From Streptomyces sp. MZ04 (GTDB lineage Bacteria > Actinomycetota > Actinomycetes > Streptomycetales > Streptomycetaceae), in assembly GCF_004684775.1 (NCBI RefSeq), contig NZ_SRIC01000010.1, forward strand, positions 1-64,000: a stretch of DNA of 64,000 nt. The letters run 5' to 3'. Below the pieces are notes generated by a model, which worked only from the letters and a program-made list of their open reading frames with translations, was not told the origin of the DNA and ran no database searches. Each line of letters starts with the position of its first letter. Positions within the stretch are counted from its first letter, which is position 1. Below are positions 1 through 64,000 of this stretch, piece by piece. The translations under genes and the position numbers were made by a program.

Positions 1-1577
<1,577 letters not shown>

Positions 1578-1592
1578 CGCGGCGGAGGCACG

Positions 1593-3728
1593 GTGAACGA
1601 CCCAGAGCCGGCGAAGGCGGTCTGGAACCGGTTCGATGACGAGCTGATCTACCGGGACGCCGTCGACCGCCTGCACGCCGAGGACACCGTGCTCAGGGGC
1701 TATCTGGCACAGCAGCACATGACGGGCGTGGACGAGCGGCACGTCACGGCGGAGTTCCACCGAGAGCATGTCGTCGCTGAGGTACTGGCCTCGGGATACG
1801 GCGAGTTCGAGGAATACCAGGACGCCGTGGAGCAGCGCGACCACGCGGTGGCGGCGTACGGACGGACAGGGCTGTCGATCAGGCGTCTCCTCCTGCTGAT
1901 CTGGCTGGTGACGCTGCGCTGGCAGGTCTCCTTCGTACGCCGCCAGTGGCGTACGTCCCTGTCGGCCGCCCTCGCGGCTCAAGTGGGGCCGGTACTGCGA
2001 CGCCTGATCGGGGAGGACCACAACACCCTGCTCGTCACTCCCGACATCCTGGGACTCGTCGAGGTGCACGATCTGCGGTACGTCGTTCCGCACCGCGAGC
2101 AGGAGAACCTCGACGCGAAGATGGAGTTGATGGCCGGCGGGACCATCGCGATCTCGGGTCCGCGCGGCGTGGGAAAGTCGACGCTCCTCAGGGATCTGGC
2201 GGAGAAGCGGCGCGGGGACAGCAATCTGGTCGTCCCCGTGGAAATCCCTTCCGCCTATGTCCCGCAGGAATTCCTGCTGTCGCTGTTCCAGCGGGTGTGC
2301 GAGCAGTTCCTCGCGATGCACGGGCGGGCGCCGGATTCTTCGTTCGTCTTCCTCGTCAAGCTGCGCAAGCACATCCTGCTGCGGATCCGGGCCGCGGTGT
2401 CGTTCTGGGGCCGACTGCTGGTCGCCGCGGCCCTGCTGTCCCTCGCGCTGGCACCGGCGGCACGGGCGATGAACCGGTCACTGGACGGCGGTGTCTCCGG
2501 ATGGCTGACGCGTACGTGGGATGACGTCTGGGCATCCGCCGTGCAGCTCTGGACCGACCACCCGTGGCTGACACGCGTACCGCTCGCGCTGCTCGGCGTC
2601 GGCATCCTGGTCTCGCTGCCGAGGTGGCAGAAGAAGTCGCCACTTCTTAAGAAGTCACCCCTGCTCAAGGAGTGCGTCAACTACCTCTATCTCCTGCGGA
2701 CCGCGCAGAGCACAAGCCTGGCGACCACGACGGGACTGACGCCCTTCTCCGCCGGAACCGTAGGCGCGGGCCGCACCACAACCCTCTCCTCCCGCACGCT
2801 CACCTTCCCGGAGCTGGTGGTCCACTTCCGGGACCTGCTGACACGCATGGCCAAGTCCGGCAACGGCCGCGTCTTCATCGTCATCGACGAGATCGACCGC
2901 ATCGGCACCGCGGAAGAGGCCCGATCGCTGCTCGCCGAGATAAAAGCGGTCTTCGGCATTCCGAACGTCTATTTCCTCATCTCCGTCGCCGAGGACGTCG
3001 GCGCCGATTTCGTCCGCCGGGGGCTCCCGGTCCGGGACATCATCGACAGCTCCCTGGACGACGTAGTCCATATCGAGCCCCGGACCCTGGAGGAATCACA
3101 CGCCATTCTCCAGAACCGGGTCCCCGGCCTGACCACGCCCTTCATCGCTCTGGCGCACTGCCTCTCCGGCGGAATCACCCGGGACCTGATCCGCTACACG
3201 CGCCGGATGGTCACGATCCCCGGCACGGGCCGCAATCAGCTGCCCCAGGTCGCCCACGCCCTGCTCTGGGACGAACTCAGGGAGACCCTTGCCGGCTTCC
3301 GGGTCCTGCTGGCCAGGGCCGACCACCCGGCCGACTGGGCGCAGCGCATGGACGAGACCCGCCTGGCCGTCCTGCTCCTGCAGGAACGGCCGGGGGACGA
3401 GCGGACGTCACTCGCGCGCGACGCCGTCCGGCGGCTGATCGACACGGCCACACCCTCCGCGTCGTCCGCGGCGGACGCCGGCCCGTCACTCGAAACCCGG
3501 CGCCAGTGGGACGAGTTGGGGGCGTACGGCGACTTCATGCTGACCCTCCTCGACTTCTTCGGCCGCGAGAACTTCCCCACGCTCGAGGACGTCAAGGACG
3601 CCGGAACGGAATGGGACCTGCAACGCCTGGCGGAGGCGCGTCGCGAACTCGCCCTGTCCCCGGCCGCGACACGGCTCGCCCTGAAGCGGTTCCGGGAGGC
3701 GTGGAGGATGCCTGATCACTCAGCGTAG
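1593..3728 (+). CDS. KAP-like P-loop NTPase with membrane segments inside the ATPase domain
   Basis: A 711-residue predicted membrane-anchored NTPase. Walker A (GPRGVGKST) lies near residues 189-197 and Walker B (VFIVIDEID) near 426-434. Two hydrophobic segments, near 269-291 and 328-345, fall between the Walker motifs, the arrangement typical of KAP NTPases; another hydrophobic stretch lies near residue 100. The GTG start has a GGAGG site about 5 bases upstream. It starts 15 bases after the permease gene in the same direction. Some KAP proteins take part in phage defence, others organise membrane complexes, and nothing next to this gene decides between these roles. The family call rests on motif order, not on a search. 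Confidence 0.75.
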   Translation: MNDPEPAKAVWNRFDDELIYRDAVDRLHAEDTVLRGYLAQQHMTGVDERHVTAEFHREHVVAEVLASGYGEFEEYQDAVEQRDHAVAAYGRTGLSIRRLLLLIWLVTLRWQVSFVRRQWRTSLSAALAAQVGPVLRRLIGEDHNTLLVTPDILGLVEVHDLRYVVPHREQENLDAKMELMAGGTIAISGPRGVGKSTLLRDLAEKRRGDSNLVVPVEIPSAYVPQEFLLSLFQRVCEQFLAMHGRAPDSSFVFLVKLRKHILLRIRAAVSFWGRLLVAAALLSLALAPAARAMNRSLDGGVSGWLTRTWDDVWASAVQLWTDHPWLTRVPLALLGVGILVSLPRWQKKSPLLKKSPLLKECVNYLYLLRTAQSTSLATTTGLTPFSAGTVGAGRTTTLSSRTLTFPELVVHFRDLLTRMAKSGNGRVFIVIDEIDRIGTAEEARSLLAEIKAVFGIPNVYFLISVAEDVGADFVRRGLPVRDIIDSSLDDVVHIEPRTLEESHAILQNRVPGLTTPFIALAHCLSGGITRDLIRYTRRMVTIPGTGRNQLPQVAHALLWDELRETLAGFRVLLARADHPADWAQRMDETRLAVLLLQERPGDERTSLARDAVRRLIDTATPSASSAADAGPSLETRRQWDELGAYGDFMLTLLDFFGRENFPTLEDVKDAGTEWDLQRLAEARRELALSPAATRLALKRFREAWRMPDHSA

Positions 3729-3805
3729 CCGTCTGATATGCCCTAAGTGTCCGCACATGCCACGATGAGGGAACCCATCCCCCACACTCACGAGGAGTGA
3801 CACTC

Positions 3806-4006
3806 ATGGGTAAGCAAGAGCGATCTGCCCGTCGACGTGAGCAGGCGGCCGGTCCCCAGCAGGACGCCGCCCAGCAGGACCCGCGTCAGCGGCAGGAGCC
3901 CGGACAGGCAGGCCAGCGCGGTGAGCGGCAGCGCCAGCAGGCGGAGCACGGCATGACCGATGACCGCACCATGCGGCAGCAGGAGCTGGACGACAGGCAG
4001 GCCTGA
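3806..4006 (+). CDS. Small hydrophilic Gln/Arg-rich protein
   Basis: A 66-residue, very hydrophilic protein rich in Gln, Arg, Glu and Ala, beginning MGKQERSARRREQ, with no hydrophobic segment and probably intrinsically disordered. The ATG at 3806 is preferred over a GTG at 3797 because a GAGGAG site lies 9-14 bases before the ATG and overlaps the GTG. A strong hairpin terminator follows 26 bases after the stop, so the gene is probably its own short transcription unit. No function is recognised. Small proteins of this look are common in Streptomyces. Confidence 0.7.
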   Translation: MGKQERSARRREQAAGPQQDAAQQDPRQRQEPGQAGQRGERQRQQAEHGMTDDRTMRQQELDDRQA

Positions 4007-4031
4007 CGCCCGAGTTGAACCTGTGGGTGAC

Positions 4032-4068
4032 CGAAGGGGCGCACCGGAATGGTCGGTGCGCCCCTTCG
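4032..4068. terminator. Bidirectional hairpin terminator
   Basis: Perfect 15-bp stem (arms 4032-4046 and 4054-4068) with a 7-base loop. It lies between the plus-strand small-protein gene and the minus-strand methyltransferase gene, so it can stop transcription from both sides. Confidence 0.85.
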
Positions 4069-4161
4069 CATGCAGTACGTTCCCGGAACGGTGTGCGCGG
4101 CGGTGCCGATCACCGTGCACCCGCAGGCCTCGCCCAGAACTCCCGGGCAGGAGAGGGCGGT

Positions 4162-4959
4162 TCAGTCGGTCTTGCGGGCCACGCCCCCGTAGAAGCCGAT
4201 CTCGCCGGAGCGTTCCGGCGGCCGGGTGTCGGGGCGCCAGAACGGGACCTGGGCCACGCCGGGCCCGACCAGTTCGAAGCCGGCGAAGAACCGCTCGACC
4301 TCGGCGCGGGACCGCAGGTTCAGCGTGGCGGTGGCCTTGCTGTAGACGGCTTGGGCCGCGCTGCGGTCGGCGAAGTCGTCCGTGGCGTGCGAGAGCACGA
4401 GGAAGCTGCCGGGCGGCAGTGCGTCGCGCAGGGTGGCGACGACCTGATCGGGCTCCTCCGCGTCGGTGAGGAAGTGGAGGACGGCGACGAGGAGCAGGGC
4501 GACCGGCTCGTCGAAGTCGATGACGCGGCGGACGTCGGGGTGATCCACGATGGCCCGTGGATCGCGCAGATCACCGAGCACGATGCTGGTCGCACCGGAG
4601 CGGCTGAGCAGCGCGTCGGCGTGCGACTTCACGATCGGATCATTGTCGACGTACGCGACACGCACGTCCGAGGCCACCTCCTGGGCGGTCTCGTGCACGT
4701 TCGGCGATGTGGGCAACCCGGTGCCGACGTCGAGGATCTGGCGGACACCACTGCTGACGACGTAACGGACGGCGCGCTGCAGGAAGGCCCGGTTCGCCCG
4801 CACGCCGATCCGCACCTCGGGTGCGGCGGCGGCGAGTTCGGCGGCGGCCCGCTGGTCCACCGCGTAGTTGTCCTTGCCGCCCAGCAGGTAGTCGTAGATC
4901 CGTGCGGGGTGCGGCCTGCTGGTGTCTATCGTCTCGGCGCCCAAACCGTCCTGTCTCAC
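4162..4959 (-). CDS. DUF574/SAM-dependent methyltransferase
   Basis: About 265 residues, of the actinomycete S-adenosylmethionine-dependent methyltransferase family PF04672 (DUF574). The family signature near the N-terminus (SRPHPARIYDYLLGGKDNY) and the SAM-binding glycine loop (ILDVGTGLPT) are both present, followed by the acidic VAYVDNDP strand end. The frame is open further upstream, but the GTG at 4959 is chosen because an AGAGG site lies about 8 bases before it and the homology starts there. These proteins are numerous in Streptomyces and their methyl acceptors are mostly unknown. It is convergent with the small gene on its left. Confidence 0.88.
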   Translation of the reverse strand: MRQDGLGAETIDTSRPHPARIYDYLLGGKDNYAVDQRAAAELAAAAPEVRIGVRANRAFLQRAVRYVVSSGVRQILDVGTGLPTSPNVHETAQEVASDVRVAYVDNDPIVKSHADALLSRSGATSIVLGDLRDPRAIVDHPDVRRVIDFDEPVALLLVAVLHFLTDAEEPDQVVATLRDALPPGSFLVLSHATDDFADRSAAQAVYSKATATLNLRSRAEVERFFAGFELVGPGVAQVPFWRPDTRPPERSGEIGFYGGVARKTD

Positions 4960-5051
4960 GCTGCGTTCCTCTCGACGACTGCCACGGCCCCTTGCCCGCG
5001 AGGCCGCGCCGACGACAGACTCCCACATCAACTGCCGTGGTCACCCGCACC

Positions 5052-5641
5052 TCACCTCCGTCTTCTTGGTGACCATCGGACGGGAGGGGGATCGCCCGCC
5101 GGACGCGAACGCGAACGCGGTCGCTGCCGCTGCCGCTGCCGCTGCCGCTGCCGCTGCCGCGGAAGGTGACGCGCTGACGCGAGGTGTTCTTGCAGCTTCG
5201 CATGGCGGAACCGGTAGACCGGACTCACCTGTCGCAGGATGCCCAGTTGGCGGGCGTCGGCGAGGAACTCCCACTGCCGCCACGGCAGTTGTCCGCGCGT
5301 CGCGAGCAGACAGCGCGCGAGTGTGTAGGGGGGCCAGGCGAACGGCAGCCCGCCGAGCAGCAGGCCGACCATGCCCGAATACATGAGGCCGAACGGGCAG
5401 TACGTCAGCACCACGGCATGGAACGGCACCCGGCCGACCTCACCACCTTGAAGAGCGTCGAAAGCTCCGGCGGCACCGCCGTCCGAGAGCGCCACGAGGA
5501 CGACGCTCGTACCCGCTCCCGCGATGCTGATCGCGCGGTCCGCACGCAACGACGCAGGCCCGACCCCCAGCACGACGACAGCCAGCGGAAACGTGGGGCA
5601 GTCCGACCACACGACGGGAAGCGGCGCGGGCGCGAACAACT
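5052..5641 (-). pseudogene. C-terminal remnant of a NACHT-type membrane ATPase
   Basis: The reading frame encodes several hydrophobic segments (near FPLAVVVLGVG, AISIAGAGTSVVLVALS and GLMYSGMVGLLLGGLPF) and ends in RGQLPWR...RFRHAKLQEHLA. That ending is typical of large Streptomyces NACHT/AAA proteins with a membrane tail (pattern knowledge, not a search). No P-loop or NACHT core is present and the upstream DNA does not continue the protein, so the first several hundred residues are missing. The tail runs into the hexanucleotide repeat at 5123-5160, giving an Arg/Gln repeat. No convincing start or ribosome site is visible. Most likely a decaying fragment; a short expressed membrane peptide cannot be excluded. 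Confidence 0.6.
5123..5160. repeat. Hexanucleotide tandem repeat (GCTGCC)6
   Basis: Six uninterrupted copies of GCTGCC plus a partial copy. Related GCGAAC units lie just before it. The tract is at the 3' end of the NACHT remnant and is a likely site of slippage and length variation. Confidence 0.9.
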
Positions 5642-5911
5642 GCCGCAGCGCGCCTCGTCCTCCCCCTGACGCGGCGTCAGCCGCGCCAGGGACTCCCGTG
5701 CCTCATCCGTCTGCGCGGCACTGCACTGCGGGCATCGCCGTGCACGACACCGCCGGTCAGAGGCCTCTTACCAGCCAAGTGTCGGGAAAGTCCCGCCGGT
5801 CGGCTGGAATCGACGTCAAGGACTGTTCCCGTCCGCGTCGATCGTCCGACGATCCCCGAGACCGTTACTGCCGCCGGCATCGCCGGCACCTCGACGCTCT
5901 CGGAGATCACC

Positions 5912-7525
5912 TTGATCAGACGTCACGCCATGCTCGCCGCCGCGGGCACCTTTGCCTCTGCCGCGCTCATAGCCGCGGTCACGACGGCTCCATCCGCCGC
6001 GGCCGGCACATCAGAGGGCGATGCCCCGGCCGGCAACGACCGGTCGACGGCGGCCCACGGCGTCGCCGTCGCCGCCGCCCGCGCCGCGAAGAAGGGCGTC
6101 GACTGGAAGGACTGCCCCGAGAGCTGGGGCCTCGCCAAGCCGATCCAGTGCGGCTACGTGACCGTTCCCGTCGACTACGCCCGTCCCGACGGACGCACCA
6201 TCGACCTCGCGGTCGACCGGGCCCGCAGCACCGGGAGCAAGGACGAGCGACAGGGCTCGCTCATCTACAACCCCGGTGGGCCCGGCGGTTCCGGCCTGGA
6301 CTTCCCGAAGTACGTCACGGAGAAGGACCCGGTCCAGGCCAAGCCGGCGAAGGCCTACGACTACGTCGGATTCGACCCTCGCGGTGTCGGTCACTCCGCG
6401 CCGATCTCCTGCGCCGACCCGCAAGAGTTCGCCAAGGCGCCGAAGCCGGACCCCGTCCCCGCCGACGAGGCCGACAAGCGGGCTCACCGTAAGCTCGCCG
6501 CCGAGTACGCCCAGGGGTGCAAGGAACGCAGCGGCGGTGACCTGCTGCCGCACATGAACACCCCGAACACCGCGCGTGACCTCGACGTCATCCGCGCTGC
6601 CCTGGGCGATGCGAAGCTCAACTATCTCGGCGTCTCCTACGGCACCTACCTCGGGGCCGTGTACGCCGAACTGTTCCCCTCCCACGTACGGCGCATGGTC
6701 TTCGACAGTGTGGTCAACCCCGCCACCGAGAAGATCTGGTACCAGGCCAACCTCGACCAGGACGTCGCCTTCCAGGGCCGCTGGACCGACTGGACGAAGT
6801 GGGTGGCCGAGCACGACGACGTGTACGGCATCGGCGCCACCCGCGCCGAGGTCCAACGCCAGTGGGACGAACTGCGCGCGAAGGCGAAGAAGGACCCCGT
6901 CGGCGGCGTGGTCGGCCCGGCCGAGCTGCTCGGCCTCTTCCAGAAGGCCAGCTACTCCGACGGCGCGTGGGCCCCTGTCGCGGCCGTCTGGTCCGCCTAT
7001 CTCAAGGGCGACGAGAAGCCCCTGCTCAAGGCCGCGGGTCCGGACATGTCGAACACCGCGAAGAACAAGGAGGACGAGAACGGCAACGCCGTCTACACCG
7101 CCGTCCAGTGCAACGACGCCAACTGGCCCACGGACTGGCGCACTTGGGACCGTGACAGCACGCGGCTGCACCCCAAGAACCCGTTCCTCACCTGGTCCAA
7201 CACCTGGATGAACCTCCCCTGTGCCACCTGGCCGCTCAAGCAGCGGGAGCCCGTCGACGTGCACCCCGGCAAGGCACTGCCCGCCACCCTCGTCGTCCAG
7301 TCCGAACGTGACGCCGCCACGCCTTACGCCGGTGCGGTCGAGCTGCACAAGCGGCTGCACGGCTCCCGGCTCATCACCGAGAAGGACGCGGGCAACCACG
7401 GTGTCACCGGCCTGCGGAACGCCTGCGTCAACGAGCGTGTCGACGCCTATCTCCTGAAGGGCGAGACCGGCAAGAAGGACGTGACCTGCGCCGCGCACGA
7501 GGCGCCGGAGCCCGAGACGTCCTGA
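5912..7525 (+). CDS. Secreted alpha/beta-hydrolase, tripeptidyl aminopeptidase family (S33)
   Basis: A 537-residue exported serine hydrolase of the Streptomyces Tap/Slp type, which removes short peptides from the N-termini of proteins. A signal peptide is visible (MIRRHAML, a hydrophobic stretch, then SAAAG). The oxyanion region (YNPGGPGGSG) and the nucleophile elbow (GVSYGTYLG, Ser near residue 242) follow; the C-terminal TAP-type domain carries DAATPYAGA and the GNHG histidine region. The TTG start at 5912 has a GGAG site 7 bases upstream. It lies 58 bases before a second secreted peptidase gene in the same direction, so the two may form one unit. Confidence 0.88.
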   Translation: MIRRHAMLAAAGTFASAALIAAVTTAPSAAAGTSEGDAPAGNDRSTAAHGVAVAAARAAKKGVDWKDCPESWGLAKPIQCGYVTVPVDYARPDGRTIDLAVDRARSTGSKDERQGSLIYNPGGPGGSGLDFPKYVTEKDPVQAKPAKAYDYVGFDPRGVGHSAPISCADPQEFAKAPKPDPVPADEADKRAHRKLAAEYAQGCKERSGGDLLPHMNTPNTARDLDVIRAALGDAKLNYLGVSYGTYLGAVYAELFPSHVRRMVFDSVVNPATEKIWYQANLDQDVAFQGRWTDWTKWVAEHDDVYGIGATRAEVQRQWDELRAKAKKDPVGGVVGPAELLGLFQKASYSDGAWAPVAAVWSAYLKGDEKPLLKAAGPDMSNTAKNKEDENGNAVYTAVQCNDANWPTDWRTWDRDSTRLHPKNPFLTWSNTWMNLPCATWPLKQREPVDVHPGKALPATLVVQSERDAATPYAGAVELHKRLHGSRLITEKDAGNHGVTGLRNACVNERVDAYLLKGETGKKDVTCAAHEAPEPETS

Positions 7526-7541
7526 CCGACGGATCGCGCCA

Positions 7542-7575
7542 CCTCACCCTCACCCTCACCCTCACCTCACCTCAC
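7542..7575. repeat. CCTCAC-type tandem repeat between two peptidase genes
   Basis: Short imperfect tandem array of CACCCT and CACCT units filling the gap between the S33 and S37 peptidase genes, just before the ribosome site of the second gene. Confidence 0.7.
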
Positions 7576-7583
7576 GGAGACAC

Positions 7584-9005
7584 ATGCGACGCGCACTCAG
7601 ATGCCTGCTCCCCCTGGCGATCGTCGCCGGCTCGGCCGCACTCGGCGCGGCCGGCACGGGAACCGCCACAGCGGCCGAGCCCGGTACCGGTATCAAGGAC
7701 CGCATTCTCGCGATACCCGGGATGAGCCTCATCCAGGAGAAGCCGGTCGACGGCTATCGCTTCTTCCTCCTGAACTACGAACAGCCCATCGACCATCAGC
7801 ACCCCGACAAGGGCACCTTCCAGCAGCGCATATCGGTGCTGCACAAGGGCGACGACAGGCCCACGGTCTTCGAGACCTCGGGCTACAACCTGAGCGGGAA
7901 GCCGTCCCGCAGCGAGCCGACGCGGATGGTGGACGGCAACCAGGTCTCCATGGAGTACCGCTTCTTCACCCCCTCCCGTCCCAGGCCGGCGGACTGGTCC
8001 AAGCTGAACATCCGGCAGGCGGCGGACGACCAGCACCGGGTCTTCAGCGCCCTGCACCGGATCTACGATCAGAAGTGGATCTCGACGGGCGCCAGCAAGG
8101 GGGGCTCGACGGCCGCGTACTATCGCCGTTTCCACCCCCACGACATGGACGGCACTGTCTCCTACGTCGCACCCAACGACGTGGACAACGACGACGACTC
8201 CGCCTACTACGACTTCTTCAAGAACGTCGGAACCAAGGAGTGCCGGGACAGACTCAACGCCGCCCAGCACGAGATCTTCGAGCGGCGCCCGGAGATGGTC
8301 GCCCGCCTGAAGACGTGGGCGGACCAGAAGCACTACACCTTCCGTCTCACGGGCAGCGCGGACAAGGCGTTCGAGCTCACCGCGCAGGACGCGGTGTGGG
8401 GCTTCTGGCAGTACCAGCCAGAGTCCGAGTGCGACGCCGTGCCCGCCCCCGACGCCTCCACCGACACCCTCTACGACTGGGTCGGCAAGATCGGCGACTG
8501 GAAGTCCAGCACCGACCAAGGGATGCGCACGTACGTTCCGTACTACTACCAGGCCGGCACGCAGATGGGCTCTCCCGACTACGAGGAGCCGCTCCTGGAC
8601 GACGTACGCCGGTACGAGGGAATCAACGTCCCCCGCACCTACGTTCCGCGCGACATCCCCATGAAGTACGACGGCGGGAAGGCCATGCGGGACATCGACC
8701 GATGGGTCCGCACCAAGTCCTCCCGGATGCTCTTCGTCAACGGCCAGAACGACCCGTGGCGTGCGGAACCGTTCCGGGTCGGCGAGGGCAGCAAGGACTC
8801 CCACGTCTACGTCGCTCCCGGGCAGAACCACGGGGCACAGATCTCCACCCTCGCCCCTGACGACCGGGCCGCGGCGACGAAGTCGCTGCTGAAGTGGGCG
8901 GGCGTGGCTGACGAGAATCAGGGTGAGCACGGCGCCCCGGCGCCCCTGGCCGGATACGACGCGAAGCTCGACACGCACGGCCCGCGGCTCGCGCCGCGCC
9001 TCTGA
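7584..9005 (+). CDS. Secreted peptidase of the S37/PS-10 family
   Basis: A 473-residue exported serine peptidase of the Streptomyces PS-10 family (Peptidase_S37), which includes prolyl tri/tetrapeptidyl aminopeptidases. A cleavable signal peptide ends near TATAAEP. The serine elbow GASKGGST and the LNYEQPIDHQHPDKG stretch near the N-terminus fit the family. The C-terminal part carries the expected Asp (NGQNDPWR) and His (APGQNHG) regions. The ATG has a GGAGA site 5 bases upstream. It follows another secreted peptidase gene, suggesting a shared role in extracellular peptide use. A strong hairpin follows the stop. Confidence 0.88.
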   Translation: MRRALRCLLPLAIVAGSAALGAAGTGTATAAEPGTGIKDRILAIPGMSLIQEKPVDGYRFFLLNYEQPIDHQHPDKGTFQQRISVLHKGDDRPTVFETSGYNLSGKPSRSEPTRMVDGNQVSMEYRFFTPSRPRPADWSKLNIRQAADDQHRVFSALHRIYDQKWISTGASKGGSTAAYYRRFHPHDMDGTVSYVAPNDVDNDDDSAYYDFFKNVGTKECRDRLNAAQHEIFERRPEMVARLKTWADQKHYTFRLTGSADKAFELTAQDAVWGFWQYQPESECDAVPAPDASTDTLYDWVGKIGDWKSSTDQGMRTYVPYYYQAGTQMGSPDYEEPLLDDVRRYEGINVPRTYVPRDIPMKYDGGKAMRDIDRWVRTKSSRMLFVNGQNDPWRAEPFRVGEGSKDSHVYVAPGQNHGAQISTLAPDDRAAATKSLLKWAGVADENQGEHGAPAPLAGYDAKLDTHGPRLAPRL

Positions 9006-9016
9006 CCGCTGCACCG

Positions 9017-9051
9017 GCCGCCCCTCCGGCGGGGGCGGCCGGAGGGGCGGC
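9017..9051. terminator. Bidirectional hairpin terminator
   Basis: Perfect 14-bp GC-rich stem (9017-9030 with 9038-9051) and a 7-base loop, between the convergent S37 peptidase and histidine kinase genes. Confidence 0.8.
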
Positions 9052-9068
9052 TCGGTCCGTCCGGCCGG

Positions 9069-10205
9069 TCAGCCGGGCAGTTCCAGCGGCACCTCGGCAC
9101 GCACGGCGAACCCCCCGTCGGACGTGGGTTCGGCGGTCAACCGGCCACCGAGCAGCGCGGCGCGCTCCCGTAGCCCCACGATTCCGTGGCCACCGCCCGG
9201 AAGGTCGGGCTTCGGAATCCGGCGGCTCGGGGGCCCGTTGTGTATGTGGACCTGCAGCATGTCGGCGCCGATCTCCACCGTCACTGTCGTCGCCGCGCCA
9301 GGGGCGTGTTTGCGCACGTTGGTGAGCCCTTCCTGCACGGTCCGGTAGACGGTGCGCTCGACCGCCTCAGGCAGGTCGCGACACCCGGCGCCTGATGCGC
9401 CCTTCATCCGCAGCTCCGCCTCCACACCACCCCGCGCGATCAGATCCGGCAGATCGGCCAGCCTGGGCTGCGGCCACACATCGCCCGGCCCGCCTCCGGC
9501 CGCACGCAGGACCAGGATCATGCCGCGCAGCTCCTCCAGCGTGCCGGTCGCCAGCCTGCGCAGAGTGCCCGCCGCCTCCCGCACCTCCGGGTCGCGGGCC
9601 GTGACCTCCAGCGCTCCGGCCTGAACGGCCATCAGCCCCGCCTGGTGGGAGACCACGTCGTGCATCTCGCGTGCGAGCCGGGCATGTTCGCGGGCCAGGA
9701 TCGTGCGGGCGTGCAGCTCCCGCTCGTGCTCACGCACTGTGGCCAGTTCCGCGACCCGGTCCGACAGGTCACGCCGGGTCTGGACCAGTAGACCGATCAC
9801 GGCCGGAGCGATGCCAAGGAGCAGCGCGTACAAGAGGGCCTGGCTCTGCTCTCCGGCTGTCCGTTCGACGAGGGATGCGAGCGGCCACGGCACGAAGCTG
9901 CCGACGACCACGGCGGCAACCGCGAGCTTGACCTGCCAGTCCAGGCAGCGCCGATGCGCCAGGGTCCCCAGCGCCACGAAGGCCGCGAGCAGGGCGGCGC
10001 CCGCGTACAGGCCAGGCAGGCAGAGCAGCAGCGTCAGGCGCGGCAGACGACGCCGCAGCATCAGCGCACCGGCCGCCCCGAACGACACGGCTGTCTGCCA
10101 CACGTGCGGAATCGGCATGCGTAGCCAGACGTCGAGTACGCCCAACACCGCCACGCACACGTCCGCCGGCACGCCGCGGTGCAGCAGCCGCTCGGCCGCC
10201 TTCAC
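9069..10205 (-). CDS. Two-component sensor histidine kinase, NarL/DesK type
   Basis: A 378-residue membrane histidine kinase. The N-terminal half holds about five hydrophobic segments and no large extracellular domain. The HisKA_3 phospho-acceptor is in REMHDVVSHQAG, the N box is in QEGLTNVRKHAPGA, and the G box is in GHGIVGLRERAALLGG. The GTG start at 10205 overlaps the stop of the response regulator by four bases (GTGA), which indicates translational coupling; a longer open frame reaching 10337 is out of frame with the regulator and is not needed. The signal is unknown. The pair belongs to the NarL-type systems common in Streptomyces. Confidence 0.9.
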   Translation of the reverse strand: MKAAERLLHRGVPADVCVAVLGVLDVWLRMPIPHVWQTAVSFGAAGALMLRRRLPRLTLLLCLPGLYAGAALLAAFVALGTLAHRRCLDWQVKLAVAAVVVGSFVPWPLASLVERTAGEQSQALLYALLLGIAPAVIGLLVQTRRDLSDRVAELATVREHERELHARTILAREHARLAREMHDVVSHQAGLMAVQAGALEVTARDPEVREAAGTLRRLATGTLEELRGMILVLRAAGGGPGDVWPQPRLADLPDLIARGGVEAELRMKGASGAGCRDLPEAVERTVYRTVQEGLTNVRKHAPGAATTVTVEIGADMLQVHIHNGPPSRRIPKPDLPGGGHGIVGLRERAALLGGRLTAEPTSDGGFAVRAEVPLELPG

Positions 10206-10888
10206 CAGGCCCTCTCGCCCAGGTCCGCCAGCAGGCCGGCCCGCTCGGCGAGGACGGCCGCCTGCACCCGGTTGCTGACGCCCAGTTTCGCGAGGACGGC
10301 ACTGACGTCGTCCTTCGCCGTGGCCACGGAGAAGCACATCCGGGCACCGATCTCCCCGTTCGAAAGACCCTGCCCCAGGTAGGCGAGCACCTGCTGTTCC
10401 CGCCCGGACAGCTCGGCCACCGCCTGAGCCGCCGAGCGCGCCGCAGCCCTCCGCGGCCGACCGCCCAGACGTTTCATCACGGACGAGGACATGCAGCCCG
10501 CGCCGGTCGCGAGCACACGTACGGAGCGGATGAGCGCCCCTGGCTCGGTGTCCTTGAGCAGAAACCCGCCGGCGCCCAGCGCGAGCGCCTCGGAGAGGTA
10601 CTCATCCGTATCGAACGTCGTCAGCATCGCCACATGGGGAGGGTCGGGCAACGCCCGTATCCGGCGCAGGACGGTGAGCCCGTCGACGTCCGGCATCCGG
10701 ATGTCGAGGAGTACGACGTCCGGCCGGTGCTGTTGGACGGCCTCTGCCGCCAGTGTGCCCTCACACGTGGCCACGACGTCGATGTCGTTCACGCTGCCGA
10801 GTATCAGGGCGAGCCCGGAACGGAGGAGGATCTCGTCGTCGACAATAAGCAGCCGTATGGCGGGGTCAAGTTTCGTGGTGGGGGACAC
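10202..10888 (-). CDS. NarL/LuxR-family response regulator
   Basis: A 228-residue DNA-binding response regulator. The receiver domain shows the acidic pair (LLIVDDE), the phospho-acceptor Asp in VVLLDIRMPD, the Thr in MLTTFD and the Lys in LLKDTEP. The C-terminal LuxR helix-turn-helix starts at LSGREQQVL and continues through GLSNGEIGARM. The GTG at 10888 is chosen because an AAGGAA site precedes it and the receiver begins right after; the open frame extends 67 codons further up without domain sequence. It is the first gene of the operon with the kinase and diverges from a LysR gene. Confidence 0.92.
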   Translation of the reverse strand: MSPTTKLDPAIRLLIVDDEILLRSGLALILGSVNDIDVVATCEGTLAAEAVQQHRPDVVLLDIRMPDVDGLTVLRRIRALPDPPHVAMLTTFDTDEYLSEALALGAGGFLLKDTEPGALIRSVRVLATGAGCMSSSVMKRLGGRPRRAAARSAAQAVAELSGREQQVLAYLGQGLSNGEIGARMCFSVATAKDDVSAVLAKLGVSNRVQAAVLAERAGLLADLGERAW

Positions 10889-11077
10889 GAGACGTTCCTT
10901 CGGCTTGGGTCGGACTCGACGGCTGCCTGGGCCGGAGGCCGGCGTATTCACGTAGCGGACACATCCTATGGATATGGGCGAGTCCGGGAAATGTCTGATG
11001 GAGCACTTTTCGCGGCGCAGCTGAACATTCCGCATCCCGATTCGCCATTTCCATAAGGGCAGCCGAGAAACAGCAAA

Positions 11078-12052
11078 ATGGACGCTCACTTACACTCCCT
11101 GGTTGTGGATGTATCCAGCCGGAAACTGCGGTACTTCGTCGCCGTGGCCGAGGACCTGCACTTCAGCCGTGCCGCCGGCCGTCTCTTCGTCACCCAGCAG
11201 GCATTGAGCAAGCAGATCCGGGAACTCGAGGACGACATCGGCGTCCGGCTGCTGCGCCGCACCACACGCAGCGTGGAGCTCACCCCGGCCGGCGAAGTCC
11301 TGCTGGCCGCTGCCCGCCGGTCGCTGGCAGAGCTCGACGCGGGAGTGGAGGCGGCTCTCGCCGCGAACCGCGGCGAGAGTGGGACGGTGAAGCTGGGCTT
11401 TGTGATCGGCGCCGCGCTGGAGTTGACATCGCCGATCCTGGCCGAGTTCGGGCGTCGCCACCCCCGCATCCGCCTGGACATGCGGGAGTACGGCTTCGCC
11501 GACCCTTCCGCCGGTCTTGCCGACGGCTCGTCAGAGGTCGCCTTCGTACGCTTGCCGATCTCCGCGCCGGACATCGAGTCCGAGCCCCTGTTCGTGGAGC
11601 CCTTGGTCGCCGCGCTGCCCAGTGGCCACCGGTGGGCCGGGCGTTCGAGCATCCCGGTCGCCGAGATGACCGGCGAGCCCCTCGTGGTCGGCCGTACGGA
11701 GGATGCGTCCTGGCGGCGTCTCTGGACGCTGGACGCCCATCGCGACGGGGAAGCGGCGCGCGTGGTCACACTGACCAGCTCCCACACCGAGGAAATGGAG
11801 CTGGTCGCGGCCGGCCGGGCCTGCGCCGTCACCGTCGCCGGCGCGGCGCGCTACACGCCGCACAGAGGTGTTCGATACATCCCGATTGACGGTGTTTCCG
11901 GCTCCACGCTCGCGGTGGCCTGGCGGCGAGGACACCTCGCCCCGCCGGTGGAGCGGTTCCTGGAGGTGACGCGGGAGGTCAGGGCCCGCGAGACGGCAGT
12001 GGTCGGCGCCATTGAGCAGCCGTTCCCGGCCACTCACAACCAACCCTTGTAG
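11078..12052 (+). CDS. LysR-family transcriptional regulator
   Basis: About 324 residues. The N-terminal winged helix (LRYFVAVAEDLHFSRAAG, then QQALSKQIRELEDDIGVRL) is the LysR DNA-binding domain, followed by a periplasmic-binding-protein-like effector domain (GTVKLGFVIGAALELTSPIL). An alternative GTG start at 11105 lies ten residues in; the ATG at 11078 has only a weak upstream purine run, so the choice is uncertain. LysR proteins often control divergent neighbours, here the two-component operon across a gap of about 190-215 bases, but the ceramidase and lipase genes downstream are equally possible targets. Confidence 0.9.
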   Translation: MDAHLHSLVVDVSSRKLRYFVAVAEDLHFSRAAGRLFVTQQALSKQIRELEDDIGVRLLRRTTRSVELTPAGEVLLAAARRSLAELDAGVEAALAANRGESGTVKLGFVIGAALELTSPILAEFGRRHPRIRLDMREYGFADPSAGLADGSSEVAFVRLPISAPDIESEPLFVEPLVAALPSGHRWAGRSSIPVAEMTGEPLVVGRTEDASWRRLWTLDAHRDGEAARVVTLTSSHTEEMELVAAGRACAVTVAGAARYTPHRGVRYIPIDGVSGSTLAVAWRRGHLAPPVERFLEVTREVRARETAVVGAIEQPFPATHNQPL

Positions 12053-12081
12053 ACCGCTTCCCAAACAGTTGTTTCACCCGG

Positions 12082-12137
12082 TGCCCTCCACTCCCTACGG
12101 TTTGCGACCACGGACCGCAGGAGCCCAATGGAGGGCA
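12082..12137. promoter_or_regulatory. Inverted repeat upstream of the ceramidase gene
   Basis: Arms TGCCCTCCA (12082-12090) and TGGAGGGCA (12129-12137) are perfect 9-bp inverted repeats 38 bases apart, in the gap between the LysR gene and the ceramidase gene. They could be regulator half-sites or the base of an RNA hairpin. The role is inferred from position only. Confidence 0.35.
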
Positions 12138-12195
12138 GCGCATTGGCTGATCCACACAAGTCGCCATCGGCCGGCTTGCCCCCAGGCCCGACACC

Positions 12196-14253
12196 GTGAA
12201 GGCGATGGCTATGGGAACACATGAGTTCACCCGCAGGCGGGGCCTGCAGCTGATGGCCGCGGCCGGGGGTGCGCTGGCGCTCGGCAGCGGACGAACCGCT
12301 GCCGCCGCAGCTCCGGCATCAGCCCCCTACCTCGTCGGCCGAGGTATCTCCGACATCACCGGAGCCGCCGCCGAGAGCGGCATGATGGGCTACTCGATGC
12401 CCCAGCAGCAGACCGCCGGTATCCACCAGCGGCTGCGTGCGCGGGCGTTCGTGATCGTCGACCCGGCCGGCGGCAACCGCGTCGCCTGGTGCAGCGCCGA
12501 TCAGGGCATCCTGCCGGTGGCCGTGTGCCGGGCCGTACTGGCCGAGCTGTCCGAGTCGTTCGGCACGACCTACACCGAGCAGAACGTGTCGCTCAGCGCG
12601 ACCCACACGCACGCCGGACCCGGCGGATGCAGCCACGACCTCGCCTACAACCTGTCGATGCTCGGGTTCCAGCGACAGAACTTCGACGTCGTGGTGTCCG
12701 GCATCGTCGCAGCGATCACTGCCGCGCACGCCGACCTCAGACCCGGCACGATCACCCTCGGCCGCGGTGAGCTGACGAACGCGAGCGTCAACCGCTCACG
12801 TGCCGCCTTCGACCGGAACCCCCAGTCGGACAAGGACCCCTTCCCACACGGCATCGACCCCGCGATGACCGTGCTGCGCTTCAGGCAGGGCAGCGCCGAC
12901 GTGGGCGCGATCAGCTGGTTTCCCACCCACCCCACATCGATGACCAACAGCAACACGCTGATCAGCGGCGACAACAAGGGCTATGCCGCGTACGCGTGGG
13001 AGCACGACGCCAAGGGCGTGCGCTACCTCGACCACTCCCCCGGATTCGTGGCCGCCTTCCCGCAGACGAACTCCGGGGACATGTCACCGAACCTGAACCT
13101 GAAGCCGGGGTCAGGACCGACCGAGGACGAATTCGAGAACACGCGGATCATCGGGGCCCGGCAGTTCGCCGCCGCCAAGAAGATCTATGACGGTGCCGGC
13201 ACCACGATCAGCGGCAGCATCGATTCCCTGATGCGTTACGTCGACATGTCACAGGTCCAGGTCGACGGCCGGTACACCCCGGACGGCAGGAAGCACCACA
13301 CCAGCTCCGGGGTCATCGGCCTGTCCATGCTGGCGGGCAGCACGGAGGACGGGCCGGGCATTCCAGGTCTTTTCGAGGGCACGCCGTCCCCGCTGGCTCC
13401 GCTGGTCGACCGGATCAACGACGCGGTCCCGCAGTGGCTCGCCGATGAGCAGTCGCCCAAGACGTCCGCCGTCCCCGGCGGGTTGCTCGGGGCAACGCCG
13501 AATGTGCTCCCCCTTCAGCTCCTCAAGATCGGCCAGCTGTACCTCGTAGGCGGTCCGGCGGAGTACACCATCGTGGCCGGGCTGCGCATTCGCCGCTCCG
13601 TCGCGCAGGAGCTCGGTGTGCCGCTGCAGAACGTGCTGATGCAGGGCTACACCAATGGCTACAGCCAGTACGTCGCCACACCCGAGGAGTACGAAGCCCA
13701 GCACTACGAGGGAGCGTCCACGCTCTTCGGCCGGTACACCACGCCCGCCTATCAACAAGAATTCGCGAAGCTGGCCTCGGCGCTGCGCACGGGCACCGCT
13801 CTCCCGCCCGGCCCGCGGCCGCCGAAGCCGGCCCTCGGCGAACTGAACCTGCAGCCGGGCGTGGTGCTTGACACCCCCGGCCTCACGCGCGACTTCGGCC
13901 AGGTACTCACGAACGTCGAGGCGAGCTACCGCACGGGGCAGACCGCGACGGTGGTCTTCGTCACCGGACACCCGAAGAACAACCTTCGTGTCGGCGGCAC
14001 GTTCCTCGAAGTGCAGCGACTGCGGGACGGCACCTGGACGCGTTACCTCGACGACGGCGACTGGCAGACGAAGTACCGCTGGAAGCGCACCAACGCGGTG
14101 ACGGGTGAGTCCACGGCAACCATCACCTGGGACATCGCGGCCGGCACACCGTCGGGCACCTACCGGATCGCGCACTTCGGCGACTCCAAGAACGGGCTGA
14201 CCGGGGCGATTTCCGCTTTCAGAGGGAGGTCACGCCAGTTCACGGTGGACTGA
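12196..14253 (+). CDS. Secreted neutral/alkaline ceramidase
   Basis: About 685 residues of the neutral ceramidase family, which hydrolyses the amide bond of ceramide to give sphingosine and fatty acid. The N-terminus has a twin-arginine-like signal (TRRRGLQLMAAAGGALALG). Metal-site and catalytic regions are visible in SATHTHAGPGG and in TSMTNSN followed by SGDNKGYAAY. The C-terminal part (after about residue 540) is the beta-rich domain usual for the family. The GTG at 12196 is followed by ATGs at 12205 and 12211; the latter has a GAAGG site 8 bases upstream and may be the real start. A secreted lipase follows after 36 bases, probably in the same transcript. Confidence 0.9.
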   Translation: MKAMAMGTHEFTRRRGLQLMAAAGGALALGSGRTAAAAAPASAPYLVGRGISDITGAAAESGMMGYSMPQQQTAGIHQRLRARAFVIVDPAGGNRVAWCSADQGILPVAVCRAVLAELSESFGTTYTEQNVSLSATHTHAGPGGCSHDLAYNLSMLGFQRQNFDVVVSGIVAAITAAHADLRPGTITLGRGELTNASVNRSRAAFDRNPQSDKDPFPHGIDPAMTVLRFRQGSADVGAISWFPTHPTSMTNSNTLISGDNKGYAAYAWEHDAKGVRYLDHSPGFVAAFPQTNSGDMSPNLNLKPGSGPTEDEFENTRIIGARQFAAAKKIYDGAGTTISGSIDSLMRYVDMSQVQVDGRYTPDGRKHHTSSGVIGLSMLAGSTEDGPGIPGLFEGTPSPLAPLVDRINDAVPQWLADEQSPKTSAVPGGLLGATPNVLPLQLLKIGQLYLVGGPAEYTIVAGLRIRRSVAQELGVPLQNVLMQGYTNGYSQYVATPEEYEAQHYEGASTLFGRYTTPAYQQEFAKLASALRTGTALPPGPRPPKPALGELNLQPGVVLDTPGLTRDFGQVLTNVEASYRTGQTATVVFVTGHPKNNLRVGGTFLEVQRLRDGTWTRYLDDGDWQTKYRWKRTNAVTGESTATITWDIAAGTPSGTYRIAHFGDSKNGLTGAISAFRGRSRQFTVD

Positions 14254-14289
14254 TCTCACGTTTCTCAACATTCAACTGGGAAGGCAGAC

Positions 14290-15276
14290 ATGTTTCAGCA
14301 CAGACGCCGGCTCGCCGCCGCGGCTTCCGCACTCGCCGCGGCGGTGGCCCTGACCGGCCTCACCGGAAACGCCGAGGCCGCGACACCGAACAAGGACAAG
14401 GGCAAGGACCACAACAAGGCCACCGAGCCGCAGTCGCAGTCGCAGTCGCAGTCGCAGGAGTACGTCGCCATGGGCGACTCGTTCTCCGCGGGGCCGTTGA
14501 TTCTACCGCAGAGCGATCTGCTGACATGTGCCCGTTCCTCCGTCAACTACCCGGCGCTGCTGGCCGAGCGGCTCAAGGTGGACACGACCCGGTTCCGGGA
14601 CGTCACCTGCAGCAGCGCCCAGACGGAGAATTTCGCCAACCCCCAGCCCGGCAATGTCTCGGGCACAGCCGCTCCCCAGTACGACGCCCTCAGCAAGGAC
14701 ACCACGCTCGTCACCGTGGGTATCGGCGGCAACGACATCGGCCTGGTCGGTCTCGTACAGGCCTGTACCAACTTCCTGTCCAGTGGCGCGCCCTGCAAGG
14801 ACAAGTTCACCGAGGGCGGCGTCGACCAATACGCGCAGAAGATCGACACCTTCGCCTCCACCTACGGCACGGTCATCGAGAAGATCCACGAACGCGCCCC
14901 CCGAGCACGCATCCTGATGGTCGGATACCCCACCGGATTCAAGCCGGGCGGCTGCCACCCCTACGTCCCACTCCTGGGCGAGGATGCCGACTACGTCCAG
15001 GCGAACATGGACAGGCTGAACCGCCGGATGGCCGAGCAGGCGGCCCTGCACGGCGCCACCTACGTGGACCTGCGCACGCCCAGCATCGGCCATGACGCCT
15101 GCCAGTCCGCCTCCACCAAGTGGATCGAGGGCTTGTTCCCCTCCGTCATCAACAACGGCTTCGCCCCCTTCCACCCCAACGCGGAGGGCATGCGCCAAGC
15201 CGTTCCCACCATCGCCGCCGCCGCGGACGCACCCACGTACACGAACCTTTTTACTCACGGCTCAAAGCGGGAATGA
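14290..15276 (+). CDS. Secreted SGNH/GDSL lipase or esterase
   Basis: A 328-residue exported hydrolase with a signal peptide ending near GNAEAAT. The SGNH blocks are all present: block I GDSFSAG with the nucleophile Ser, block III GIGGNDIGL, and block V near the C-terminus (FHPN) with the catalytic His. A short (QS)n linker, encoded by repeated CAGTCG units at about 14432-14457, separates the signal from the catalytic domain. A GGGAAGG ribosome site precedes the ATG. It resembles Streptomyces extracellular lipases and probably shares a transcript with the ceramidase upstream. Its last 26 bases overlap the 3' end of the convergent oxidoreductase gene. Confidence 0.9.
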   Translation: MFQHRRRLAAAASALAAAVALTGLTGNAEAATPNKDKGKDHNKATEPQSQSQSQSQEYVAMGDSFSAGPLILPQSDLLTCARSSVNYPALLAERLKVDTTRFRDVTCSSAQTENFANPQPGNVSGTAAPQYDALSKDTTLVTVGIGGNDIGLVGLVQACTNFLSSGAPCKDKFTEGGVDQYAQKIDTFASTYGTVIEKIHERAPRARILMVGYPTGFKPGGCHPYVPLLGEDADYVQANMDRLNRRMAEQAALHGATYVDLRTPSIGHDACQSASTKWIEGLFPSVINNGFAPFHPNAEGMRQAVPTIAAAADAPTYTNLFTHGSKRE

Positions 15277-16276
15277 CCGTCGCCCCATACCCATCGATCA
15301 CGTCTTCCCGCGCGTCATGCATCGCGTACACCGCGAACTGATCGACACCCAGTTCCTTCAACTGCCGCATTTTCGCCACATGTTGCTCAACCGTCCCGAT
15401 CACGCAGAAGCGGTCCACGATGTCGTCCGGCACGAAGGCCGTGTCGGGATTGTCGGCCCGCCCGTGGTGGGAGTAGTCGTAGCCCTCGCGGGCCTTGATG
15501 TAGTCGGTCAGGGCCTCGGGGACCAGGTCCGAGTGTTCGCCGTACTTGGACACCAGGTCCGCCACATGGTTGCCGACCATCCCGCCGAACCAGCGGCACT
15601 GCTCACGCGCGTGCGCAAGCGCCTCCGGCGAGTCGTCCTCCGTCAGATACGCGGGCGCCGCCACGCAGATCGTCACCGATGCCGGGTCACGGCCCGCCGC
15701 CGCGGCCGCGTCACGCACCGCCTTGATCATTGTCTTCGTCAGGTAGGGGTCGGCGAGCTGGAGGATGAAGCCGTCGGCCTCCTCCCCCGCCATCTTCAAC
15801 GCCTTGGGACCGTACGCCGCCATCCAGACCGGGAGTCGCGCATCCGGCTTGATCCAGGGGAAGCGGACGACCGTGCCGCCGCCCAGATCCGCCTCCCCTC
15901 CCGAGGCCAGCGTCCGGATCACCTTCATGGCCTCGCTGATCCGCGCCAGGGTGTTGGGCTTGCGGCCCGCCACCCGCATCGCGGAGTCACCACGCCCGAT
16001 GCCGCACACCGTGCGGTTGCCGTACATGTCATTCAAGGTCGCGAACGTCGACGCCGTCACCTCCCACGTCCGCGTCCCCGGGTTGGTGACCATCGGGCCC
16101 ACGATCAGCCGCTCGGTGTTCGCCAGGATCTGGCTGTAGATGACGAAGGGCTCCTGCCACAGCACCGCCGAGTCGAAGGTCCAGCCGTAGTCGAAGCCAT
16201 TGCGCTCCGCGCGCTTCATCAGGCTGATGACCTGCGAGGCCGGCGGGTCGGTCTGCAAGACGAGTCCGAAATCCAT
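15251..16276 (-). CDS. F420-dependent LLM-class oxidoreductase of the pyrimidine operon (TIGR03842-like)
   Basis: A 341-residue luciferase-like flavin/F420-dependent oxidoreductase. Family features include the N-terminal MDFGLVLQTDPP, GIGRGDSAMR and PVWMAAYGPKALKMAGEEADG. This subfamily is typically found next to hydantoinase genes, as here. A GGAGAGG site lies 9-15 bases upstream of the ATG, directly after a tandem duplication of the end of the dihydropyrimidinase gene. It is the last gene of the operon. The reaction is not established; a redox step on a pyrimidine or its ring-opened product is plausible. Confidence 0.85.
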   Translation of the reverse strand: MDFGLVLQTDPPASQVISLMKRAERNGFDYGWTFDSAVLWQEPFVIYSQILANTERLIVGPMVTNPGTRTWEVTASTFATLNDMYGNRTVCGIGRGDSAMRVAGRKPNTLARISEAMKVIRTLASGGEADLGGGTVVRFPWIKPDARLPVWMAAYGPKALKMAGEEADGFILQLADPYLTKTMIKAVRDAAAAAGRDPASVTICVAAPAYLTEDDSPEALAHAREQCRWFGGMVGNHVADLVSKYGEHSDLVPEALTDYIKAREGYDYSHHGRADNPDTAFVPDDIVDRFCVIGTVEQHVAKMRQLKELGVDQFAVYAMHDAREDVIDGYGATVIPALSRE

Positions 16277-16292
16277 GATGCGTCGCCTCTCC

Positions 16293-16323
16293 TAGCCGAG
16301 GTACTGGATTAGCCGAGGTACTG
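16293..16323. repeat. 17-bp tandem duplication at the 3' end of the dihydropyrimidinase gene
   Basis: TAGCCGAGGTACTG occurs at 16293-16306 and again at 16310-16323. On the minus strand this repeats the last codons and stop of the dihydropyrimidinase (QYLG then stop). The second unit lies outside the gene, between it and the ribosome site of the next gene. Confidence 0.85.
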
Positions 16324-17700
16324 CGTCGTACCGCGCGGGACATAACAGCCGTGCCCGGCCCGCCCCGTGAACTTCCGCTCGTCAATGACCACTTCGCCCC
16401 GCGACAGCACCGTCTCCACCTGCCCCGTGACCCGTTTTCCCTCGTACGCCGAGTAGTCCACGTTCATGTGATGGGTCTCGACCGACATGACCTGCTCCGC
16501 CGCCGGGTCGTAAACGACGACGTCCGCGTCCGCGCCCGGCGCGATCGTGCCCTTCTTGCCGTACAGGCCGAACATCCGCGCCGGGCTCGCGCAGGCGATC
16601 TCGATCCAGCGGCGGCGCGTGATGCGACCGTCCACCACCGCCTGATGAAGAAGATCCATGCGGTTCTCGACACCCGGCAACCCGTTCGGGATCTTCGAGA
16701 AGTCGCCGCGGCCCAGCTCCTTCTGGCCCACGAAACAGAACGGACAGTGGTCCGTCGACACCACCTGAAGGTCGTTCGTGCGCAGGCCCCGCCACAACGC
16801 CTCTTGATGGTCCTTAGGACGCAGGGGAGTTGAACAGACGTACTTCGAGCCCTCGAAATCCGGCTCCGCCAGATTGTCCGTCGACAGGAAGAGGTACTGC
16901 GGGCACGTCTCGCCGAACACCGGAAGTCCCTCATCCCGGGCCCTGGCGATCTCGGCCAACGCCTCCCGCGCCGAGACGTGCACCACATACACCGGCGCAC
17001 CCGCCACCTGGGCCAGCTTGATCACCCGGTGCGTCGCCTCCGCCTCCAGCAGCGCCTTGCGCACCTCACCGTGATACCGGGGATCCGTCTCACCGCGCGC
17101 CAGCGCCTGCTGCACCAGCACATCGATCGCGATGCCGTTCTCCGCATGCATCATGATCAGCCCGCCATTGACAGCGGCCTTCTGCATCGCCCGCAGAATC
17201 TGCCCGTCGTCGCTGTAAAACACCCCCGGATAGGCAGTGAACAGCTTGAACGAGCTGATTCCTTCCTCGACCAGAAGATCCATCTCCTTCAGCGATCGCT
17301 CGTTCACGTCGGAGAGAATCATGTGGAAGCCGTAGTCGATGGCGCACTTCCCGTCGGCCTTCGCGTACCAGGCGTCCAGGCCCGCGCGTAGCGACTGCCC
17401 CACCGACTGCACCGCGAAGTCCACGATCGTCGTCGTGCCGCCCCAGGCAGCCGCCCGCGTACCCGTCTCAAACGAGTCGGAGGCGAACGTGCCGCCGAAC
17501 GGCAACTCCATATGCGTATGAGCGTCGACACCCCCCGGAATCACGTACTTATGGGAAGCGTCGATGACGCGGTCCGCAGTCCATTCCTGCGAGCCCGTGG
17601 TCGCCAGCGCCGCGATGCGGCCATCCTCGATCAACACATCGGCGTGAATCTCTTCCGCGGCCGTGATGACAAGGCCACCGGTGATCAGAGTGCGGGTCAT
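16309..17700 (-). CDS. Dihydropyrimidinase (D-hydantoinase)
   Basis: A 463-residue cyclic amidohydrolase that opens dihydrouracil, dihydrothymine or hydantoins, the second step of reductive pyrimidine breakdown. Metal ligands are visible: HTH in GGVDAHTHMELP, the carbamylated Lys in SSFKLFTAYPG, His in MMHAENG and VVHVSA, and the Asp in VVSTDHCPF. The length is normal for the family. A GGGAGG-containing site precedes the ATG. It lies in the operon with beta-ureidopropionase and an aminotransferase. A second, truncated copy of this gene is immediately upstream, and the two copies differ at scattered positions, so this is not a fresh duplication. Confidence 0.93.
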   Translation of the reverse strand: MTRTLITGGLVITAAEEIHADVLIEDGRIAALATTGSQEWTADRVIDASHKYVIPGGVDAHTHMELPFGGTFASDSFETGTRAAAWGGTTTIVDFAVQSVGQSLRAGLDAWYAKADGKCAIDYGFHMILSDVNERSLKEMDLLVEEGISSFKLFTAYPGVFYSDDGQILRAMQKAAVNGGLIMMHAENGIAIDVLVQQALARGETDPRYHGEVRKALLEAEATHRVIKLAQVAGAPVYVVHVSAREALAEIARARDEGLPVFGETCPQYLFLSTDNLAEPDFEGSKYVCSTPLRPKDHQEALWRGLRTNDLQVVSTDHCPFCFVGQKELGRGDFSKIPNGLPGVENRMDLLHQAVVDGRITRRRWIEIACASPARMFGLYGKKGTIAPGADADVVVYDPAAEQVMSVETHHMNVDYSAYEGKRVTGQVETVLSRGEVVIDERKFTGRAGHGCYVPRGTTQYLG

Positions 17701-17815
17701 CCTTCGCGCCTCCCTGCGCCGGGCTCATCGCGGTCCCGGTCTGGTCGTGGAGTTGGAGTCTCTGGGGGTGGTGTGTGCCGGCGGCGGCATCGCCGCGCCC
17801 GCCGGGCCGCCTTGC

Positions 17816-18346
17816 TCAGCCGCCGGAAGAGGTACGCCCGCCGTTAGAAAATCCCCGGTCACCTTCGCCAACGTGATTCTTGAACGAGCTGATCCCTTCC
17901 TCAACGAGAAAGTCCATCTCCTTCAGCGATCGGTCGTTCACATCGGAGAGGATCATGTGGAAGCCGTAGTCGATGGCGCACTTCCCGTCCGCCTTCGCGT
18001 ACCAGGCGTCCAGGCCGGCCCGCAGCGACTGCCCCACCGACTGCACCGCGAAGCCGATGATGGTGGTGGTGCCGCCCCAGGCTGCCGCCCGCGTGCCCGT
18101 CTCGAAGGAGTCCGAGGCGAACGTGCCGCCGAACGGCAGCTCCATGTGGGTGTGCGCGTCGACGCCGCCCGGGATCACGTACTTGCCGGTCGCGTCGATC
18201 ACGCGGTCCGCGGTCCACGCGTCGGCCGCGTCCGTGCCGTGCGCGGCGAGCGCGGCGATCCTGCCGTCCTCGATCAGCACATCGGCGTGGGTCTCCTCGG
18301 CGGCGGTGATGACGAGACCGCCGCGGATCAGGGTGCGGGTAGTCAT
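17816..18346 (-). pseudogene. Truncated second dihydropyrimidinase (N-terminal third only)
   Basis: The first ~155 residues closely match the full-length dihydropyrimidinase next door, including GGVDAHTHMELPFGG, AIDYGFHMILSDVN and EEGISSFK. Homology stops exactly after the Lys that is carbamylated in the family; it is followed by about 20 unrelated residues (NHVGEGDRGF...) and a stop. One residue in TTTIIGFAVQ differs from the IVDF of the intact copy. The gene keeps a good AGGGAG site and ATG, and it sits next to the aminotransferase, where the original gene would be expected. It lacks most catalytic ligands, so it is almost certainly inactive. Recombination with a foreign allele is the simplest explanation. 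Confidence 0.85.
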
Positions 18347-18428
18347 GGTGGGGCGCTCCCTTTCAGGCTTGGGCGTACGTATGTGCGTGCGGGCACAGCG
18401 GGGTGGGAAGCGACGTGGTGTGCGTGGA

Positions 18429-19712
18429 CTACGCCTCCCTCAGGGCTCGTTCCAGGATCGCCGCCCCCTCCTCCGCCTCCGCCACCGTCAGCGTCAGTGG
18501 CGGCGCGATGCGCAGCACGCTCGTGTCGTGGCCGCCGCCCTTGCCGATCAGGAGGCCGCCCGCGCGTGCCGCTTCGAGCGCGGCGGTCGCCGCCTGCGGA
18601 TTCGCCTCGCCCGTCGTGGGGTCGACCAGTTCGATGCCGATCATCAGGCCGCGGCCCCGCACTTCGCGTACGACGGGAATCTGGGCGCAGATGGCGCGCA
18701 GCCGCTCGATGAGGAGGCCGCCGACGCGCCGGGCGTTGCCCTGGAGGTCGTGTTCCAGGAGGTACGTGAGGTTGGCGTTGCCCGCCGCCATCGTGACCGG
18801 GGAGCCGCCGAAGGTCGAAATGGAGTTGGAGTCAAGGGAGTTCATGACGTCGGCGCTCGCTACGACGCCGCCGATCGACATGCCGTTGCCGATGCCCTTG
18901 GCGAAGGTGAGCATGTCGGGCGGGCCGCTCGCCGCGTGTGCCTGCCAGCCCCAGAAGTGGTCACCGGTTCGGCCCCAGCCGGTCTGCACCTCGTCCGAGA
19001 TCCACAGGATGCCGTGCTCGCGCAGGACCTCGCGGAAGGCTGCGAAGAGGCCGTCCGGGGGTGAGGTGAAGCCGCCGACCCCCTGGATCGGCTCGGCGAT
19101 CAGCGCCGCCACTCCCCCGCGCGCCTGCCCGAGCATGTCCCGCAGGTCGGCGACGCAGGCCTCGGTGAACTCGGTGTCGGTCAGCTCGGCGTACGGGCCG
19201 CGGCCGCGGACGCCCCCATGGACGTACAGCGTCTGGAGCGGCGAGAGGCTGGTGGGCGACCAGCCGCTGTTGCCGGTGATGCCGACGGCAGTGAAGGAGC
19301 GGCCGTGGTAGCTGTTGCGCATCGCCAGGATCTGGTTCGAGCGGCGGTGCGCGGTGGCCAGGAGCAGGGCCGTGTCGGTGGCCTCGGTCCCTGAAGTGGT
19401 GAAGAAGACGCGGGCGTCGGGGATGCCGGAGAGGCCCGCGACGCGCTCGGCGAGGTCGATCATCGGCCGGTTGAGATAGAGCGTCGAGGAGTGGATGATC
19501 CGGCCTGCCTGCTCGCTCACCGCCTTGGTGACCTCGGGCAGCGCGTGTGCGGTCATGGTGGTGAGGATGCCGCCGAAGAAGTCGAGGTACTTGCGTCCGT
19601 CCGCGTCCCAGACGTGGCGGCCCTCGCCGTGGGTGATCTCCAGCGGCTCGGCGTAGTAGAGCGCGAGCCACTGGGGCAGGACGGACTTGTGGCGGCTGTA
19701 CAGATCCCTCAC
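18429..19712 (-). CDS. Class III PLP aminotransferase (beta-alanine/beta-aminoisobutyrate type)
   Basis: About 427 residues of the omega/class III aminotransferase family. The PLP-lysine region (MLTFAKGIGNGMSIGG), the Asp that binds the pyridine ring (WISDEVQTGWGRTG) and the substrate/phosphate region (FFTTSGTEATDTAL) are visible. In this operon it most likely transaminates beta-alanine or beta-aminoisobutyrate, the products of beta-ureidopropionase. The GTG start at 19712 overlaps the stop of the preceding gene by four bases (GTGA), showing translational coupling; the longer open frame up to 19766 lies inside the upstream gene. Confidence 0.9.
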   Translation of the reverse strand: MRDLYSRHKSVLPQWLALYYAEPLEITHGEGRHVWDADGRKYLDFFGGILTTMTAHALPEVTKAVSEQAGRIIHSSTLYLNRPMIDLAERVAGLSGIPDARVFFTTSGTEATDTALLLATAHRRSNQILAMRNSYHGRSFTAVGITGNSGWSPTSLSPLQTLYVHGGVRGRGPYAELTDTEFTEACVADLRDMLGQARGGVAALIAEPIQGVGGFTSPPDGLFAAFREVLREHGILWISDEVQTGWGRTGDHFWGWQAHAASGPPDMLTFAKGIGNGMSIGGVVASADVMNSLDSNSISTFGGSPVTMAAGNANLTYLLEHDLQGNARRVGGLLIERLRAICAQIPVVREVRGRGLMIGIELVDPTTGEANPQAATAALEAARAGGLLIGKGGGHDTSVLRIAPPLTLTVAEAEEGAAILERALREA

Positions 19713-20551
19713 GGCTGGACCAGCCCTTCGTACGCGTCGGGACGGCGGTCGCGGTAGAACGCCCACTGTTGGCGTACTTCCTCGATCAGGCCCAAGTCCA
19801 GGTCCCTGACGACGAGTTCCTCGGCCTTGTCGCTCGCGGTCTCGCCCACGAACTGGCCGCGCGGGTCGACGAAGTACGAGGTGCCGTAGAAGTCGTTGTC
19901 GCCGTACTCCTCGACGCCCACGCGGTTGATCGCGGCGATGAAGTACTCGTTGGCGACGGCGGCCGCGGGCTGCTCGAGCTGCCAGAGGTAGGCGGAGAGG
20001 CCGCGGGATGTGGCGGAGGGGTTGTAGACGATCTGCGCGCCGTTCAGGCCGAGCTGGCGCCAGCCCTCGGGGAAGTGCCGGTCGTAGCAGATGTAGACGC
20101 CGACCTTGCCGACCGCGGTGTCGAAGACGGGCCAGCCCGCGTTCCCCGGCTTGAAGTAGTACTTCTCCCAGAAGCCCTTGACCTGGGGGATGTGGTGCTT
20201 GCGGTATTTGCCGAGGTACGAGCCGTCGGAGTCGATCACGGCGGCGGTGTTGAAGTAGAAGCCGGACTGTTCGACCTCGAAGACCGGTACGACGATGACC
20301 ATGCCGGTCTCGCGGGCGAGCGCCCGCATGCGCGTCACGGTGGGGCCGTCCGGCACGGGCTCGGCCCAGCGGTAGTGCTCGGCCTCCTGGACCTGGCAGA
20401 AATAGGGGGCGTTGAAGACTTCCTGGAAGCCGATGATCTTCGCACCCTGGCGGGCCGCCTCGCGGGCGTGCTCCTCATGCTTGGCGATCATGGATTCGGT
20501 GTCGCCGGTCCAGGTCGCCTGGACGAGTGCGGCGCGTACGACAGTGGCCAT
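19709..20551 (-). CDS. Beta-ureidopropionase (nitrilase superfamily)
   Basis: A 280-residue carbon-nitrogen hydrolase that cleaves N-carbamoyl-beta-alanine to beta-alanine, CO2 and ammonia, the third step of reductive pyrimidine breakdown. The catalytic triad is visible: Glu in GFQEVFNAPYFC, Lys in YRKHHIPQ and Cys in VGVYICYDRHFPEG. The FWEKYYFKPG loop is typical of the beta-ureidopropionase branch. It is the first gene of the operon and is coupled to the aminotransferase by a four-base overlap. A 14-bp palindrome lies 45 bases upstream of the ATG. Confidence 0.93.
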   Translation of the reverse strand: MATVVRAALVQATWTGDTESMIAKHEEHAREAARQGAKIIGFQEVFNAPYFCQVQEAEHYRWAEPVPDGPTVTRMRALARETGMVIVVPVFEVEQSGFYFNTAAVIDSDGSYLGKYRKHHIPQVKGFWEKYYFKPGNAGWPVFDTAVGKVGVYICYDRHFPEGWRQLGLNGAQIVYNPSATSRGLSAYLWQLEQPAAAVANEYFIAAINRVGVEEYGDNDFYGTSYFVDPRGQFVGETASDKAEELVVRDLDLGLIEEVRQQWAFYRDRRPDAYEGLVQP

Positions 20552-20595
20552 GAGAGCTGCTCCTTCGCATGTCCGTGATGGGACGTCAGAGAGCT

Positions 20596-20609
20596 TCTAC
20601 GCCCGTAGA
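20596..20609. promoter_or_regulatory. 14-bp palindrome upstream of the pyrimidine catabolism operon
   Basis: Perfect palindrome TCTACG-CC-CGTAGA, 45 bases upstream of the beta-ureidopropionase start; a further CGTAGA follows at about 20618. Spacing and symmetry fit an operator for a dimeric regulator of the operon. No regulator gene is adjacent, so the binder is unknown. Confidence 0.5.
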
Positions 20610-20765
20610 CTTGATGCGTAGATAGGAGAACGTAAGCCTCGCCGACCTGCTGGGCAAGACCATCGCCGTTAACCGGCGGAGTCGATCATGTTTCGCACCC
20701 GAGCGGGCGAGAAGCGATCACCCGGCGATCACGACGCGCGCGGCGTCAGTCGGCGTCAGGCGGCG

Positions 20766-22154
20766 TCAGGCGCTGAATCCGGCCACGCGCAGGGCGTGCA
20801 CGAGGTCCCAGTGGTGTTCGTCCGACACGCCCTGGGCCGCCTTCAGGAGCAGCGGTATGAGGCGGTGGGGATCGGTGTGCGCGCAGCCGGCCGCGTCCTC
20901 GGCGGTGCGGACGCGGAGATAGGCGTCGAGCAGCGCACGGGCCTCGCGCTCGCGGCCCGCGTCGATCAGCGCGAGGACCGCCTCTGCGATCTCCGGCGCG
21001 GGCCGTGCGACGCCCTGCCGCAGCAGCTTGCGGCAGTCGTCGGCGCGGCCCGACCCGGCGAGTGCGTCGGCAAGGGCGACGAGCCGGTCGGGCGGCAGCG
21101 AGGCGGCCTCCCAGAGCAGCGTCGACCAGTCGGCGCCGAGGCCCGCGCGGTGCAGCTCGCCGGCGAACGCGGGCAGGCGGGCCGCCGGCCAGCCCGCCGC
21201 CTCGACGAGCACGCCGTGCGCCTCGCCGCTGCGGCCTTCGCCGCGGAGCCGGACGAGTGCGGCGACGGCGTCGGCGGTGGCCCGGTCGGCGTCGCGATCC
21301 GGGCCGATGAAGACACTGCCGGTGTCGCTGTCGACGTCACCGGGGGCCGGTTCGCGGGGCCCGTCGTCGGCGTGCGCGTACCGTGCGCCGCGCGGAGTAC
21401 GCCCGGCGGACTGCGGCTCGGCCGTCTCGGGTACGACGACGGGGTCGGCCACGTCCTCGTCGAATCCGTCGAATCCGGCGAAACGGGCGCCGCGCGGTCG
21501 GCGGCGCGGGACGGCGGCCTGCTCGGGAACGCGGGGCTGCTCGGGGGCGTACTCCGAGGACTCCGCGTACTCCTCGGCCGGAACACCCACACCGTACGAA
21601 GAGACCCCGGCATCCGGAGTGCCCAGGTCGACCCACTGAGGGCGGTCCGCCCGCTCCAACCGCTCGATACGTTCCCGGAGTTCGGCACAGCGCGCCGTGG
21701 CCCGCTCATGGTCGTCCCGCACCCAGGCGAGGTCCCGGTTGAGCCGTTCCACCTCGTCGGGCGTCGCCGCGACGGCGAGCGAACGCCCCAGCTCCGCCTG
21801 CCGTTCCACCGCGTACCGCTGCTCGGTGAGCATCATGTCGAGGCGCTCACCGAGGAGCTGACGGCCACCGGGCCGCGCGTCGTACGCCGCGAGCGAGGCG
21901 GCGTGCAGGGTGCGCGCCCGCTGCGTCTCCTGCTCGGCGGCCCGCTCGCCGTACCCCGCGGCCAGGTCGTGCAGCAGCGCCTCCATGACGTCCCAGGGCG
22001 GCACCTCCGCGCCGTCGAGGCAGGCCTGCATGCCGTCCGGGTCGCGCGACCAGAACACGCCGCACCACCCGGCGCCGGAGTCGAGCCGCGTCAGGAGATC
22101 CCGCAGGTATCTCGCGAACTCCCGTACATGATCCGGGAGTTGTCCTACTGCCAT
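20766..22154 (-). CDS. Conserved actinomycete protein with coiled-coil and helical C-terminal part
   Basis: About 462 residues and no recognised enzyme domain. Residues 1-90 form a compact domain (MAVGQLPDHVREFARYL, with WCGVFWSRDPDGM). Next come a coiled-coil-like helix rich in Arg and Glu (CAELRERIERLERADRPQW) and a low-complexity Pro/Glu/Arg linker. The C-terminus is an alpha-helical, repeat-like region (ADAVAALVRLRGEGRSGEAH, LIDAGREREARALLDAYL) similar in look to tetratricopeptide-type solenoids. No signal peptide or membrane segment is seen. The ATG at 22154 is preferred over the GTG at 22166 because the conserved-looking sequence starts there, though the ribosome site is weak. Function unknown. 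Confidence 0.75.
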   Translation of the reverse strand: MAVGQLPDHVREFARYLRDLLTRLDSGAGWCGVFWSRDPDGMQACLDGAEVPPWDVMEALLHDLAAGYGERAAEQETQRARTLHAASLAAYDARPGGRQLLGERLDMMLTEQRYAVERQAELGRSLAVAATPDEVERLNRDLAWVRDDHERATARCAELRERIERLERADRPQWVDLGTPDAGVSSYGVGVPAEEYAESSEYAPEQPRVPEQAAVPRRRPRGARFAGFDGFDEDVADPVVVPETAEPQSAGRTPRGARYAHADDGPREPAPGDVDSDTGSVFIGPDRDADRATADAVAALVRLRGEGRSGEAHGVLVEAAGWPAARLPAFAGELHRAGLGADWSTLLWEAASLPPDRLVALADALAGSGRADDCRKLLRQGVARPAPEIAEAVLALIDAGREREARALLDAYLRVRTAEDAAGCAHTDPHRLIPLLLKAAQGVSDEHHWDLVHALRVAGFSA

Positions 22155-22261
22155 CCGAGCCAGCACCGCCCCATGGAGACTGGAGTCTTCCGGTTCCGGA
22201 AGATAACACCAGTCGTGTTACGGGACGACTACACGCAGTTTTCCGCCCGGCCCACAGCGAC

Positions 22262-22900
22262 TCACTCCGGGTCGTCGGCGCGGTGAGCGAGCAGGGACGC
22301 GCACAGCCGCCGCAGCCCCGCATGGAGCTGCCCGGGAGTCACACCCTGGCTGGTCAGATGCTCGACGAGGTCGCTGCGGACGGCGGCGAGCAGGGCGTGC
22401 GCGAGGTAGTCGGCCGCCGCGTCTCCATGCACGCCGGTCAGCATTGCGGCGACTTCGGAGTGCCAGAGGCCGTAGGCGGGGTTCTCGTACGGACTGCCGG
22501 ACCCGGCCCGCTCCAGGGCGAGCATCAGCGCGCGTTGATTCAGCTTGAGATCGAGCAGGGCGGCCAGGAGCGCGGGCACCCGGTCCGATACACGTGCGCC
22601 GGGGCCCAACGGCGGCGGCCCGTGGAGGACTTGTTCACGCAGCTGCCGCGTCTCCTCGGCGACCAGCGCCTTCACCAGGCCTGTGCGGTCGGAGAAGTGC
22701 CGGAAGACCGTACCCTTGCCGGCTCCGGCCGCCTGGGCGATGTCGGCCATCTTGACGCTCTCGGGGTCGGCGGCGTCCCGGAACAGCCGTGCCGCGGCGG
22801 CCAGCAGGGCGGCCCTGTTGCGGACGGAGTCGGCTCTCTCCTTGCGGGCGGCGGTGATGGGGTTCCTCCTTGGTCGGCGGGACGTTCGAGCCCTCAGCAT
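22262..22900 (-). CDS. TetR-family repressor
   Basis: About 212 residues. The N-terminal TetR helix-turn-helix is clear (RNRAALLAAAARLFRD, then MADIAQAAGAGKGTVFRHFSD). The rest is the helical ligand domain. The ATG at 22900 sits beside the operator; an alternative begins at an ATC (complement of about 22861-22863) that follows a near-perfect AAGGAGG site, which would be an unusual start codon. The gene diverges from a SnoaL-like/NmrA pair, and two palindromic sites fill the gap, so it very probably represses both itself and that pair. Confidence 0.92.
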   Translation of the reverse strand: MLRARTSRRPRRNPITAARKERADSVRNRAALLAAAARLFRDAADPESVKMADIAQAAGAGKGTVFRHFSDRTGLVKALVAEETRQLREQVLHGPPPLGPGARVSDRVPALLAALLDLKLNQRALMLALERAGSGSPYENPAYGLWHSEVAAMLTGVHGDAAADYLAHALLAAVRSDLVEHLTSQGVTPGQLHAGLRRLCASLLAHRADDPE

Positions 22901-22905
22901 AAATC

Positions 22906-22952
22906 GACCCCGGGTCAGGTACTTGTAAGCGGACCCGGGGTCAGGTTAGCGT
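22906..22952. promoter_or_regulatory. Twin TetR operators overlapping the divergent promoter
   Basis: Two palindromes, GACCCCGGGTC (22906-22916) and GACCCGGGGTC (22932-22942), both followed by AGGT, lie 26 bases centre to centre in the TetR/SnoaL gap. A plus-strand promoter fits around the second one: -35 TTGTAA (22923-22928) and -10 TAGCGT (22947-22952). Transcription would then begin at or next to the ATG at 22960, giving a leaderless message that the repressor blocks directly. Confidence 0.75.
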
Positions 22953-22959
22953 CTCCGTC

Positions 22960-23427
22960 ATGACACACGCCGTGCAGCACGCCGGGCCACACCCCTCTCC
23001 CCCCGAAGTCCTCAGCCACTCCCTGGACCTCCTGCTCGCCAAGGACATCGACGGCTGGGTCGCTCTCTGGGCGCCGGACGGAGTCTTCGAGTTCCCCTTC
23101 GCACTCCCCGGAACGCCGCACCGGCTCGTCGGCCGCGAGGCCGTGCGCGGCTATATGGCCGACTACCCCGACCACATAGACCTGCGCGGCTTCGAGGACT
23201 TGACCGTCCACCGCACCGAGGACCCCGAGACCATCGTCGTCGAGCTGCGCGGCCTGGGCCGCGCGGTCGCCACGGGCCGGCCCTTCGACATGCCGTACAT
23301 CCAGGTCGTCACCGTCCACGACGGCTTGATCACCCGCTTCCGCGACTACTGGAACGGCGCCCTGGTGGCCGACGCCTTCGACGGCGAGATCCCGGTGGGC
23401 GGCACCCGCACGGGAGAGAGCCGATGA
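22960..23427 (+). CDS. SnoaL-like/NTF2-fold protein
   Basis: A 155-residue protein of the SnoaL-like polyketide-cyclase/NTF2 fold. The helical start (VLSHSLDLLLAKDIDGWVAL), WAPDGVFEFPFALPG, and the C-terminal VVTVHDGLITRFRDYWN are typical. Members isomerise or cyclise small molecules, or simply bind them. The ATG lies just after the predicted -10, so the transcript is probably leaderless. The stop overlaps the start of the NmrA-type gene (ATGA), so both are co-translated and controlled by the divergent TetR protein. Confidence 0.85.
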   Translation: MTHAVQHAGPHPSPPEVLSHSLDLLLAKDIDGWVALWAPDGVFEFPFALPGTPHRLVGREAVRGYMADYPDHIDLRGFEDLTVHRTEDPETIVVELRGLGRAVATGRPFDMPYIQVVTVHDGLITRFRDYWNGALVADAFDGEIPVGGTRTGESR

Positions 23428-24281
23428 CCGCGCGCCCCACCGGATTCCTCGTCACCGGCGGCACCGGAACCACCGGCAGCCGCGTCACGGCCACCCTCGC
23501 CGACCGGGGCCTGCCGGTCCGCGCGGGGAGCCGCACCCCCGCGCCGGGCACCCGCCAGGTCCGCTTCGACTGGGCGGATCCCGCCACCCACGGGCCCGCG
23601 CTCTCCGATGTCGGCGCCGTCTATCTTGTACCGCCCATCGGTGACGCCGACCCCGCCCGGCTGATGCTGCCGCTCCTGGAACGCGCGCGGGACGCGGGTG
23701 TACGCCGCTTTGTGCTCCTCAGCTCCTCCGCCATCACCGAGGGCGACCCCGGCGTCGGCGAGGTCCACCGGGGGCTGCGCCAACTGGCGCCGGAATGGGC
23801 GGTGTTGCGCCCCTCCTGGTTCATGCAGAACTTCGTCACGCCCGGCCATCTCCACGCCGAGAGCATCCGCACCACTGGGGAGATCGTCACGGCCACCGGG
23901 CAGGGGCGGGTGGCGTTCGTCGACGCGGCGGACATCGCGGACGTCGCCGTACACGCGCTGCTCGATGCGCGGCCACACAACGCCGCGCATGTGATCACCG
24001 GGCCGGAGGCGCTCAGTTACCGCGAGGTCGCCGAGGCGATCTCGACGACCTCGGGGCGCGGGGTGCGTCATCGCCCGGTGTCGACCGCGGAGTTCCGAGC
24101 GCGGCTCACCGCCTCGGGTGTCCCCGAGGATTACGCCCGCATGCTCGCCGCCATGGACGAGGGGATCTCGCGGGGCACGGAGGACCGGGTGAGCCCGGCG
24201 GTGCGGGGAGTCACGGGCCGGGGGGCCCGGAGCTTCCGGGACTTTGCCTGCGGCCATGCGGGGCGCTGGCGCGCGGCTTGA
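23424..24281 (+). CDS. NmrA-like NAD(P)-binding protein (atypical SDR)
   Basis: A 285-residue Rossmann-fold protein of the NmrA/atypical short-chain dehydrogenase group. The nucleotide-binding loop is visible (FLVTGGTGTTGSRV), followed by YLVPPIGD, FVLLSSSAI and LRPSWFMQNF. These proteins act as NAD(P)H:quinone or related reductases, or as redox sensors. The start overlaps the SnoaL-like gene by four bases. With the TetR repressor and the SnoaL-like protein it forms a small inducible detoxification or modification cassette; the substrate is unknown. Confidence 0.88.
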   Translation: MTARPTGFLVTGGTGTTGSRVTATLADRGLPVRAGSRTPAPGTRQVRFDWADPATHGPALSDVGAVYLVPPIGDADPARLMLPLLERARDAGVRRFVLLSSSAITEGDPGVGEVHRGLRQLAPEWAVLRPSWFMQNFVTPGHLHAESIRTTGEIVTATGQGRVAFVDAADIADVAVHALLDARPHNAAHVITGPEALSYREVAEAISTTSGRGVRHRPVSTAEFRARLTASGVPEDYARMLAAMDEGISRGTEDRVSPAVRGVTGRGARSFRDFACGHAGRWRAA

Positions 24282-24308
24282 GCGGCGTCCAGAGCTCGAG
24301 GGCCGGCT

Positions 24309-24394
24309 CAGTTCGTACCTGCGGGTGCGTCGTGGCTGGTCGCGCCCGCGCGGCGGAGCCGCACAGGTCACAGCCCCGCACCCCTTAAGGGCGC
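24309..24394. repeat. Dispersed Streptomyces intergenic element
   Basis: The block containing GGGTGCGTCGTGGCTGGTCG and ending in a CCCTTAAGGG palindrome (24382-24391) matches, from memory, a sequence scattered in intergenic regions of many Streptomyces genomes, usually followed by a GCGC-rich hairpin. Here it lies between the convergent NmrA and XRE genes. The role is unknown; a transcript end or REP-like element is possible. Confidence 0.5.
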
Positions 24395-24419
24395 TCCCCC
24401 CGCCAAGAGCCCGGCCCGA

Positions 24420-24671
24420 CTAGACCGGCACCAGCGCGCAAGCCTTTGCCACCTCGTCCAGCGAAAGGCCCAGCGCCGCGGCCAGTGCCGACACCGTGAA
24501 GAACGCGGGTGTCGGGGCCCGGCCCGTCTCGATCTTGCGGAGCGTCTCGGCGGAGAGCCCGGCGCTCGCGGCCACCTCCACCATGCTCCGCTCGCCACGC
24601 GCCGCGCGCAGCAGCAGGCCGAGCCGCTCGCCGCGCTCGCGCTCTTCCGGGGTCAAGGGGGTCCGCACCAT
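24420..24671 (-). CDS. Small XRE-family helix-turn-helix regulator
   Basis: An 83-residue protein made of a single Cro/C1-type helix-turn-helix domain (RLGLLLRAARGERSMVEVA, then AGLSAETLRKIETGRAPTP). The ATG at 24671 follows a TAGAAT -10-like hexamer by only six bases, so the message is probably leaderless. Two near-identical 14-base direct repeats overlap this promoter, suggesting self-repression. It diverges from the SUKH/WD40-like gene and may control it. Confidence 0.88.
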   Translation of the reverse strand: MVRTPLTPEERERGERLGLLLRAARGERSMVEVAASAGLSAETLRKIETGRAPTPAFFTVSALAAALGLSLDEVAKACALVPV

Positions 24672-24674
24672 GCG

Positions 24675-24722
24675 CCCATTCTAATACCACCCCCACCCGA
24701 AAGCCCATTCTCATACCGGTAT
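24675..24722. promoter_or_regulatory. Direct-repeat operator and promoter of the XRE gene
   Basis: CCCATTCTAATACC (24675-24688) and CCCATTCTCATACC (24704-24717) are 13/14 identical and 29 bases apart. The second merges into the palindrome ATACCGGTAT (24713-24722). On the minus strand the first repeat contains TAGAAT (24683-24678), a good -10 for the XRE gene. The layout suggests an autoregulatory operator. Confidence 0.55.
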
Positions 24723-24822
24723 AGTTATTGGCAGCGGCGATCGCCGACGAGGGCCGCGCATCCTCACAGCACTGTGACATCACGACGACATCGGCGACGA
24801 AGATCGTTCGTACGATGTTTCG

Positions 24823-26679
24823 GTGACACACGAGATCATTGACTACGGACAGTTCGCCGACCGGCTGGAGCGTCAACAGGGCCGCCCCCGCTGGTCGTTG
24901 CTCGACGAGGTGCAGCGGGAGTGGGGATACGTGGACCCGGGCGGCGAGCCCGGCCACTCCCGGTGGGGCGGTGAGAACCAGGAGGGGGGCATCGACTGGG
25001 ACCTGCCCGTCCCGCAGGCGCTCAACGAGTGGTGGGACTCACCGCTCAATTCGTTCGCCTTCAACCCGCGCCTGTACTGGGTCCATACGCAGTGGCCGCC
25101 CAAGCTCTCCGAGCTCGACGTGGACGAGGACAGCGGGCTCATAGGGCCTGACGACGACGACCGCGTGTGCGTGTTCATGTCCGAGTACCACTACGCCCAT
25201 GAGTGGGGCTATCTGGCCGCCGAGGCCGAACTCCCCGACCCCCGGGTCGTCGTGAGCGTCGGCGGTGAATGGGTGGTGCAGAGCCGCTCGCTCTCCGAGT
25301 TCCTGACGCAGCTGGCCTTCGAGCGGATGCCCGCGCACTACGGCTATACGCTGCGGTTCGGCCGCGACACCGTCGACGCCGACCCCGAGGTCGTACGGCG
25401 CCTCGAGGCCTCGTACCGCGAACTGGGCCTGCTGCCCTGGCAGGAGATGGGCACGGACGCCCTCTCGTACGGAGCCCCCGACGCGGTGATCCGGCACGGC
25501 CGCGGCCCCGGCGCCGACTTCAAGATCGTGATCAACGCGCGGACCAAAGACGCCCTGCTCGACGTCGCCCGCACGCTGGGCCTGGAGTGGGTCGACAAGG
25601 ACATCAGGCCGCCGGCCGAGGTGCCCGAGCCGCTGGAGGACCTCGGCCCGGTCTCGCTCCAGGCGGGGGAGGCCGACGCGCGCGGCCGGTGGACGGTCCT
25701 GACCCGCGAGTACCCGCAGCCGCCGGTGGTGGCCGGTGAGGCGGCCGCGCTGATCGAGGAGCGCGGCACGCTCAGGTCGGTGGCCTCGCTGCAGGGGCCG
25801 ACGATGGTGGTGGCGGGCGACGCGGAAGGCCGGGTGCACGTCCGGGAGACCGACGACGAGGACCCCGAGACGATCACGCTCACCCTGCACCGCGCCCCGG
25901 TGACCTCCGTGACCTGTCTGGAGCTGGCGAGCACGCGCCTGGTCCTGAGCGGCGACGCGAACGGCGTCATCCGCTACTGGTCGACCCGCCGCAAGCCGAT
26001 GCGCTCGCCGTTCGCCCGCAGGAACACCCCGATCGCCTCGCTGGCCGCCGCCGTCCTGCCGACCGGTCCCGCACTCGCGGCGGCCTGGGCGGACGGCCTC
26101 GTCCGCGTCTGGGACCTGGTGTCGGACGCCGTGGCGAACCTCCGCCTCGGCACCGGCATCAAGTTCCTCGGCCTCGACACCGACGGCACCCTGCGCGTCA
26201 CCGACGCGGACTCCACGGCGGCGCTCCGCCTCGACCTGGCGAAGCTGTGGCCGCACCGCGACCTCCAGCTGCGCCTGGAGGACGTCGACTGGGGCTCGCT
26301 GTGGACCGCGCGCGGCCCCGGCCACACGGTCCCCGAGCTGATCGGCAAGGTGACGTCGGACGACAAGAAGACGGCCGTGGACGCGGTGCACGACCTCTAC
26401 CGCCTCCTCGTCTCCAAGGAGGCGGCGTCGACCGCGGCGGTCCCGGCCATCCCGTTCCTCGTCGAGCTCATGACGGACCCGGACAACAAGTCCCGCAGCA
26501 CGCTGCTCCTGCTCATCGCGGACCTGGCGGACGTCCACCAGGCCCGCGGCGGCCGGGGCGACGCCCAACTCGCGGCCGTACGCGAGGCGTTGCCCACCCT
26601 CCGGTATCTGCACGACGACCCGGAGGGCCCGATCCGCTGGGCGGCCAACGAGCTGGAGCAGAACTGCGCGCCCCGCTGA
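24823..26679 (+). CDS. SUKH (SMI1/KNR4)-like protein with WD40-like and HEAT-like parts
   Basis: A 618-residue cytosolic protein. Residues 1-165 resemble the SUKH/SMI1-KNR4 fold (PVPQALNEWWDSP, VCVFMSEYHYAHEWGY, GGEWVVQSRSLSEFL), a fold common in toxin-immunity proteins. The middle (about 290-470) contains WD40-like blades (LVLSGDANGVIRYWS, AAAWADGLVRVWD). The last ~130 residues look like a HEAT-type helical solenoid (VPAIPFLVELMTDPDNKSRS). A GTG start is used with no clear ribosome site. It diverges from an XRE regulator. Function unknown; immunity or a regulatory scaffold are the main options. Domain calls rest on motif recognition only. Confidence 0.7.
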   Translation: MTHEIIDYGQFADRLERQQGRPRWSLLDEVQREWGYVDPGGEPGHSRWGGENQEGGIDWDLPVPQALNEWWDSPLNSFAFNPRLYWVHTQWPPKLSELDVDEDSGLIGPDDDDRVCVFMSEYHYAHEWGYLAAEAELPDPRVVVSVGGEWVVQSRSLSEFLTQLAFERMPAHYGYTLRFGRDTVDADPEVVRRLEASYRELGLLPWQEMGTDALSYGAPDAVIRHGRGPGADFKIVINARTKDALLDVARTLGLEWVDKDIRPPAEVPEPLEDLGPVSLQAGEADARGRWTVLTREYPQPPVVAGEAAALIEERGTLRSVASLQGPTMVVAGDAEGRVHVRETDDEDPETITLTLHRAPVTSVTCLELASTRLVLSGDANGVIRYWSTRRKPMRSPFARRNTPIASLAAAVLPTGPALAAAWADGLVRVWDLVSDAVANLRLGTGIKFLGLDTDGTLRVTDADSTAALRLDLAKLWPHRDLQLRLEDVDWGSLWTARGPGHTVPELIGKVTSDDKKTAVDAVHDLYRLLVSKEAASTAAVPAIPFLVELMTDPDNKSRSTLLLLIADLADVHQARGGRGDAQLAAVREALPTLRYLHDDPEGPIRWAANELEQNCAPR

Positions 26680-26686
26680 GGCCGTC

Positions 26687-28501
26687 CTACTCCGGCCGCA
26701 CGACCATCGCCGACCCCCCGCCCCTGCGCACCTTCTCCGCGGCGGCGAGCCACTTGCCGTCCGGCAGACGCTGAACGCCCGTGGCCGCCCCGATCTCGGG
26801 GTTCTGCTTGAAGGAGTGGCCGATCGACTCGAGCTCGGGCCGCAGCGGGCTGTCCCACAGCCCCGGCTCGAGCTCGGTCTGGGCGGCGTTGCGCTGGCTC
26901 GCGCGGGGCGCCGCGATCGCCTCGACGAGGGGCAGACCCCGGTCGACGAAGCCCGTCAGGGTCTGCAGGACTGTCGTGACGATCGTCGCGCCGCCCGGCG
27001 ACCCGAGCGCGACCACGGGCTTCCCGTGCCCGTCGAGCACGATCGTCGGCGAGATCGACGACCGGGGCCGCTTGCCCGGACCCGGCAGGTTCGGGTCGTG
27101 CGCGGTGGGACTCGCGGGCGCGAAGGAGAAGTCGGTCAGCTCGTTGTTGAGCAGGAAACCGCGCCCCGGCACGGTGATCCCGCTGCCGCCCGTCGACTCG
27201 ATGGTCAGGGTGTAGGCGACGACGTTGCCCCACTTGTCGGCGGCGGTGAGGTGCGTCGTGTTCTCGCCCTCGTACGTCGTCGGGGCCGCCTCGTCACCGG
27301 CCTCGCACGCCGCGGGATCGCGCGGATCCCCCGGCGCGAGCGGGCTCTTCAGGACCGCGTCGTCGCGGATCAGGCACTCCCGCGAGTCGGCGAACCGCTG
27401 CGAGAGGAGTTCCTTCGTCGGTACGTCCTCGAAGGCGGGGTCCCCGACCCAGCGCCCCCGGTCGGCGAACGCGACACGGCTCGCCTCGATGTAGCGGTGC
27501 AGGTACTTCGCCTTCGAGGCCTTGGAGAGGTCGGTGCGCTCGAGGATATTGAGCGCCTCGCCGACGGTCGTGCCGCCGGAGGACGAAGGCGCCATCGAGT
27601 ACACGTCGAGGCCGCGGTAGGAGGTCTTCGTCGGGGCCTGGCGCTTCACCGCGTACGCCTCGAGATCGGCGGCGGAGAGATCGCCGCGCCGGGCCACGCG
27701 TCCCGACGCTGGGTCGACGGGCGGCCTGTTCACCGTCCGTACGACGTCCTTGCCGATGCCGCCCCGGTACAGCGCCCCGACGCCCTTGCGCCCCAACTCG
27801 TCGTACGTACGCGCCAGATCGGGGTTCTTGAACGTCGAGCCGACGACCGGCAGCTCACCGCCCGGCAGGAACAGCTTCGCCGTGTCGGGGAAGTCCTTGA
27901 ACCGCTTCTGGTTCGACTCGGTCTGCGCGCGGAAGGTCGGGTCGACCGTGAAGCCGTCGCGCGCCAGGCGCTCGGCGGGCTTCAGGAGCGCGCCGAGGCG
28001 TTTGCTGCCCCACCGGTCGAGGGCCGACTGCCAGGTCGCGGGGGTGCCGGGGGTGCCGACGCCCAGGCCGCTGGTGACGGCGTCCTCGAACGGGATCGGT
28101 TTGCCGTTCTCCAGGAAGAGGCCGGAGTCGGCGGTCTTCGGGGCCGTCTCGCGGCCGTCGATCGTGCTCACCTTGCGGGTCTTCGCGTCGTAGTGGACGA
28201 AGTAGCCGCCGCCCCCTACGCCCGCCGAGTACGGCTCGGTGACGCCGAGCGCGGCCGCGGTGGCGACCGCCGCGTCCACCGCGTTGCCGCCCTTCTTCAG
28301 GACCTCGATCCCGGCGGCCGACGCGTCCGCGTCGACGCTGGAGACGGCACCGCCGTAGCCGACGGCCACCGGCACCTTCCCCGTGGCCGGAGCGGGGCTT
28401 TCAGCTGAGCGCGGAGACGAAGGGGGCGCGGCGGCACCGACCGACACCAAAACCCCTCCGACCGCCAATAGCGTCAGATTCCGTACGACAGCACGACGCA
28501 T
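26687..28501 (-). CDS. ggt: Secreted gamma-glutamyltransferase
   Basis: A 604-residue exported gamma-glutamyltranspeptidase, which cleaves glutathione and other gamma-glutamyl compounds. A signal peptide is followed by GGNAVDAAVATAAALGVTEP and the glycine loop GVGGGGYFVHYD. The autoprocessing site, where the Thr nucleophile starts the small subunit, is in GENTTHLTAADKWGN (near residue 415). The GSPGGATI motif lies in the small subunit. The stop lies 7 bases past the convergent SUKH/WD40 gene, so the two genes end almost back to back. Confidence 0.93.
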   Translation of the reverse strand: MRRAVVRNLTLLAVGGVLVSVGAAAPPSSPRSAESPAPATGKVPVAVGYGGAVSSVDADASAAGIEVLKKGGNAVDAAVATAAALGVTEPYSAGVGGGGYFVHYDAKTRKVSTIDGRETAPKTADSGLFLENGKPIPFEDAVTSGLGVGTPGTPATWQSALDRWGSKRLGALLKPAERLARDGFTVDPTFRAQTESNQKRFKDFPDTAKLFLPGGELPVVGSTFKNPDLARTYDELGRKGVGALYRGGIGKDVVRTVNRPPVDPASGRVARRGDLSAADLEAYAVKRQAPTKTSYRGLDVYSMAPSSSGGTTVGEALNILERTDLSKASKAKYLHRYIEASRVAFADRGRWVGDPAFEDVPTKELLSQRFADSRECLIRDDAVLKSPLAPGDPRDPAACEAGDEAAPTTYEGENTTHLTAADKWGNVVAYTLTIESTGGSGITVPGRGFLLNNELTDFSFAPASPTAHDPNLPGPGKRPRSSISPTIVLDGHGKPVVALGSPGGATIVTTVLQTLTGFVDRGLPLVEAIAAPRASQRNAAQTELEPGLWDSPLRPELESIGHSFKQNPEIGAATGVQRLPDGKWLAAAEKVRRGGGSAMVVRPE

Positions 28502-28605
28502 TCGTACCTCCAGTCAACAGCCGTCTGCGCAGCGTAACTTCGAGTCCCCCGCCACGTCAGGACCCCCTCGAACACCGGTCCGGAAGCCCGCTAGCATGCG
28601 CCCCC

Positions 28606-29364
28606 ATGACCGAAGACGTGCGCAATATCGCCCTCGGCCTGATCGCGGCCGGCCTCTGTGCCGTGCTGGGCTGGCTCGCCCGCTCCTCCCTGTGGCGGCG
28701 CAAGCTCCGCCGCAAGCAGGCCTTCTTCGGGCTGCCCGACAACTCCGAGTCGCTGCTCGTGGTGAACCGCGACGCGGGCGGCCCCGAGCTCACCGTCGTA
28801 CGCCATGACGTGTTCGCGCTCCTCGAGCTCGCCGCGCTGATCAAGGACTGCGGGGCGCACGCCCAGCTCGTCGCGCACGACGCCGCGCAGCAGAGCTTCG
28901 GCGAGCGCACCGAGTTCTGCGTCGGCGCCCCGGCGTCGAACCGCAGGATGGCCGCGCACATGCACTCCCTGCTGCCCGGCGTCCGCGTCAACACCGACCC
29001 GGAGCCGGGCCCGGACCGCGGCGCCTTCCAGATCGGCAGCGAGCGGTACCGCATGGAGGGCGGCACGACGGAGCACGTGATCCTCGCGCGGCTCACCGCT
29101 GGGCAGGGCCAGGAGGCGAGACCCGTCTTCCTCTTCTGCGGCCAGCGGGCGATCACCAACCAGGCGGCGACCCGCTATCTCGCCCGCAACCACGAGAAGC
29201 TGGCCCGCAAGCACGGCGGCAACACGTTCGTGCTGCTCCTGAAGGTCGTCAATTCCCAGGCGTACGGCGCCGACGTCGTCGAGCTCGTCGCGGACGTGAC
29301 CCGCGCCGCGCAGGCCCCGGCCCCCGCGGTCACGCCGCCACGCAATTCACATCGCGCCAAGTAG
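28606..29364 (+). CDS. Membrane-anchored protein of unknown function
   Basis: 252 residues with a single N-terminal hydrophobic segment (IALGLIAAGLCAVLGWLA) followed by positive charges (WRRKLRRKQ), so the rest is probably cytosolic. The soluble part has a mixed alpha/beta pattern, including ESLLVVNRDAGGPELTVVRHDV, KDCGAHAQLVAHDAAQ and PVFLFCGQRAITNQAATRYLARN. No catalytic motif is recognised. Upstream is the divergent gamma-glutamyltransferase, and downstream on the same strand is the L,D-transpeptidase. Function not assigned. Confidence 0.75.
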   Translation: MTEDVRNIALGLIAAGLCAVLGWLARSSLWRRKLRRKQAFFGLPDNSESLLVVNRDAGGPELTVVRHDVFALLELAALIKDCGAHAQLVAHDAAQQSFGERTEFCVGAPASNRRMAAHMHSLLPGVRVNTDPEPGPDRGAFQIGSERYRMEGGTTEHVILARLTAGQGQEARPVFLFCGQRAITNQAATRYLARNHEKLARKHGGNTFVLLLKVVNSQAYGADVVELVADVTRAAQAPAPAVTPPRNSHRAK

Positions 29365-29499
29365 CGACCCGATCACCACAAGCTCACGCACGACCGGCGC
29401 GTCTGTGACCTAGTCGGAAATTTCCGGGCAAGAGGCAACCCATCGGGACCTTCGGCACTCTCCCCGTGCAGTTCCACATTCGCACGGAGGTACGTTCCC

Positions 29500-30705
29500 T
29501 TGAGGTCCTTGAGCTCGTCGAGCCGCCGACGCCCCATACGCTCCCGCCGCGCCGGGGCCGCGACCACGGCCGCGGGCCTCGCGACGCTGGCCGCCGCCCT
29601 GACCGCCTGTTCGGGCGGCGGCTCCGCGTCCGGGGCCGCGGACCTGGCGGCGGACAAGCCGGAGATCTCGGTGAACCTGCGGGGCGAGCAGGCGGAGGCG
29701 GGCTCCCCGGTGAAGGTGAAGCTCGCCGAAGGAAAGCTGAAGCAGGTGACGGTCACCGGCACCGAGGGCGCGAAGCTCACCGGCGAGGTCTCCGCGAGCG
29801 GCACCACCTGGACCTCGGACCGCAAGGCGGCGCCCGGCACCTCGTACAAGGTCGAGGCGGTCACGGACGAGGGCGGCAGCGCACGGGCGTCCTTCAAGAC
29901 GGCCGCCCCCGACCAGGTGAACAAGCTGACCCTGACGCCCGGCAAGGACACCACGGTCGGCGTCGCGCAGCCCCTGTCGGTCGTCTTCGACCACCCGGTG
30001 AAGAACAAGGCCGAGGTCGAGAAGCATCTGAAGGTGACGACCTCGAACGACACCACCGGGTCCTGGGGCTGGATCAAGAACTACGACGGCAAGGACCGCG
30101 TCGACTGGCGCCCCGAGGACTACTGGAAGTCCGGCACGAAGGTGAAGCTCGACGCCCGGCTGGGCGGCGTCGACTCGGGCACGGCCGGCGGCTGGTTCGT
30201 CCGCGACTACGTCACCGGGTTCACCGTCGGCAAGAGCCAGCAGGTCAAGGTCGACCTCGACAGCAAGCAGGCGACGCTCGTACGGGACGGGCAGGCCGTC
30301 AAGACGGTTCCGATGTCGGCGGGCACTCCCGGCGGCGAGAAGGCGTCCTGGGGCGGCACGTCCGTCCTGATGGCCAAGGAGGGCACGATCAACATGCGCT
30401 CCGAGACCGTGGGCCTGGGCGACGCCTACGACAAGATGGTCGACAACTCGATGCGGCTGACCTGGTCGGGCATGTACGCCCACGCCGCCCCCTGGAACGC
30501 CTCGCACTTCGGCAACACCAACCACAGCTCGGGCTGCATCGGCATGAGCGACGCCGACGCCTCCTGGCTCTACGGGCAGGTCCAGGTCGGCGACCCGTTC
30601 GAGGTCTCCGGCAGCGGCTCGAAGGGCGTCCCTGACCCGGGCAACGGCTACGGCGAGTGGAACATCTCGTGGGCCGACTGGCAGACGAAGAGCGCGCTGG
30701 GTTAG
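29500..30705 (+). CDS. L,D-transpeptidase lipoprotein with Ig-like domain
   Basis: A 401-residue cell-wall enzyme that forms 3-3 peptidoglycan cross-links. The signal sequence ends in a lipobox (ALTAC) followed by a Gly/Ser linker. Residues about 50-225 are beta-rich Ig-like domains, and the C-terminal YkuD domain carries the catalytic motif HSSGCIGMSD with Cys near residue 346. The TTG start at 29500 is supported by a GGAGG site about 9 bases upstream. Domain order matches actinobacterial Ldt enzymes such as LdtMt2. Confidence 0.92.
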   Translation: MRSLSSSSRRRPIRSRRAGAATTAAGLATLAAALTACSGGGSASGAADLAADKPEISVNLRGEQAEAGSPVKVKLAEGKLKQVTVTGTEGAKLTGEVSASGTTWTSDRKAAPGTSYKVEAVTDEGGSARASFKTAAPDQVNKLTLTPGKDTTVGVAQPLSVVFDHPVKNKAEVEKHLKVTTSNDTTGSWGWIKNYDGKDRVDWRPEDYWKSGTKVKLDARLGGVDSGTAGGWFVRDYVTGFTVGKSQQVKVDLDSKQATLVRDGQAVKTVPMSAGTPGGEKASWGGTSVLMAKEGTINMRSETVGLGDAYDKMVDNSMRLTWSGMYAHAAPWNASHFGNTNHSSGCIGMSDADASWLYGQVQVGDPFEVSGSGSKGVPDPGNGYGEWNISWADWQTKSALG

Positions 30706-30739
30706 AGGTGCCGCTCTGAACGTAGATCCCTCAACAATC

Positions 30740-30790
30740 GTTACCGGTGCGTAACTTACCGACGGGTTACCCCCGGTAAAGCCTCGCGGT
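30740..30790. promoter_or_regulatory. Cluster of TTACC/GGTAA half-sites upstream of the S15 hydrolase
   Basis: The gap holds GTTAC-N6-GTAAC (30740-30755), TTACC-N3-GGTAA (30767-30779) and further TTACC copies at about 30756 and just after 30790. Repeated inverted half-sites in under 70 bases, 40-90 bases upstream of the start, indicate binding of a dimeric regulator. Confidence 0.5.
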
Positions 30791-30831
30791 TACCGTCGGG
30801 TCACTTTGCTTGCACGAGTAAGGAGTGACCC

Positions 30832-32427
30832 GTGGGACTTCCGCGCAAGACTCTGCGCACGACCGCCGTGGGCGCCGTCTCCGCGACCCTCGTCGCCGGG
30901 GCCGCCCTCGGCCTCGCCCCGGCGGCCCAGGCGGCCCCCGCGGCCGCGCCGCGGGCGGCCGGCTCCCCCGACGTACGCTTCGTCGACATCCCCGGCGACG
31001 GCGGCACGATCCTGAAGGCCAACGTCTTCACCCCCCAGGGCGCGAAGAGCGGCGACAAGTACCCCGCGATCGTGCTGCCCACCAGCTGGGCCATGCCGCA
31101 GATCGAGTACGTCGCGCAGGCCCAGAAGCTCGCGAACTCCGGCTATGTCGTGGTCAGTTACAACTCGCGCGGCTTCTGGCAGTCCGGCGGCGAGATCGAG
31201 ACCGGCGGCCCCGAGGACATCGCGGACGCCTCGAAGGTCATCGACTGGACGATCACGAACACCCCGGCCGACCCGAAGAAGATCGGCATGGGCGGCGTCT
31301 CGTACGGCGCTGGCATCAGCCTGCTCGCCGCGGGGCACGACAAGCGGATCAAGGCCGTAGCCGCGCTCAGCGGCTGGGGCGACCTGATCGAGTCGATCTA
31401 CAGCGGCCGCACCCAGCACGCCCAGGCCGCCGGGCTGCTCGGCGGCGCCGGTGTCCTGACGGGCCGTCCGAGCCCCGAACTCCAGCAGACCCTCAAGGAC
31501 TTCCTCGGGTCCAACCTGGACAAGGAGGACGAGATGATCGCGTGGGGCGCGAAGCGCTCCCCCGCGACCTACATCGACCAGATCAACAAGAACGGCGCGG
31601 CCGTCATGATGGGCAACGCCTGGGGCGACACGATCTTCCCGCCCAACCAATACGCCAAGTTCTACGAGCAGTTGACCGGGCCCAAGCGCCTGGAGTTCCG
31701 CCCCGGCGACCACGCGACGGCCGAGGCGACGGGCCTGCTCGGACTGCCCAACGACACCTGGACCTCGACCCAGCGCTGGTTCGACCGCTACCTCAAGGGC
31801 GAGAAGAACGGCATCGACACCGAACAGCCCGTCCAGCTCAAGTCCCGCTCCATGGGCGGCTACGAGGGCTACCCCGACTGGAAGTCGGTCGGCGCGACGA
31901 AGAAGAAGATCGACCTCGGCGGTTCGACGACCATCCGCGCGAACGTCGACTCGGGTGCCAACGGCGGCATCGTGCTGCTCTCGAACGCCCTCGACCAGTT
32001 CCTCAAGATCCCGCCGATGGCCTCGATGCCGCTGCTGCCCCGTCGTTACGCGGGCGTCTGGCAGTCCGAGAAGTACGACGCCCCGCAGCGCGTGCGCGGG
32101 ACGGCCAAGCTGCACACCACGCTCACCAGCACCAAGGAGAGCGGCACCCTCGTCGCGTATCTGTACGACGTGGGCCCGCTCGGCCTCGGCAAGCTGGTCA
32201 GCAACGCGCCGTACACCTTCCACGGCAAGACCCCCGGCAAGCCGTTCGGCGTGGACCTGGAGTTGTTCTCCACGGCCTACGACGTACCGGCAGGACACAA
32301 GCTCGCCCTGGTCGTCGACACGGTCGACCCGCTCTACATCGAGCACAACCCGTCCGGCGCGCAGCTGACCTTCTCCTCGCCCGCGGCCGACCCGTCGTAC
32401 GTGTCGGTCCCGCTGCGCGAAGAGTGA
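30832..32427 (+). CDS. Secreted S15-family (CocE/X-Pro dipeptidyl-peptidase-like) hydrolase
   Basis: A 531-residue exported alpha/beta hydrolase. The signal peptide ends at PAAQAAPAAAP. The serine elbow is GVSYGAGIS (Ser near residue 156), preceded by YVVVSYNSRGFWQSGG; the Asp and His are likely in GNAWGDTIFPP and PGDHATAE. The last ~170 residues are the beta-rich jelly-roll domain of CocE/X-Pro peptidases. The GTG start is preceded by an AAGGAG site. Its substrate may be proline-containing peptides or an ester or amide. Confidence 0.85.
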   Translation: MGLPRKTLRTTAVGAVSATLVAGAALGLAPAAQAAPAAAPRAAGSPDVRFVDIPGDGGTILKANVFTPQGAKSGDKYPAIVLPTSWAMPQIEYVAQAQKLANSGYVVVSYNSRGFWQSGGEIETGGPEDIADASKVIDWTITNTPADPKKIGMGGVSYGAGISLLAAGHDKRIKAVAALSGWGDLIESIYSGRTQHAQAAGLLGGAGVLTGRPSPELQQTLKDFLGSNLDKEDEMIAWGAKRSPATYIDQINKNGAAVMMGNAWGDTIFPPNQYAKFYEQLTGPKRLEFRPGDHATAEATGLLGLPNDTWTSTQRWFDRYLKGEKNGIDTEQPVQLKSRSMGGYEGYPDWKSVGATKKKIDLGGSTTIRANVDSGANGGIVLLSNALDQFLKIPPMASMPLLPRRYAGVWQSEKYDAPQRVRGTAKLHTTLTSTKESGTLVAYLYDVGPLGLGKLVSNAPYTFHGKTPGKPFGVDLELFSTAYDVPAGHKLALVVDTVDPLYIEHNPSGAQLTFSSPAADPSYVSVPLREE

Positions 32428-32433
32428 TCTCCG

Positions 32434-32486
32434 GCTGCTGCCGGCTGGGCTCTGGCCCTTTTGGCTACTGCGGACCCGGCAGCAGC
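32434..32486. terminator. Inverted repeat between convergent S15 hydrolase and gluD
   Basis: Arms GCTGCTGCCGG (32434-32444) and CCGGCAGCAGC (32476-32486) are perfect 11-bp inverted repeats just past the S15 gene and reaching into the last codons of gluD. The 31-base loop is longer than usual, so terminator function is likely but not certain. Confidence 0.55.
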
Positions 32487-33334
32487 GTCCCTGGTTCGGC
32501 CGGTGCCACTTCCACGGCCTCGGTCTTGGGATTGCGCCGCTGACGCTTGGACACCCACTGGGCGAACCACGAAAGCAGCATGCACATCCCGATGTAGATC
32601 GGCGAGATCACCAGAACCACGGGGATGAAAGGTAGATCGTAGTCGAGGTTCGACGCGATCAGCTTCCCGGCGTGGAGGAACTCCTCATAGGTGATCAGAT
32701 ATCCGAGCGAGGTGTCCTTCAGGGCCACCACCAACTGGCTGATGATGGCGGGCAGCATGGCGCGCACGGCCTGCGGCACCAGGACATGGGTCATCACCTG
32801 CGTCTTGCGCATGCCGAGCGCGTACGCGGCCTCCCGCTGCCCGCGTTCGACGGCGTTGACTCCCGAGCGGAAGACCTCGGCGAGCACCGAGCCGTTGTAG
32901 AGGGTGAGTCCGGCGATCAGCGCGGGCAGCGGCTGCACCTTCAGCGCCACGAAGATGAAGAAGATCATCACCAGGACCGGCATCGCGCGGAAGAACTCCA
33001 CGATCAGCGTGGCCAGCCAGCGCACCGGCCGGTGCTCGGAGAGCCGCCCGGTGGCGAGCAGTCCGCCGAGGGCGAGCGCGAGCACCGCGGAGATGGCGAA
33101 CGCCTTGAGCGTGTTGCCGAGGCCGCGAAGGAGCAGTTCCTGGATGCCCTTGTACTCGAAGGGCATCCACTTCGTCTCGGTGAACTGGTCGGTGTCGAAG
33201 AGCAGATAGAGGATCCACCCGACCAGGGCGAGCAGCACCAGTGTGGAGAGCAGTCCGTAGAGTTTGTGTCTGCGCTCGGTGTTGGGCCCCGGTACGTCGT
33301 ACAGGGCGGTCGAATTGTGGGAGAGGGCTTTCAT
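32465..33334 (-). CDS. gluD: Glutamate-type amino acid ABC transporter permease GluD
   Basis: A 289-residue membrane protein with the HisM/GlnP permease fold. The EAA-loop motif is visible (EVFRSGVNAVERGQREAAYALGM). Several membrane segments surround it, including LYGLLSTLVLLALVGWILYL. The start overlaps the stop of the gluC gene by four bases. It is the last gene of a four-gene operon for polar amino acid uptake, matching the gluABCD order known from Corynebacterium and Streptomyces. Glutamate as substrate is inferred from this order. Confidence 0.9.
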   Translation of the reverse strand: MKALSHNSTALYDVPGPNTERRHKLYGLLSTLVLLALVGWILYLLFDTDQFTETKWMPFEYKGIQELLLRGLGNTLKAFAISAVLALALGGLLATGRLSEHRPVRWLATLIVEFFRAMPVLVMIFFIFVALKVQPLPALIAGLTLYNGSVLAEVFRSGVNAVERGQREAAYALGMRKTQVMTHVLVPQAVRAMLPAIISQLVVALKDTSLGYLITYEEFLHAGKLIASNLDYDLPFIPVVLVISPIYIGMCMLLSWFAQWVSKRQRRNPKTEAVEVAPAEPGTLLPGPQ

Positions 33335-33975
33335 CGGGCGACTCCCCAGCGCTTCTCGAGGACATTGAAGACGGCGCTGATGGTGAGGGTGATGATCAGG
33401 TAGCCGACGGCGATCCAGATGAACGTCCAGATGATGCTGTAACCGAGTTCACTGAGCGTCTTGTACGTGCCGAGGAGTTCGGTGACGCTGAACGCCCCCG
33501 CGATCGCCGAGTTCTTGGCCAGCGCGATGAGGGTGGAGCCGACCGGCGGAATGACGGACCGGAAGGCCTGTGGGAGCACGACCACGGAGAGCGTCTGCCC
33601 GAAGGTCATGCCCAGGCTGCGGGCCGCCTCGCCCTGGCCCTTGGGCACGGTGTTGATGCCCGAGCGCAGGGCCTCGCAGATGAAGGCGGAGGTGTAGCAG
33701 CCGAGGGCGAGGACGGCGAACACCTCGAAGGGCAGCACGAGTCCGAAGCGCGGGAGCCCGAGCAGCACCGCGAAGAAGAGCAGGGTGAGCGGGGTGTTGC
33801 GCAGGACCGTCACCCATGCCGTGCCGAAGGCCCGGAAGGAGCCGACCGGTGCCACCCGGAACGACGCCATCAGGAACCCGAGCACGAGCGCCAGGATCGA
33901 GGAGTACACGGTGAGTTCGACGGTGCCGAGGAAGCCCTCGGCGAAGGTGGAGAAGTTGTCTGTCAGTACGTCCAC
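33331..33975 (-). CDS. gluC: Glutamate-type amino acid ABC transporter permease GluC
   Basis: A 214-residue permease subunit of the HisM/GlnP group. The EAA motif (EALRSGINTVPKGQGEAARSLGMTFGQ) and five or so membrane segments are visible. It lies 9 bases after the binding-protein gene and overlaps gluD by four bases, so the two permeases are translated together and should form a heterodimer in the membrane. Confidence 0.9.
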   Translation of the reverse strand: MDVLTDNFSTFAEGFLGTVELTVYSSILALVLGFLMASFRVAPVGSFRAFGTAWVTVLRNTPLTLLFFAVLLGLPRFGLVLPFEVFAVLALGCYTSAFICEALRSGINTVPKGQGEAARSLGMTFGQTLSVVVLPQAFRSVIPPVGSTLIALAKNSAIAGAFSVTELLGTYKTLSELGYSIIWTFIWIAVGYLIITLTISAVFNVLEKRWGVAR

Positions 33976-33984
33976 GACGTCTCC

Positions 33985-34893
33985 TCAGCTCGCCGGGTAG
34001 CGGTCGATGGCGGGCGGCTTCGGCGCCGGGACTCCGGAGAGGCCGAGCGTGGCGTCGTAGGCCTTCTTCCAGTCGCCGTTCTTCTCGCGGGCCGCGAGGG
34101 CGTCGTCGACGGCGAACCGCAGGGCGTTGTCGCTCTTGGGGACGCCGATGCCGTAGGGCTCCTCGGAGAACGGCTTGCCCACCACCTTGAGTTCGTCGGG
34201 GACCTTGGCCGCGTATCCGATCAGGATCGCGTCGTCGGTGGTGACGGCGTCGACCTGATAGGTCAGCAGGTTGTCGACGCAGACCGAGTACGTGTCGTAC
34301 GCGACGAGCGTCGCCTTCGGGTAGTCCTGCTGGATGCGCTGGTAGGGGGTCGAGCCCGCCGCCGAGCAGACCCGCTTGCCGTCCAGGTCCTGCGGCCCGT
34401 TGATGTCGTCCTCGTCGGAGCGCACGAGCAGGCCCTGGCCCGCCATGTAGTAGGGGCCGGCGAAGCCGACGAGCTTCTTGCGGAGGTCGTTGATGGTGTA
34501 GGTGCCGACGTAGTAGTCGATCTGCCCGTTCTGCAGGGCGGTTTCGCGGTTCGCCGACGCGATGGTCTTGAACGAGATGCTCTTCGGGTCGAAGCCGAGC
34601 GAGGCCGAGATCATCTTGGCGATCTCGATGTCGAAGCCGGAGTACGTGCCGGTCGCGGGGTTCTTCTCGCCGAGGAACGGCTGGTCCTCCTTGGCCCCGA
34701 CGACGAAGTGACCGCGCCGCTTTGCCTTCTTCCAGGTGGCGGAGTCCGGCAGCGTAAATCCGGTCGCCACTTGGTACTTGGGCAGCTCCTCGGGTTGCGG
34801 CCCCTTCACCGGCGGGCTGCCGTCCTTGCCGCAGGCGGTGGCGGCGCAGGCGGCGAGGACGAGCGCCGCGAGCAGACGTGTCGTACGCATCAT
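33985..34893 (-). CDS. gluB: Extracellular glutamate-binding lipoprotein GluB
   Basis: A 302-residue solute-binding lipoprotein. The signal peptide ends in a lipobox-like stretch (LAACAATACGKDG). The mature part is a family 3 solute-binding protein (FVVGAKEDQPFLGEKNPATGTYSGFDIEIAKMI, with ALQNGQIDYYVGTYTI). It captures the amino acid outside the cell and hands it to GluC/GluD. It lies 13 bases after gluA in the same operon. Confidence 0.9.
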   Translation of the reverse strand: MMRTTRLLAALVLAACAATACGKDGSPPVKGPQPEELPKYQVATGFTLPDSATWKKAKRRGHFVVGAKEDQPFLGEKNPATGTYSGFDIEIAKMISASLGFDPKSISFKTIASANRETALQNGQIDYYVGTYTINDLRKKLVGFAGPYYMAGQGLLVRSDEDDINGPQDLDGKRVCSAAGSTPYQRIQQDYPKATLVAYDTYSVCVDNLLTYQVDAVTTDDAILIGYAAKVPDELKVVGKPFSEEPYGIGVPKSDNALRFAVDDALAAREKNGDWKKAYDATLGLSGVPAPKPPAIDRYPAS

Positions 34894-34906
34894 GGCTGTC
34901 CCCCCG

Positions 34907-35650
<744 letters not shown>

Positions 35651-35793
35651 GCCCTGCCCTACCCACTCTCAGCGGTGTCGGTCCGCGCAAACTATCCACG
35701 CCAAAACGGGACTTACCGGACGACACGCACTTATGGGCATTAACCGTATTTGCAGTTACTTCATCCCGCGGCCAGGTCCCCGAAGCCGCCGGG

Positions 35794-36243
35794 CTACGTC
35801 TCCGACGCCTCCGCGTAGACCTGGGACAGCTCCGGGGCGCCCTGCACCGCCCAGTCGAGCCCGGCCTCCACCACCTGGATCTCACGCCCCGACGCGAGCC
35901 GTACGACGGGGCTGCCACCGGGCCAGACGTGCCAGGTGGCGCCGGGCACCGTACGGACGACGACCGAACCCAGGTACAGACCCGCGTCGTTGCCCAGCCA
36001 CGGCAGCAGCTCCGGATCGTCGCGCCAGCGCGGAAGGAGTTGGTCGAGCGCGCTCAACGAGGCCGGGGTGTCGTCGAGTTCGAGGCCCGCGTCGGCCGCC
36101 TGGGAGCGCAGCAGCTCGCATTCGGAGAGGAGTTCGGCCACCCCTTGGGGGTCGTCCTCGAACACCGCCGCGAGACCCGGCTCCTGCTCCGCCGCGTGTC
36201 GCTTGCGCCACCTGTCCAGGAACGGGATGAAAGGGATGTTCAT
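35794..36243 (-). CDS. Small acidic conserved protein (DUF6278-like)
   Basis: A 149-residue acidic soluble protein. It begins MNIPFIPFLDRWRKRHA and contains LSALDQLLPRWRDDPELLPWLGNDAGLYLGSVV and a conserved-looking Trp-rich segment (TWHVWPGGSPVVRLASG). This looks like the actinomycete family DUF6278, recognised by pattern only. No signal peptide or catalytic motif is seen. It is transcribed toward the glu operon, with a gap of about 140 bases. Function unknown. Confidence 0.7.
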   Translation of the reverse strand: MNIPFIPFLDRWRKRHAAEQEPGLAAVFEDDPQGVAELLSECELLRSQAADAGLELDDTPASLSALDQLLPRWRDDPELLPWLGNDAGLYLGSVVVRTVPGATWHVWPGGSPVVRLASGREIQVVEAGLDWAVQGAPELSQVYAEASET

Positions 36244-36339
36244 ACCACCCAGCGTGGCATTCGCATCGCCCGGAGCACCACAGGCGCGCTCATCACCGTG
36301 TCCTCTCGGCGAGTTCGGGTCATGTTCACGCGCGACTCA

Positions 36340-36368
36340 TTGACGCGCCTCCGCGGCCTCCTTAGCTT
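36340..36368 (+). promoter_or_regulatory. Vegetative-type promoter of the SGNH hydrolase gene
   Basis: TTGACG (36340-36345), a 17-base spacer, and TAGCTT (36363-36368) form a good housekeeping-sigma promoter about 50 bases upstream of the GTG at 36420. Confidence 0.65.
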
Positions 36369-36419
36369 CATGGCGCACCTTTCATCACGTCAGTTTTCCG
36401 GCAACGGGAGGGGTCCGTC

Positions 36420-38189
36420 GTGCGCCGACGTACAGGGGGAGTGGCCGCGGTGTTCGCGGTGCTCGCAAGCGTCGTACCAGTGGCGACAGCGCAAGCCGCC
36501 CCGCACAGACCCGAGCCGCTCCCCCTGGAGCGGCTCTTCGACAACAGGGCGATCAGTGACGACGCGCAGCCCGGCGACGCGGACTTCGACGGTTCGGGGG
36601 GCTCGCTCTCGGCGCGCGATCTGACGACGGCGGGATGGACGCCGGGGCGTTCGCTCGCCGTGGACGGTGCGCGGTTGACCTGGCCGCGGACGGCGGCGGG
36701 CGAGGCCGACAACGTACGCGCCGACGGGCAGTCGGTCCGGGTACGCGGTCGTGGCGACGCCCTCGCCTTCCTGGTCGCCGGCACGGGCGGCGAGGCGAGC
36801 GGCACGGGGACGGTCCGCTACGGCGACGGCTCGAAGGGCACGTACCGCCTCACGGCGCCCGACTGGCGCTCGGGACCGCTCGCCACGAAGTCCGTGGCGC
36901 TGCCGCATGTGAACACTCCCGGCGGCCAACTCGCCGAGAAGGCACGGCTGTACGTCGTGACCGTGCCGGTGGCGCGCGGGCGCGAGGTCGCCTCGGTGAC
37001 CCTGCCGAAGGACCCCGGCGCCCCGGATCTGCACGTCTTCTCGCTCTCCGTGCGGCAGCCCGCGAAGGGGTGGACGGGCAGCTGGTCGGCGTCGACCGCC
37101 GGGTACACGGCGGTGGGGCCGTGGGCCGACCGGACCGTGCGGCTCGTCGTCCACACGAGCACCGGCGGCCCCCGCGTGCGGATCCGGCTCGACAACACCT
37201 TCGCGTCGGCGCCGGTGCGGATCGGCAGCGCCACGGTGGCGGTGCAGGACTCCGGTGCGGGGGCGCGCGGTGAGCCGGTGCCGCTGTCCTTCCGGGGCGC
37301 GGCGGGCACCCAAGTCCCGGCGGGCGCCCAGGCGTTCAGTGATCCGCTCGACTTCGACGTCCCTGCGGACAGCAACCTCCTGGTGAGCTTCCACCTCCCC
37401 GAGACGGTGACGACCGCGCCCGTGCACAGCCAGGCCATTCAGCGCTCGTACGTGAGCGGCCTTGGCGACCACACGGCGGACGGCTCATCGGCGGCGTACA
37501 CCTCGACGATCTCCACGTGGCCGCTGCTCACCGGCGTCGACGTGAGCGGCGGGCCCGGGTCGGTCGTCCTGCTCGGCGACTCCATCACGGACGGCGTGAA
37601 GTCCACGCAGGACGCGAATCACCGGTGGCCCAACGTCCTGGCCACCCGGCTGCTCCAGCAGGACACGGTCCCGCGCTTCGGGGTGCTCAACCAGGGGATC
37701 TCCGCGAACCGCGTCGTCGCCGACCGCTATCCCGGTGACGGTGTATCGACGGACACCGGCGGCGTGAGCGCGCTGCACCGGCTCGACCGCGACGTGTTCG
37801 CCCAGACGTCCGCCCGTACGGTCGTGGTCTTCGAGGGGGTCAACGACGTCCGCTGGGGCACGAAGGCGGACCAAGTGACCGCCGGGCTGCGGGAGATCGC
37901 CGAGCGGGCGCGGGCGCGGGGGCTGCGGGTCGTGGCCGCGACGATCGCGCCGTGCGAGGGCGAGTCGCTGTGCACGGCGGCGGCCGATGCGGAGCGGGTG
38001 GCGGTCAACTCGTACATCCGCGAGGGCGGGGACTTCGACGCGGTCCTCGACTTCGACGCGGTGCTCCGGGATCCGGGGCATCCCTCGCGGATCCTTCCCG
38101 CGTTCGACAGCGGGGATCATCTGCATCCTGGCGACGCGGGGTTGGCCGCGATCGCGGAGTCGGTGGATCTGCGGAAGCTGGTGCCGTAG
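36420..38189 (+). CDS. Secreted SGNH/GDSL hydrolase with N-terminal beta domain
   Basis: A 589-residue exported hydrolase. The signal peptide ends at TAQAAPH. Residues about 35-180 form a beta-rich domain (GARLTWPRTAAGEADNV, GTGTVRYGDGSKGTY), probably carbohydrate- or wall-binding. The SGNH catalytic domain follows: GDSITDG (Ser), NQGISANR, the EGVNDVRWG block III and GDHLHPGDAG with Asp and His. This order resembles Streptomyces SGNH esterases thought to act on polysaccharide esters. The GTG start has a GGGAGG site upstream. A strong terminator hairpin follows the stop. Confidence 0.88.
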   Translation: MRRRTGGVAAVFAVLASVVPVATAQAAPHRPEPLPLERLFDNRAISDDAQPGDADFDGSGGSLSARDLTTAGWTPGRSLAVDGARLTWPRTAAGEADNVRADGQSVRVRGRGDALAFLVAGTGGEASGTGTVRYGDGSKGTYRLTAPDWRSGPLATKSVALPHVNTPGGQLAEKARLYVVTVPVARGREVASVTLPKDPGAPDLHVFSLSVRQPAKGWTGSWSASTAGYTAVGPWADRTVRLVVHTSTGGPRVRIRLDNTFASAPVRIGSATVAVQDSGAGARGEPVPLSFRGAAGTQVPAGAQAFSDPLDFDVPADSNLLVSFHLPETVTTAPVHSQAIQRSYVSGLGDHTADGSSAAYTSTISTWPLLTGVDVSGGPGSVVLLGDSITDGVKSTQDANHRWPNVLATRLLQQDTVPRFGVLNQGISANRVVADRYPGDGVSTDTGGVSALHRLDRDVFAQTSARTVVVFEGVNDVRWGTKADQVTAGLREIAERARARGLRVVAATIAPCEGESLCTAAADAERVAVNSYIREGGDFDAVLDFDAVLRDPGHPSRILPAFDSGDHLHPGDAGLAAIAESVDLRKLVP

Positions 38190-38205
38190 CCCGAGGGCGA
38201 ACGTT

Positions 38206-38234
38206 CCCTGGGCCCGGTTCCACCGGGCCCAGGG
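38206..38234. terminator. Bidirectional hairpin terminator
   Basis: Perfect 13-bp stem (38206-38218 with 38222-38234) and a 3-base loop between the convergent SGNH hydrolase and exonuclease III genes. Confidence 0.85.
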
Positions 38235-38240
38235 GTCAGG

Positions 38241-39020
38241 CTAGAGCTCCAGGTCCACCACGACCGGCGCGTGGTCGGACGCGCCCTTGCCCTTGCGCTC
38301 CTCGCGGTCCACGTACGCATCCGTCACGGCCTTCGTGAACGGCTCGTTCCCGTAGACCAGGTCGATCCGCATCCCCTTGTTCTTGGGGAAGCCCAGCTCG
38401 CGGTAGTCCCAGAACGTGAACGGGTGCGCGTACTTCAGCGGCCGGGGCACGACGTCGGAGAGCCCCGCCTCCCGCAGCGCCGCGAGGGCCTCGCGCTCGG
38501 CGGGCGTGACATGCGTGGCGCCTTCGAACAGGGCCGGGTCCCACACGTCCTCGTCCGTGGGCGCCACGTTGAAGTCGCCGAGGACCGCGAACGGCCGTGG
38601 CCCCGCCGCGTCGGCCGCGATCGCGGTGTTCAGCGCCGCGAGCCACTCCAGCTTGTACGCGTAGTGCGCGTGCTCCACCTCGCGGCCGTTCGGCACGTAC
38701 ACCGACCAGACCCGCGCGGGGCCGCAGGTCGCGGAGATCGCCCGCGGCTCCTGGGCCCCGTCGTAGTCGGGCCCGCCGGGCAGGCCGGGCGTCACGTCGT
38801 CGAGACCTACGCGGGAGACCAGCGCGACGCCGTTCCACCGCCCCGTCGCGTTCACCGCCGACTCGTAGCCGAGCTCGCGCAGCTCGTCGGCGGGGAAGCC
38901 CTCCGCGGTGGTCTTGGTCTCCTGGATGCACAGCACATCCGTACCGCTGTTCTCCAGCCAGGCGAGGAGCCTCGGGAGGCGAGCGGTGATCGAGTTCACG
39001 TTCCAGGTGGCAATGCGCAT
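38241..39020 (-). CDS. xth: Exodeoxyribonuclease III
   Basis: A 259-residue AP endonuclease / 3'-5' exonuclease for base excision repair. Metal and catalytic motifs are visible: WNVNSITARL, CIQETKTT (Glu), VYVPNG, GDFNVAPTDEDVWD (Asp, Asn), FTFWDYR and the C-terminal GASDHAPVVVDLEL (Asp-His). The length is normal. It is convergent with the SGNH gene and is followed upstream by an MBL-fold gene in the same direction, 30 bases away. Confidence 0.95.
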   Translation of the reverse strand: MRIATWNVNSITARLPRLLAWLENSGTDVLCIQETKTTAEGFPADELRELGYESAVNATGRWNGVALVSRVGLDDVTPGLPGGPDYDGAQEPRAISATCGPARVWSVYVPNGREVEHAHYAYKLEWLAALNTAIAADAAGPRPFAVLGDFNVAPTDEDVWDPALFEGATHVTPAEREALAALREAGLSDVVPRPLKYAHPFTFWDYRELGFPKNKGMRIDLVYGNEPFTKAVTDAYVDREERKGKGASDHAPVVVDLEL

Positions 39021-39050
39021 GGCTCACAACCTACCGGGCGGGTCCGACAG

Positions 39051-39704
39051 TCACAGGTCGGCCGACTCGCCCGGCGTGAGGCGCAGGTGCTCGGCTCCGC
39101 CCAGGGCCCCGATCTGGGAGTCGTAGATCGGCCGGGCGAGGTCCGTGAGCAGCGCGTCGTGGATGTCGTAGGCGCGCAGCGGCTTGACCTCGCGTACGTA
39201 GTCGATGACCTCGGAGATCTTGTTCCAGGGCGCCATCACCGGCAGCATCAGCGTGTCCACCGGCTGCTCGGGGACGGTCAGCGCGTCGCCTGGGTGGAAG
39301 ACCGAACCGTCCACCAGATAGCCGACGTTGGTGATCCGCGGGATGTCCGGGTGGATCACGGCGTGCAGCTCGCCGTGCACCTGCACATCGAACCCGGCGG
39401 CGCTGAAGGTGTCCCCGTGCCCCACGACATGCACCCGTCCCGGGAAGGCGGCCGAGATCTTCTCCGCGACGGAGCGCAGGGTCCAGATCTCGGCGGCGGG
39501 ATTGGCCTCCATGCCCGCGCGCAGCCGGTCCTCGTTGAAGTGGTCGATGTGCTCGTGCGTGACGAGGATCGCCTCGGAACCGACCGCGGCGTCCTCCTCG
39601 CTGAAGGTGCCGGGGTCGATGACGAGACTCCGGCCGTCCCGCTCGAGGCGGACACAGGCGTGCGTCTTCTTCGTGAGCTTGATGCGCTTCGCGGCAGTCG
39701 TCAT
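39051..39704 (-). CDS. MBL-fold metal-dependent hydrolase
   Basis: A 217-residue metallo-beta-lactamase-fold protein of the UlaG/YtnP-like group. The metal-binding motif is THEHIDHFNEDRL, with further ligands in HPDIPR, FHPGDAL and the C-terminal IHDALL. No signal peptide. The substrate is unknown; the family includes lactonases, phosphodiesterases and UlaG-like enzymes. It lies between exonuclease III and the PcaL-like gene, all on the minus strand with short gaps, so it may be part of one transcript. Confidence 0.88.
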   Translation of the reverse strand: MTTAAKRIKLTKKTHACVRLERDGRSLVIDPGTFSEEDAAVGSEAILVTHEHIDHFNEDRLRAGMEANPAAEIWTLRSVAEKISAAFPGRVHVVGHGDTFSAAGFDVQVHGELHAVIHPDIPRITNVGYLVDGSVFHPGDALTVPEQPVDTLMLPVMAPWNKISEVIDYVREVKPLRAYDIHDALLTDLARPIYDSQIGALGGAEHLRLTPGESADL

Positions 39705-39716
39705 GCCCCCATCCTG

Positions 39717-41012
39717 CTACTCCTGGGGGGTGGTTTCCTCGCGTATCACGGCCTGGGCGATCTTGAACGCCGAGTTCGCCGCGGGGATGCCGCAGTAGAC
39801 GGCCGCCTGCAGCAGCACTTCCTTGATCTCCTGCGGGGTGAGGCCGTTGCGCAGGGCCGCGCGGATGTGGAAGCCCATTTCGTCGAGGTGGCCGCCGGCG
39901 ACGAGCGCGGTGAGGGTGACGCAGCTGCGGGAACGCCGGTCGAGCCCCGGACGGTTCCAGACCTCGCCCCAGGCGTAGCGCGTGACGAGCTCCTGGAAGT
40001 CCTCCGAGAAGTCGTCGGCGGCGGCGAGTGCGCGGTCGACGTGCGCGTCGCCGAGCACCTCGCGGCGGACCTTGATGCCCACGTCGTACGGATCGGGACG
40101 GCCGCCGCCCACGGCCTCGGGCTGCGCCATGGGCCCGATCTCGGCGACGGGCGTGACGGGCGGCGGGGCGAGCACCGGCTTGACCGGGGGCGCGCTGATC
40201 GCGGCGTGGGTGCCGGTCGCGTCGGTCGGGGTCTGCCAGGCGGAGGAGAAGTGGCGTACGAGCAGGTCGGTGACGGCCGCGGGCTGCTCGACGGGCGCGA
40301 GGTGGGACGCGCCCGGCACGACGGCGAGGCGGGCGTCCGGTATCCCGGCGACGAGGGTGCGGGCCTCGCCGGGCCCGGTGACCTGGTCCTCAGAACCGAC
40401 GAGCACGAGCGTGGGCACCCCGATCCTCCCGAGTTCGGCCCGCACGTCGAAGGCGGCGAGCGCCTCGCAGGCGGCTATGTAGCAGCCGGGGTCGGTGGTC
40501 CGCACCATCTGTACGGCCCAGTCGGTGATGGCGGGCTGCGCGGCGGCGAAGCCCGGCGTGAACCACCGGTCGGGGGAGGTACGCGCGATGGGGTCGAGCC
40601 CGTTGCTCCGCACGATCACACCGCGCTGGCGGAACTCGTCGGCGCTGCCGAACCGCGGCGAAGCGGAGATCAGCGCGAGCGAGGCCACGCGCTGCGGGTG
40701 CCGCAGGGCCAGTTCGGCACCGATGGCACCACCGAAGGCGCAGCCCGCGTACCCGAAGCGCTGCACTCCGACCTCGTCGAGCGTGCCGAGCAGCCGCTGG
40801 GCGAGCTCGGTCACGGAGCCGGCGGGGTGCGCGGGCGCACCGCCGTGTCCAGGCATGTCGAAGCGGAACACCCGCCAGTGCTTGACCAGCTCGGGAACCT
40901 GTCGGTCCCACATGTGCCATGTGGTACCCAATGAGGGACCCAAGATCAGGACAGGGGCGTCTTCTGGCCCGTCAAAGCGGTATTGCAGGGTGCTCTTCGG
41001 TGTCTCACTCAC
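39717..41012 (-). CDS. pcaL: PcaL-like fusion: 3-oxoadipate enol-lactonase / 4-carboxymuconolactone decarboxylase
   Basis: About 431 residues. The N-terminal half is an alpha/beta hydrolase of the PcaD type (GTTWHMWDRQVPEL, DMPGHG, LVGSEDQVTG, GASHLAP); the C-terminal ~110 residues are the carboxymuconolactone decarboxylase domain (RSRSCVTLTALVAGGHLDEM). These catalyse two late steps of protocatechuate breakdown. The elbow that should be GxSxG reads GCAFGG, so the nucleophile Ser appears replaced by Ala. The GTG at 41012 has an AGAGG site 9 bases upstream; the in-frame ATG at 41036 lies almost against the IS110 element. No other pca genes are in the window. Confidence 0.8.
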   Translation of the reverse strand: MSETPKSTLQYRFDGPEDAPVLILGPSLGTTWHMWDRQVPELVKHWRVFRFDMPGHGGAPAHPAGSVTELAQRLLGTLDEVGVQRFGYAGCAFGGAIGAELALRHPQRVASLALISASPRFGSADEFRQRGVIVRSNGLDPIARTSPDRWFTPGFAAAQPAITDWAVQMVRTTDPGCYIAACEALAAFDVRAELGRIGVPTLVLVGSEDQVTGPGEARTLVAGIPDARLAVVPGASHLAPVEQPAAVTDLLVRHFSSAWQTPTDATGTHAAISAPPVKPVLAPPPVTPVAEIGPMAQPEAVGGGRPDPYDVGIKVRREVLGDAHVDRALAAADDFSEDFQELVTRYAWGEVWNRPGLDRRSRSCVTLTALVAGGHLDEMGFHIRAALRNGLTPQEIKEVLLQAAVYCGIPAANSAFKIAQAVIREETTPQE

Positions 41013-41044
41013 TCGCCTGAGCCTCTCATCTGTCACGGACGCCC

Positions 41045-42142
41045 CTATAACAGGGGGTCACTGGATACCGTTTTGACCAGGTTGAATACCTCGCGGGCGG
41101 CATATCGCTTGAGGCACCTGATGATCTCACGACGAGTCTTGCCCTCCCGGGTGCGGCGTTCGTAGTACGCCTGCGTGCGCGGGTCGTGGCGCAGCCTAGT
41201 GAACACGATGCGGTGCAGGGCGGCGTTCGCCTTCCGGTCGCCGCCCTGGTTGAGCCGGCGCGAGCTCCGGCGGCCCGAGGAGTACTCGACGGGGCTGGCT
41301 CCGCACAGGGCGGCAAACGATGCCTCGGTGTGCACGCGCTCGGGATTGTCCCCCATGGTGATCAGGAGCGTCACGGCACTGTCCGGACCGATACCCACCG
41401 GCGCGAGCAGCTGCGGGGCGTGACCTTCGATGAGCCGGGTCAGGCGCTGATTGAGGTCATAGATCTGCCCGGTGAGGTGTTCAACGCGCTGGGCCAGCAT
41501 GCTCAAGCTGATCCGGGTGGCCTGGGCCACGCCGTCCCCGTCATCCCCCTGATCCAGGCTCAGACGGGCGCAGGTGCGGAACAGCTCCCCGTTGCCCAGG
41601 CTGGACAGCCGTTCCCGCAGGGCCGGGTCGGCTATGACCAGGACGGCCTTGAGCTGGTTGATCGTCTGGGTGCGGGCCCTGACCGCGGAGTCCTTGGCAA
41701 TCTTGAAGAGCCGGGCACTTTGTACCGGACCGTCGCCGGTCTTGGCGCGAGCCCTGGCGCGCCCGCTGAGCACGGCCCGCGCGGCGGCCTGCGCGTCGAG
41801 CGGGTCCGACTTCCCCAGCAGACAGCGAGCCGTACGGTCGGGCCGGTTCACCTCGAACACCGCGACATTCTGCGCCAGCAGGTAGCGCGACAGGCCCGCT
41901 CCGAAAGTACCGGTGCCCTCCACGCCAGCCCGGCGCACCGTGCCCAACTTGCGGGCCCAGGCGAGGAGCCGACAGTAGCGGACCGCTGTGGCCGGAAAGG
42001 ACTTGGTGCCCAGGATCTGGCCCAGTGGGCAGACCAGCGCGGCGACATGGTCCTCGCCGTGCGTGTCCACCCCCAGGACGACCTCGCCCCGAGCGGGCGG
42101 ATCCGTACTGGTGGACAAGGTGCTGCGCTGTCTGGTCGTCAT
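41045..42142 (-). CDS. IS110-family transposase
   Basis: A 365-residue DEDD transposase/recombinase. The N-terminal RuvC-like domain shows VVLGVDTHGEDHVAALV, the acidic residue in GVEGTGTFGAGL and the KSDPLDAQAAARA motif. The C-terminal Tnp_2 domain shows PVGIGPDSAVTLLITMGDNP, the ALCGASPVEYSSG stretch with its Ser, and NQGGDRKANAALHRI. The ATG at 42142 is chosen because the protein family starts there; the open frame runs on to 42874 without homology. No frameshift or internal stop, so it may be active. It is transcribed toward pcaL. Confidence 0.93.
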   Translation of the reverse strand: MTTRQRSTLSTSTDPPARGEVVLGVDTHGEDHVAALVCPLGQILGTKSFPATAVRYCRLLAWARKLGTVRRAGVEGTGTFGAGLSRYLLAQNVAVFEVNRPDRTARCLLGKSDPLDAQAAARAVLSGRARARAKTGDGPVQSARLFKIAKDSAVRARTQTINQLKAVLVIADPALRERLSSLGNGELFRTCARLSLDQGDDGDGVAQATRISLSMLAQRVEHLTGQIYDLNQRLTRLIEGHAPQLLAPVGIGPDSAVTLLITMGDNPERVHTEASFAALCGASPVEYSSGRRSSRRLNQGGDRKANAALHRIVFTRLRHDPRTQAYYERRTREGKTRREIIRCLKRYAAREVFNLVKTVSSDPLL

Positions 42143-42343
42143 GATGGTCCGCCTCCCGCGTCGTGATTGCTGGGTGGCTGGCACCGGCCTGGCCGGGTGG
42201 TCTGAACCGTGATAGCGCCGACTGGACGGCAAGGCTCCTATTGGGACACACCCTGTGGCTCGGTGACAGCAGGCACCATCCCGCAACGGCAGCCGACACG
42301 CCTGTGACAAGACACTTCGGTCAAAGATGTCATGAGTCAGACC
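42143..42343 (-). ncRNA. Candidate bridge RNA region of the IS110 element
   Basis: In IS110-group elements the non-coding end upstream of the transposase encodes a structured bridge RNA that pairs with donor and target DNA. This 200-base stretch is non-coding on the minus strand and occupies that position. Its 33-base outer end is conserved in a second copy elsewhere in the window. The RNA boundaries and its guide loops were not resolved. Confidence 0.5.
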
Positions 42344-42466
42344 CCCGTCCGGAACGGTGCTACGCAACCGTCCTACTGCCCCCCAGTGCGACCACATGCC
42401 CCGACCACTCCCGGGAGACTTCGTCCGAACCGGCAGTGAACTTGCTCTGGACGGGACAACGATGAG

Positions 42467-43080
42467 TTGGCTCCTCGTCCACCCCTGATCAGCATTGACG
42501 GACAACCCAGTGGCCCGCCCTACGAGGCCGTCGGCCTCACCAAATCGACCACGTACCGCTTGGTGCGCGTTTTGCAGGAGGAGCCGTATCTGACGCACAA
42601 CGACTCCGACGATTACGTCATCGGCCGCAGCCTGATGGGGCTCGCGGCGGCATGATCCCGCACGCCGACCTCTACGCATCCGCCCGTCCGGTACTGCGAG
42701 TACTGGCCGACCTGTCCCGGGAGAGCGCAACCCTGCACGTGCGGGCCGACGACGAGGCGGTTCTCGTACTCGGAGCGGAAAGCGACTACGAACTACGACG
42801 AGCCGCTCACCTCGGCTCGTCGACCGCGCTGCGCCGGGGAGTCGGCGGTCAAGACATCCTGGCCCCTCTGCCACCGGACGAAGCCACAGCCATACTGTCC
42901 CGTACAGGTCAGTCGAGCAGCGCGGAAGAGGTGCCTGCCGCCCTCGCGGCCATCCGGAACCAAGGGTTCTCTCTGTCCGCCGGAGCCGCCCACCCCGGCC
43001 TGCGAGGCATCGCGGTGCCGGTCCTGACTGCAGAAGGCCATCCCGTGGCGTCCGTGGCCGACAACGGAGCTGAGCTAACC
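42467..43080 (+). pseudogene. Frameshifted, truncated IclR-family regulator
   Basis: Two adjacent frames together encode most of an IclR regulator. The first (from TTG 42467) ends the DNA-binding part (GLTKSTTYRLVRVLQEE...YVIGRSLMGLAAA). It stops at 42655, and the second frame, starting at the overlapping ATG 42652, continues the effector domain seamlessly (LYASARPVLRVLADLSRESA, HPGLRGIAVPVLTAEGHPVASVA). After about 43080 homology is lost. The first helices of the winged helix are also poorly preserved. The gene lies divergent to pcaL, from which it is separated by the IS110 element, so it may once have regulated it. Confidence 0.7.
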
Positions 43081-43443
43081 AGCCGTAGCCAGCGGCGAGC
43101 CTGCCCCGGGCAGCCTCATCCCCGGCTCTGGCGGCGCGCGAAGCACCTGGCGGGGCGAATCGGGACGTCGTTCTTCAGCAAGGCCAGGCGCACGGTGACC
43201 AGGCTCGATCCGACGAAGCCGCATGCGACGCGATCAAGTGGCCCTCCTTGGATCAGTCCTCGCCACGCAAGAGAACACCCTCGACCCACACGTGCACCGA
43301 TTCACTCGCAAGCTGATGAGCCTGCTGCCCCGACACAGAGACACGCGATGATGCCATCCGGCCACCAGGAGAAGACGTAGGTGCCGGGTGCCGCAAATCC
43401 CCGTCCAGCCCCGGCCGGTATCAGACGCGCAGGCGACGATCAC

Positions 43444-43473
43444 GCCGTACCGGTGGAGGCCGTACCGGTGGAG
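43444..43473. repeat. 15-bp tandem duplication
   Basis: GCCGTACCGGTGGAG occurs twice head to tail (43444-43458 and 43459-43473) in the gene-free stretch before the CoiA-like gene. Confidence 0.85.
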
Positions 43474-43653
43474 GCGAAAGCCCGGGACGCCGCCCCGCCT
43501 CTCGGCGGCGCAGCGAGAAACCTGCGGGCCTTCTCAGGCTCGGAATCCCGCCGCGCCGCGCACGTCAACTCACCGGAGCCCGCACGGAGTTTCTGGGAGG
43601 CAAATACACACCACACCTGACGCATTGTCCGACTCGGCGGATAATCTCATCGG

Positions 43654-43722
43654 GCGCGCTCGTCTCCGCCGCCGCGGAATTCCAAGGTGCCCGGCAGTCC
43701 GCGGCGGCGGAGACGAGCGCGC
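43654..43722. repeat. Perfect 25-bp inverted repeat upstream of the CoiA-like gene
   Basis: Arms 43654-43678 and 43698-43722 are exact reverse complements, separated by 19 bases. The structure ends 137 bases before the GTG of the CoiA-like gene. It is longer and more perfect than the usual terminators in this window. It could be a terminator shielding the gene, a protein-binding cruciform, or the end structure of a small mobile element. Confidence 0.85.
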
Positions 43723-43859
43723 TCAGGCCCAAGGCGTCGCTGCACCGTCGGCACGTGTGTGACTGCGCGGGCGCCAGGGGTGCTCCGGGCGCGGTGTCCG
43801 CGCCGGGTGTGTGCCTCCTTGGGTGGATGGGTGCCTAACTGGTTTCGGAGGAACTGCTG

Positions 43860-46800
43860 GTGGCGCAGATCGACTTCCGTCTCGTCCAGAGCGCGGTTAT
43901 GGGAGGCCGGGATTCGGACCAGCCGGTCATCCTGCCCGAGGAGCCGCACAATCTGGATGAGTTCCGCCGCCAGTTCGGCAAGGACGCCTTCTGGTGCGGG
44001 ACGCTGCTCGGTGGCTGCGGCGAGCGGCTGATGACCAAGCGCTACGAAACGAAGGTCTGTCACTTCTCCCATTTCCCGGACCGCGACGGAAGCCGGGCGG
44101 CTTGTCATCGCACGGCCAACGGCGTCGACAGCGCCGATCACCTGTTCATCAAGGCGCACGTGACGCAGTGGCTGGCAGGCCAGGGGCACGCGGCACAGGC
44201 CGAGTTGCGCAGCCTCGGGCACGGCCCCGGGGATGCCGTGGACTTCGTGCTGCGTGCCACGAATCAACGCCTGCGCTTCGAGCTGCGGCCCACCGACTAC
44301 CGCAGCTGGCGTGGAACGGCAGACAGCCTGGCCGCCAAGGAAGGGCACGTCGAGTGGGTCTTCGGGCTGGAGAGCGCCATCACCCGGGATATGACGGCCC
44401 GCTACGACTATGCCCTGCGGGTGCGGTGCGAGACCGACGGCAACAGCCGCCGGGTTCTGATCGGCACCGTCACCGAAAACCGCCCCGTCGCCTGGTCCCC
44501 GCTCGAGCAGTGCCGGATGACCGGCGACGGCCTCATCACCCCCGACCTCGACGAACTGCGCAGTCGCGGGCTGCTCCGCGAGGGCGCCGCGCGCCACGAC
44601 GCCGTGGCCAGCAGCCTGCCGCTGCGCGGCACCGAGATCGTCTTCGCAATCGACGGCGAGGCCCAGCCCGACACCGACTCGCCTCTCGTGGAGGGCAGCC
44701 GGTACCTGATATCCGGCTTCATCAAGCCGGCCGGACACCGGATCCTCAAGGCCCAGCTCTCCTTGCCCCACGACACCCCCCGCCCCACCGAGCAGTACGT
44801 GTACCGGCTGGCGGGCGCGGTGCGCCTGCTGGTCACCGAAGCCGACCGGCCGGGCGAGAGCACCCGCTGGGCGGTGCGCGCGGACAGCCTCATCCAGCTC
44901 AAGGGCCTGGACGCGGAACGCACCGGCCTGTGGCGTCCCCCCGTCGCCCTGGACGAGCCCCTGCCCGCCATGCGGCCCGCCCCTGCCCCCACCGTTCCGG
45001 TGCAGTCCCAGGGCAGTCGCACCGCGACTGTGTTGCGGCGGGCCCTCGAAGGCGTGGCGCGGGAGGGAGCCACCACCACGTGGAAACAGCTGGCCGAGCG
45101 GGTCGGCCTGGATCTCGCGCACCTGCCCGATCCCAAACGCCGGGACTTCCTCGTGGAGGTCGACAAGCCGCGGGCCCGGAACCGGTCGCTGTTGTGCGTC
45201 CTGGTCCGCGCGCCCTCCGGCCGTCCCCTGTCCTATCTCGCCACGGTGCTGCGCCTGCTCCAAGTCGCCGCCCCGGCCTCAGAGTCCGCGCTGAACCGGT
45301 GGAGCGAGGAGCAGATCCGCGCGGCACATACGGCGTACGGCCACCGCGCTCCTCCCGTACCGGCATCGGCTGCCGTTGCGGTGGCCCCCCGGCCCGCGGA
45401 GGCGAAGGCCGCGCAGCAACAACTGACCCTTCTCAAATCCCAGTTGGCCGTGGGTCGCGCCACGTTACCCCGCGCCACCGGCCGGCGCGCCGCCCGCCTG
45501 GCCACCACGGTCAAGGACGGCGAGCAGCATCAGCGGCTCTACGAGAGTGTCCGGCAACGCAGGCAGGAGCTGCGCGCGTGGCAACGCGAGAGCGAGCGAC
45601 TCCTGGGCGACCTCGATCGCCTCATCGGCCACCCTCTGCCGGCGTCTGCTCCCGCGAAGAAGAGCACGCCCGTCGTCCCGCCCGCCGCGAAGAGCCCCGT
45701 CTCGCCGGGAAAGGACCAGCACACGTTCCAGGCGCAGGCGGCAGCGGACATCGCCCGTCTGACGCAGCTGTTCAAGCAGGCCCGTGATACCGACGACCTG
45801 AACGAGGCCAGACGGATCCGCCAGGAGGTCTCACGGATCGCCACGGATCGCCTGTCCGGCGAGCCACGGCAGAACCTCCTACTGCTCCGCACTGACCTGC
45901 AGACCTGGATCATCAGCCGTGAAGCGGCAGCCGCCCACGCGGCGCTGCGCACCTTGTTCACGGACCTCGCGACGGCCTGCCCCGCCCCCACGCCTCTCGT
46001 CCTGCGCAGCGCCCTGGCCCACGCGAAGATTCTCAAACGACGCTGCCCCGGTCCCCTGCCGCAGGATCTCCACACGGGGCTCGCCCGCCTGGAAGCCCAG
46101 GTCAACGGCGAATCGGTGACTCCAGACGACGGATCCACCCCACCGGCGACCCACCCGTCACCCAGGGGTGCTCCGCCCTCCGATCTGGCCGCCTTCGCAG
46201 AAGCCGGGGCGGAGTTCGCCTGGCTCATGAAGGAGATCCGTGCCGCGCAGGAGGCCGGCGACCTGGCTGCGGTCCAGACCGCACGCCACTTGGCCGGACC
46301 CATCTACGGCCGACGTCTGTCGCCCGAAGACCGTGCCACCTACACCCCGTTGATGCGCGAGGTGAAGGCGTGGTGCCAGGAACAGGATCCGAACACGGAC
46401 CCGATCCTGCGCCGTATCCGTCAAATCCTCGCCGAACTCGGCCGCGCCGGCAACAACCTGGCCACCGAGCAACTCGCCGCGTTCCTCTACGAGATCGGCT
46501 CGCTGCGCCGTCAGTTGGACCGGCGCCTGCCGGTGCTCGAAGAGGTTCAGGTCAAGCGGTGGAAGCGCCAGCTCAAGGCCCGCACATCGAGCGCGCCTCA
46601 TCATGCCGCACCGTACGCGGCGGACCCGGTCAAGCCTGTCCCCGGCCCCAAGGCCACCACACCGTCTCCCCCGGACCGTCTGCCGATCGAGACCATCGAC
46701 AAACTGGCCTCCATCGCCCGGGACGTCCTCAAGGACGCGGCGCGCAGCGGCGGCTCACTTCTGACGTGGGGTGACCTGCGGCTGCGGATGGCGGGCGGGC

Positions 46801-47033
46801 TGCCGCACGTGCACCCGGACGACCAAGGTGAACTCCTGGTCGCCGTCGACCGGGAGACACCGGTCGGTGAACCGCTGCTGTCCACACTCGTCGCGAGCGC
46901 GGACGCCTCGCTGCACTGGCTCTACCGCCACGTCTGCTTCAGCCTCGGCCGCGAACGCATACCCGAACCAGACCTTCCCGCCCACTGGGCCACCGAAGTC
47001 CTGCGCCTGCGCCAAACCTGGCGCCACCGCTGA
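43860..47033 (+). CDS. Large CoiA-like nuclease-domain protein with duplicated C-terminal module
   Basis: A 1057-residue protein. Residues 1-150 resemble the competence protein CoiA: a Cys/His cluster (C46, C53, C67-H68, H71, C81), the helix SADHLFIKAHV, then Asp128 (GDAVDF) and Glu141 (RFELRP), a pattern like a PD-(D/E)xK nuclease core. A beta-rich part follows to about 380. A module near 388-468 (TTWKQLAERVG, RRDFLVEVDKP, LLCVLV) is repeated near 944-1036 (LTWGDLRLRMAG, QGELLVAVDRE, LLSTLV). Between them lie long charged helices. The GTG has a GGAGG site 8 bases upstream. The gene stands alone and intact among pseudogenes and IS110 pieces. Function unknown; DNA processing or anti-phage defence is inferred from the nuclease-like domain and setting. 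Confidence 0.75.
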   Translation: MAQIDFRLVQSAVMGGRDSDQPVILPEEPHNLDEFRRQFGKDAFWCGTLLGGCGERLMTKRYETKVCHFSHFPDRDGSRAACHRTANGVDSADHLFIKAHVTQWLAGQGHAAQAELRSLGHGPGDAVDFVLRATNQRLRFELRPTDYRSWRGTADSLAAKEGHVEWVFGLESAITRDMTARYDYALRVRCETDGNSRRVLIGTVTENRPVAWSPLEQCRMTGDGLITPDLDELRSRGLLREGAARHDAVASSLPLRGTEIVFAIDGEAQPDTDSPLVEGSRYLISGFIKPAGHRILKAQLSLPHDTPRPTEQYVYRLAGAVRLLVTEADRPGESTRWAVRADSLIQLKGLDAERTGLWRPPVALDEPLPAMRPAPAPTVPVQSQGSRTATVLRRALEGVAREGATTTWKQLAERVGLDLAHLPDPKRRDFLVEVDKPRARNRSLLCVLVRAPSGRPLSYLATVLRLLQVAAPASESALNRWSEEQIRAAHTAYGHRAPPVPASAAVAVAPRPAEAKAAQQQLTLLKSQLAVGRATLPRATGRRAARLATTVKDGEQHQRLYESVRQRRQELRAWQRESERLLGDLDRLIGHPLPASAPAKKSTPVVPPAAKSPVSPGKDQHTFQAQAAADIARLTQLFKQARDTDDLNEARRIRQEVSRIATDRLSGEPRQNLLLLRTDLQTWIISREAAAAHAALRTLFTDLATACPAPTPLVLRSALAHAKILKRRCPGPLPQDLHTGLARLEAQVNGESVTPDDGSTPPATHPSPRGAPPSDLAAFAEAGAEFAWLMKEIRAAQEAGDLAAVQTARHLAGPIYGRRLSPEDRATYTPLMREVKAWCQEQDPNTDPILRRIRQILAELGRAGNNLATEQLAAFLYEIGSLRRQLDRRLPVLEEVQVKRWKRQLKARTSSAPHHAAPYAADPVKPVPGPKATTPSPPDRLPIETIDKLASIARDVLKDAARSGGSLLTWGDLRLRMAGGLPHVHPDDQGELLVAVDRETPVGEPLLSTLVASADASLHWLYRHVCFSLGRERIPEPDLPAHWATEVLRLRQTWRHR

Positions 47034-47144
47034 CCCGCCGCACTGAGCGAACTGCGTCCGGGCCCAGCCGGCCCGCCGTTCGGAACGGTCGCGGACACCC
47101 GCCGACCTCGGCTCGCTGCACTGGTCCGCCACGACTGCACGCGG

Positions 47145-47330
47145 CTACGGGTAGACGCCGAGCTCATAGCGGGATACCCCGGCGTACACGGTCACGGTGC
47201 CGTCGTCGCGCATCTCGCCCCATGGACGCTCCGGGAGTGAGGTGTCCAGGAAGCTGCCGGAGTAGCCCTCGCAGCAGTCGAGATGGTCCTGCCGCGCTGC
47301 CACGTCCGCTTCGGTGCGGGGGTTGCGCAT
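47145..47330 (-). CDS. Small acidic protein or gene fragment with Cys-rich upstream frame
   Basis: 61 residues from ATG 47330 (MRNPRTEADVAARQDHLDC), ending in a beta-like segment (GTVTVYAGVSRYELGVYP). The same frame is open upstream to about 47451 and reads a Cys/His-rich stretch (CDRFCPCGTADCGHG, then DECSGHDIHT) like a small zinc-binding domain, but it has no start codon before the stop. The complete gene has therefore probably lost its 5' end near the IS110 remnant. No function recognised. Confidence 0.45.
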   Translation of the reverse strand: MRNPRTEADVAARQDHLDCCEGYSGSFLDTSLPERPWGEMRDDGTVTVYAGVSRYELGVYP

Positions 47331-47639
47331 CGTATGGATGTCGTGACCGCTGCACTCGTCGTTCGGGCGCGGTTCGCCGTGGCCACAGTCCGCGGTGCCG
47401 CACGGGCAGAAACGGTCACACCCCGGCTGGTTCCCGGTCCTGGGTGATCACGGCGCGTTATCGGGGTCGTCGACGGCAAGCGCGATCCCCGTCGTGGAGA
47501 GCGCCGCAGCGGTATGTCCGTTCCCCTTCAGGGGCCCCGACTGCGCGTCGCGTTGCCAGTGCCGGACCGCGTCAAGCGCCCAGAATCGTGAGGACGCCAC
47601 AGCAATCGGCCCCCCCTACCGGGACGCACCCCCGCCGCC

Positions 47640-47724
47640 CAAGCACCGGCAGCGCACCATCCTCAGCCCACGGCCAACACTGTGAGAAAAGGACACTTCT
47701 GTCAGAGATGTCATGAGTCAGACC
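47640..47724. mobile_element. Second IS110 left-end remnant
   Basis: The 33 bases at 47692-47724 match 42311-42343 at 31 positions and in the same orientation. Similarity continues more weakly inward: CACCATCC and the TGTGA preceding the block occur in both. No transposase frame is attached. This is a relic of a related element, or a hybrid left by recombination between two copies. Confidence 0.65.
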
Positions 47725-48094
47725 TCGGCCCCGGGACAGCGCCCACCCGTCTTTCCGCCCGTCACAGCATCCCCACCCAGAAAATACCGAGCATGCCAGT
47801 CCCGACTCCCGAGACTTCCCGGATCTGATGTCGACCGCTCGCTATGCGGCACAAAGGCCGACACCTCGGGTCAGGTTGCATCACGGCCGGTGCGGCTCCT
47901 CAACGGTGTGCGCACCACGAGGCAGCGCACCAACGTGCGGGGCACTCGGACCAGATCCGCGGTGGGCGGCCCCAGCGGCAGCAACGCCCCCTGCGGGCAC
48001 TTGAGGCGTTCGCAGACACCTCAAGGAACGCTGAGGCCCCCTGGGCCGCGGAGAAGAAGACCGGGAGGCAGGGAAACGGATACCTCTACCGCAA
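47725..48094. other. Gap with no supported gene
   Basis: About 370 bases between the IS110 remnant and the lipoprotein gene. Open frames cross it on both strands, but none shows a domain, good start or sensible composition. Probably degraded sequence. Confidence 0.5.
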
Positions 48095-48553
48095 CTACGT
48101 CAGCTTCATGACGATGTCGGCACCCTCGGCGGAGTTGTAGAGGACGGGGTCCCCTGATTCCTCGCCGTAATAAAGCGTGGTGTCACACCCGTCCGAGAAG
48201 TCCAGCACTACCGAGGTCGCGCCTGCCACATCCAGAGACTTCCAGGTACCCTGCCCCGACTTGGTGTGCAGGCCACCGGACGAGCACGAGGAGTACTGCG
48301 CCCTGAGGTTCTTGACGGTGAACTTGCCCTTGTCCCGCAGGTCGAGCGTCGCCCCTGTATCGCCGTTCTTCCATTCCCGCACCAGGGTCCGGGGCTTTGC
48401 GGCTCCCTTCTCTGGATAGGGGTCGCTCAACGGGGCACAGGAGGTGCAGACCAGCAAAGCGCCGACAAAGCATGGGGCGAACAGGAAGATCCGGGCGGAT
48501 CCACGTTTCCGCGGTGTGAGCCGCGGGTCAGTCCCTGAACGCCCCATACTCAT
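48095..48553 (-). CDS. Putative lipoprotein
   Basis: A 152-residue exported lipoprotein. After a basic N-terminus (RKRGSARI) a hydrophobic stretch ends in a Cys (LLVCTSCAPLSD) that fits a lipobox. The mature part is a small beta domain (GDTGATLDLRDKGKFTVKNL, GTWKSLDVAGATSVVLDFSDG) with three further Cys residues likely to form a disulfide. It lies about 50 bases downstream of a truncated exported protein on the same strand, so the two may have formed a pair. Such small lipoproteins are frequent in Streptomyces, sometimes as immunity partners; that role is conjecture. Confidence 0.75.
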   Translation of the reverse strand: MSMGRSGTDPRLTPRKRGSARIFLFAPCFVGALLVCTSCAPLSDPYPEKGAAKPRTLVREWKNGDTGATLDLRDKGKFTVKNLRAQYSSCSSGGLHTKSGQGTWKSLDVAGATSVVLDFSDGCDTTLYYGEESGDPVLYNSAEGADIVMKLT

Positions 48554-48605
48554 AGGTCACTCCGATGTCATTCGTTTATGCCGGTCTGCTGATTGTATTG
48601 ACCTG

Positions 48606-49239
48606 TCATTGCATGGGAGGGCCTCCCATGACGCCGCCTCGGGCGGGGATGACGGCCCGGAACACGATCGTCATGTCCTGTTGGTGAGCGGCTCCACCGA
48701 AGGCGATGATTCCATCGTTGTCCACCCACCTGGAAACGAACCGTTCAGCGGATGTTCCGTACCCAGTCGCATAGTGCGTAAGGGATGAAGCGGATATGGA
48801 GTTACGAATGGTTATGCGCGCCTGAATTCCGGTGGAATTGGCCCGCAAGATCTTGTACTTCGTCGTGTACGAGCCAAGAACTGCTGTCGCGACATTCGCG
48901 TCGCCGTTAAGGACCGACTTTGCGTCGCTGCCCAACTGCTGCGCCTTGCCGGACGTGCTCTTGCCGCCGATAGAGTTCGGATCCAGGGAGCCCTGCTTCT
49001 TGCCGAGCTCGTAGTACCTCTTCGCGATCTCCGCCCTATGGGCCGCAGTGAGATCCGTCATCATGACCTGCAGGGCAACCTTGCTGTCCTCGCCGTACGT
49101 CTCGTACCGGTCCAGCTTGCCGAGCATGAACTTGCCGACGATCTTCTGGAGACTGTCGTTACCGCCGCCGAGGACAGCGTCCTGCGGGTTGCACGCCCGG
49201 TCGATCGGATACGCGCCGCAGTATCGGGCCATCTGATAC
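48606..49239 (-). pseudogene. 5'-truncated gene for a large exported or toxin-like protein
   Basis: From about 49239 down to 48606 the frame encodes a convincing protein C-terminus (ARYCGAYPIDRACNPQDAVL, then FMLGKLDRYETYGEDSKVAL, VALQVMMTDLTAAHRAEIAK and SSLTHYATGYG). Further upstream the same frame is only antisense to the SulP fragment, so the open frame to 49460 is chimeric and the true 5' part is missing. The junction is near 49240. No enzyme motif is recognised. A downstream lipoprotein gene suggests a pair, possibly toxin and immunity, but this is not shown by the sequence. Confidence 0.6.
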
Positions 49240-49245
49240 TGCGGG

Positions 49246-49500
49246 CTGGCGATCGCCGCCCTGGACGCCATCGAGACCAAGTACGCCCAGCGCGGCAAGA
49301 AGGTCACCATCATCGGCCTGAACAAGCCCAGCGCCGAGATGCACGACAAGCTCGCCGGACAGCTGACAGCTGACCGCCGACCACTGATCACGACACCAGC
49401 CGCCCCTGCCTCGAACCACACCGAAGCCCGCCCGGACACCGGTCGTGGCGAGTTGGTCACATCTGCTGATCGGGCCAGTCCAGGAGGCGTGCGCCAATGA
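49246..49500 (+). pseudogene. 3' fragment of a SulP-family anion transporter (STAS end)
   Basis: The plus frame reads AALDAIETKYAQRGKKVTII followed by GLNKPSAEMHDKLAGQL, which is the end of the STAS domain of SulP sulfate/bicarbonate permeases. A stop in the same frame at 49234-49236 cuts it off and no membrane part exists. The last ~35 codons run into the 3' end of the convergent CdaR/PucR gene. A clear relic of a deletion or rearrangement. Confidence 0.75.
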
Positions 49501-50515
49501 TCGCGGTCTGCAGGGTGTAGCGGTGGACGGGGTCGGCGGGGTCGGCTCCGGTGAGCTTGTGGATGCGGTCCAGGCGGTAGGTGAAGGCGCGCACGCTGAG
49601 GGCGAGTCGGCGGGCGGCCTCGGCACTGACGTAGCCGGAGTCGAAGTAGGCGGCGAGGGTGTCGATGAGGGGCTGGGCGCCGCCGCGGGCGCGCTGCAGC
49701 GGCCCTAGTGTGTTGACGACCAGGTCGGCCATGGCTTGCCGGTCGCGGGTGAGAACCGGGTAGACGAGAAGGTCCGCGGCACGCAGAACCGGGTCGCTGA
49801 GGCCGAGCCGTTCGGCGAGTTCCAGTGCGTTGAGGGCTTCCTCGTAGGACTGGACGACACCGCCGGGGCCGGATTGAGGGCGACCGATCGCGACCTGACC
49901 TCCGTCGGTGGCCGCGTAGGCGTGCTTGGCGAAGAAGGCGAGCACTTCGTCCTGGTCGGCCGGGGCAACGCAGACGAGGCGGCCGTCCTTGGTGGTGAGC
50001 AGGACGTGCCGGTCGCCGAAACGGCTGACCATGGCGCGTTCCACGCTGCGCGGAGTCGGGTCACCCTCCTCGTACGCGGCCGCGCCCCGGGCCACTGCCA
50101 CGGCATGGGCGTAGGAAAGGCGCAGCCCGTACCGTTCGGCGCGTTCTGCGAGCTTGCCCATGTCGCTGCGGCCGTACAGCATGTCGTCGATGAACTCGCG
50201 GCGGGCCGCCTCCTCCTGGCGTACAGCGGCCCGCTGAGCCCGCTCGTACCCCTCGGCGAACGCGTCCAGTGCCTGAGCGACAACCGCCAGGACGCTGTCC
50301 GGCGCGACGGCGCCGGCGGGCCAGTGTGTCCGCGCCGCGGCCAGGTGGGCGGCCACCAGGGCCCTCATCCCATGGCCGGCCTCCGCTGCCTGCTCGCCCA
50401 GAGAGCGCCGGGAGTCGAGTTCATCGCGGGTCAGGCGACGGCCGGTGGCGGAGGCATCGGCGATCAGCCGTGGGTAGCCCTCCAGGTAAATGGCCGCTAC
50501 GTCGCGGTCGGTCAT
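49457..50515 (-). CDS. CdaR/PucR-type transcriptional regulator
   Basis: About 352 residues. The N-terminal half is helical (RRLTRDELDSRRSLGEQAAE), the middle resembles the GGDEF-like CdaR domain (LLTTKDGRLVCVAPADQDEVLAF, PGGVVQSYEEALNALELAE), and the C-terminus is the PucR/CdaR helix-turn-helix (LIDTLAAYFDSGYVSAEAARRLALSVRAFTYRLDRI shortened by alignment). The ATG at 50515 is preferred over the longer frame because a GGGGG run precedes it and the homology starts there. It is divergent from the broken SpoIIE phosphatase gene. Likely an activator; target unknown. Confidence 0.85.
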   Translation of the reverse strand: MTDRDVAAIYLEGYPRLIADASATGRRLTRDELDSRRSLGEQAAEAGHGMRALVAAHLAAARTHWPAGAVAPDSVLAVVAQALDAFAEGYERAQRAAVRQEEAARREFIDDMLYGRSDMGKLAERAERYGLRLSYAHAVAVARGAAAYEEGDPTPRSVERAMVSRFGDRHVLLTTKDGRLVCVAPADQDEVLAFFAKHAYAATDGGQVAIGRPQSGPGGVVQSYEEALNALELAERLGLSDPVLRAADLLVYPVLTRDRQAMADLVVNTLGPLQRARGGAQPLIDTLAAYFDSGYVSAEAARRLALSVRAFTYRLDRIHKLTGADPADPVHRYTLQTAIIGARLLDWPDQQM

Positions 50516-50764
50516 GATCGCCCCCGATATCGTGAAGTCTTGACGCTTTTCTAGCGCAACGCCGGCGCGGGCGTGTCGGCGGGACTGCGGGAGCCCGTCC
50601 CCGGCGACGGCTGAAGGGCCCACAGGCCGCCGGCCGGTGACTGCGATTCGGTAACGGGGCAAGCACCCGGACACGTCGGCCGGACAAACCCTCCCTAGAG
50701 TTCACCTGGAGAGTGGGCGCCACGGAGGGCTGCTCGTCACCAAAGGCGCAACCTGGAGCACGCC

Positions 50765-51642
50765 ATGTCCGACCACAAGCCCCCGCACCTCATGGTTCTG
50801 GCCGTTCTTCCCTTCGCCGTCATGGTGATCGTCGCCGCGGTCGATTTCGGCGCAGGACCGGGCGTGGGCTACCTGCCTCTGGTGTCACTCGGTCCCGCCT
50901 TCGCCGGCCTCATCGGCGGCTGGCGGCGTACCGCGCTCATCGGCGCCGCGGCACTGCTGCTGTGCACCGCCCTCGGCATCTACAACGAGTCCTACTCGCA
51001 ACGCCGCCTCTACACCGCGATGGCCTCGGTGGCCGGTGTGACCGCGGCGGGTGTCGCGGCCGCGGTGATGCGCCAGCGCCGCGAGGCCGAACTGGCCAGC
51101 GTCCGCTCGATCGCGGAGGTCGCCCAGCGGGTGCTGCTGCGCCCGGTGCCGCGCAGCGCAGGACCCCTGCGGATCGCCTCCTCGTACACCTCCGCGGTCG
51201 CCGAGGCCCGCATCGGCGGCGATCTCTACGAGGTGGTCGCCTCCCCGCACGGCGTGCGCATCATCCTGGGAGACGTGCAGGGCAAGGGACTTGAGGCGGT
51301 GGAGACCGCTGCCCTCGTCCTCGGCGCCTTCCGTGAGGCGGCCCACGACGAGCCGGACCTGACATCTGTCGGCGACCGAGTGGAGCGTGTGGTCAACCGG
51401 GAACTGCGGGGCGAGAGGTGGACTTCGTGCCGGGTGACCAAGTACTGCTCTACACCGACGGCGTCAGCGAGACCCGTGACCACACCGGCGCCTTCTACCC
51501 CCTCGGAGAACACTCCTCGCTGCTCAAGGATCATGATCCTGACGCCGCTCTGAACGCGATCCGGGCCGAGATCGTACGGCATGCGCAGGGGCCGCTGCAC
51601 GATGACGCGGCGATGCTTCTGCTGCGCTACCAGGAGCGCTGA
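50765..51642 (+). pseudogene. SpoIIE/PP2C phosphatase with internal deletion and frameshift
   Basis: The first frame (ATG 50765) encodes three or so membrane segments (LMVLAVLPFAVMVIVAAVDF and others) and the start of the PP2C/SpoIIE domain (EARIGGDLYEVVASPHGVRI, GDVQGKGLEAV). It leaves the family after RELRGER. The family sequence resumes in another frame at 51418 (DFVPGDQVLLYTDGVSETRD, then PLHDDAAMLLLRY). The middle of the domain, expected to be several dozen residues with metal-site sequence, is missing, so deletion plus frameshift destroyed the enzyme. Intact relatives are membrane phosphatases that act on anti-sigma-factor antagonists. Confidence 0.8.
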
Positions 51643-51668
51643 GAAGTGGCCGGGGGGGCCGGCCTCCC

Positions 51669-54600
51669 TCAGGGGCGACTGGCGTGCCGGGCCTGCGGGT
51701 TGGTGAGGGCGTGGCGCGGGTCGGTGGCTCGGGTGATGGCGGTCTCGACCGAGGCGACGCGGTCGGCGAGGAGGCCGAGGGCGGCCACGGCGCGGGCCAG
51801 GGGGGCGTCGTCGGGGCCGCCGAGTGTCCGGGCGCGGACGTGGGCGGCCTTGATGCCGTCCCAGCGGTCGGCCTGTTCCGGGGTGAGCGTGCCCCGCAGC
51901 TCGGCCAGCTTGAGCAGGTTGGCCTCGGCGCCGGTGGTGAGGGTCTGGGCCTCGCCCGTGTAGTGGTCGTCGATCACGGCAGCGAGTTCGGCGTCGTTCA
52001 TGACGGGGTCGATGCGGGCGGCGATCTTGTTCATGTTGCGGTAGGAGCCCTGGAGTCGGAAGGGCGGTTCGGTGCGGGTGCCCTCGGACTGGCCCGCGGA
52101 TGCGATGTAGGCGGCGTTGACCGCGAGGACCGACGCGCGTGCAGTGAGCAGGTGTTTGAGCACGGCGACGACACGCTCCACTTCGGCGGGGGCGTAGGGG
52201 TACGTGAGACCGTCGGCGCGTGCGGTGGGGTCGTGCTCCGCGAGGCGGATCAGGAGGTCCAGATCGGCACGGTCACGCCCGGCGAGCGGGGCGAGAACCG
52301 GGTTCGCCGTGAGGGCGTTCTCGACGAAGCTGACGGCGAAGGCGTCCTCCTTGCCCGTGAGGACGTCGCCGAGGTTCCAGATGTCGGCGCGGTTGGCGAG
52401 CATGTCGGGGATGCGGAAGCGGGCGCCGGACTCGGTGTAGGGGTTGCCCGCCATGCAGACCGCGAAGCGTTTGCCGCGCAGGTAGTACGTGCGTGAAGTG
52501 CCGTTCCAGACGCCTTCCATGCGGCGCTGGGCATCGCACAGGGAGATGAACTTCTGCAGGAGTTCGGGCGAGGTGTGCTGGATGTCGTCCAGGTAGAGGA
52601 GGACGTTGTTGCCCGCCTCCAGTGCGAAGTTGACCTTCTCGATCTCCTGGCGGGCCGTGGCGTTCGGGGCCTCGGCGGGGTCGAGCGAGGTGACACCGTG
52701 ACCGAGCGCCGGGCCGTTGACCTTCACCAGGACCATGCCGAGGCGGTCGGCGACGTATTCCATGAGGCTCGTCTTGCCGTAGCCGGGCGGGGAGATGAGC
52801 AGCAGCAGGCCGCCCGCCGTGCCGAGCTGCTTGCCGAGGCTGTCGCCGATGAGCGGCAGGTACACCTCGTCGATGAGGCGGTTTCGGACGAAGGCGGACA
52901 TGACTTTGGGCCGGTACTCGTCCAGCCGCAGGCGGGTTCGTTCGGCAGCGACGAGCTCGGTGCGCCGGGCCTGGTAGGCGCGGAAGCCGGGGAGGGTTTC
53001 GGCACGGAAGTCGTGGGTGCGGGCGAGGAGTTCGTCGATGCGGACCGTGAGGCGGCGCCCTTTGATGCGCGGGTGGGCGCCGAGGAGTCCGTCGACGGTT
53101 TCGGCGAGGGGGGCCTCGCGGTCGTAGCGCCGCAGGTCGGGGCAGAGTTCGACGGCGATCGCCTCGGCGAGGTCGTCGGCGCCCTCCCCGGAGGCGGTCG
53201 CGTACGAGGACAGCCACGCCTCGACCAGCTGCCGCCGTGCGCCGAGGCCGCAGATGCCCGCCAGGTCATCCTCGTACGCCGGACCGTCCACGGCGCGGCG
53301 GAACTTGTCCAGGAAGGTGCGGGTGCGCGTCGTGGTGACGAAACCCGCCGGCCCGGTGGTGAGCTCCTCGAAGAGGTAGGCGGCGGCCGGTCCGCCGATC
53401 CGCTCGGCGAGTTCCGCGCACAGGTTGTCGATGGCGGGCGCGAGGCCGAAGGTGTCACGGGCTCGGGCCAGCGACACCGCGCGCCGCTGCCAGAGGTCAC
53501 GCTCCTCCGGCTCCGTTCCGTGCGCCCAGAACAGTTGGGCCGCCGCGCGCGCCTCGGGGGTGTGCCGCAGGAGTCCCGCGCCGTCGTGGAGGCGCAGCAG
53601 GGCTCCGAGGATGAGGGTCGCGTCGTGGTCGTGGACGCCGCGCTCATACCCTTCGTCGTACGAGGCTTCCGCCGCCGCGCGTACGAGGCGCGGCAGGTCA
53701 CCGGAGTCCAGGAGCGCCTCGGGGCCGTGTTCGGAGAGGAGGCGGGCGGCGAGGTGTTCGGCGCGGTAGACCTCGGCGGTCTCCGACGGCAGGACCTGGT
53801 CCCAGTAGGGACGCAGTGCGGCGAAGGACGGGTCGGTGACGGGCGAGCGGTAGTCGGTGCCGGTGAGCGCGAAGGCCATGCCGTCGCCGTCCGTGGCCGG
53901 GACGAGGGTGAGGTCGAGGGGCTGGGTGTTGACCGCGAAGCGGTGGCGGCCCAGGCGGATGGTGTCGCCGCCGTCCCCGTACAGCTCGGTGCGGTCGCGC
54001 AGGGCGCGAGTGGCCTCCTGCCGGGCGGCCCTCAGACGCCCTTCCAGTTCCTCGGCCCGCACCTGGTCGTCGAGTTCACGCAGTTCGTCGATGGTGCGAC
54101 GCACCTTGCCGACCATCGGGTCGGAGGCGAAGTAGGTGCTGATCTCGTCCGTGGAGGCGAGCGTGGCCAGGCGGCGCGCGACCGTCTCCAGGACGCGGGT
54201 GGCCGAGACGGCGAGGCGCTCGGCGTGCCGGGCGCGGGAGTCGGCGAGCGTCTGCCTGCGGGAGGCGAACGCGTCGTACACCTCGCCCCGCTTGGCGTCG
54301 AGCTCGGCCAGGAACTCGTCCGACCCGGCGAACCGCCCTTCCAGGCCCTCCAGTTGGAGGAGGAGGCGGGCGAGTTGGTCGTCGCAGGTCTCGGGGGTCG
54401 TGGCTGCGGCGAGGGCGCCGGTGACCGCCTGGCCGAGCAGGGAGAACTCGGCGGCGAACTCGGCTCGTCCCTCGTGCGCGGTCAGTTCGCGGCGCCGGGC
54501 GTCCAGCGTGGCACGGGCCCGGTTGACGCCCGCGAGGACCGCCGCGACGCGCTCCAGGATGCCGGTGCGGACGGTGGCGTCGCCGATGTCGAGGCCGGCG

Positions 54601-56504
54601 ACGACCTCGGTGACGGTCTGGAGCTGCTCGGTCAGTTCCTGGAGCCGGTCCGCGAGGGGGGCCGCCTCGGCGACCGTGGTGAGTGCGTCGGCGTCGGCGG
54701 TCAGCTGCTCGATGTCGGCGTGGTGGGCGGCGAAGGCGTCGGGGCGTTCCAGGAAGGCGACGGCCCGCTGCCCGGCCGACGCGATGTCGGCCGCCAGGTC
54801 GCCGGCCAGCGAGTCGATGCGCTCCCCGTCGGCGTACCGCATGTCCTTCAGAGTCAGCAGATGCCCCTGTGCGCGCCGTAGTTCCGTGATCCGCTCCACC
54901 CATTCGGGCGCGTTCCGCGGGGCCTCCCCGCGGATGCGGCGAACGAGCGCGGCAATGCGTGCGGCCGAGTCGGTGAGCGCGTCCGTGGCCTGCCGGGTCA
55001 GGGCCAGCACGGTGGCGAACTCCGCGACCACCTGCTCGGCCGTCTCGCGCACGGCGTCCAGCGGCTCCCCCAGGTCCCCCGCTTCGTGGTCGCCGAGCCA
55101 GTGGGAGGAGTCGGCGGCCCGTACGCAGGCCGCGGCGAGCGCCTCGTACACCTCGGAGGTGGGTGTGGTCTCGGTGACGGACCGGGCGATGGAGAGGCAG
55201 TCGGAGATGCCCCGTACGAGGTCCGCGTTGCCGATGCGCGCCAGCGGACCCTCCCCCGCCGGGCGGGCGGCGGCATAGGTGTCGGAGACGTAGGGGGACT
55301 GCCACAGCTGCAGCGGGTGGACGCGTGCGGGTTCCGTTGAGTCGGCGCGCAGCGCGGCCAACAGGCCGTCGTCGAAGAGCGCGTACCCGTGGCAGGACAG
55401 GGGGGTGGCGACCTCCTTTCGGATCATGTTGTACGGCAGGAGCAGCGTGCGTCCCTCCGCGCGCGCGTGGAACGCGAAAAGGACGTCCTCACCGTTGGGA
55501 GAGCGCACCGCGCGCTCGAACTCCAGGCCGCGGGTGTCCAGGGCGTCGAAGGTCTTGTACGTGCCCGTGGCCAGGCAGTAGCCGCCGGGGAAGACGATGC
55601 CCTGGTCCTCGGGCAGGCGGCGGCATGCCTGCCCGATGCCGTCCAGGCGTATGACGTGCCGGGTGAGAGTGTTGAAGACGAGGTGGCGCCAGGCGTCCTC
55701 CTTGTAGGGGCGCACGCGCAGCAGGATCAGCGCGCCCACGCGCGCGTGGAACACGTCCGCGTCGGCGAGGGACTGCAGCGGTTCCTCGACCGGCTCCTCG
55801 TAGACCCCCTCCCCCGCCTCGGTGTCGTTCTCGACCTTGAGGGTCAGGGTGCCGCCGACCGTCCCGACGAAGATCTCGCCGCCGATGGAGATGTGCGGGT
55901 GACGGCCCAGGACGTGGTCTTCGCGGGTTGCCTCGGTCCAGTCGAAGTCGTGCGAGGGCGGGAAGACGTGATCGCGCTCGCCGCGGGCGTCCAGGAACTC
56001 GGCCCGCCCGTCGGCCGAGAGTCCCCAGCGAAGGACCCGGATGTCCTCGGCCTTCTCACCGGTCCTGAAGACGGCGAGGATCTTGCCGTCGATGTGCCGG
56101 AGCTGGAGGAGCCGTGCGTCACGGTAGTAGCGGAAGAGCGCGGCGAATTCGCGGACGAAGTCCGGGCCGTCCAGAAGTCCGGGCACCGCGTCCTCGGGCA
56201 GGCGATTCAGGTCGCGGTCGTGGAGGGCCAGGACGTCACCGATGGCGGTCTCGGACTTCTGGCCAACGTGGACGTGGTAGCCGAAGAGCAGGATGTCGCC
56301 GACGGCGATGACGTCGCGCGGTACACACGGCTGCTCGGTGCGGATGCTTTCGGTACCGGTGAGGGTGAGCTTGGTCGAGCCGAAAACAGCCACGCGCCGG
56401 TCGTTGAGGGCGGTGGCGCGATCGGCCAGCTGCCTGGCCTGCACCGCCAGACGGTCGCGCAGCACCTCGTACGTTCCCGCGTCCAGACCGGTCCCGCTCT
56501 CCAT
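51669..56504 (-). CDS. Giant MoxR-like AAA ATPase ('DNA repair ATPase' type) of a flotillin operon
   Basis: About 1611 residues. The N-terminal ~500 are beta-rich (GDILLFGYHVHVG, GGEIFVGTVGG). A long central helical part follows with coiled-coil character (GLDIGDATVRTGILERVAAV, REVYDAF-like stretches). The AAA domain near residues 1250-1450 carries Walker A (SPPGYGKTSLMEY), Walker B (NVLLYLDDIQH) and sensor-like GNPYTESGARFRIPDM, close to MoxR/dynein-type ATPases. The ATG at 56504 has a GAAGGGAAG site upstream. The order NfeD-like, flotillin, ATPase with short gaps says the ATPase works with the flotillin at the membrane. Databases name such proteins DNA repair ATPases; experimental support is not known to me. 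Confidence 0.8.
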   Translation of the reverse strand: MESGTGLDAGTYEVLRDRLAVQARQLADRATALNDRRVAVFGSTKLTLTGTESIRTEQPCVPRDVIAVGDILLFGYHVHVGQKSETAIGDVLALHDRDLNRLPEDAVPGLLDGPDFVREFAALFRYYRDARLLQLRHIDGKILAVFRTGEKAEDIRVLRWGLSADGRAEFLDARGERDHVFPPSHDFDWTEATREDHVLGRHPHISIGGEIFVGTVGGTLTLKVENDTEAGEGVYEEPVEEPLQSLADADVFHARVGALILLRVRPYKEDAWRHLVFNTLTRHVIRLDGIGQACRRLPEDQGIVFPGGYCLATGTYKTFDALDTRGLEFERAVRSPNGEDVLFAFHARAEGRTLLLPYNMIRKEVATPLSCHGYALFDDGLLAALRADSTEPARVHPLQLWQSPYVSDTYAAARPAGEGPLARIGNADLVRGISDCLSIARSVTETTPTSEVYEALAAACVRAADSSHWLGDHEAGDLGEPLDAVRETAEQVVAEFATVLALTRQATDALTDSAARIAALVRRIRGEAPRNAPEWVERITELRRAQGHLLTLKDMRYADGERIDSLAGDLAADIASAGQRAVAFLERPDAFAAHHADIEQLTADADALTTVAEAAPLADRLQELTEQLQTVTEVVAGLDIGDATVRTGILERVAAVLAGVNRARATLDARRRELTAHEGRAEFAAEFSLLGQAVTGALAAATTPETCDDQLARLLLQLEGLEGRFAGSDEFLAELDAKRGEVYDAFASRRQTLADSRARHAERLAVSATRVLETVARRLATLASTDEISTYFASDPMVGKVRRTIDELRELDDQVRAEELEGRLRAARQEATRALRDRTELYGDGGDTIRLGRHRFAVNTQPLDLTLVPATDGDGMAFALTGTDYRSPVTDPSFAALRPYWDQVLPSETAEVYRAEHLAARLLSEHGPEALLDSGDLPRLVRAAAEASYDEGYERGVHDHDATLILGALLRLHDGAGLLRHTPEARAAAQLFWAHGTEPEERDLWQRRAVSLARARDTFGLAPAIDNLCAELAERIGGPAAAYLFEELTTGPAGFVTTTRTRTFLDKFRRAVDGPAYEDDLAGICGLGARRQLVEAWLSSYATASGEGADDLAEAIAVELCPDLRRYDREAPLAETVDGLLGAHPRIKGRRLTVRIDELLARTHDFRAETLPGFRAYQARRTELVAAERTRLRLDEYRPKVMSAFVRNRLIDEVYLPLIGDSLGKQLGTAGGLLLLISPPGYGKTSLMEYVADRLGMVLVKVNGPALGHGVTSLDPAEAPNATARQEIEKVNFALEAGNNVLLYLDDIQHTSPELLQKFISLCDAQRRMEGVWNGTSRTYYLRGKRFAVCMAGNPYTESGARFRIPDMLANRADIWNLGDVLTGKEDAFAVSFVENALTANPVLAPLAGRDRADLDLLIRLAEHDPTARADGLTYPYAPAEVERVVAVLKHLLTARASVLAVNAAYIASAGQSEGTRTEPPFRLQGSYRNMNKIAARIDPVMNDAELAAVIDDHYTGEAQTLTTGAEANLLKLAELRGTLTPEQADRWDGIKAAHVRARTLGGPDDAPLARAVAALGLLADRVASVETAITRATDPRHALTNPQARHASRP

Positions 56505-56575
56505 GTCCGGCTTCCCTTCACGTGTGTCTGTGCGTGCGATGCCGTCCGGCACTCACGTGCGGGACGGATGAGGAG

Positions 56576-56610
56576 GCCGGGGCCGCTCACCCCCGTGGAG
56601 CGGTCCCGGC
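56576..56610 (-). terminator. Hairpin between flotillin and ATPase genes
   Basis: Arms GCCGGGGCCGCTC (56576-56588) and GAGCGGTCCCGGC (56598-56610) pair with one mismatch around a 9-base loop. It lies inside the operon, after flotillin and before the ATPase, so it could attenuate transcription into the ATPase gene. Confidence 0.55.
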
Positions 56611-56622
56611 CGGTCTCTGTCG

Positions 56623-56656
56623 GCTCTTGAGAGAGCAGCTCAGCTCTTGAGAGAGC
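56623..56656. repeat. 20-bp tandem duplication at the 3' end of the flotillin gene
   Basis: GCTCTTGAGAGAGC occurs at 56623-56636 and 56643-56656. On the minus strand this duplicates the last codons of flotillin (SLKS then stop) beyond the stop. Confidence 0.85.
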
Positions 56657-58652
56657 CGTTCAGTTCGGCGATCGGCATGTCGGCAAGACCCAACTGGCCT
56701 GCCTTGTCGAGCAGTTCACGCAGCTGCCCGGCCTGCGCGCCGCCGCCCTTCATGAGCTTCATCAGGAGCGCGGAGACAGTGAGGTTCTGTACGTCGGACG
56801 TGGACACGGAGCCCAGCAGCCGGGACAGGTCGTCGGTGAAGCTCGCGGTGCCGTCCAGCCACGGCCCCGCAAGGGCCTGCGCCGTCTCGGAGTTCTGCAT
56901 GAATCCGTCGACGCTCTTGCCGAGCGAGATCGACGACATCAGGCGGTCGAAGAAGACGGACTCGCCGCCGACGATGCTGATGTCCGCGTTCTCCAGGCCG
57001 GTGGCCAGGACCGTGGCCTGCGCCTCGGCGACCTGCCGCTGCACTTCGATGCCCGCCAGGCGGATGTCCTTCTCCGCCTCCAGGCGCAGCCGGTACTCCT
57101 CGTGGGTGCGGGACGCCTCGTCCAGCGCCGCCATCGCCGCGGCCTTCTCGGTCAGCCCCGCGGCCTCGGCCTTCAACTTGGCCTCCACGCCCTCGGCCTC
57201 CGCGCGCATCCGGGCCTCGGTCGCCTCGGCCTCCGCACGGCCCGCCTTCTCGATGGCGCCGGCCTCCTTCTCGCGGACCTGCACGGCCGCGAGTCCCTGC
57301 GCGGCACACTCGGCCTGCACGCCCTCGGCGATCCGCAGCTTGGCCTGCGCGTCCAGATCGGAAGCCTTCAGCCGGGCCTCGGCCAAGGTGATCTCCTCGG
57401 CGGCGCGGTGCGTGGCCGCCTGCTCGGCGGCCTCCGCCGCCTTGATGCTCTTGACCAGGCCCTCCTGCGCCTCCGCCTCGGCGGCGATGATCACGGCCTG
57501 GCGCCCGCGCTCGGCCTCCTCCACGGCCCGCAGCTTCTTGATGGACTCCTCCTGCTCGGCGACCGTGCGGTCCACGGCCACCCGCTCGCGGACGACCTCG
57601 GCGATCTCCCGCTTCTCCGCCTCGACCTCTTTCTCCGCGGCGATACGCGTCAGCTCCGTCTCCCGTTCCCGGGCGATGACTTCGAGCAGGCGGTCCTTCT
57701 CGATGCGCTCGTTCTCGATGGCGATGACCCGCTCGCGGTTCTTCTGCGCCACGGCGACCTCACGGGCCTGGTTCTCCCGCTGCACGCCGAGCTTCTCCTC
57801 GGTGAGGAGGAAGGCGCCTTGCGACCGCAGCCGCTCCTCTTCCACCACCCGTGCCGTCTCGGCCTCCTCACGGGCCCGTACGGTGTCGACCTCGCGCTTC
57901 TGCTTGATCTCGGCGTCCGCCTGGCGCCGCTCCAGTTCGAGGATGGCCTCGCGGGCGTCGACGTTCTGCCGGGTGATCTCCTTCTCCTCGTGCCGCGTGT
58001 ACTCATTGGTGCGTACGTGCTCCACGGCCGTCAGCTCGGTGATCTTCCGGATGCCCTGTGCGTCCAGGATGTTGGACGGGTCCAGCTGGTTCAGCGGCGT
58101 CTGCTCCAGATAGTCGATCGCCGCGTCCTCCAGGCTGTAGCCGTTCAGATCGGTGCCGATGACCTGGATGATGCGGTCGCGCAGTTCGTCACGCTTGGTG
58201 TAGAGATCGGCGAAGTCCATCTGCTTGCCGACCGTCTTCAGGGCTTCGGAGAACTTCGCGTTGAACAGCTCCTGCAACGTGTTCTGATCACTCGCCCGCG
58301 CCGTGCCGATGGCCTGCGCGACCCGAATCACGTCCTCCGTCGTCTTGTTGACGCGTACGAAGAACGAGATCCGGATGTCCGCGCGGATGTTGTCCCGGCA
58401 GATCAGACCGTCCCGACCGGTCCGCATGATGTCGATGGTCTTCACCGAGATGTCCATCACCTCGGCCTTGTGCAGCACGGGCAGCACAACCTGCCCGGTG
58501 AAGGTCACATCGACCTTCCGCATCTTGGAGACGATCAGCGCCTTGCCCTGCTCCACCTTCCGGAACAGTCGGGTGACCGTGAACAACAACGCGACGACGA
58601 TGATCAGGACAGCGGCGACGGACACGCCGATGCCCAGAGTGATGGCATCCAT
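56640..58652 (-). CDS. Flotillin-family (SPFH/band 7) membrane protein, YqiK-like
   Basis: A 670-residue flotillin. One N-terminal membrane segment (LGIGVSVAAVLIIVVALLFT) is followed by the SPFH/band 7 domain (EQGKALIVSKMRKVDVTFTG, RADIRISFFVRVNKTTEDVI). A very long charged coiled coil with many Glu-Ala repeats (residues about 225-560) comes next, then a C-terminal globular tail. Flotillins assemble into membrane microdomains. The start is an ATG. The gene lies between the NfeD-like and ATPase genes, the classic NfeD-flotillin pairing seen in YuaF/YuaG and YqiJ/YqiK. Confidence 0.92.
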   Translation of the reverse strand: MDAITLGIGVSVAAVLIIVVALLFTVTRLFRKVEQGKALIVSKMRKVDVTFTGQVVLPVLHKAEVMDISVKTIDIMRTGRDGLICRDNIRADIRISFFVRVNKTTEDVIRVAQAIGTARASDQNTLQELFNAKFSEALKTVGKQMDFADLYTKRDELRDRIIQVIGTDLNGYSLEDAAIDYLEQTPLNQLDPSNILDAQGIRKITELTAVEHVRTNEYTRHEEKEITRQNVDAREAILELERRQADAEIKQKREVDTVRAREEAETARVVEEERLRSQGAFLLTEEKLGVQRENQAREVAVAQKNRERVIAIENERIEKDRLLEVIARERETELTRIAAEKEVEAEKREIAEVVRERVAVDRTVAEQEESIKKLRAVEEAERGRQAVIIAAEAEAQEGLVKSIKAAEAAEQAATHRAAEEITLAEARLKASDLDAQAKLRIAEGVQAECAAQGLAAVQVREKEAGAIEKAGRAEAEATEARMRAEAEGVEAKLKAEAAGLTEKAAAMAALDEASRTHEEYRLRLEAEKDIRLAGIEVQRQVAEAQATVLATGLENADISIVGGESVFFDRLMSSISLGKSVDGFMQNSETAQALAGPWLDGTASFTDDLSRLLGSVSTSDVQNLTVSALLMKLMKGGGAQAGQLRELLDKAGQLGLADMPIAELNGSLKS

Positions 58653-58717
58653 GTGAAGTCCTAGGGCTTGCGGGCGCGTTGGCGCCCCGGAGAATTGAGG
58701 ATGGGCGAGAGCCCGAG

Positions 58718-59344
58718 TCAGTGATCGGCGTGCGGATCCGGGCCGAGCGCCGCCTCGTAGGGCGCGACCCAGAAGAATTCGCCGGTGTCGTCGTAGGCGT
58801 ACAGCAAAGCACTGCTGCCCGCGCCCAACGCGGCCTCACCGGCCTGCGGATCCTGTCTGACCTGGACGACAGCGGTGGAGCCGTCCTGGGCTGCGACCTC
58901 GGCCTGACCGAATCGCGTGTCCACCCGCCCCGTGCGGATGACGCAGACCGATCCGATGAAGTCGAGGCGGGACGGCCCGGGTTCGTCGGGAAAGAGCTTG
59001 GCCAACAGCCGTACGACGTATCGCGTCACGCGCCAGGCGACCAGCAGGGCGACAAGGAGCAGAACGACAGTCACCGCGGCCTGCTCGAGCCCCGTCAGGC
59101 CGGCCCGCCCGAGCAGCACCGAACCGGTCAGGCTGGTCAGCCAGCCCGCCACCGTCATCAGTGACACCGCTACGGCGACCGGCACTCCACCGAGCCCCGC
59201 CACGTCGACATCCACGTCCGAGTCAAAGCTGTCCGCTTCGGCCCCGCCGAACATGACGAGCAGCCAGAAACCGAGGACGACCCCCAGGGCGGAGGTGAAG
59301 AGAACGGTCGGAAAACCCGTTGCAGCATCGAAGAACTCCCGCAC
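58718..59344 (-). CDS. YqiJ/NfeD-like membrane protein with C-terminal OB-type domain
   Basis: A 208-residue protein. The first ~125 residues have three membrane segments (VLFTSALGVVLGFWLLVMFGG; VPVAVAVSLMTVAGWLTSL; VTVVLLLVALLVAWRV). The C-terminal part (FIGSVCVIRTGRVDTRFGQAE, then VQVRQDPQAGEAALGAGSSAL) is beta-rich like the OB domain of NfeD/YuaF/YqiJ proteins. These partners accompany flotillins. The GTG start has a GGGGG run upstream. It is the first gene of the three-gene operon; a long hairpin lies 31 bases upstream of it. Confidence 0.8.
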   Translation of the reverse strand: MREFFDAATGFPTVLFTSALGVVLGFWLLVMFGGAEADSFDSDVDVDVAGLGGVPVAVAVSLMTVAGWLTSLTGSVLLGRAGLTGLEQAAVTVVLLLVALLVAWRVTRYVVRLLAKLFPDEPGPSRLDFIGSVCVIRTGRVDTRFGQAEVAAQDGSTAVVQVRQDPQAGEAALGAGSSALLYAYDDTGEFFWVAPYEAALGPDPHADH

Positions 59345-59374
59345 CCGTCGCCCCCCTCACGCTTCTGCAGCTCC

Positions 59375-59418
59375 GGCCCCGATGCCGGATTCCGCTTCCG
59401 GAACCCGGCATCGGGGCC
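59375..59418. terminator. Long near-perfect hairpin upstream of the NfeD-flotillin operon
   Basis: A 14-bp outer stem (59375-59388 with 59405-59418) and a 5-bp inner stem (59390-59394 with 59399-59403) with one A/C mismatch and a 4-base loop. It sits 31 bases upstream of the operon start, in its probable 5' leader, so it may be an attenuator or a terminator for transcription entering from the right. Confidence 0.55.
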
Positions 59419-59650
59419 AGGCCCCCGTTTCTGCCGTGTCCATCCTGGCCGAGGACTCCTCTGCTGCGCACTGCCGGGTTCCGGCAGTCTTTACGCGCTA
59501 TTGATGCCGAGTGCTCGATCATTTGCAGGCCGAAGGGTCGGCGAAGGACGGCGGCTCCCGTAACCAGTAGGAGCAGGATTACGCCCAATACCCGATATAG
59601 CCGTACATCCTTGGGTTTATCCGGTGAATCAGGCGTAGCGTGGCGGCCAG

Positions 59651-59674
59651 GTGTGCCGGGAAGCCTGGTCGGCG
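59651..59674 (+). repeat. 24-base motif, copy 1, in the antiporter leader
   Basis: GTGTGCCGGGAAGCCTGGTC followed by GGCG, identical to the copy 357 bases downstream and in the same orientation. Here it is framed by CCAGG and CCTGG, which can pair. Confidence 0.8.
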
Positions 59675-60007
59675 GTCCTGTTCTGCTGCCCTTTGGAGCC
59701 CGGATGCCCCGCTTCCGCCCTCGCCTTCCCGGACGGTCCCGGCCGAAGCAGGGGCGGCGACGCGAAGTAGTCCGGCGGAGGAGTGAGAAGCAGTGCCATA
59801 GCCATGCGTCTCAGTCCGCCCGTAGCGTCAAGCGAAGCGGATGCAGCACGCCAACTCCCGGGCCGAGGCAGGAGGCTCTCGCGGGCGGCACACGCCAAGG
59901 TCACCTCAGCGGCCGACATCATGCCGGGTTCCGGCAACATCCATGCCGCCCTCGTGCGCATCAAGAACCTGTTAGTGCCGCGTAAAGAACGTGTAGGGTT
60001 CCCCACG

Positions 60008-60031
60008 GTGTGCCGGGAAGCCTGGTCGGCG
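60008..60031 (+). repeat. 24-base motif, copy 2, just before the antiporter start
   Basis: Second identical copy, ending about 40 bases before the CPA1 antiporter ATG. GCCG and CGGC within it can form a short stem. Position and duplication suggest a regulatory RNA element. Confidence 0.8.
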
Positions 60032-60071
60032 TCTTGAGACAAGTCTCTTCGCTGATCGGGGAATTCCGCCC

Positions 60072-61316
60072 ATGGTGCTCATCGTCGTCTTCGGAGTCGC
60101 ACTGCTGGTCGCGGTGCTGTTGTCCGGCCTCGCGGCCCGCACCGTACTCTCCACCTCCTTCCTCTTCCTCGTCGGCGGCGCGCTCGTCAGCGACGGATTC
60201 CTCGGTCTGATCCACATCACGCCGGACAGCGAGATCGTGTCCGTGACGGCCGACCTCGCTCTGTTCGCGGTGCTGTTCACCGACGGCATGCACGTCTCCT
60301 TCCCCAAGCTCCGCGCCAACTGGAAGAACCCGGCGCGCGCCCTGGGGCTCGGCATGCCACTCGCCTTCGTCGGCATGTCGCTGATCGCCCACTACCTGGT
60401 CGGCCTGGACTGGACGACGTCCTTCCTGGTCGGCGCGGTCCTCGCGCCCACCGACCCGGTGTTCGCCTCGGCCATCGTGGGCCGCAAGGAAGTCCCCTCC
60501 AAGCTGCGGCAGCTGCTGAACGTGGAGAGCGGCATCAACGACGGCCTCGCGCTGCCCGTCGTCCTCGTCCTCATCGCCGCGGCCGGCCCCACCTCCGGAC
60601 ACGCCGAGTCCTCCCTGGCGAAGATCGGTCTGGAGCTGCTGCTCGGTCTGGTCTTCGGCGTGGTTCTGCCGATGGCCGTCATCGCACTCGTCCGCTTCCG
60701 CCACCTGGGCGCCGAGCCGAAACTGCAGCCGCTGCTCCCGCTGGCGATCGGTGTGATCCTCTACGCTCTGTGCCACCTCACCCACGCCAACCCCTACCTG
60801 GCGGCATTCTCGGCGGGCGCAGTTCTCACCGCCCGCTCGATCGAGGCCAAGGAGTCCTTCGAGCCGCTGGGCGAGGCACTGGCCGAACTGGCCAAGTTCG
60901 CCGCCCTGCTGGTGTTCGGCGCGCTGCTCACGCCGCGCCTCTTCGGTGATCTGTCCTTCGGCGGGTACGTGGCCGTGGTCCTGGCCATCGTGCTGATCCG
61001 GCCCGCCTCGCTGCTGCTCTCGTTGCTGGGGACCCGCTTCACCCGCCAGGAGAAGCTGGTCGCCGCCTGGTTCGGGCCCAAGGGCTTCGCCTCCGTCGTC
61101 TACGGGCTGCTCGTGCTCCAGGCCGGGCTCCCCCAGGGCGAGGAGGCTTACACCCTTATCGCCGTGTGCATCGCCTTCTCGATCGTGGCCCACAGCAGCA
61201 CCGACGTACCCATCGCCAAGCTCTTCCACGTCGACGAGCTCACCGACACCGAAGTGCCCGCCGCCCGGACCGGCGTTGGCACGCGCACGGAGGAGCCCGG
61301 CCGTGTAGGAACGTGA
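60072..61316 (+). CDS. CPA1-family cation/proton antiporter (NhaP-like)
   Basis: A 414-residue membrane protein with about 12 hydrophobic segments. CPA1 ion-site motifs are visible: the unwound helix LAPTDPVFASAIVG and the Asn-Asp pair in NVESGINDGLALPVV. It exports Na+ or K+ in exchange for H+. No strong ribosome site precedes the ATG, but the leader carries a duplicated 24-base motif. It is the first of three plus-strand ion-transport genes. Confidence 0.9.
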   Translation: MVLIVVFGVALLVAVLLSGLAARTVLSTSFLFLVGGALVSDGFLGLIHITPDSEIVSVTADLALFAVLFTDGMHVSFPKLRANWKNPARALGLGMPLAFVGMSLIAHYLVGLDWTTSFLVGAVLAPTDPVFASAIVGRKEVPSKLRQLLNVESGINDGLALPVVLVLIAAAGPTSGHAESSLAKIGLELLLGLVFGVVLPMAVIALVRFRHLGAEPKLQPLLPLAIGVILYALCHLTHANPYLAAFSAGAVLTARSIEAKESFEPLGEALAELAKFAALLVFGALLTPRLFGDLSFGGYVAVVLAIVLIRPASLLLSLLGTRFTRQEKLVAAWFGPKGFASVVYGLLVLQAGLPQGEEAYTLIAVCIAFSIVAHSSTDVPIAKLFHVDELTDTEVPAARTGVGTRTEEPGRVGT

Positions 61317-61410
61317 GCCCGTCCGCCCGTATGCCGGCGTGACCGCCGACATACCCAGGCTGTTGGGTGTGACCAGGTGAAGCGCTGCAGGAACTCATCA
61401 TCGGAGAATC

Positions 61411-62709
61411 GTGAACGACTGGCACAGCTTGGCAGCTATCGCCGTCTTTGTCGGCGCCTATGCGCTGATCATCAGCGAGAAGATCCACCGCGTGGCTGCC
61501 GCGCTCGGCGGCGCGGCCCTGATGCTGGCGATCGGCGCGACCGACGACAAGTCGGCCTTCTACTCCGAACATTCCGGAATCGACTGGAACGTCATCTTCC
61601 TGCTGATGGGCATGATGATGATCGTCGGCGTGCTGAAGAGGACCGGCATGTTCGAGTACCTGGCCATCTGGGCGGTCAAACGAGCCCGGGCCAAGCCCTT
61701 CCGGGTGATGGTGATGCTCATCGTCATCACCGCCATGGCCTCGGCCCTGCTCGACAACGTCACCACCGTCCTGCTGATCGCCCCCGTCACCTTCCTGGTC
61801 TGCGAGCGCCTGGCACTGCCCGTCGCGCCGTTCCTCATCGCCGAGGTCTTCGCGTCGAACATCGGCGGCACGGCGACCCTGGTCGGCGACCCGCCCAACA
61901 TCATCATCGCCAGCCGCGCCGGGCTCACCTTCAACGACTTCCTGGTCCACCTCGCTCCGCTCTCCGCGATGCTGGTGGTCGTACTCATCGCGCTCTGCCG
62001 CTTCCTCTTCCGCAAGTCCTTCGTGTACGACGAAGACCGCGCCGAGGAAGTCATGGCGCTGGAGGAACGAGAGGCCATCAAGAATCCCCGGCTGCTCGTC
62101 CAGGGCCTGATCGTGCTCGGCCTGGTCGTCGTCGGCTTCGTGCTGCACCCGGTGCTGCACTACGCGCCCAGCGTCGTCGCCCTGCTCGGCGCCGGGCTGC
62201 TCATCGGCATCTCCACCGTCGAGACCGGCGAGGTCCTCGGCGAGGTCGAGTGGCCCACCCTCGCCTTCTTCGCCGGGCTCTTCATCATGATCGGCGGACT
62301 CATCGAGACCGGCGTCATCGGCGAGATCTCCAACGCCCTCGCGGACGCGATCGGCGACAGCGAACTGGGCGGCTCCATGCTGCTGTTGGGGGCGTCCGCC
62401 GTCCTGTCGGGCATCGTCGACAACATTCCCTACGTCGCCACCATGGCGCCCATCACCAGTGACCTGGTCGAGTCCATGGGCGGCTCCGGCACCCACGTGA
62501 TGTGGTGGGCGCTGGCCATCGGCGCCGACCTGGGCGGCAACGCCACCGCGATCGGCGCAAGCGCCAACGTCGTCGTCCTCGGCATCGCCGAACGCAACCG
62601 ACAGCCCATCAGCTTCTGGCAGTTCACCAAGTACGGACTCGTCGTCACCGCCGTCACCGTGACGATCTCGGCCGGGTACGTGTGGCTGCGCTACTTCGCC
62701 CTGGCTTAG
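61411..62709 (+). CDS. ArsB/NhaD-superfamily ion transporter (SLC13/P-protein like)
   Basis: A 432-residue membrane protein of the ion-transporter superfamily. Two inverted repeats each hold a family motif: DNVTTVLLIAP with GDPPNIIIASRAG, and DNIPYVATMAP with GGNATAIGASANVV. This pattern fits NhaD/P-protein type Na+/H+ or anion transporters better than arsenite pumps, as no ars genes are near. The GTG start has a GGAG site 4 bases upstream. It lies about 95 bases after the antiporter and 15 bases before the TrkA-N gene. Confidence 0.88.
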   Translation: MNDWHSLAAIAVFVGAYALIISEKIHRVAAALGGAALMLAIGATDDKSAFYSEHSGIDWNVIFLLMGMMMIVGVLKRTGMFEYLAIWAVKRARAKPFRVMVMLIVITAMASALLDNVTTVLLIAPVTFLVCERLALPVAPFLIAEVFASNIGGTATLVGDPPNIIIASRAGLTFNDFLVHLAPLSAMLVVVLIALCRFLFRKSFVYDEDRAEEVMALEEREAIKNPRLLVQGLIVLGLVVVGFVLHPVLHYAPSVVALLGAGLLIGISTVETGEVLGEVEWPTLAFFAGLFIMIGGLIETGVIGEISNALADAIGDSELGGSMLLLGASAVLSGIVDNIPYVATMAPITSDLVESMGGSGTHVMWWALAIGADLGGNATAIGASANVVVLGIAERNRQPISFWQFTKYGLVVTAVTVTISAGYVWLRYFALA

Positions 62710-62724
62710 CGGAAAGGCAATGCG

Positions 62725-64000
62725 ATGAGCCACGGGAACCAGCGAGCACCCCACCGTGCTCCACGTGATGTGTCCTCCCTTCCCCAACAGATGCAACAGT
62801 CCCCGCCGGCCGGCCACATGATCGTGTGCGGCGACGACGCCCTGGCCGAACGGCTGGCCGCTGAGCTGCAGGCGGTCTACCGCGAGACCGTCACGGTCGT
62901 CGTCCCCTCCGCCCAGGCGGGGGACACGGCGCGGGGCGGTTCTGCGGGCCGGGCGGCCGCCGCCCTCCTGGGCCGGATGCAGGCCGTCATGGGCCGGTCG
63001 GCCCGCGCCTCCCCCGACGGGGACGCACAGGCGCCGCGGGTCCTGGAAGCCCCGGAGCCCGACGAGCCGACCCTCGTCGAGGCCGGTGTGCGCGAGGCAG
63101 CCGCGCTCGCGCTCGTCTACGACGACGATGAGACGAACATCCACGCCGCGCTGGCCGCCCGCCGTCTCAACCCCCGCCTGCGCCTGGTCATCCGGCTCTA
63201 CAACCGCAAGCTCGGCCAGCACTTGGAGGAACTGCTCGACCAGGCCGCGGCGGTGACCGCGCCCGGACTCGACCGGACAGCGCTCGACACGTCCACCACC
63301 GTCCTGTCCGACGCCGACACCGCCGCCCCCGCACTGGCCGCCACCGCCGTCGCCGGGACCAGCAAGGTCGTCCAGGCCGACGGACTGCTCCTCCGCGCCG
63401 CGGAACGCACCCCGCCCGGCCGTGGCCAGGTCGCCGACCCCGGCCTGTGCACCCTGGCCCTGCTGTCGGCCACCACCAACGACCCGGCGGGAGCGGAAGG
63501 TTCGGACGCCAGCGGTCAAGGCGAGGGACCGCTCCTGCTGCCCGACGACCGCACAGTGGCCGCCGCCACCGGCCGGGGCACCATCGTCCTGGAAACCGTC
63601 ACCCACGCCGGCCCCGCACTGCCGCCCGGCCGCCTCGCGGGCCGCGGCATCCCGTTCGGCTCCCTGTTCTCCGCCCGGCTGCGCTGGTCACTGGCCGGGC
63701 TCGCGGCCTGCGTCCTCGGCCTGGCGGTGGCGAACTGGCTGACGGTCCCCCACACACATCCCCTGCACGCCGGCTACCTCACGTTGCTCGACCTCTTCGC
63801 CATCGACGACCCCGCCCTCGGCCAGCCCACGTCCCGCCAGATCCTCCAACTCCTGTCCGGACTGGCCGGGTTGCTGCTCCTGCCCGTGCTCCTCGCCGCC
63901 GTCCTGGAAGCCCTCGGCACCTTCCGCAGCGCGGCCGCCCTGCGCCGCCCGCCGCGCGGGCTCTCGGGCCATGTCGTCCTGCTCGGACTGGGCAAGGTCG
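62725..64000 (+). CDS. TrkA-N/RCK-domain ion channel-like protein (3' end outside window)
   Basis: Open from the ATG at 62725 (GGAAAGG site 7 bases upstream) to the window edge, 425 residues so far. The N-terminal NAD-binding RCK domain starts at HMIVCGDDALAERLAAELQA and includes ALALVYDDDETNIHAALAAR and RLVIRLYNRKLG. After about residue 310 two membrane segments follow (LAGLAACVLGLAVANWLTVP and LLSGLAGLLLLPVLLAAVLE), then a second Rossmann start (HVVLLGLGKV) at the edge. This RCK-membrane-RCK layout resembles actinobacterial potassium channel-like NAD-binding proteins. It probably regulates or conducts K+ beside the two antiporter-type genes. Confidence 0.85.
   Translation, partial: MSHGNQRAPHRAPRDVSSLPQQMQQSPPAGHMIVCGDDALAERLAAELQAVYRETVTVVVPSAQAGDTARGGSAGRAAAALLGRMQAVMGRSARASPDGDAQAPRVLEAPEPDEPTLVEAGVREAAALALVYDDDETNIHAALAARRLNPRLRLVIRLYNRKLGQHLEELLDQAAAVTAPGLDRTALDTSTTVLSDADTAAPALAATAVAGTSKVVQADGLLLRAAERTPPGRGQVADPGLCTLALLSATTNDPAGAEGSDASGQGEGPLLLPDDRTVAAATGRGTIVLETVTHAGPALPPGRLAGRGIPFGSLFSARLRWSLAGLAACVLGLAVANWLTVPHTHPLHAGYLTLLDLFAIDDPALGQPTSRQILQLLSGLAGLLLLPVLLAAVLEALGTFRSAAALRRPPRGLSGHVVLLGLGKV

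Follow-up and report, generated by a model that had tools for sequence, protein, structure and literature searches.

Within the window (the whole 64,000-nucleotide stretch analysed here, from Streptomyces sp. MZ04) lies one large gene with a distant likeness to coiA, flanked upstream by an IS110-type transposase ORF and part of an IclR-type regulator, and downstream by the tail of a second gene (Table 1). It starts with GTG, runs through 1057 open codons and has GGAGG 8 nt upstream of the start, and its GC content by codon position is 0.74/0.52/0.86. The first-pass annotation had described an intact 3.2-kb gene with a good ribosome site, and this description holds. Of the four broken genes and two IS110 ends that it placed in the surrounding 10 kb, those identified here are one IS110-type ORF with both Pfam domains, the partial regulator and the tail of the second gene. 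The encoded protein matches no Pfam, NCBIfam or PADLOC model at E ≤ 1, and its sole PHROG match has an E value of 0.044. A literature search, its scope leaving subscription journals mostly outside, returned among the matches listed no paper naming the family. The protein begins with a Cys/His-rich domain and carries two copies of a module, separated by a variable middle region that, by eye only, looks helical.

Table 1. Features in and around the CoiA-like gene, in window coordinates.
Feature	Position	Strand	Basis or remark
IS110-type transposase ORF, both Pfam domains	41045..42874	-	Pfam
ORF for an IclR regulator, C-terminal domain only	42652..43380		Pfam
Part of the mobile block common to the window and five genomes	43569..47467	.	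alignments
Promoter-like CTGACG-17-GATAAT	43617..43645	+	lies in sequence alignable across the six copies
Hairpin, 30-nt arms, 93% complementary	43654..43722	.	RNA fold -68 kcal/mol, z -8.3
CoiA-like gene, intact, 1057 aa	43860..47033	+	ORF; full-length relatives L001-L005
N-terminal domain, residues 1-230	43860..44549	+	zinc-type set, SADHL-x-x-K, CoiA_nuc-like region, active site non-conserved
Module copy 1, residues 388-488	45021..45323	+	profile match
Variable middle, residues 491-945	45330..46694	+	fastest evolving, median dN/dS 0.40
Module copy 2, residues 948-1050	46701..47009	+	profile match
Tail of lost partner gene	47148..47467	-	match to P0007 of L001

Five genomes, all Streptomyces, carry full-length copies 80-92% identical to the window protein (L001-L005, the loci returned by a scan of genome contigs from 30 pattern matches). 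What is shared is a block around the gene: its left edge falls between 43548 and 43572, varying with the genome compared, and its right end in the window is at 47467. In L001, L002, L004 and L005 the common stretch measures 5.6-5.7 kb, ending near L001:15514, and includes a convergent second gene encoding a protein of 709 aa (P0007). Only the end of P0007 is left in the window, where 47148-47432 matches residues 615-709 of the L001 protein, and L003 too has a remnant, truncated in another way. Outside the block the surroundings of the five copies largely differ from the window's outer flanks; the exceptions are 237 bp within the IS110 ORF and, in L005, one piece of 103 bp, and loci other than the window have short additional flank overlaps between pairs. 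When did the block move? Between the window and L001, L002, L003 and L005 the dS of the CoiA-like gene is 0.10-0.13, against 0.40-0.54 in the same four genomes for the window's flotillin gene (56640-58652). A dS about one quarter that of a core gene points to a recent move, with a yardstick of one gene that is thin, though the gap is wide. The L004 genome has no usable flotillin match; its CoiA-like gene lies at a dS of 0.40, yet its P0007 differs from the others by only 0.09-0.13, so the block is a mosaic. No terminal repeats or target duplications were seen by eye at the block edges in the alignments, and self-transposition of the block is therefore not shown. What was the lost partner? P0007 has no match in Pfam, NCBIfam or the PDB; from its motifs, judged by eye only, we take it to resemble a DEDD-type exonuclease. 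Matches to it occur in 17 of 101 genomes of the genus, every one a fragment or its C-terminal part, so P0007 is no general partner of the family.

Could the window gene be a passenger left behind in a decayed mobile block and functionless today? A truncated partner and an adjacent IS110 are what such a history would leave, and a 69-bp hairpin, the sole copy within the source genome, starts 8 nt past the -10-like hexamer of the window copy. With partner lost, IS110 adjacent and hairpin in place, the window copy may be weakly expressed. The substitutions speak against a passenger, however. On the window lineage 27 of 55 unique changes are nonsynonymous, where 71% would be expected (P=0.0007), and stop codons, of which neutrality predicts 2.8, are absent (changes counted as unique against L001, L002, L003 and L005, with three multi-change codons dropped). 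This depletion makes the passenger reading quite improbable; it supports the view, which the first-pass annotation had drawn from intactness, that the gene is still under selection on the window lineage. Rough omega values are 0.40 for the window, 0.27 for L001, 0.46 for L003, 0.50 for L005 and 0.93 for L002, a lineage with 20 nonsynonymous and 9 synonymous changes and no sign of purifying selection. The median pairwise dN/dS of the gene is 0.33 overall, and by part it is 0.19 for residues 1-235, 0.20 and 0.28 for the two modules and 0.40 for residues 491-945; the second module ranges widely (0.09-1.85) because few changes are available.

What could the N-terminal domain be doing? The first-pass annotation had found in it a Cys/His cluster and a D128-x12-E141 pattern resembling the PD-(D/E)xK core of CoiA. 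As letters both are present, but their meaning as a nuclease is not borne out by comparison within the family. Of 28 members, six of them from the window clade, every one has C46, H68, H71, C82, D93 and H94 and 27 have C53, with C46/C53/H68/H71/C82 forming a zinc-type set. Position 128 is D or E in 25 members. E141, by contrast, is Glu in seven members (the six of the window clade and L053, their nearest relative in a tree of the N-terminal domain) and H, Q, R, L or Y in the other 21, and the Lys two residues further on, at position 143, is present in one of the 28. PMC1913061 counts CoiA-like proteins in the PD-(D/E)XK nuclease superfamily. A low-confidence prediction of helix-strand-strand-strand, with D128 and E141 within strands, would fit that superfamily, whereas its catalytic residues are not conserved across the CoiA-like family.

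The relationship to CoiA itself is borne out weakly. Pfam CoiA_N (PF25164) matches 14 of 24 members at E ≤ 1, the best at 2.6e-5, with the window protein itself at 12.5 bits, under the cut-off of 26.3. CoiA_nuc (PF06054) matches none of the 24 at E ≤ 1 and nothing in the window's own genome. A profile of the N-terminal domain is colinear with a CoiA_nuc comparator profile at a score of 24.7, whereas 59 column shuffles reached no more than 17.1 and reversing the alignment gave 16.0; HHalign's own probability for the comparison is 2%. The ten comparators were three CoiA_nuc matches and their tblastn relatives (five Streptomyces plasmids, one Kitasatospora plasmid and one Gordonia phage). In the HHalign register E141 is paired with a Gln of CoiA and not with its Glu, so the correspondence of residues is uncertain. 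The family shares with CoiA the order of a Cys/His cluster, an S-x-x-H-x3-K-like helix and a D-x12-E-like strand pair; it differs from CoiA in having no CoiA_nuc match, in not keeping the active-site Glu and Lys/Gln, and in carrying long C-terminal extensions. Could it still be a working CoiA-type PD-(D/E)xK nuclease for DNA uptake or recombination? The CoiA_N matches, the colinear similarity, the presence of both D128 and E141 in the window clade and L053, and a spacing of 12 or 13 residues between D and E in the CoiA_nuc proteins L018, L064 and L065 would all be expected of one. The other residues at E141 in 21 of 28 members, the lack of conservation at the Lys/Gln position and the silence of CoiA_nuc across 24 members would not, and they leave the working nuclease a very improbable reading; nor was any competence gene noticed in passing among the neighbours. 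We read the domain as CoiA-related with no conserved nuclease site, and that of the window protein as probably no working nuclease.

Structure prediction adds little here. AlphaFold models of residues 1-369 and of the module reached mean pLDDT values of 32.7 and 54.3, too low for use, from input alignments of 6 and 12 rows, all close copies; the folds and DNA binding discussed below are thus inferred. Foldseek with the low-confidence module model gave no match at E ≤ 0.001, and neither the N-terminal domain nor the module had a significant match when PDB sequences were searched with their profiles.

The first-pass annotation had also proposed an internal repeat, and here it was right. Direct BLASTP between the two module copies gives no signal, and a profile was therefore used instead. 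Built from 13 copies located at the ends of proteins, excluding the window and L001-L005 but including L053, the next relative, this profile scores 55.9 bits at residues 390-487 and 91.1 bits at 950-1050 of the window protein; the best of 300 shuffles of the same protein reaches 6.9 bits. The repeat, as judged by the profile, is real but remote. A search for the module over 26 genomes matched five, strongly in the window's own genome and weakly in four others, of which two (G003 and G011) have module frames that read as decayed. Short genes with a single module are present at loci L060 and L061. A resemblance of the module to the methylase of L055 (3e-9) was dropped, being absent from the profile built without the window clade. 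Is the module a fixed companion of the N-terminal domain? Among members opened, the C-terminal part carries 0, 1, 2 or 3 modules (three in L117). Zinc ribbons occur at this place in L016, which matches Phage_zn_bind_8, and CxxC patterns in L048 and L051. In L116 the C-terminal half matches poly(A) polymerases of the PDB (best 3wfo, E 6.2e-26) and also CCA-adding enzymes, whereas the window protein has the repeated module at that place. The first-pass annotation had overlooked that the gene belongs to a mobile block of two genes, that C-terminal parts are swapped and that the partner is missing from the window copy.

How far does the family reach? By the N-terminal profile, 23 of 101 sampled genomes of the genus hold relatives (the window's own included, and fragments counted), as do 6 of 148 genomes of a class-wide sample, five of these within the genus. 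Far from being a core locus fixed in all Streptomyces, the family is patchy and mobile. In PLSDB 99 plasmid records match, 94 of them from Streptomyces, none with a single place covering 80% of the query. Five plasmids opened among these matches are all linear. No phage record matches the family, and short-pattern scans of IMG/VR viral contigs, directed at the whole protein, the N-terminal domain and a CoiA, found no relative. These counts bring in another explanation, in which the protein serves (linear) Streptomyces plasmids in maintenance or transfer and would help to replicate, protect or move plasmid DNA, and the chromosomal copies are relics of integrated plasmids. The abundance of plasmid records, the linearity of the five opened and the lack of phage and viral relatives suit it. 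Large Streptomyces plasmids are mostly linear anyway, however, and genes for replication or transfer do not recur next to family members. In the tree of the N-terminal domain, a clade with support 0.96 joins the window clade with 11 further loci; the members from the five plasmids opened all fall outside it, at least five of the 11 further loci sit on contigs longer than 8 Mb, and some of its loci adjoin defence operons. Members outside this clade are plasmid and chromosomal. On this evidence a plasmid factor is possible but doubtful. If true, it would still be a common uncharacterised function of Streptomyces mobile elements.

Do the neighbours tell more? Across the whole family no gene recurs alongside it, and some relatives have suggestive company. 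At L056, JetA3, JetC3 and JetD3 (Wadjet III) lie ahead on the same strand, with the family gene about 510 bp past JetD; the JetB place is taken by a 271-aa gene with no model match. At L058 the genes ahead encode a helicase, with DpdE as its best match and lower scores for DrmD models, a DrmMI-type methylase and a protein of 367 aa; the family gene starts about 32 bp after the last of these. L053 has a DrmB match ahead, covering part of that protein only, with three genes between. The neighbours of L055 include a kinase, a protein related to the helicase of L058 and what looks by eye like a methylase; a fifth locus, L116, adjoins a relative of that methylase (BLASTP). Defence-type genes thus stand beside 5 of the 11 further loci of the window-containing clade, a count that is suggestive, post hoc and weak against controls.

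The controls come from a PADLOC scan that took, at each of 24 loci outside the window clade, as many as three called genes on either side (127 proteins, cut-off 1e-15); these were set against 116 proteins from 20 regions of the same genomes lying 85-106 kb away, or nearer on short contigs. Neighbour proteins matched 109 models (25 of them among the matches listed) and control proteins 3, but the models are redundant and kinases (3 members) match many, so that model counts overstate the link with defence. Counted by locus, by the author's own count, defence genes adjoin 4 of 24 loci (L053, L055, L056 and L058) versus 0 of 20 controls (P=0.08), the case loci having been inspected singly and the controls not one by one. 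The control zero sets aside by judgement mad2 (2 proteins), mad3 (2) and GlgB (1); mad2 and mad3 are named defence models, and counting them in the controls would remove the difference. For the clade alone, picked afterwards, 4 of 11 loci have defence genes (P=0.01). The gene caller missed JetD at L056 and the three-gene limit missed DrmB at L053. PMC10482375 describes Wadjet as enriched toward Streptomyces chromosome ends, and a shared preference for the arms could therefore explain some of the association.

The defence role raised by the first-pass annotation is thus suggested only by the neighbours of some relatives; no PADLOC model matches the window protein, and the ten ORFs around the gene include no defence family in Pfam. 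In L053, L056 and L058 the gene lies adjacent to Wadjet III or DISARM-like operons on the same strand, but the CoiA-like family is no named component of them and most of the 24 family loci have no such neighbour. A stronger version would make the protein a dead CoiA-like adaptor with swappable effectors, one clade of it an unrecognised accessory of Wadjet or DISARM-like systems, and the whole a new modular, defence-associated Streptomyces family; this we hold to be rather unlikely. The effectors would be the tandem new modules, the zinc ribbons and the CCA/poly(A)-polymerase-type enzyme. A dead-nuclease adaptor of this kind, if true, would add a new modular part to bacterial conflict systems and account in one stroke for several large 'hypothetical proteins'.

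The reading preferred here, with a probability of roughly 0.35, is broader: a mobile Streptomyces family whose members act as DNA-binding accessories in conflicts of mobile elements, phages and host. It starts from what is observed, namely a family, its modularity, its mobility, selection and the loss of the partner. How might such an accessory work? The N-terminal domain would recognise DNA, perhaps its ends or single-stranded stretches, something a fold that was once a nuclease might do, and the C-terminal part would determine the action at the recognised DNA, giving the protein an adaptor role. In the two-gene block the convergent partner, exonuclease-like by eye, might have supplied catalysis, and in some relatives the gene may serve, or travel with, Wadjet, DISARM-like or methylase defence operons, cooperating with them as with the partner. 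The window copy, its protein kept, its partner gone and a strong hairpin before the gene, may act alone or weakly. The window protein is without a Pfam, NCBIfam or PADLOC model, yet its family is present in about a quarter of the sampled genomes of the genus and on many plasmids.

A smaller observation concerns the place of the hairpin. L001, L002, L003 and L005 have nothing there, and L004 has an unlike sequence with a perfect 13-nt inverted repeat of its own (fold -41 kcal/mol, z -3.5). That six copies hold two dissimilar hairpins at the same position may be coincidence, or something about the position may favour hairpins.

Among the loci of the gene's relatives, the Streptomyces proteins with a CoiA-like N-terminal domain, L055 presents consecutive helicase, kinase and N6-methylase genes, the last identified by eye. 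Its helicase is related to the DpdE-type one ahead of the L058 family gene, and a relative of its methylase is encoded at L116. The row is possibly an undescribed methylation-linked defence operon. L116 also encodes a fusion protein whose enzyme part matches PDB 3wfo (E 6.2e-26); in its near relative from a different genome, L061, the reading frame stops early.

The L054 genes (frames of 804 and 536 aa) are distinct and share one strand, both inside a 7-kb span. L060 and L061 each combine a family gene with a stand-alone gene for a single copy of the C-terminal module. The window's own genome holds two further members, one broken.

What surrounds the gene itself (43860-47033)? The large AAA protein 4.6 kb away is worded in Pfam as 'ATPase involved in DNA repair'. 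In L001, which carries a close copy, the convergent partner matches nothing in Pfam, NCBIfam or PDB; an IGHNLFD-like motif, seen by eye only, suggests a DEDD-type exonuclease. Absent from the same spot in four of the six copies, hairpins of dissimilar sequence occur in the other two, between a promoter-like site and the gene.

Features in the window and in related loci
Location	Strand	Feature
L055:1438-7399	-	helicase, kinase, N6-methylase (by eye)
L116:6135-8111		methylase relative
L116:8411-10690 (G221:C1)		CCA-adding/poly(A)-polymerase-type enzyme joined to CoiA-like N-terminal domain
L054 (G081:C1:6750500-6770000)		two family genes
L060:13154-13558	-	single module, ~122 aa
L061:10801-11166		single module, ~122 aa
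G000:C45:8083-9927		second member, intact, 594 aa, one module
G000:C183:9979-10392		third member, broken piece
window 51669-56552		DUF3686/DUF7902/AAA protein, 1627 aa
L001:13297-15426	-	convergent partner, 709 aa
window 43654-43722		hairpin
L004:9807-9839		hairpin
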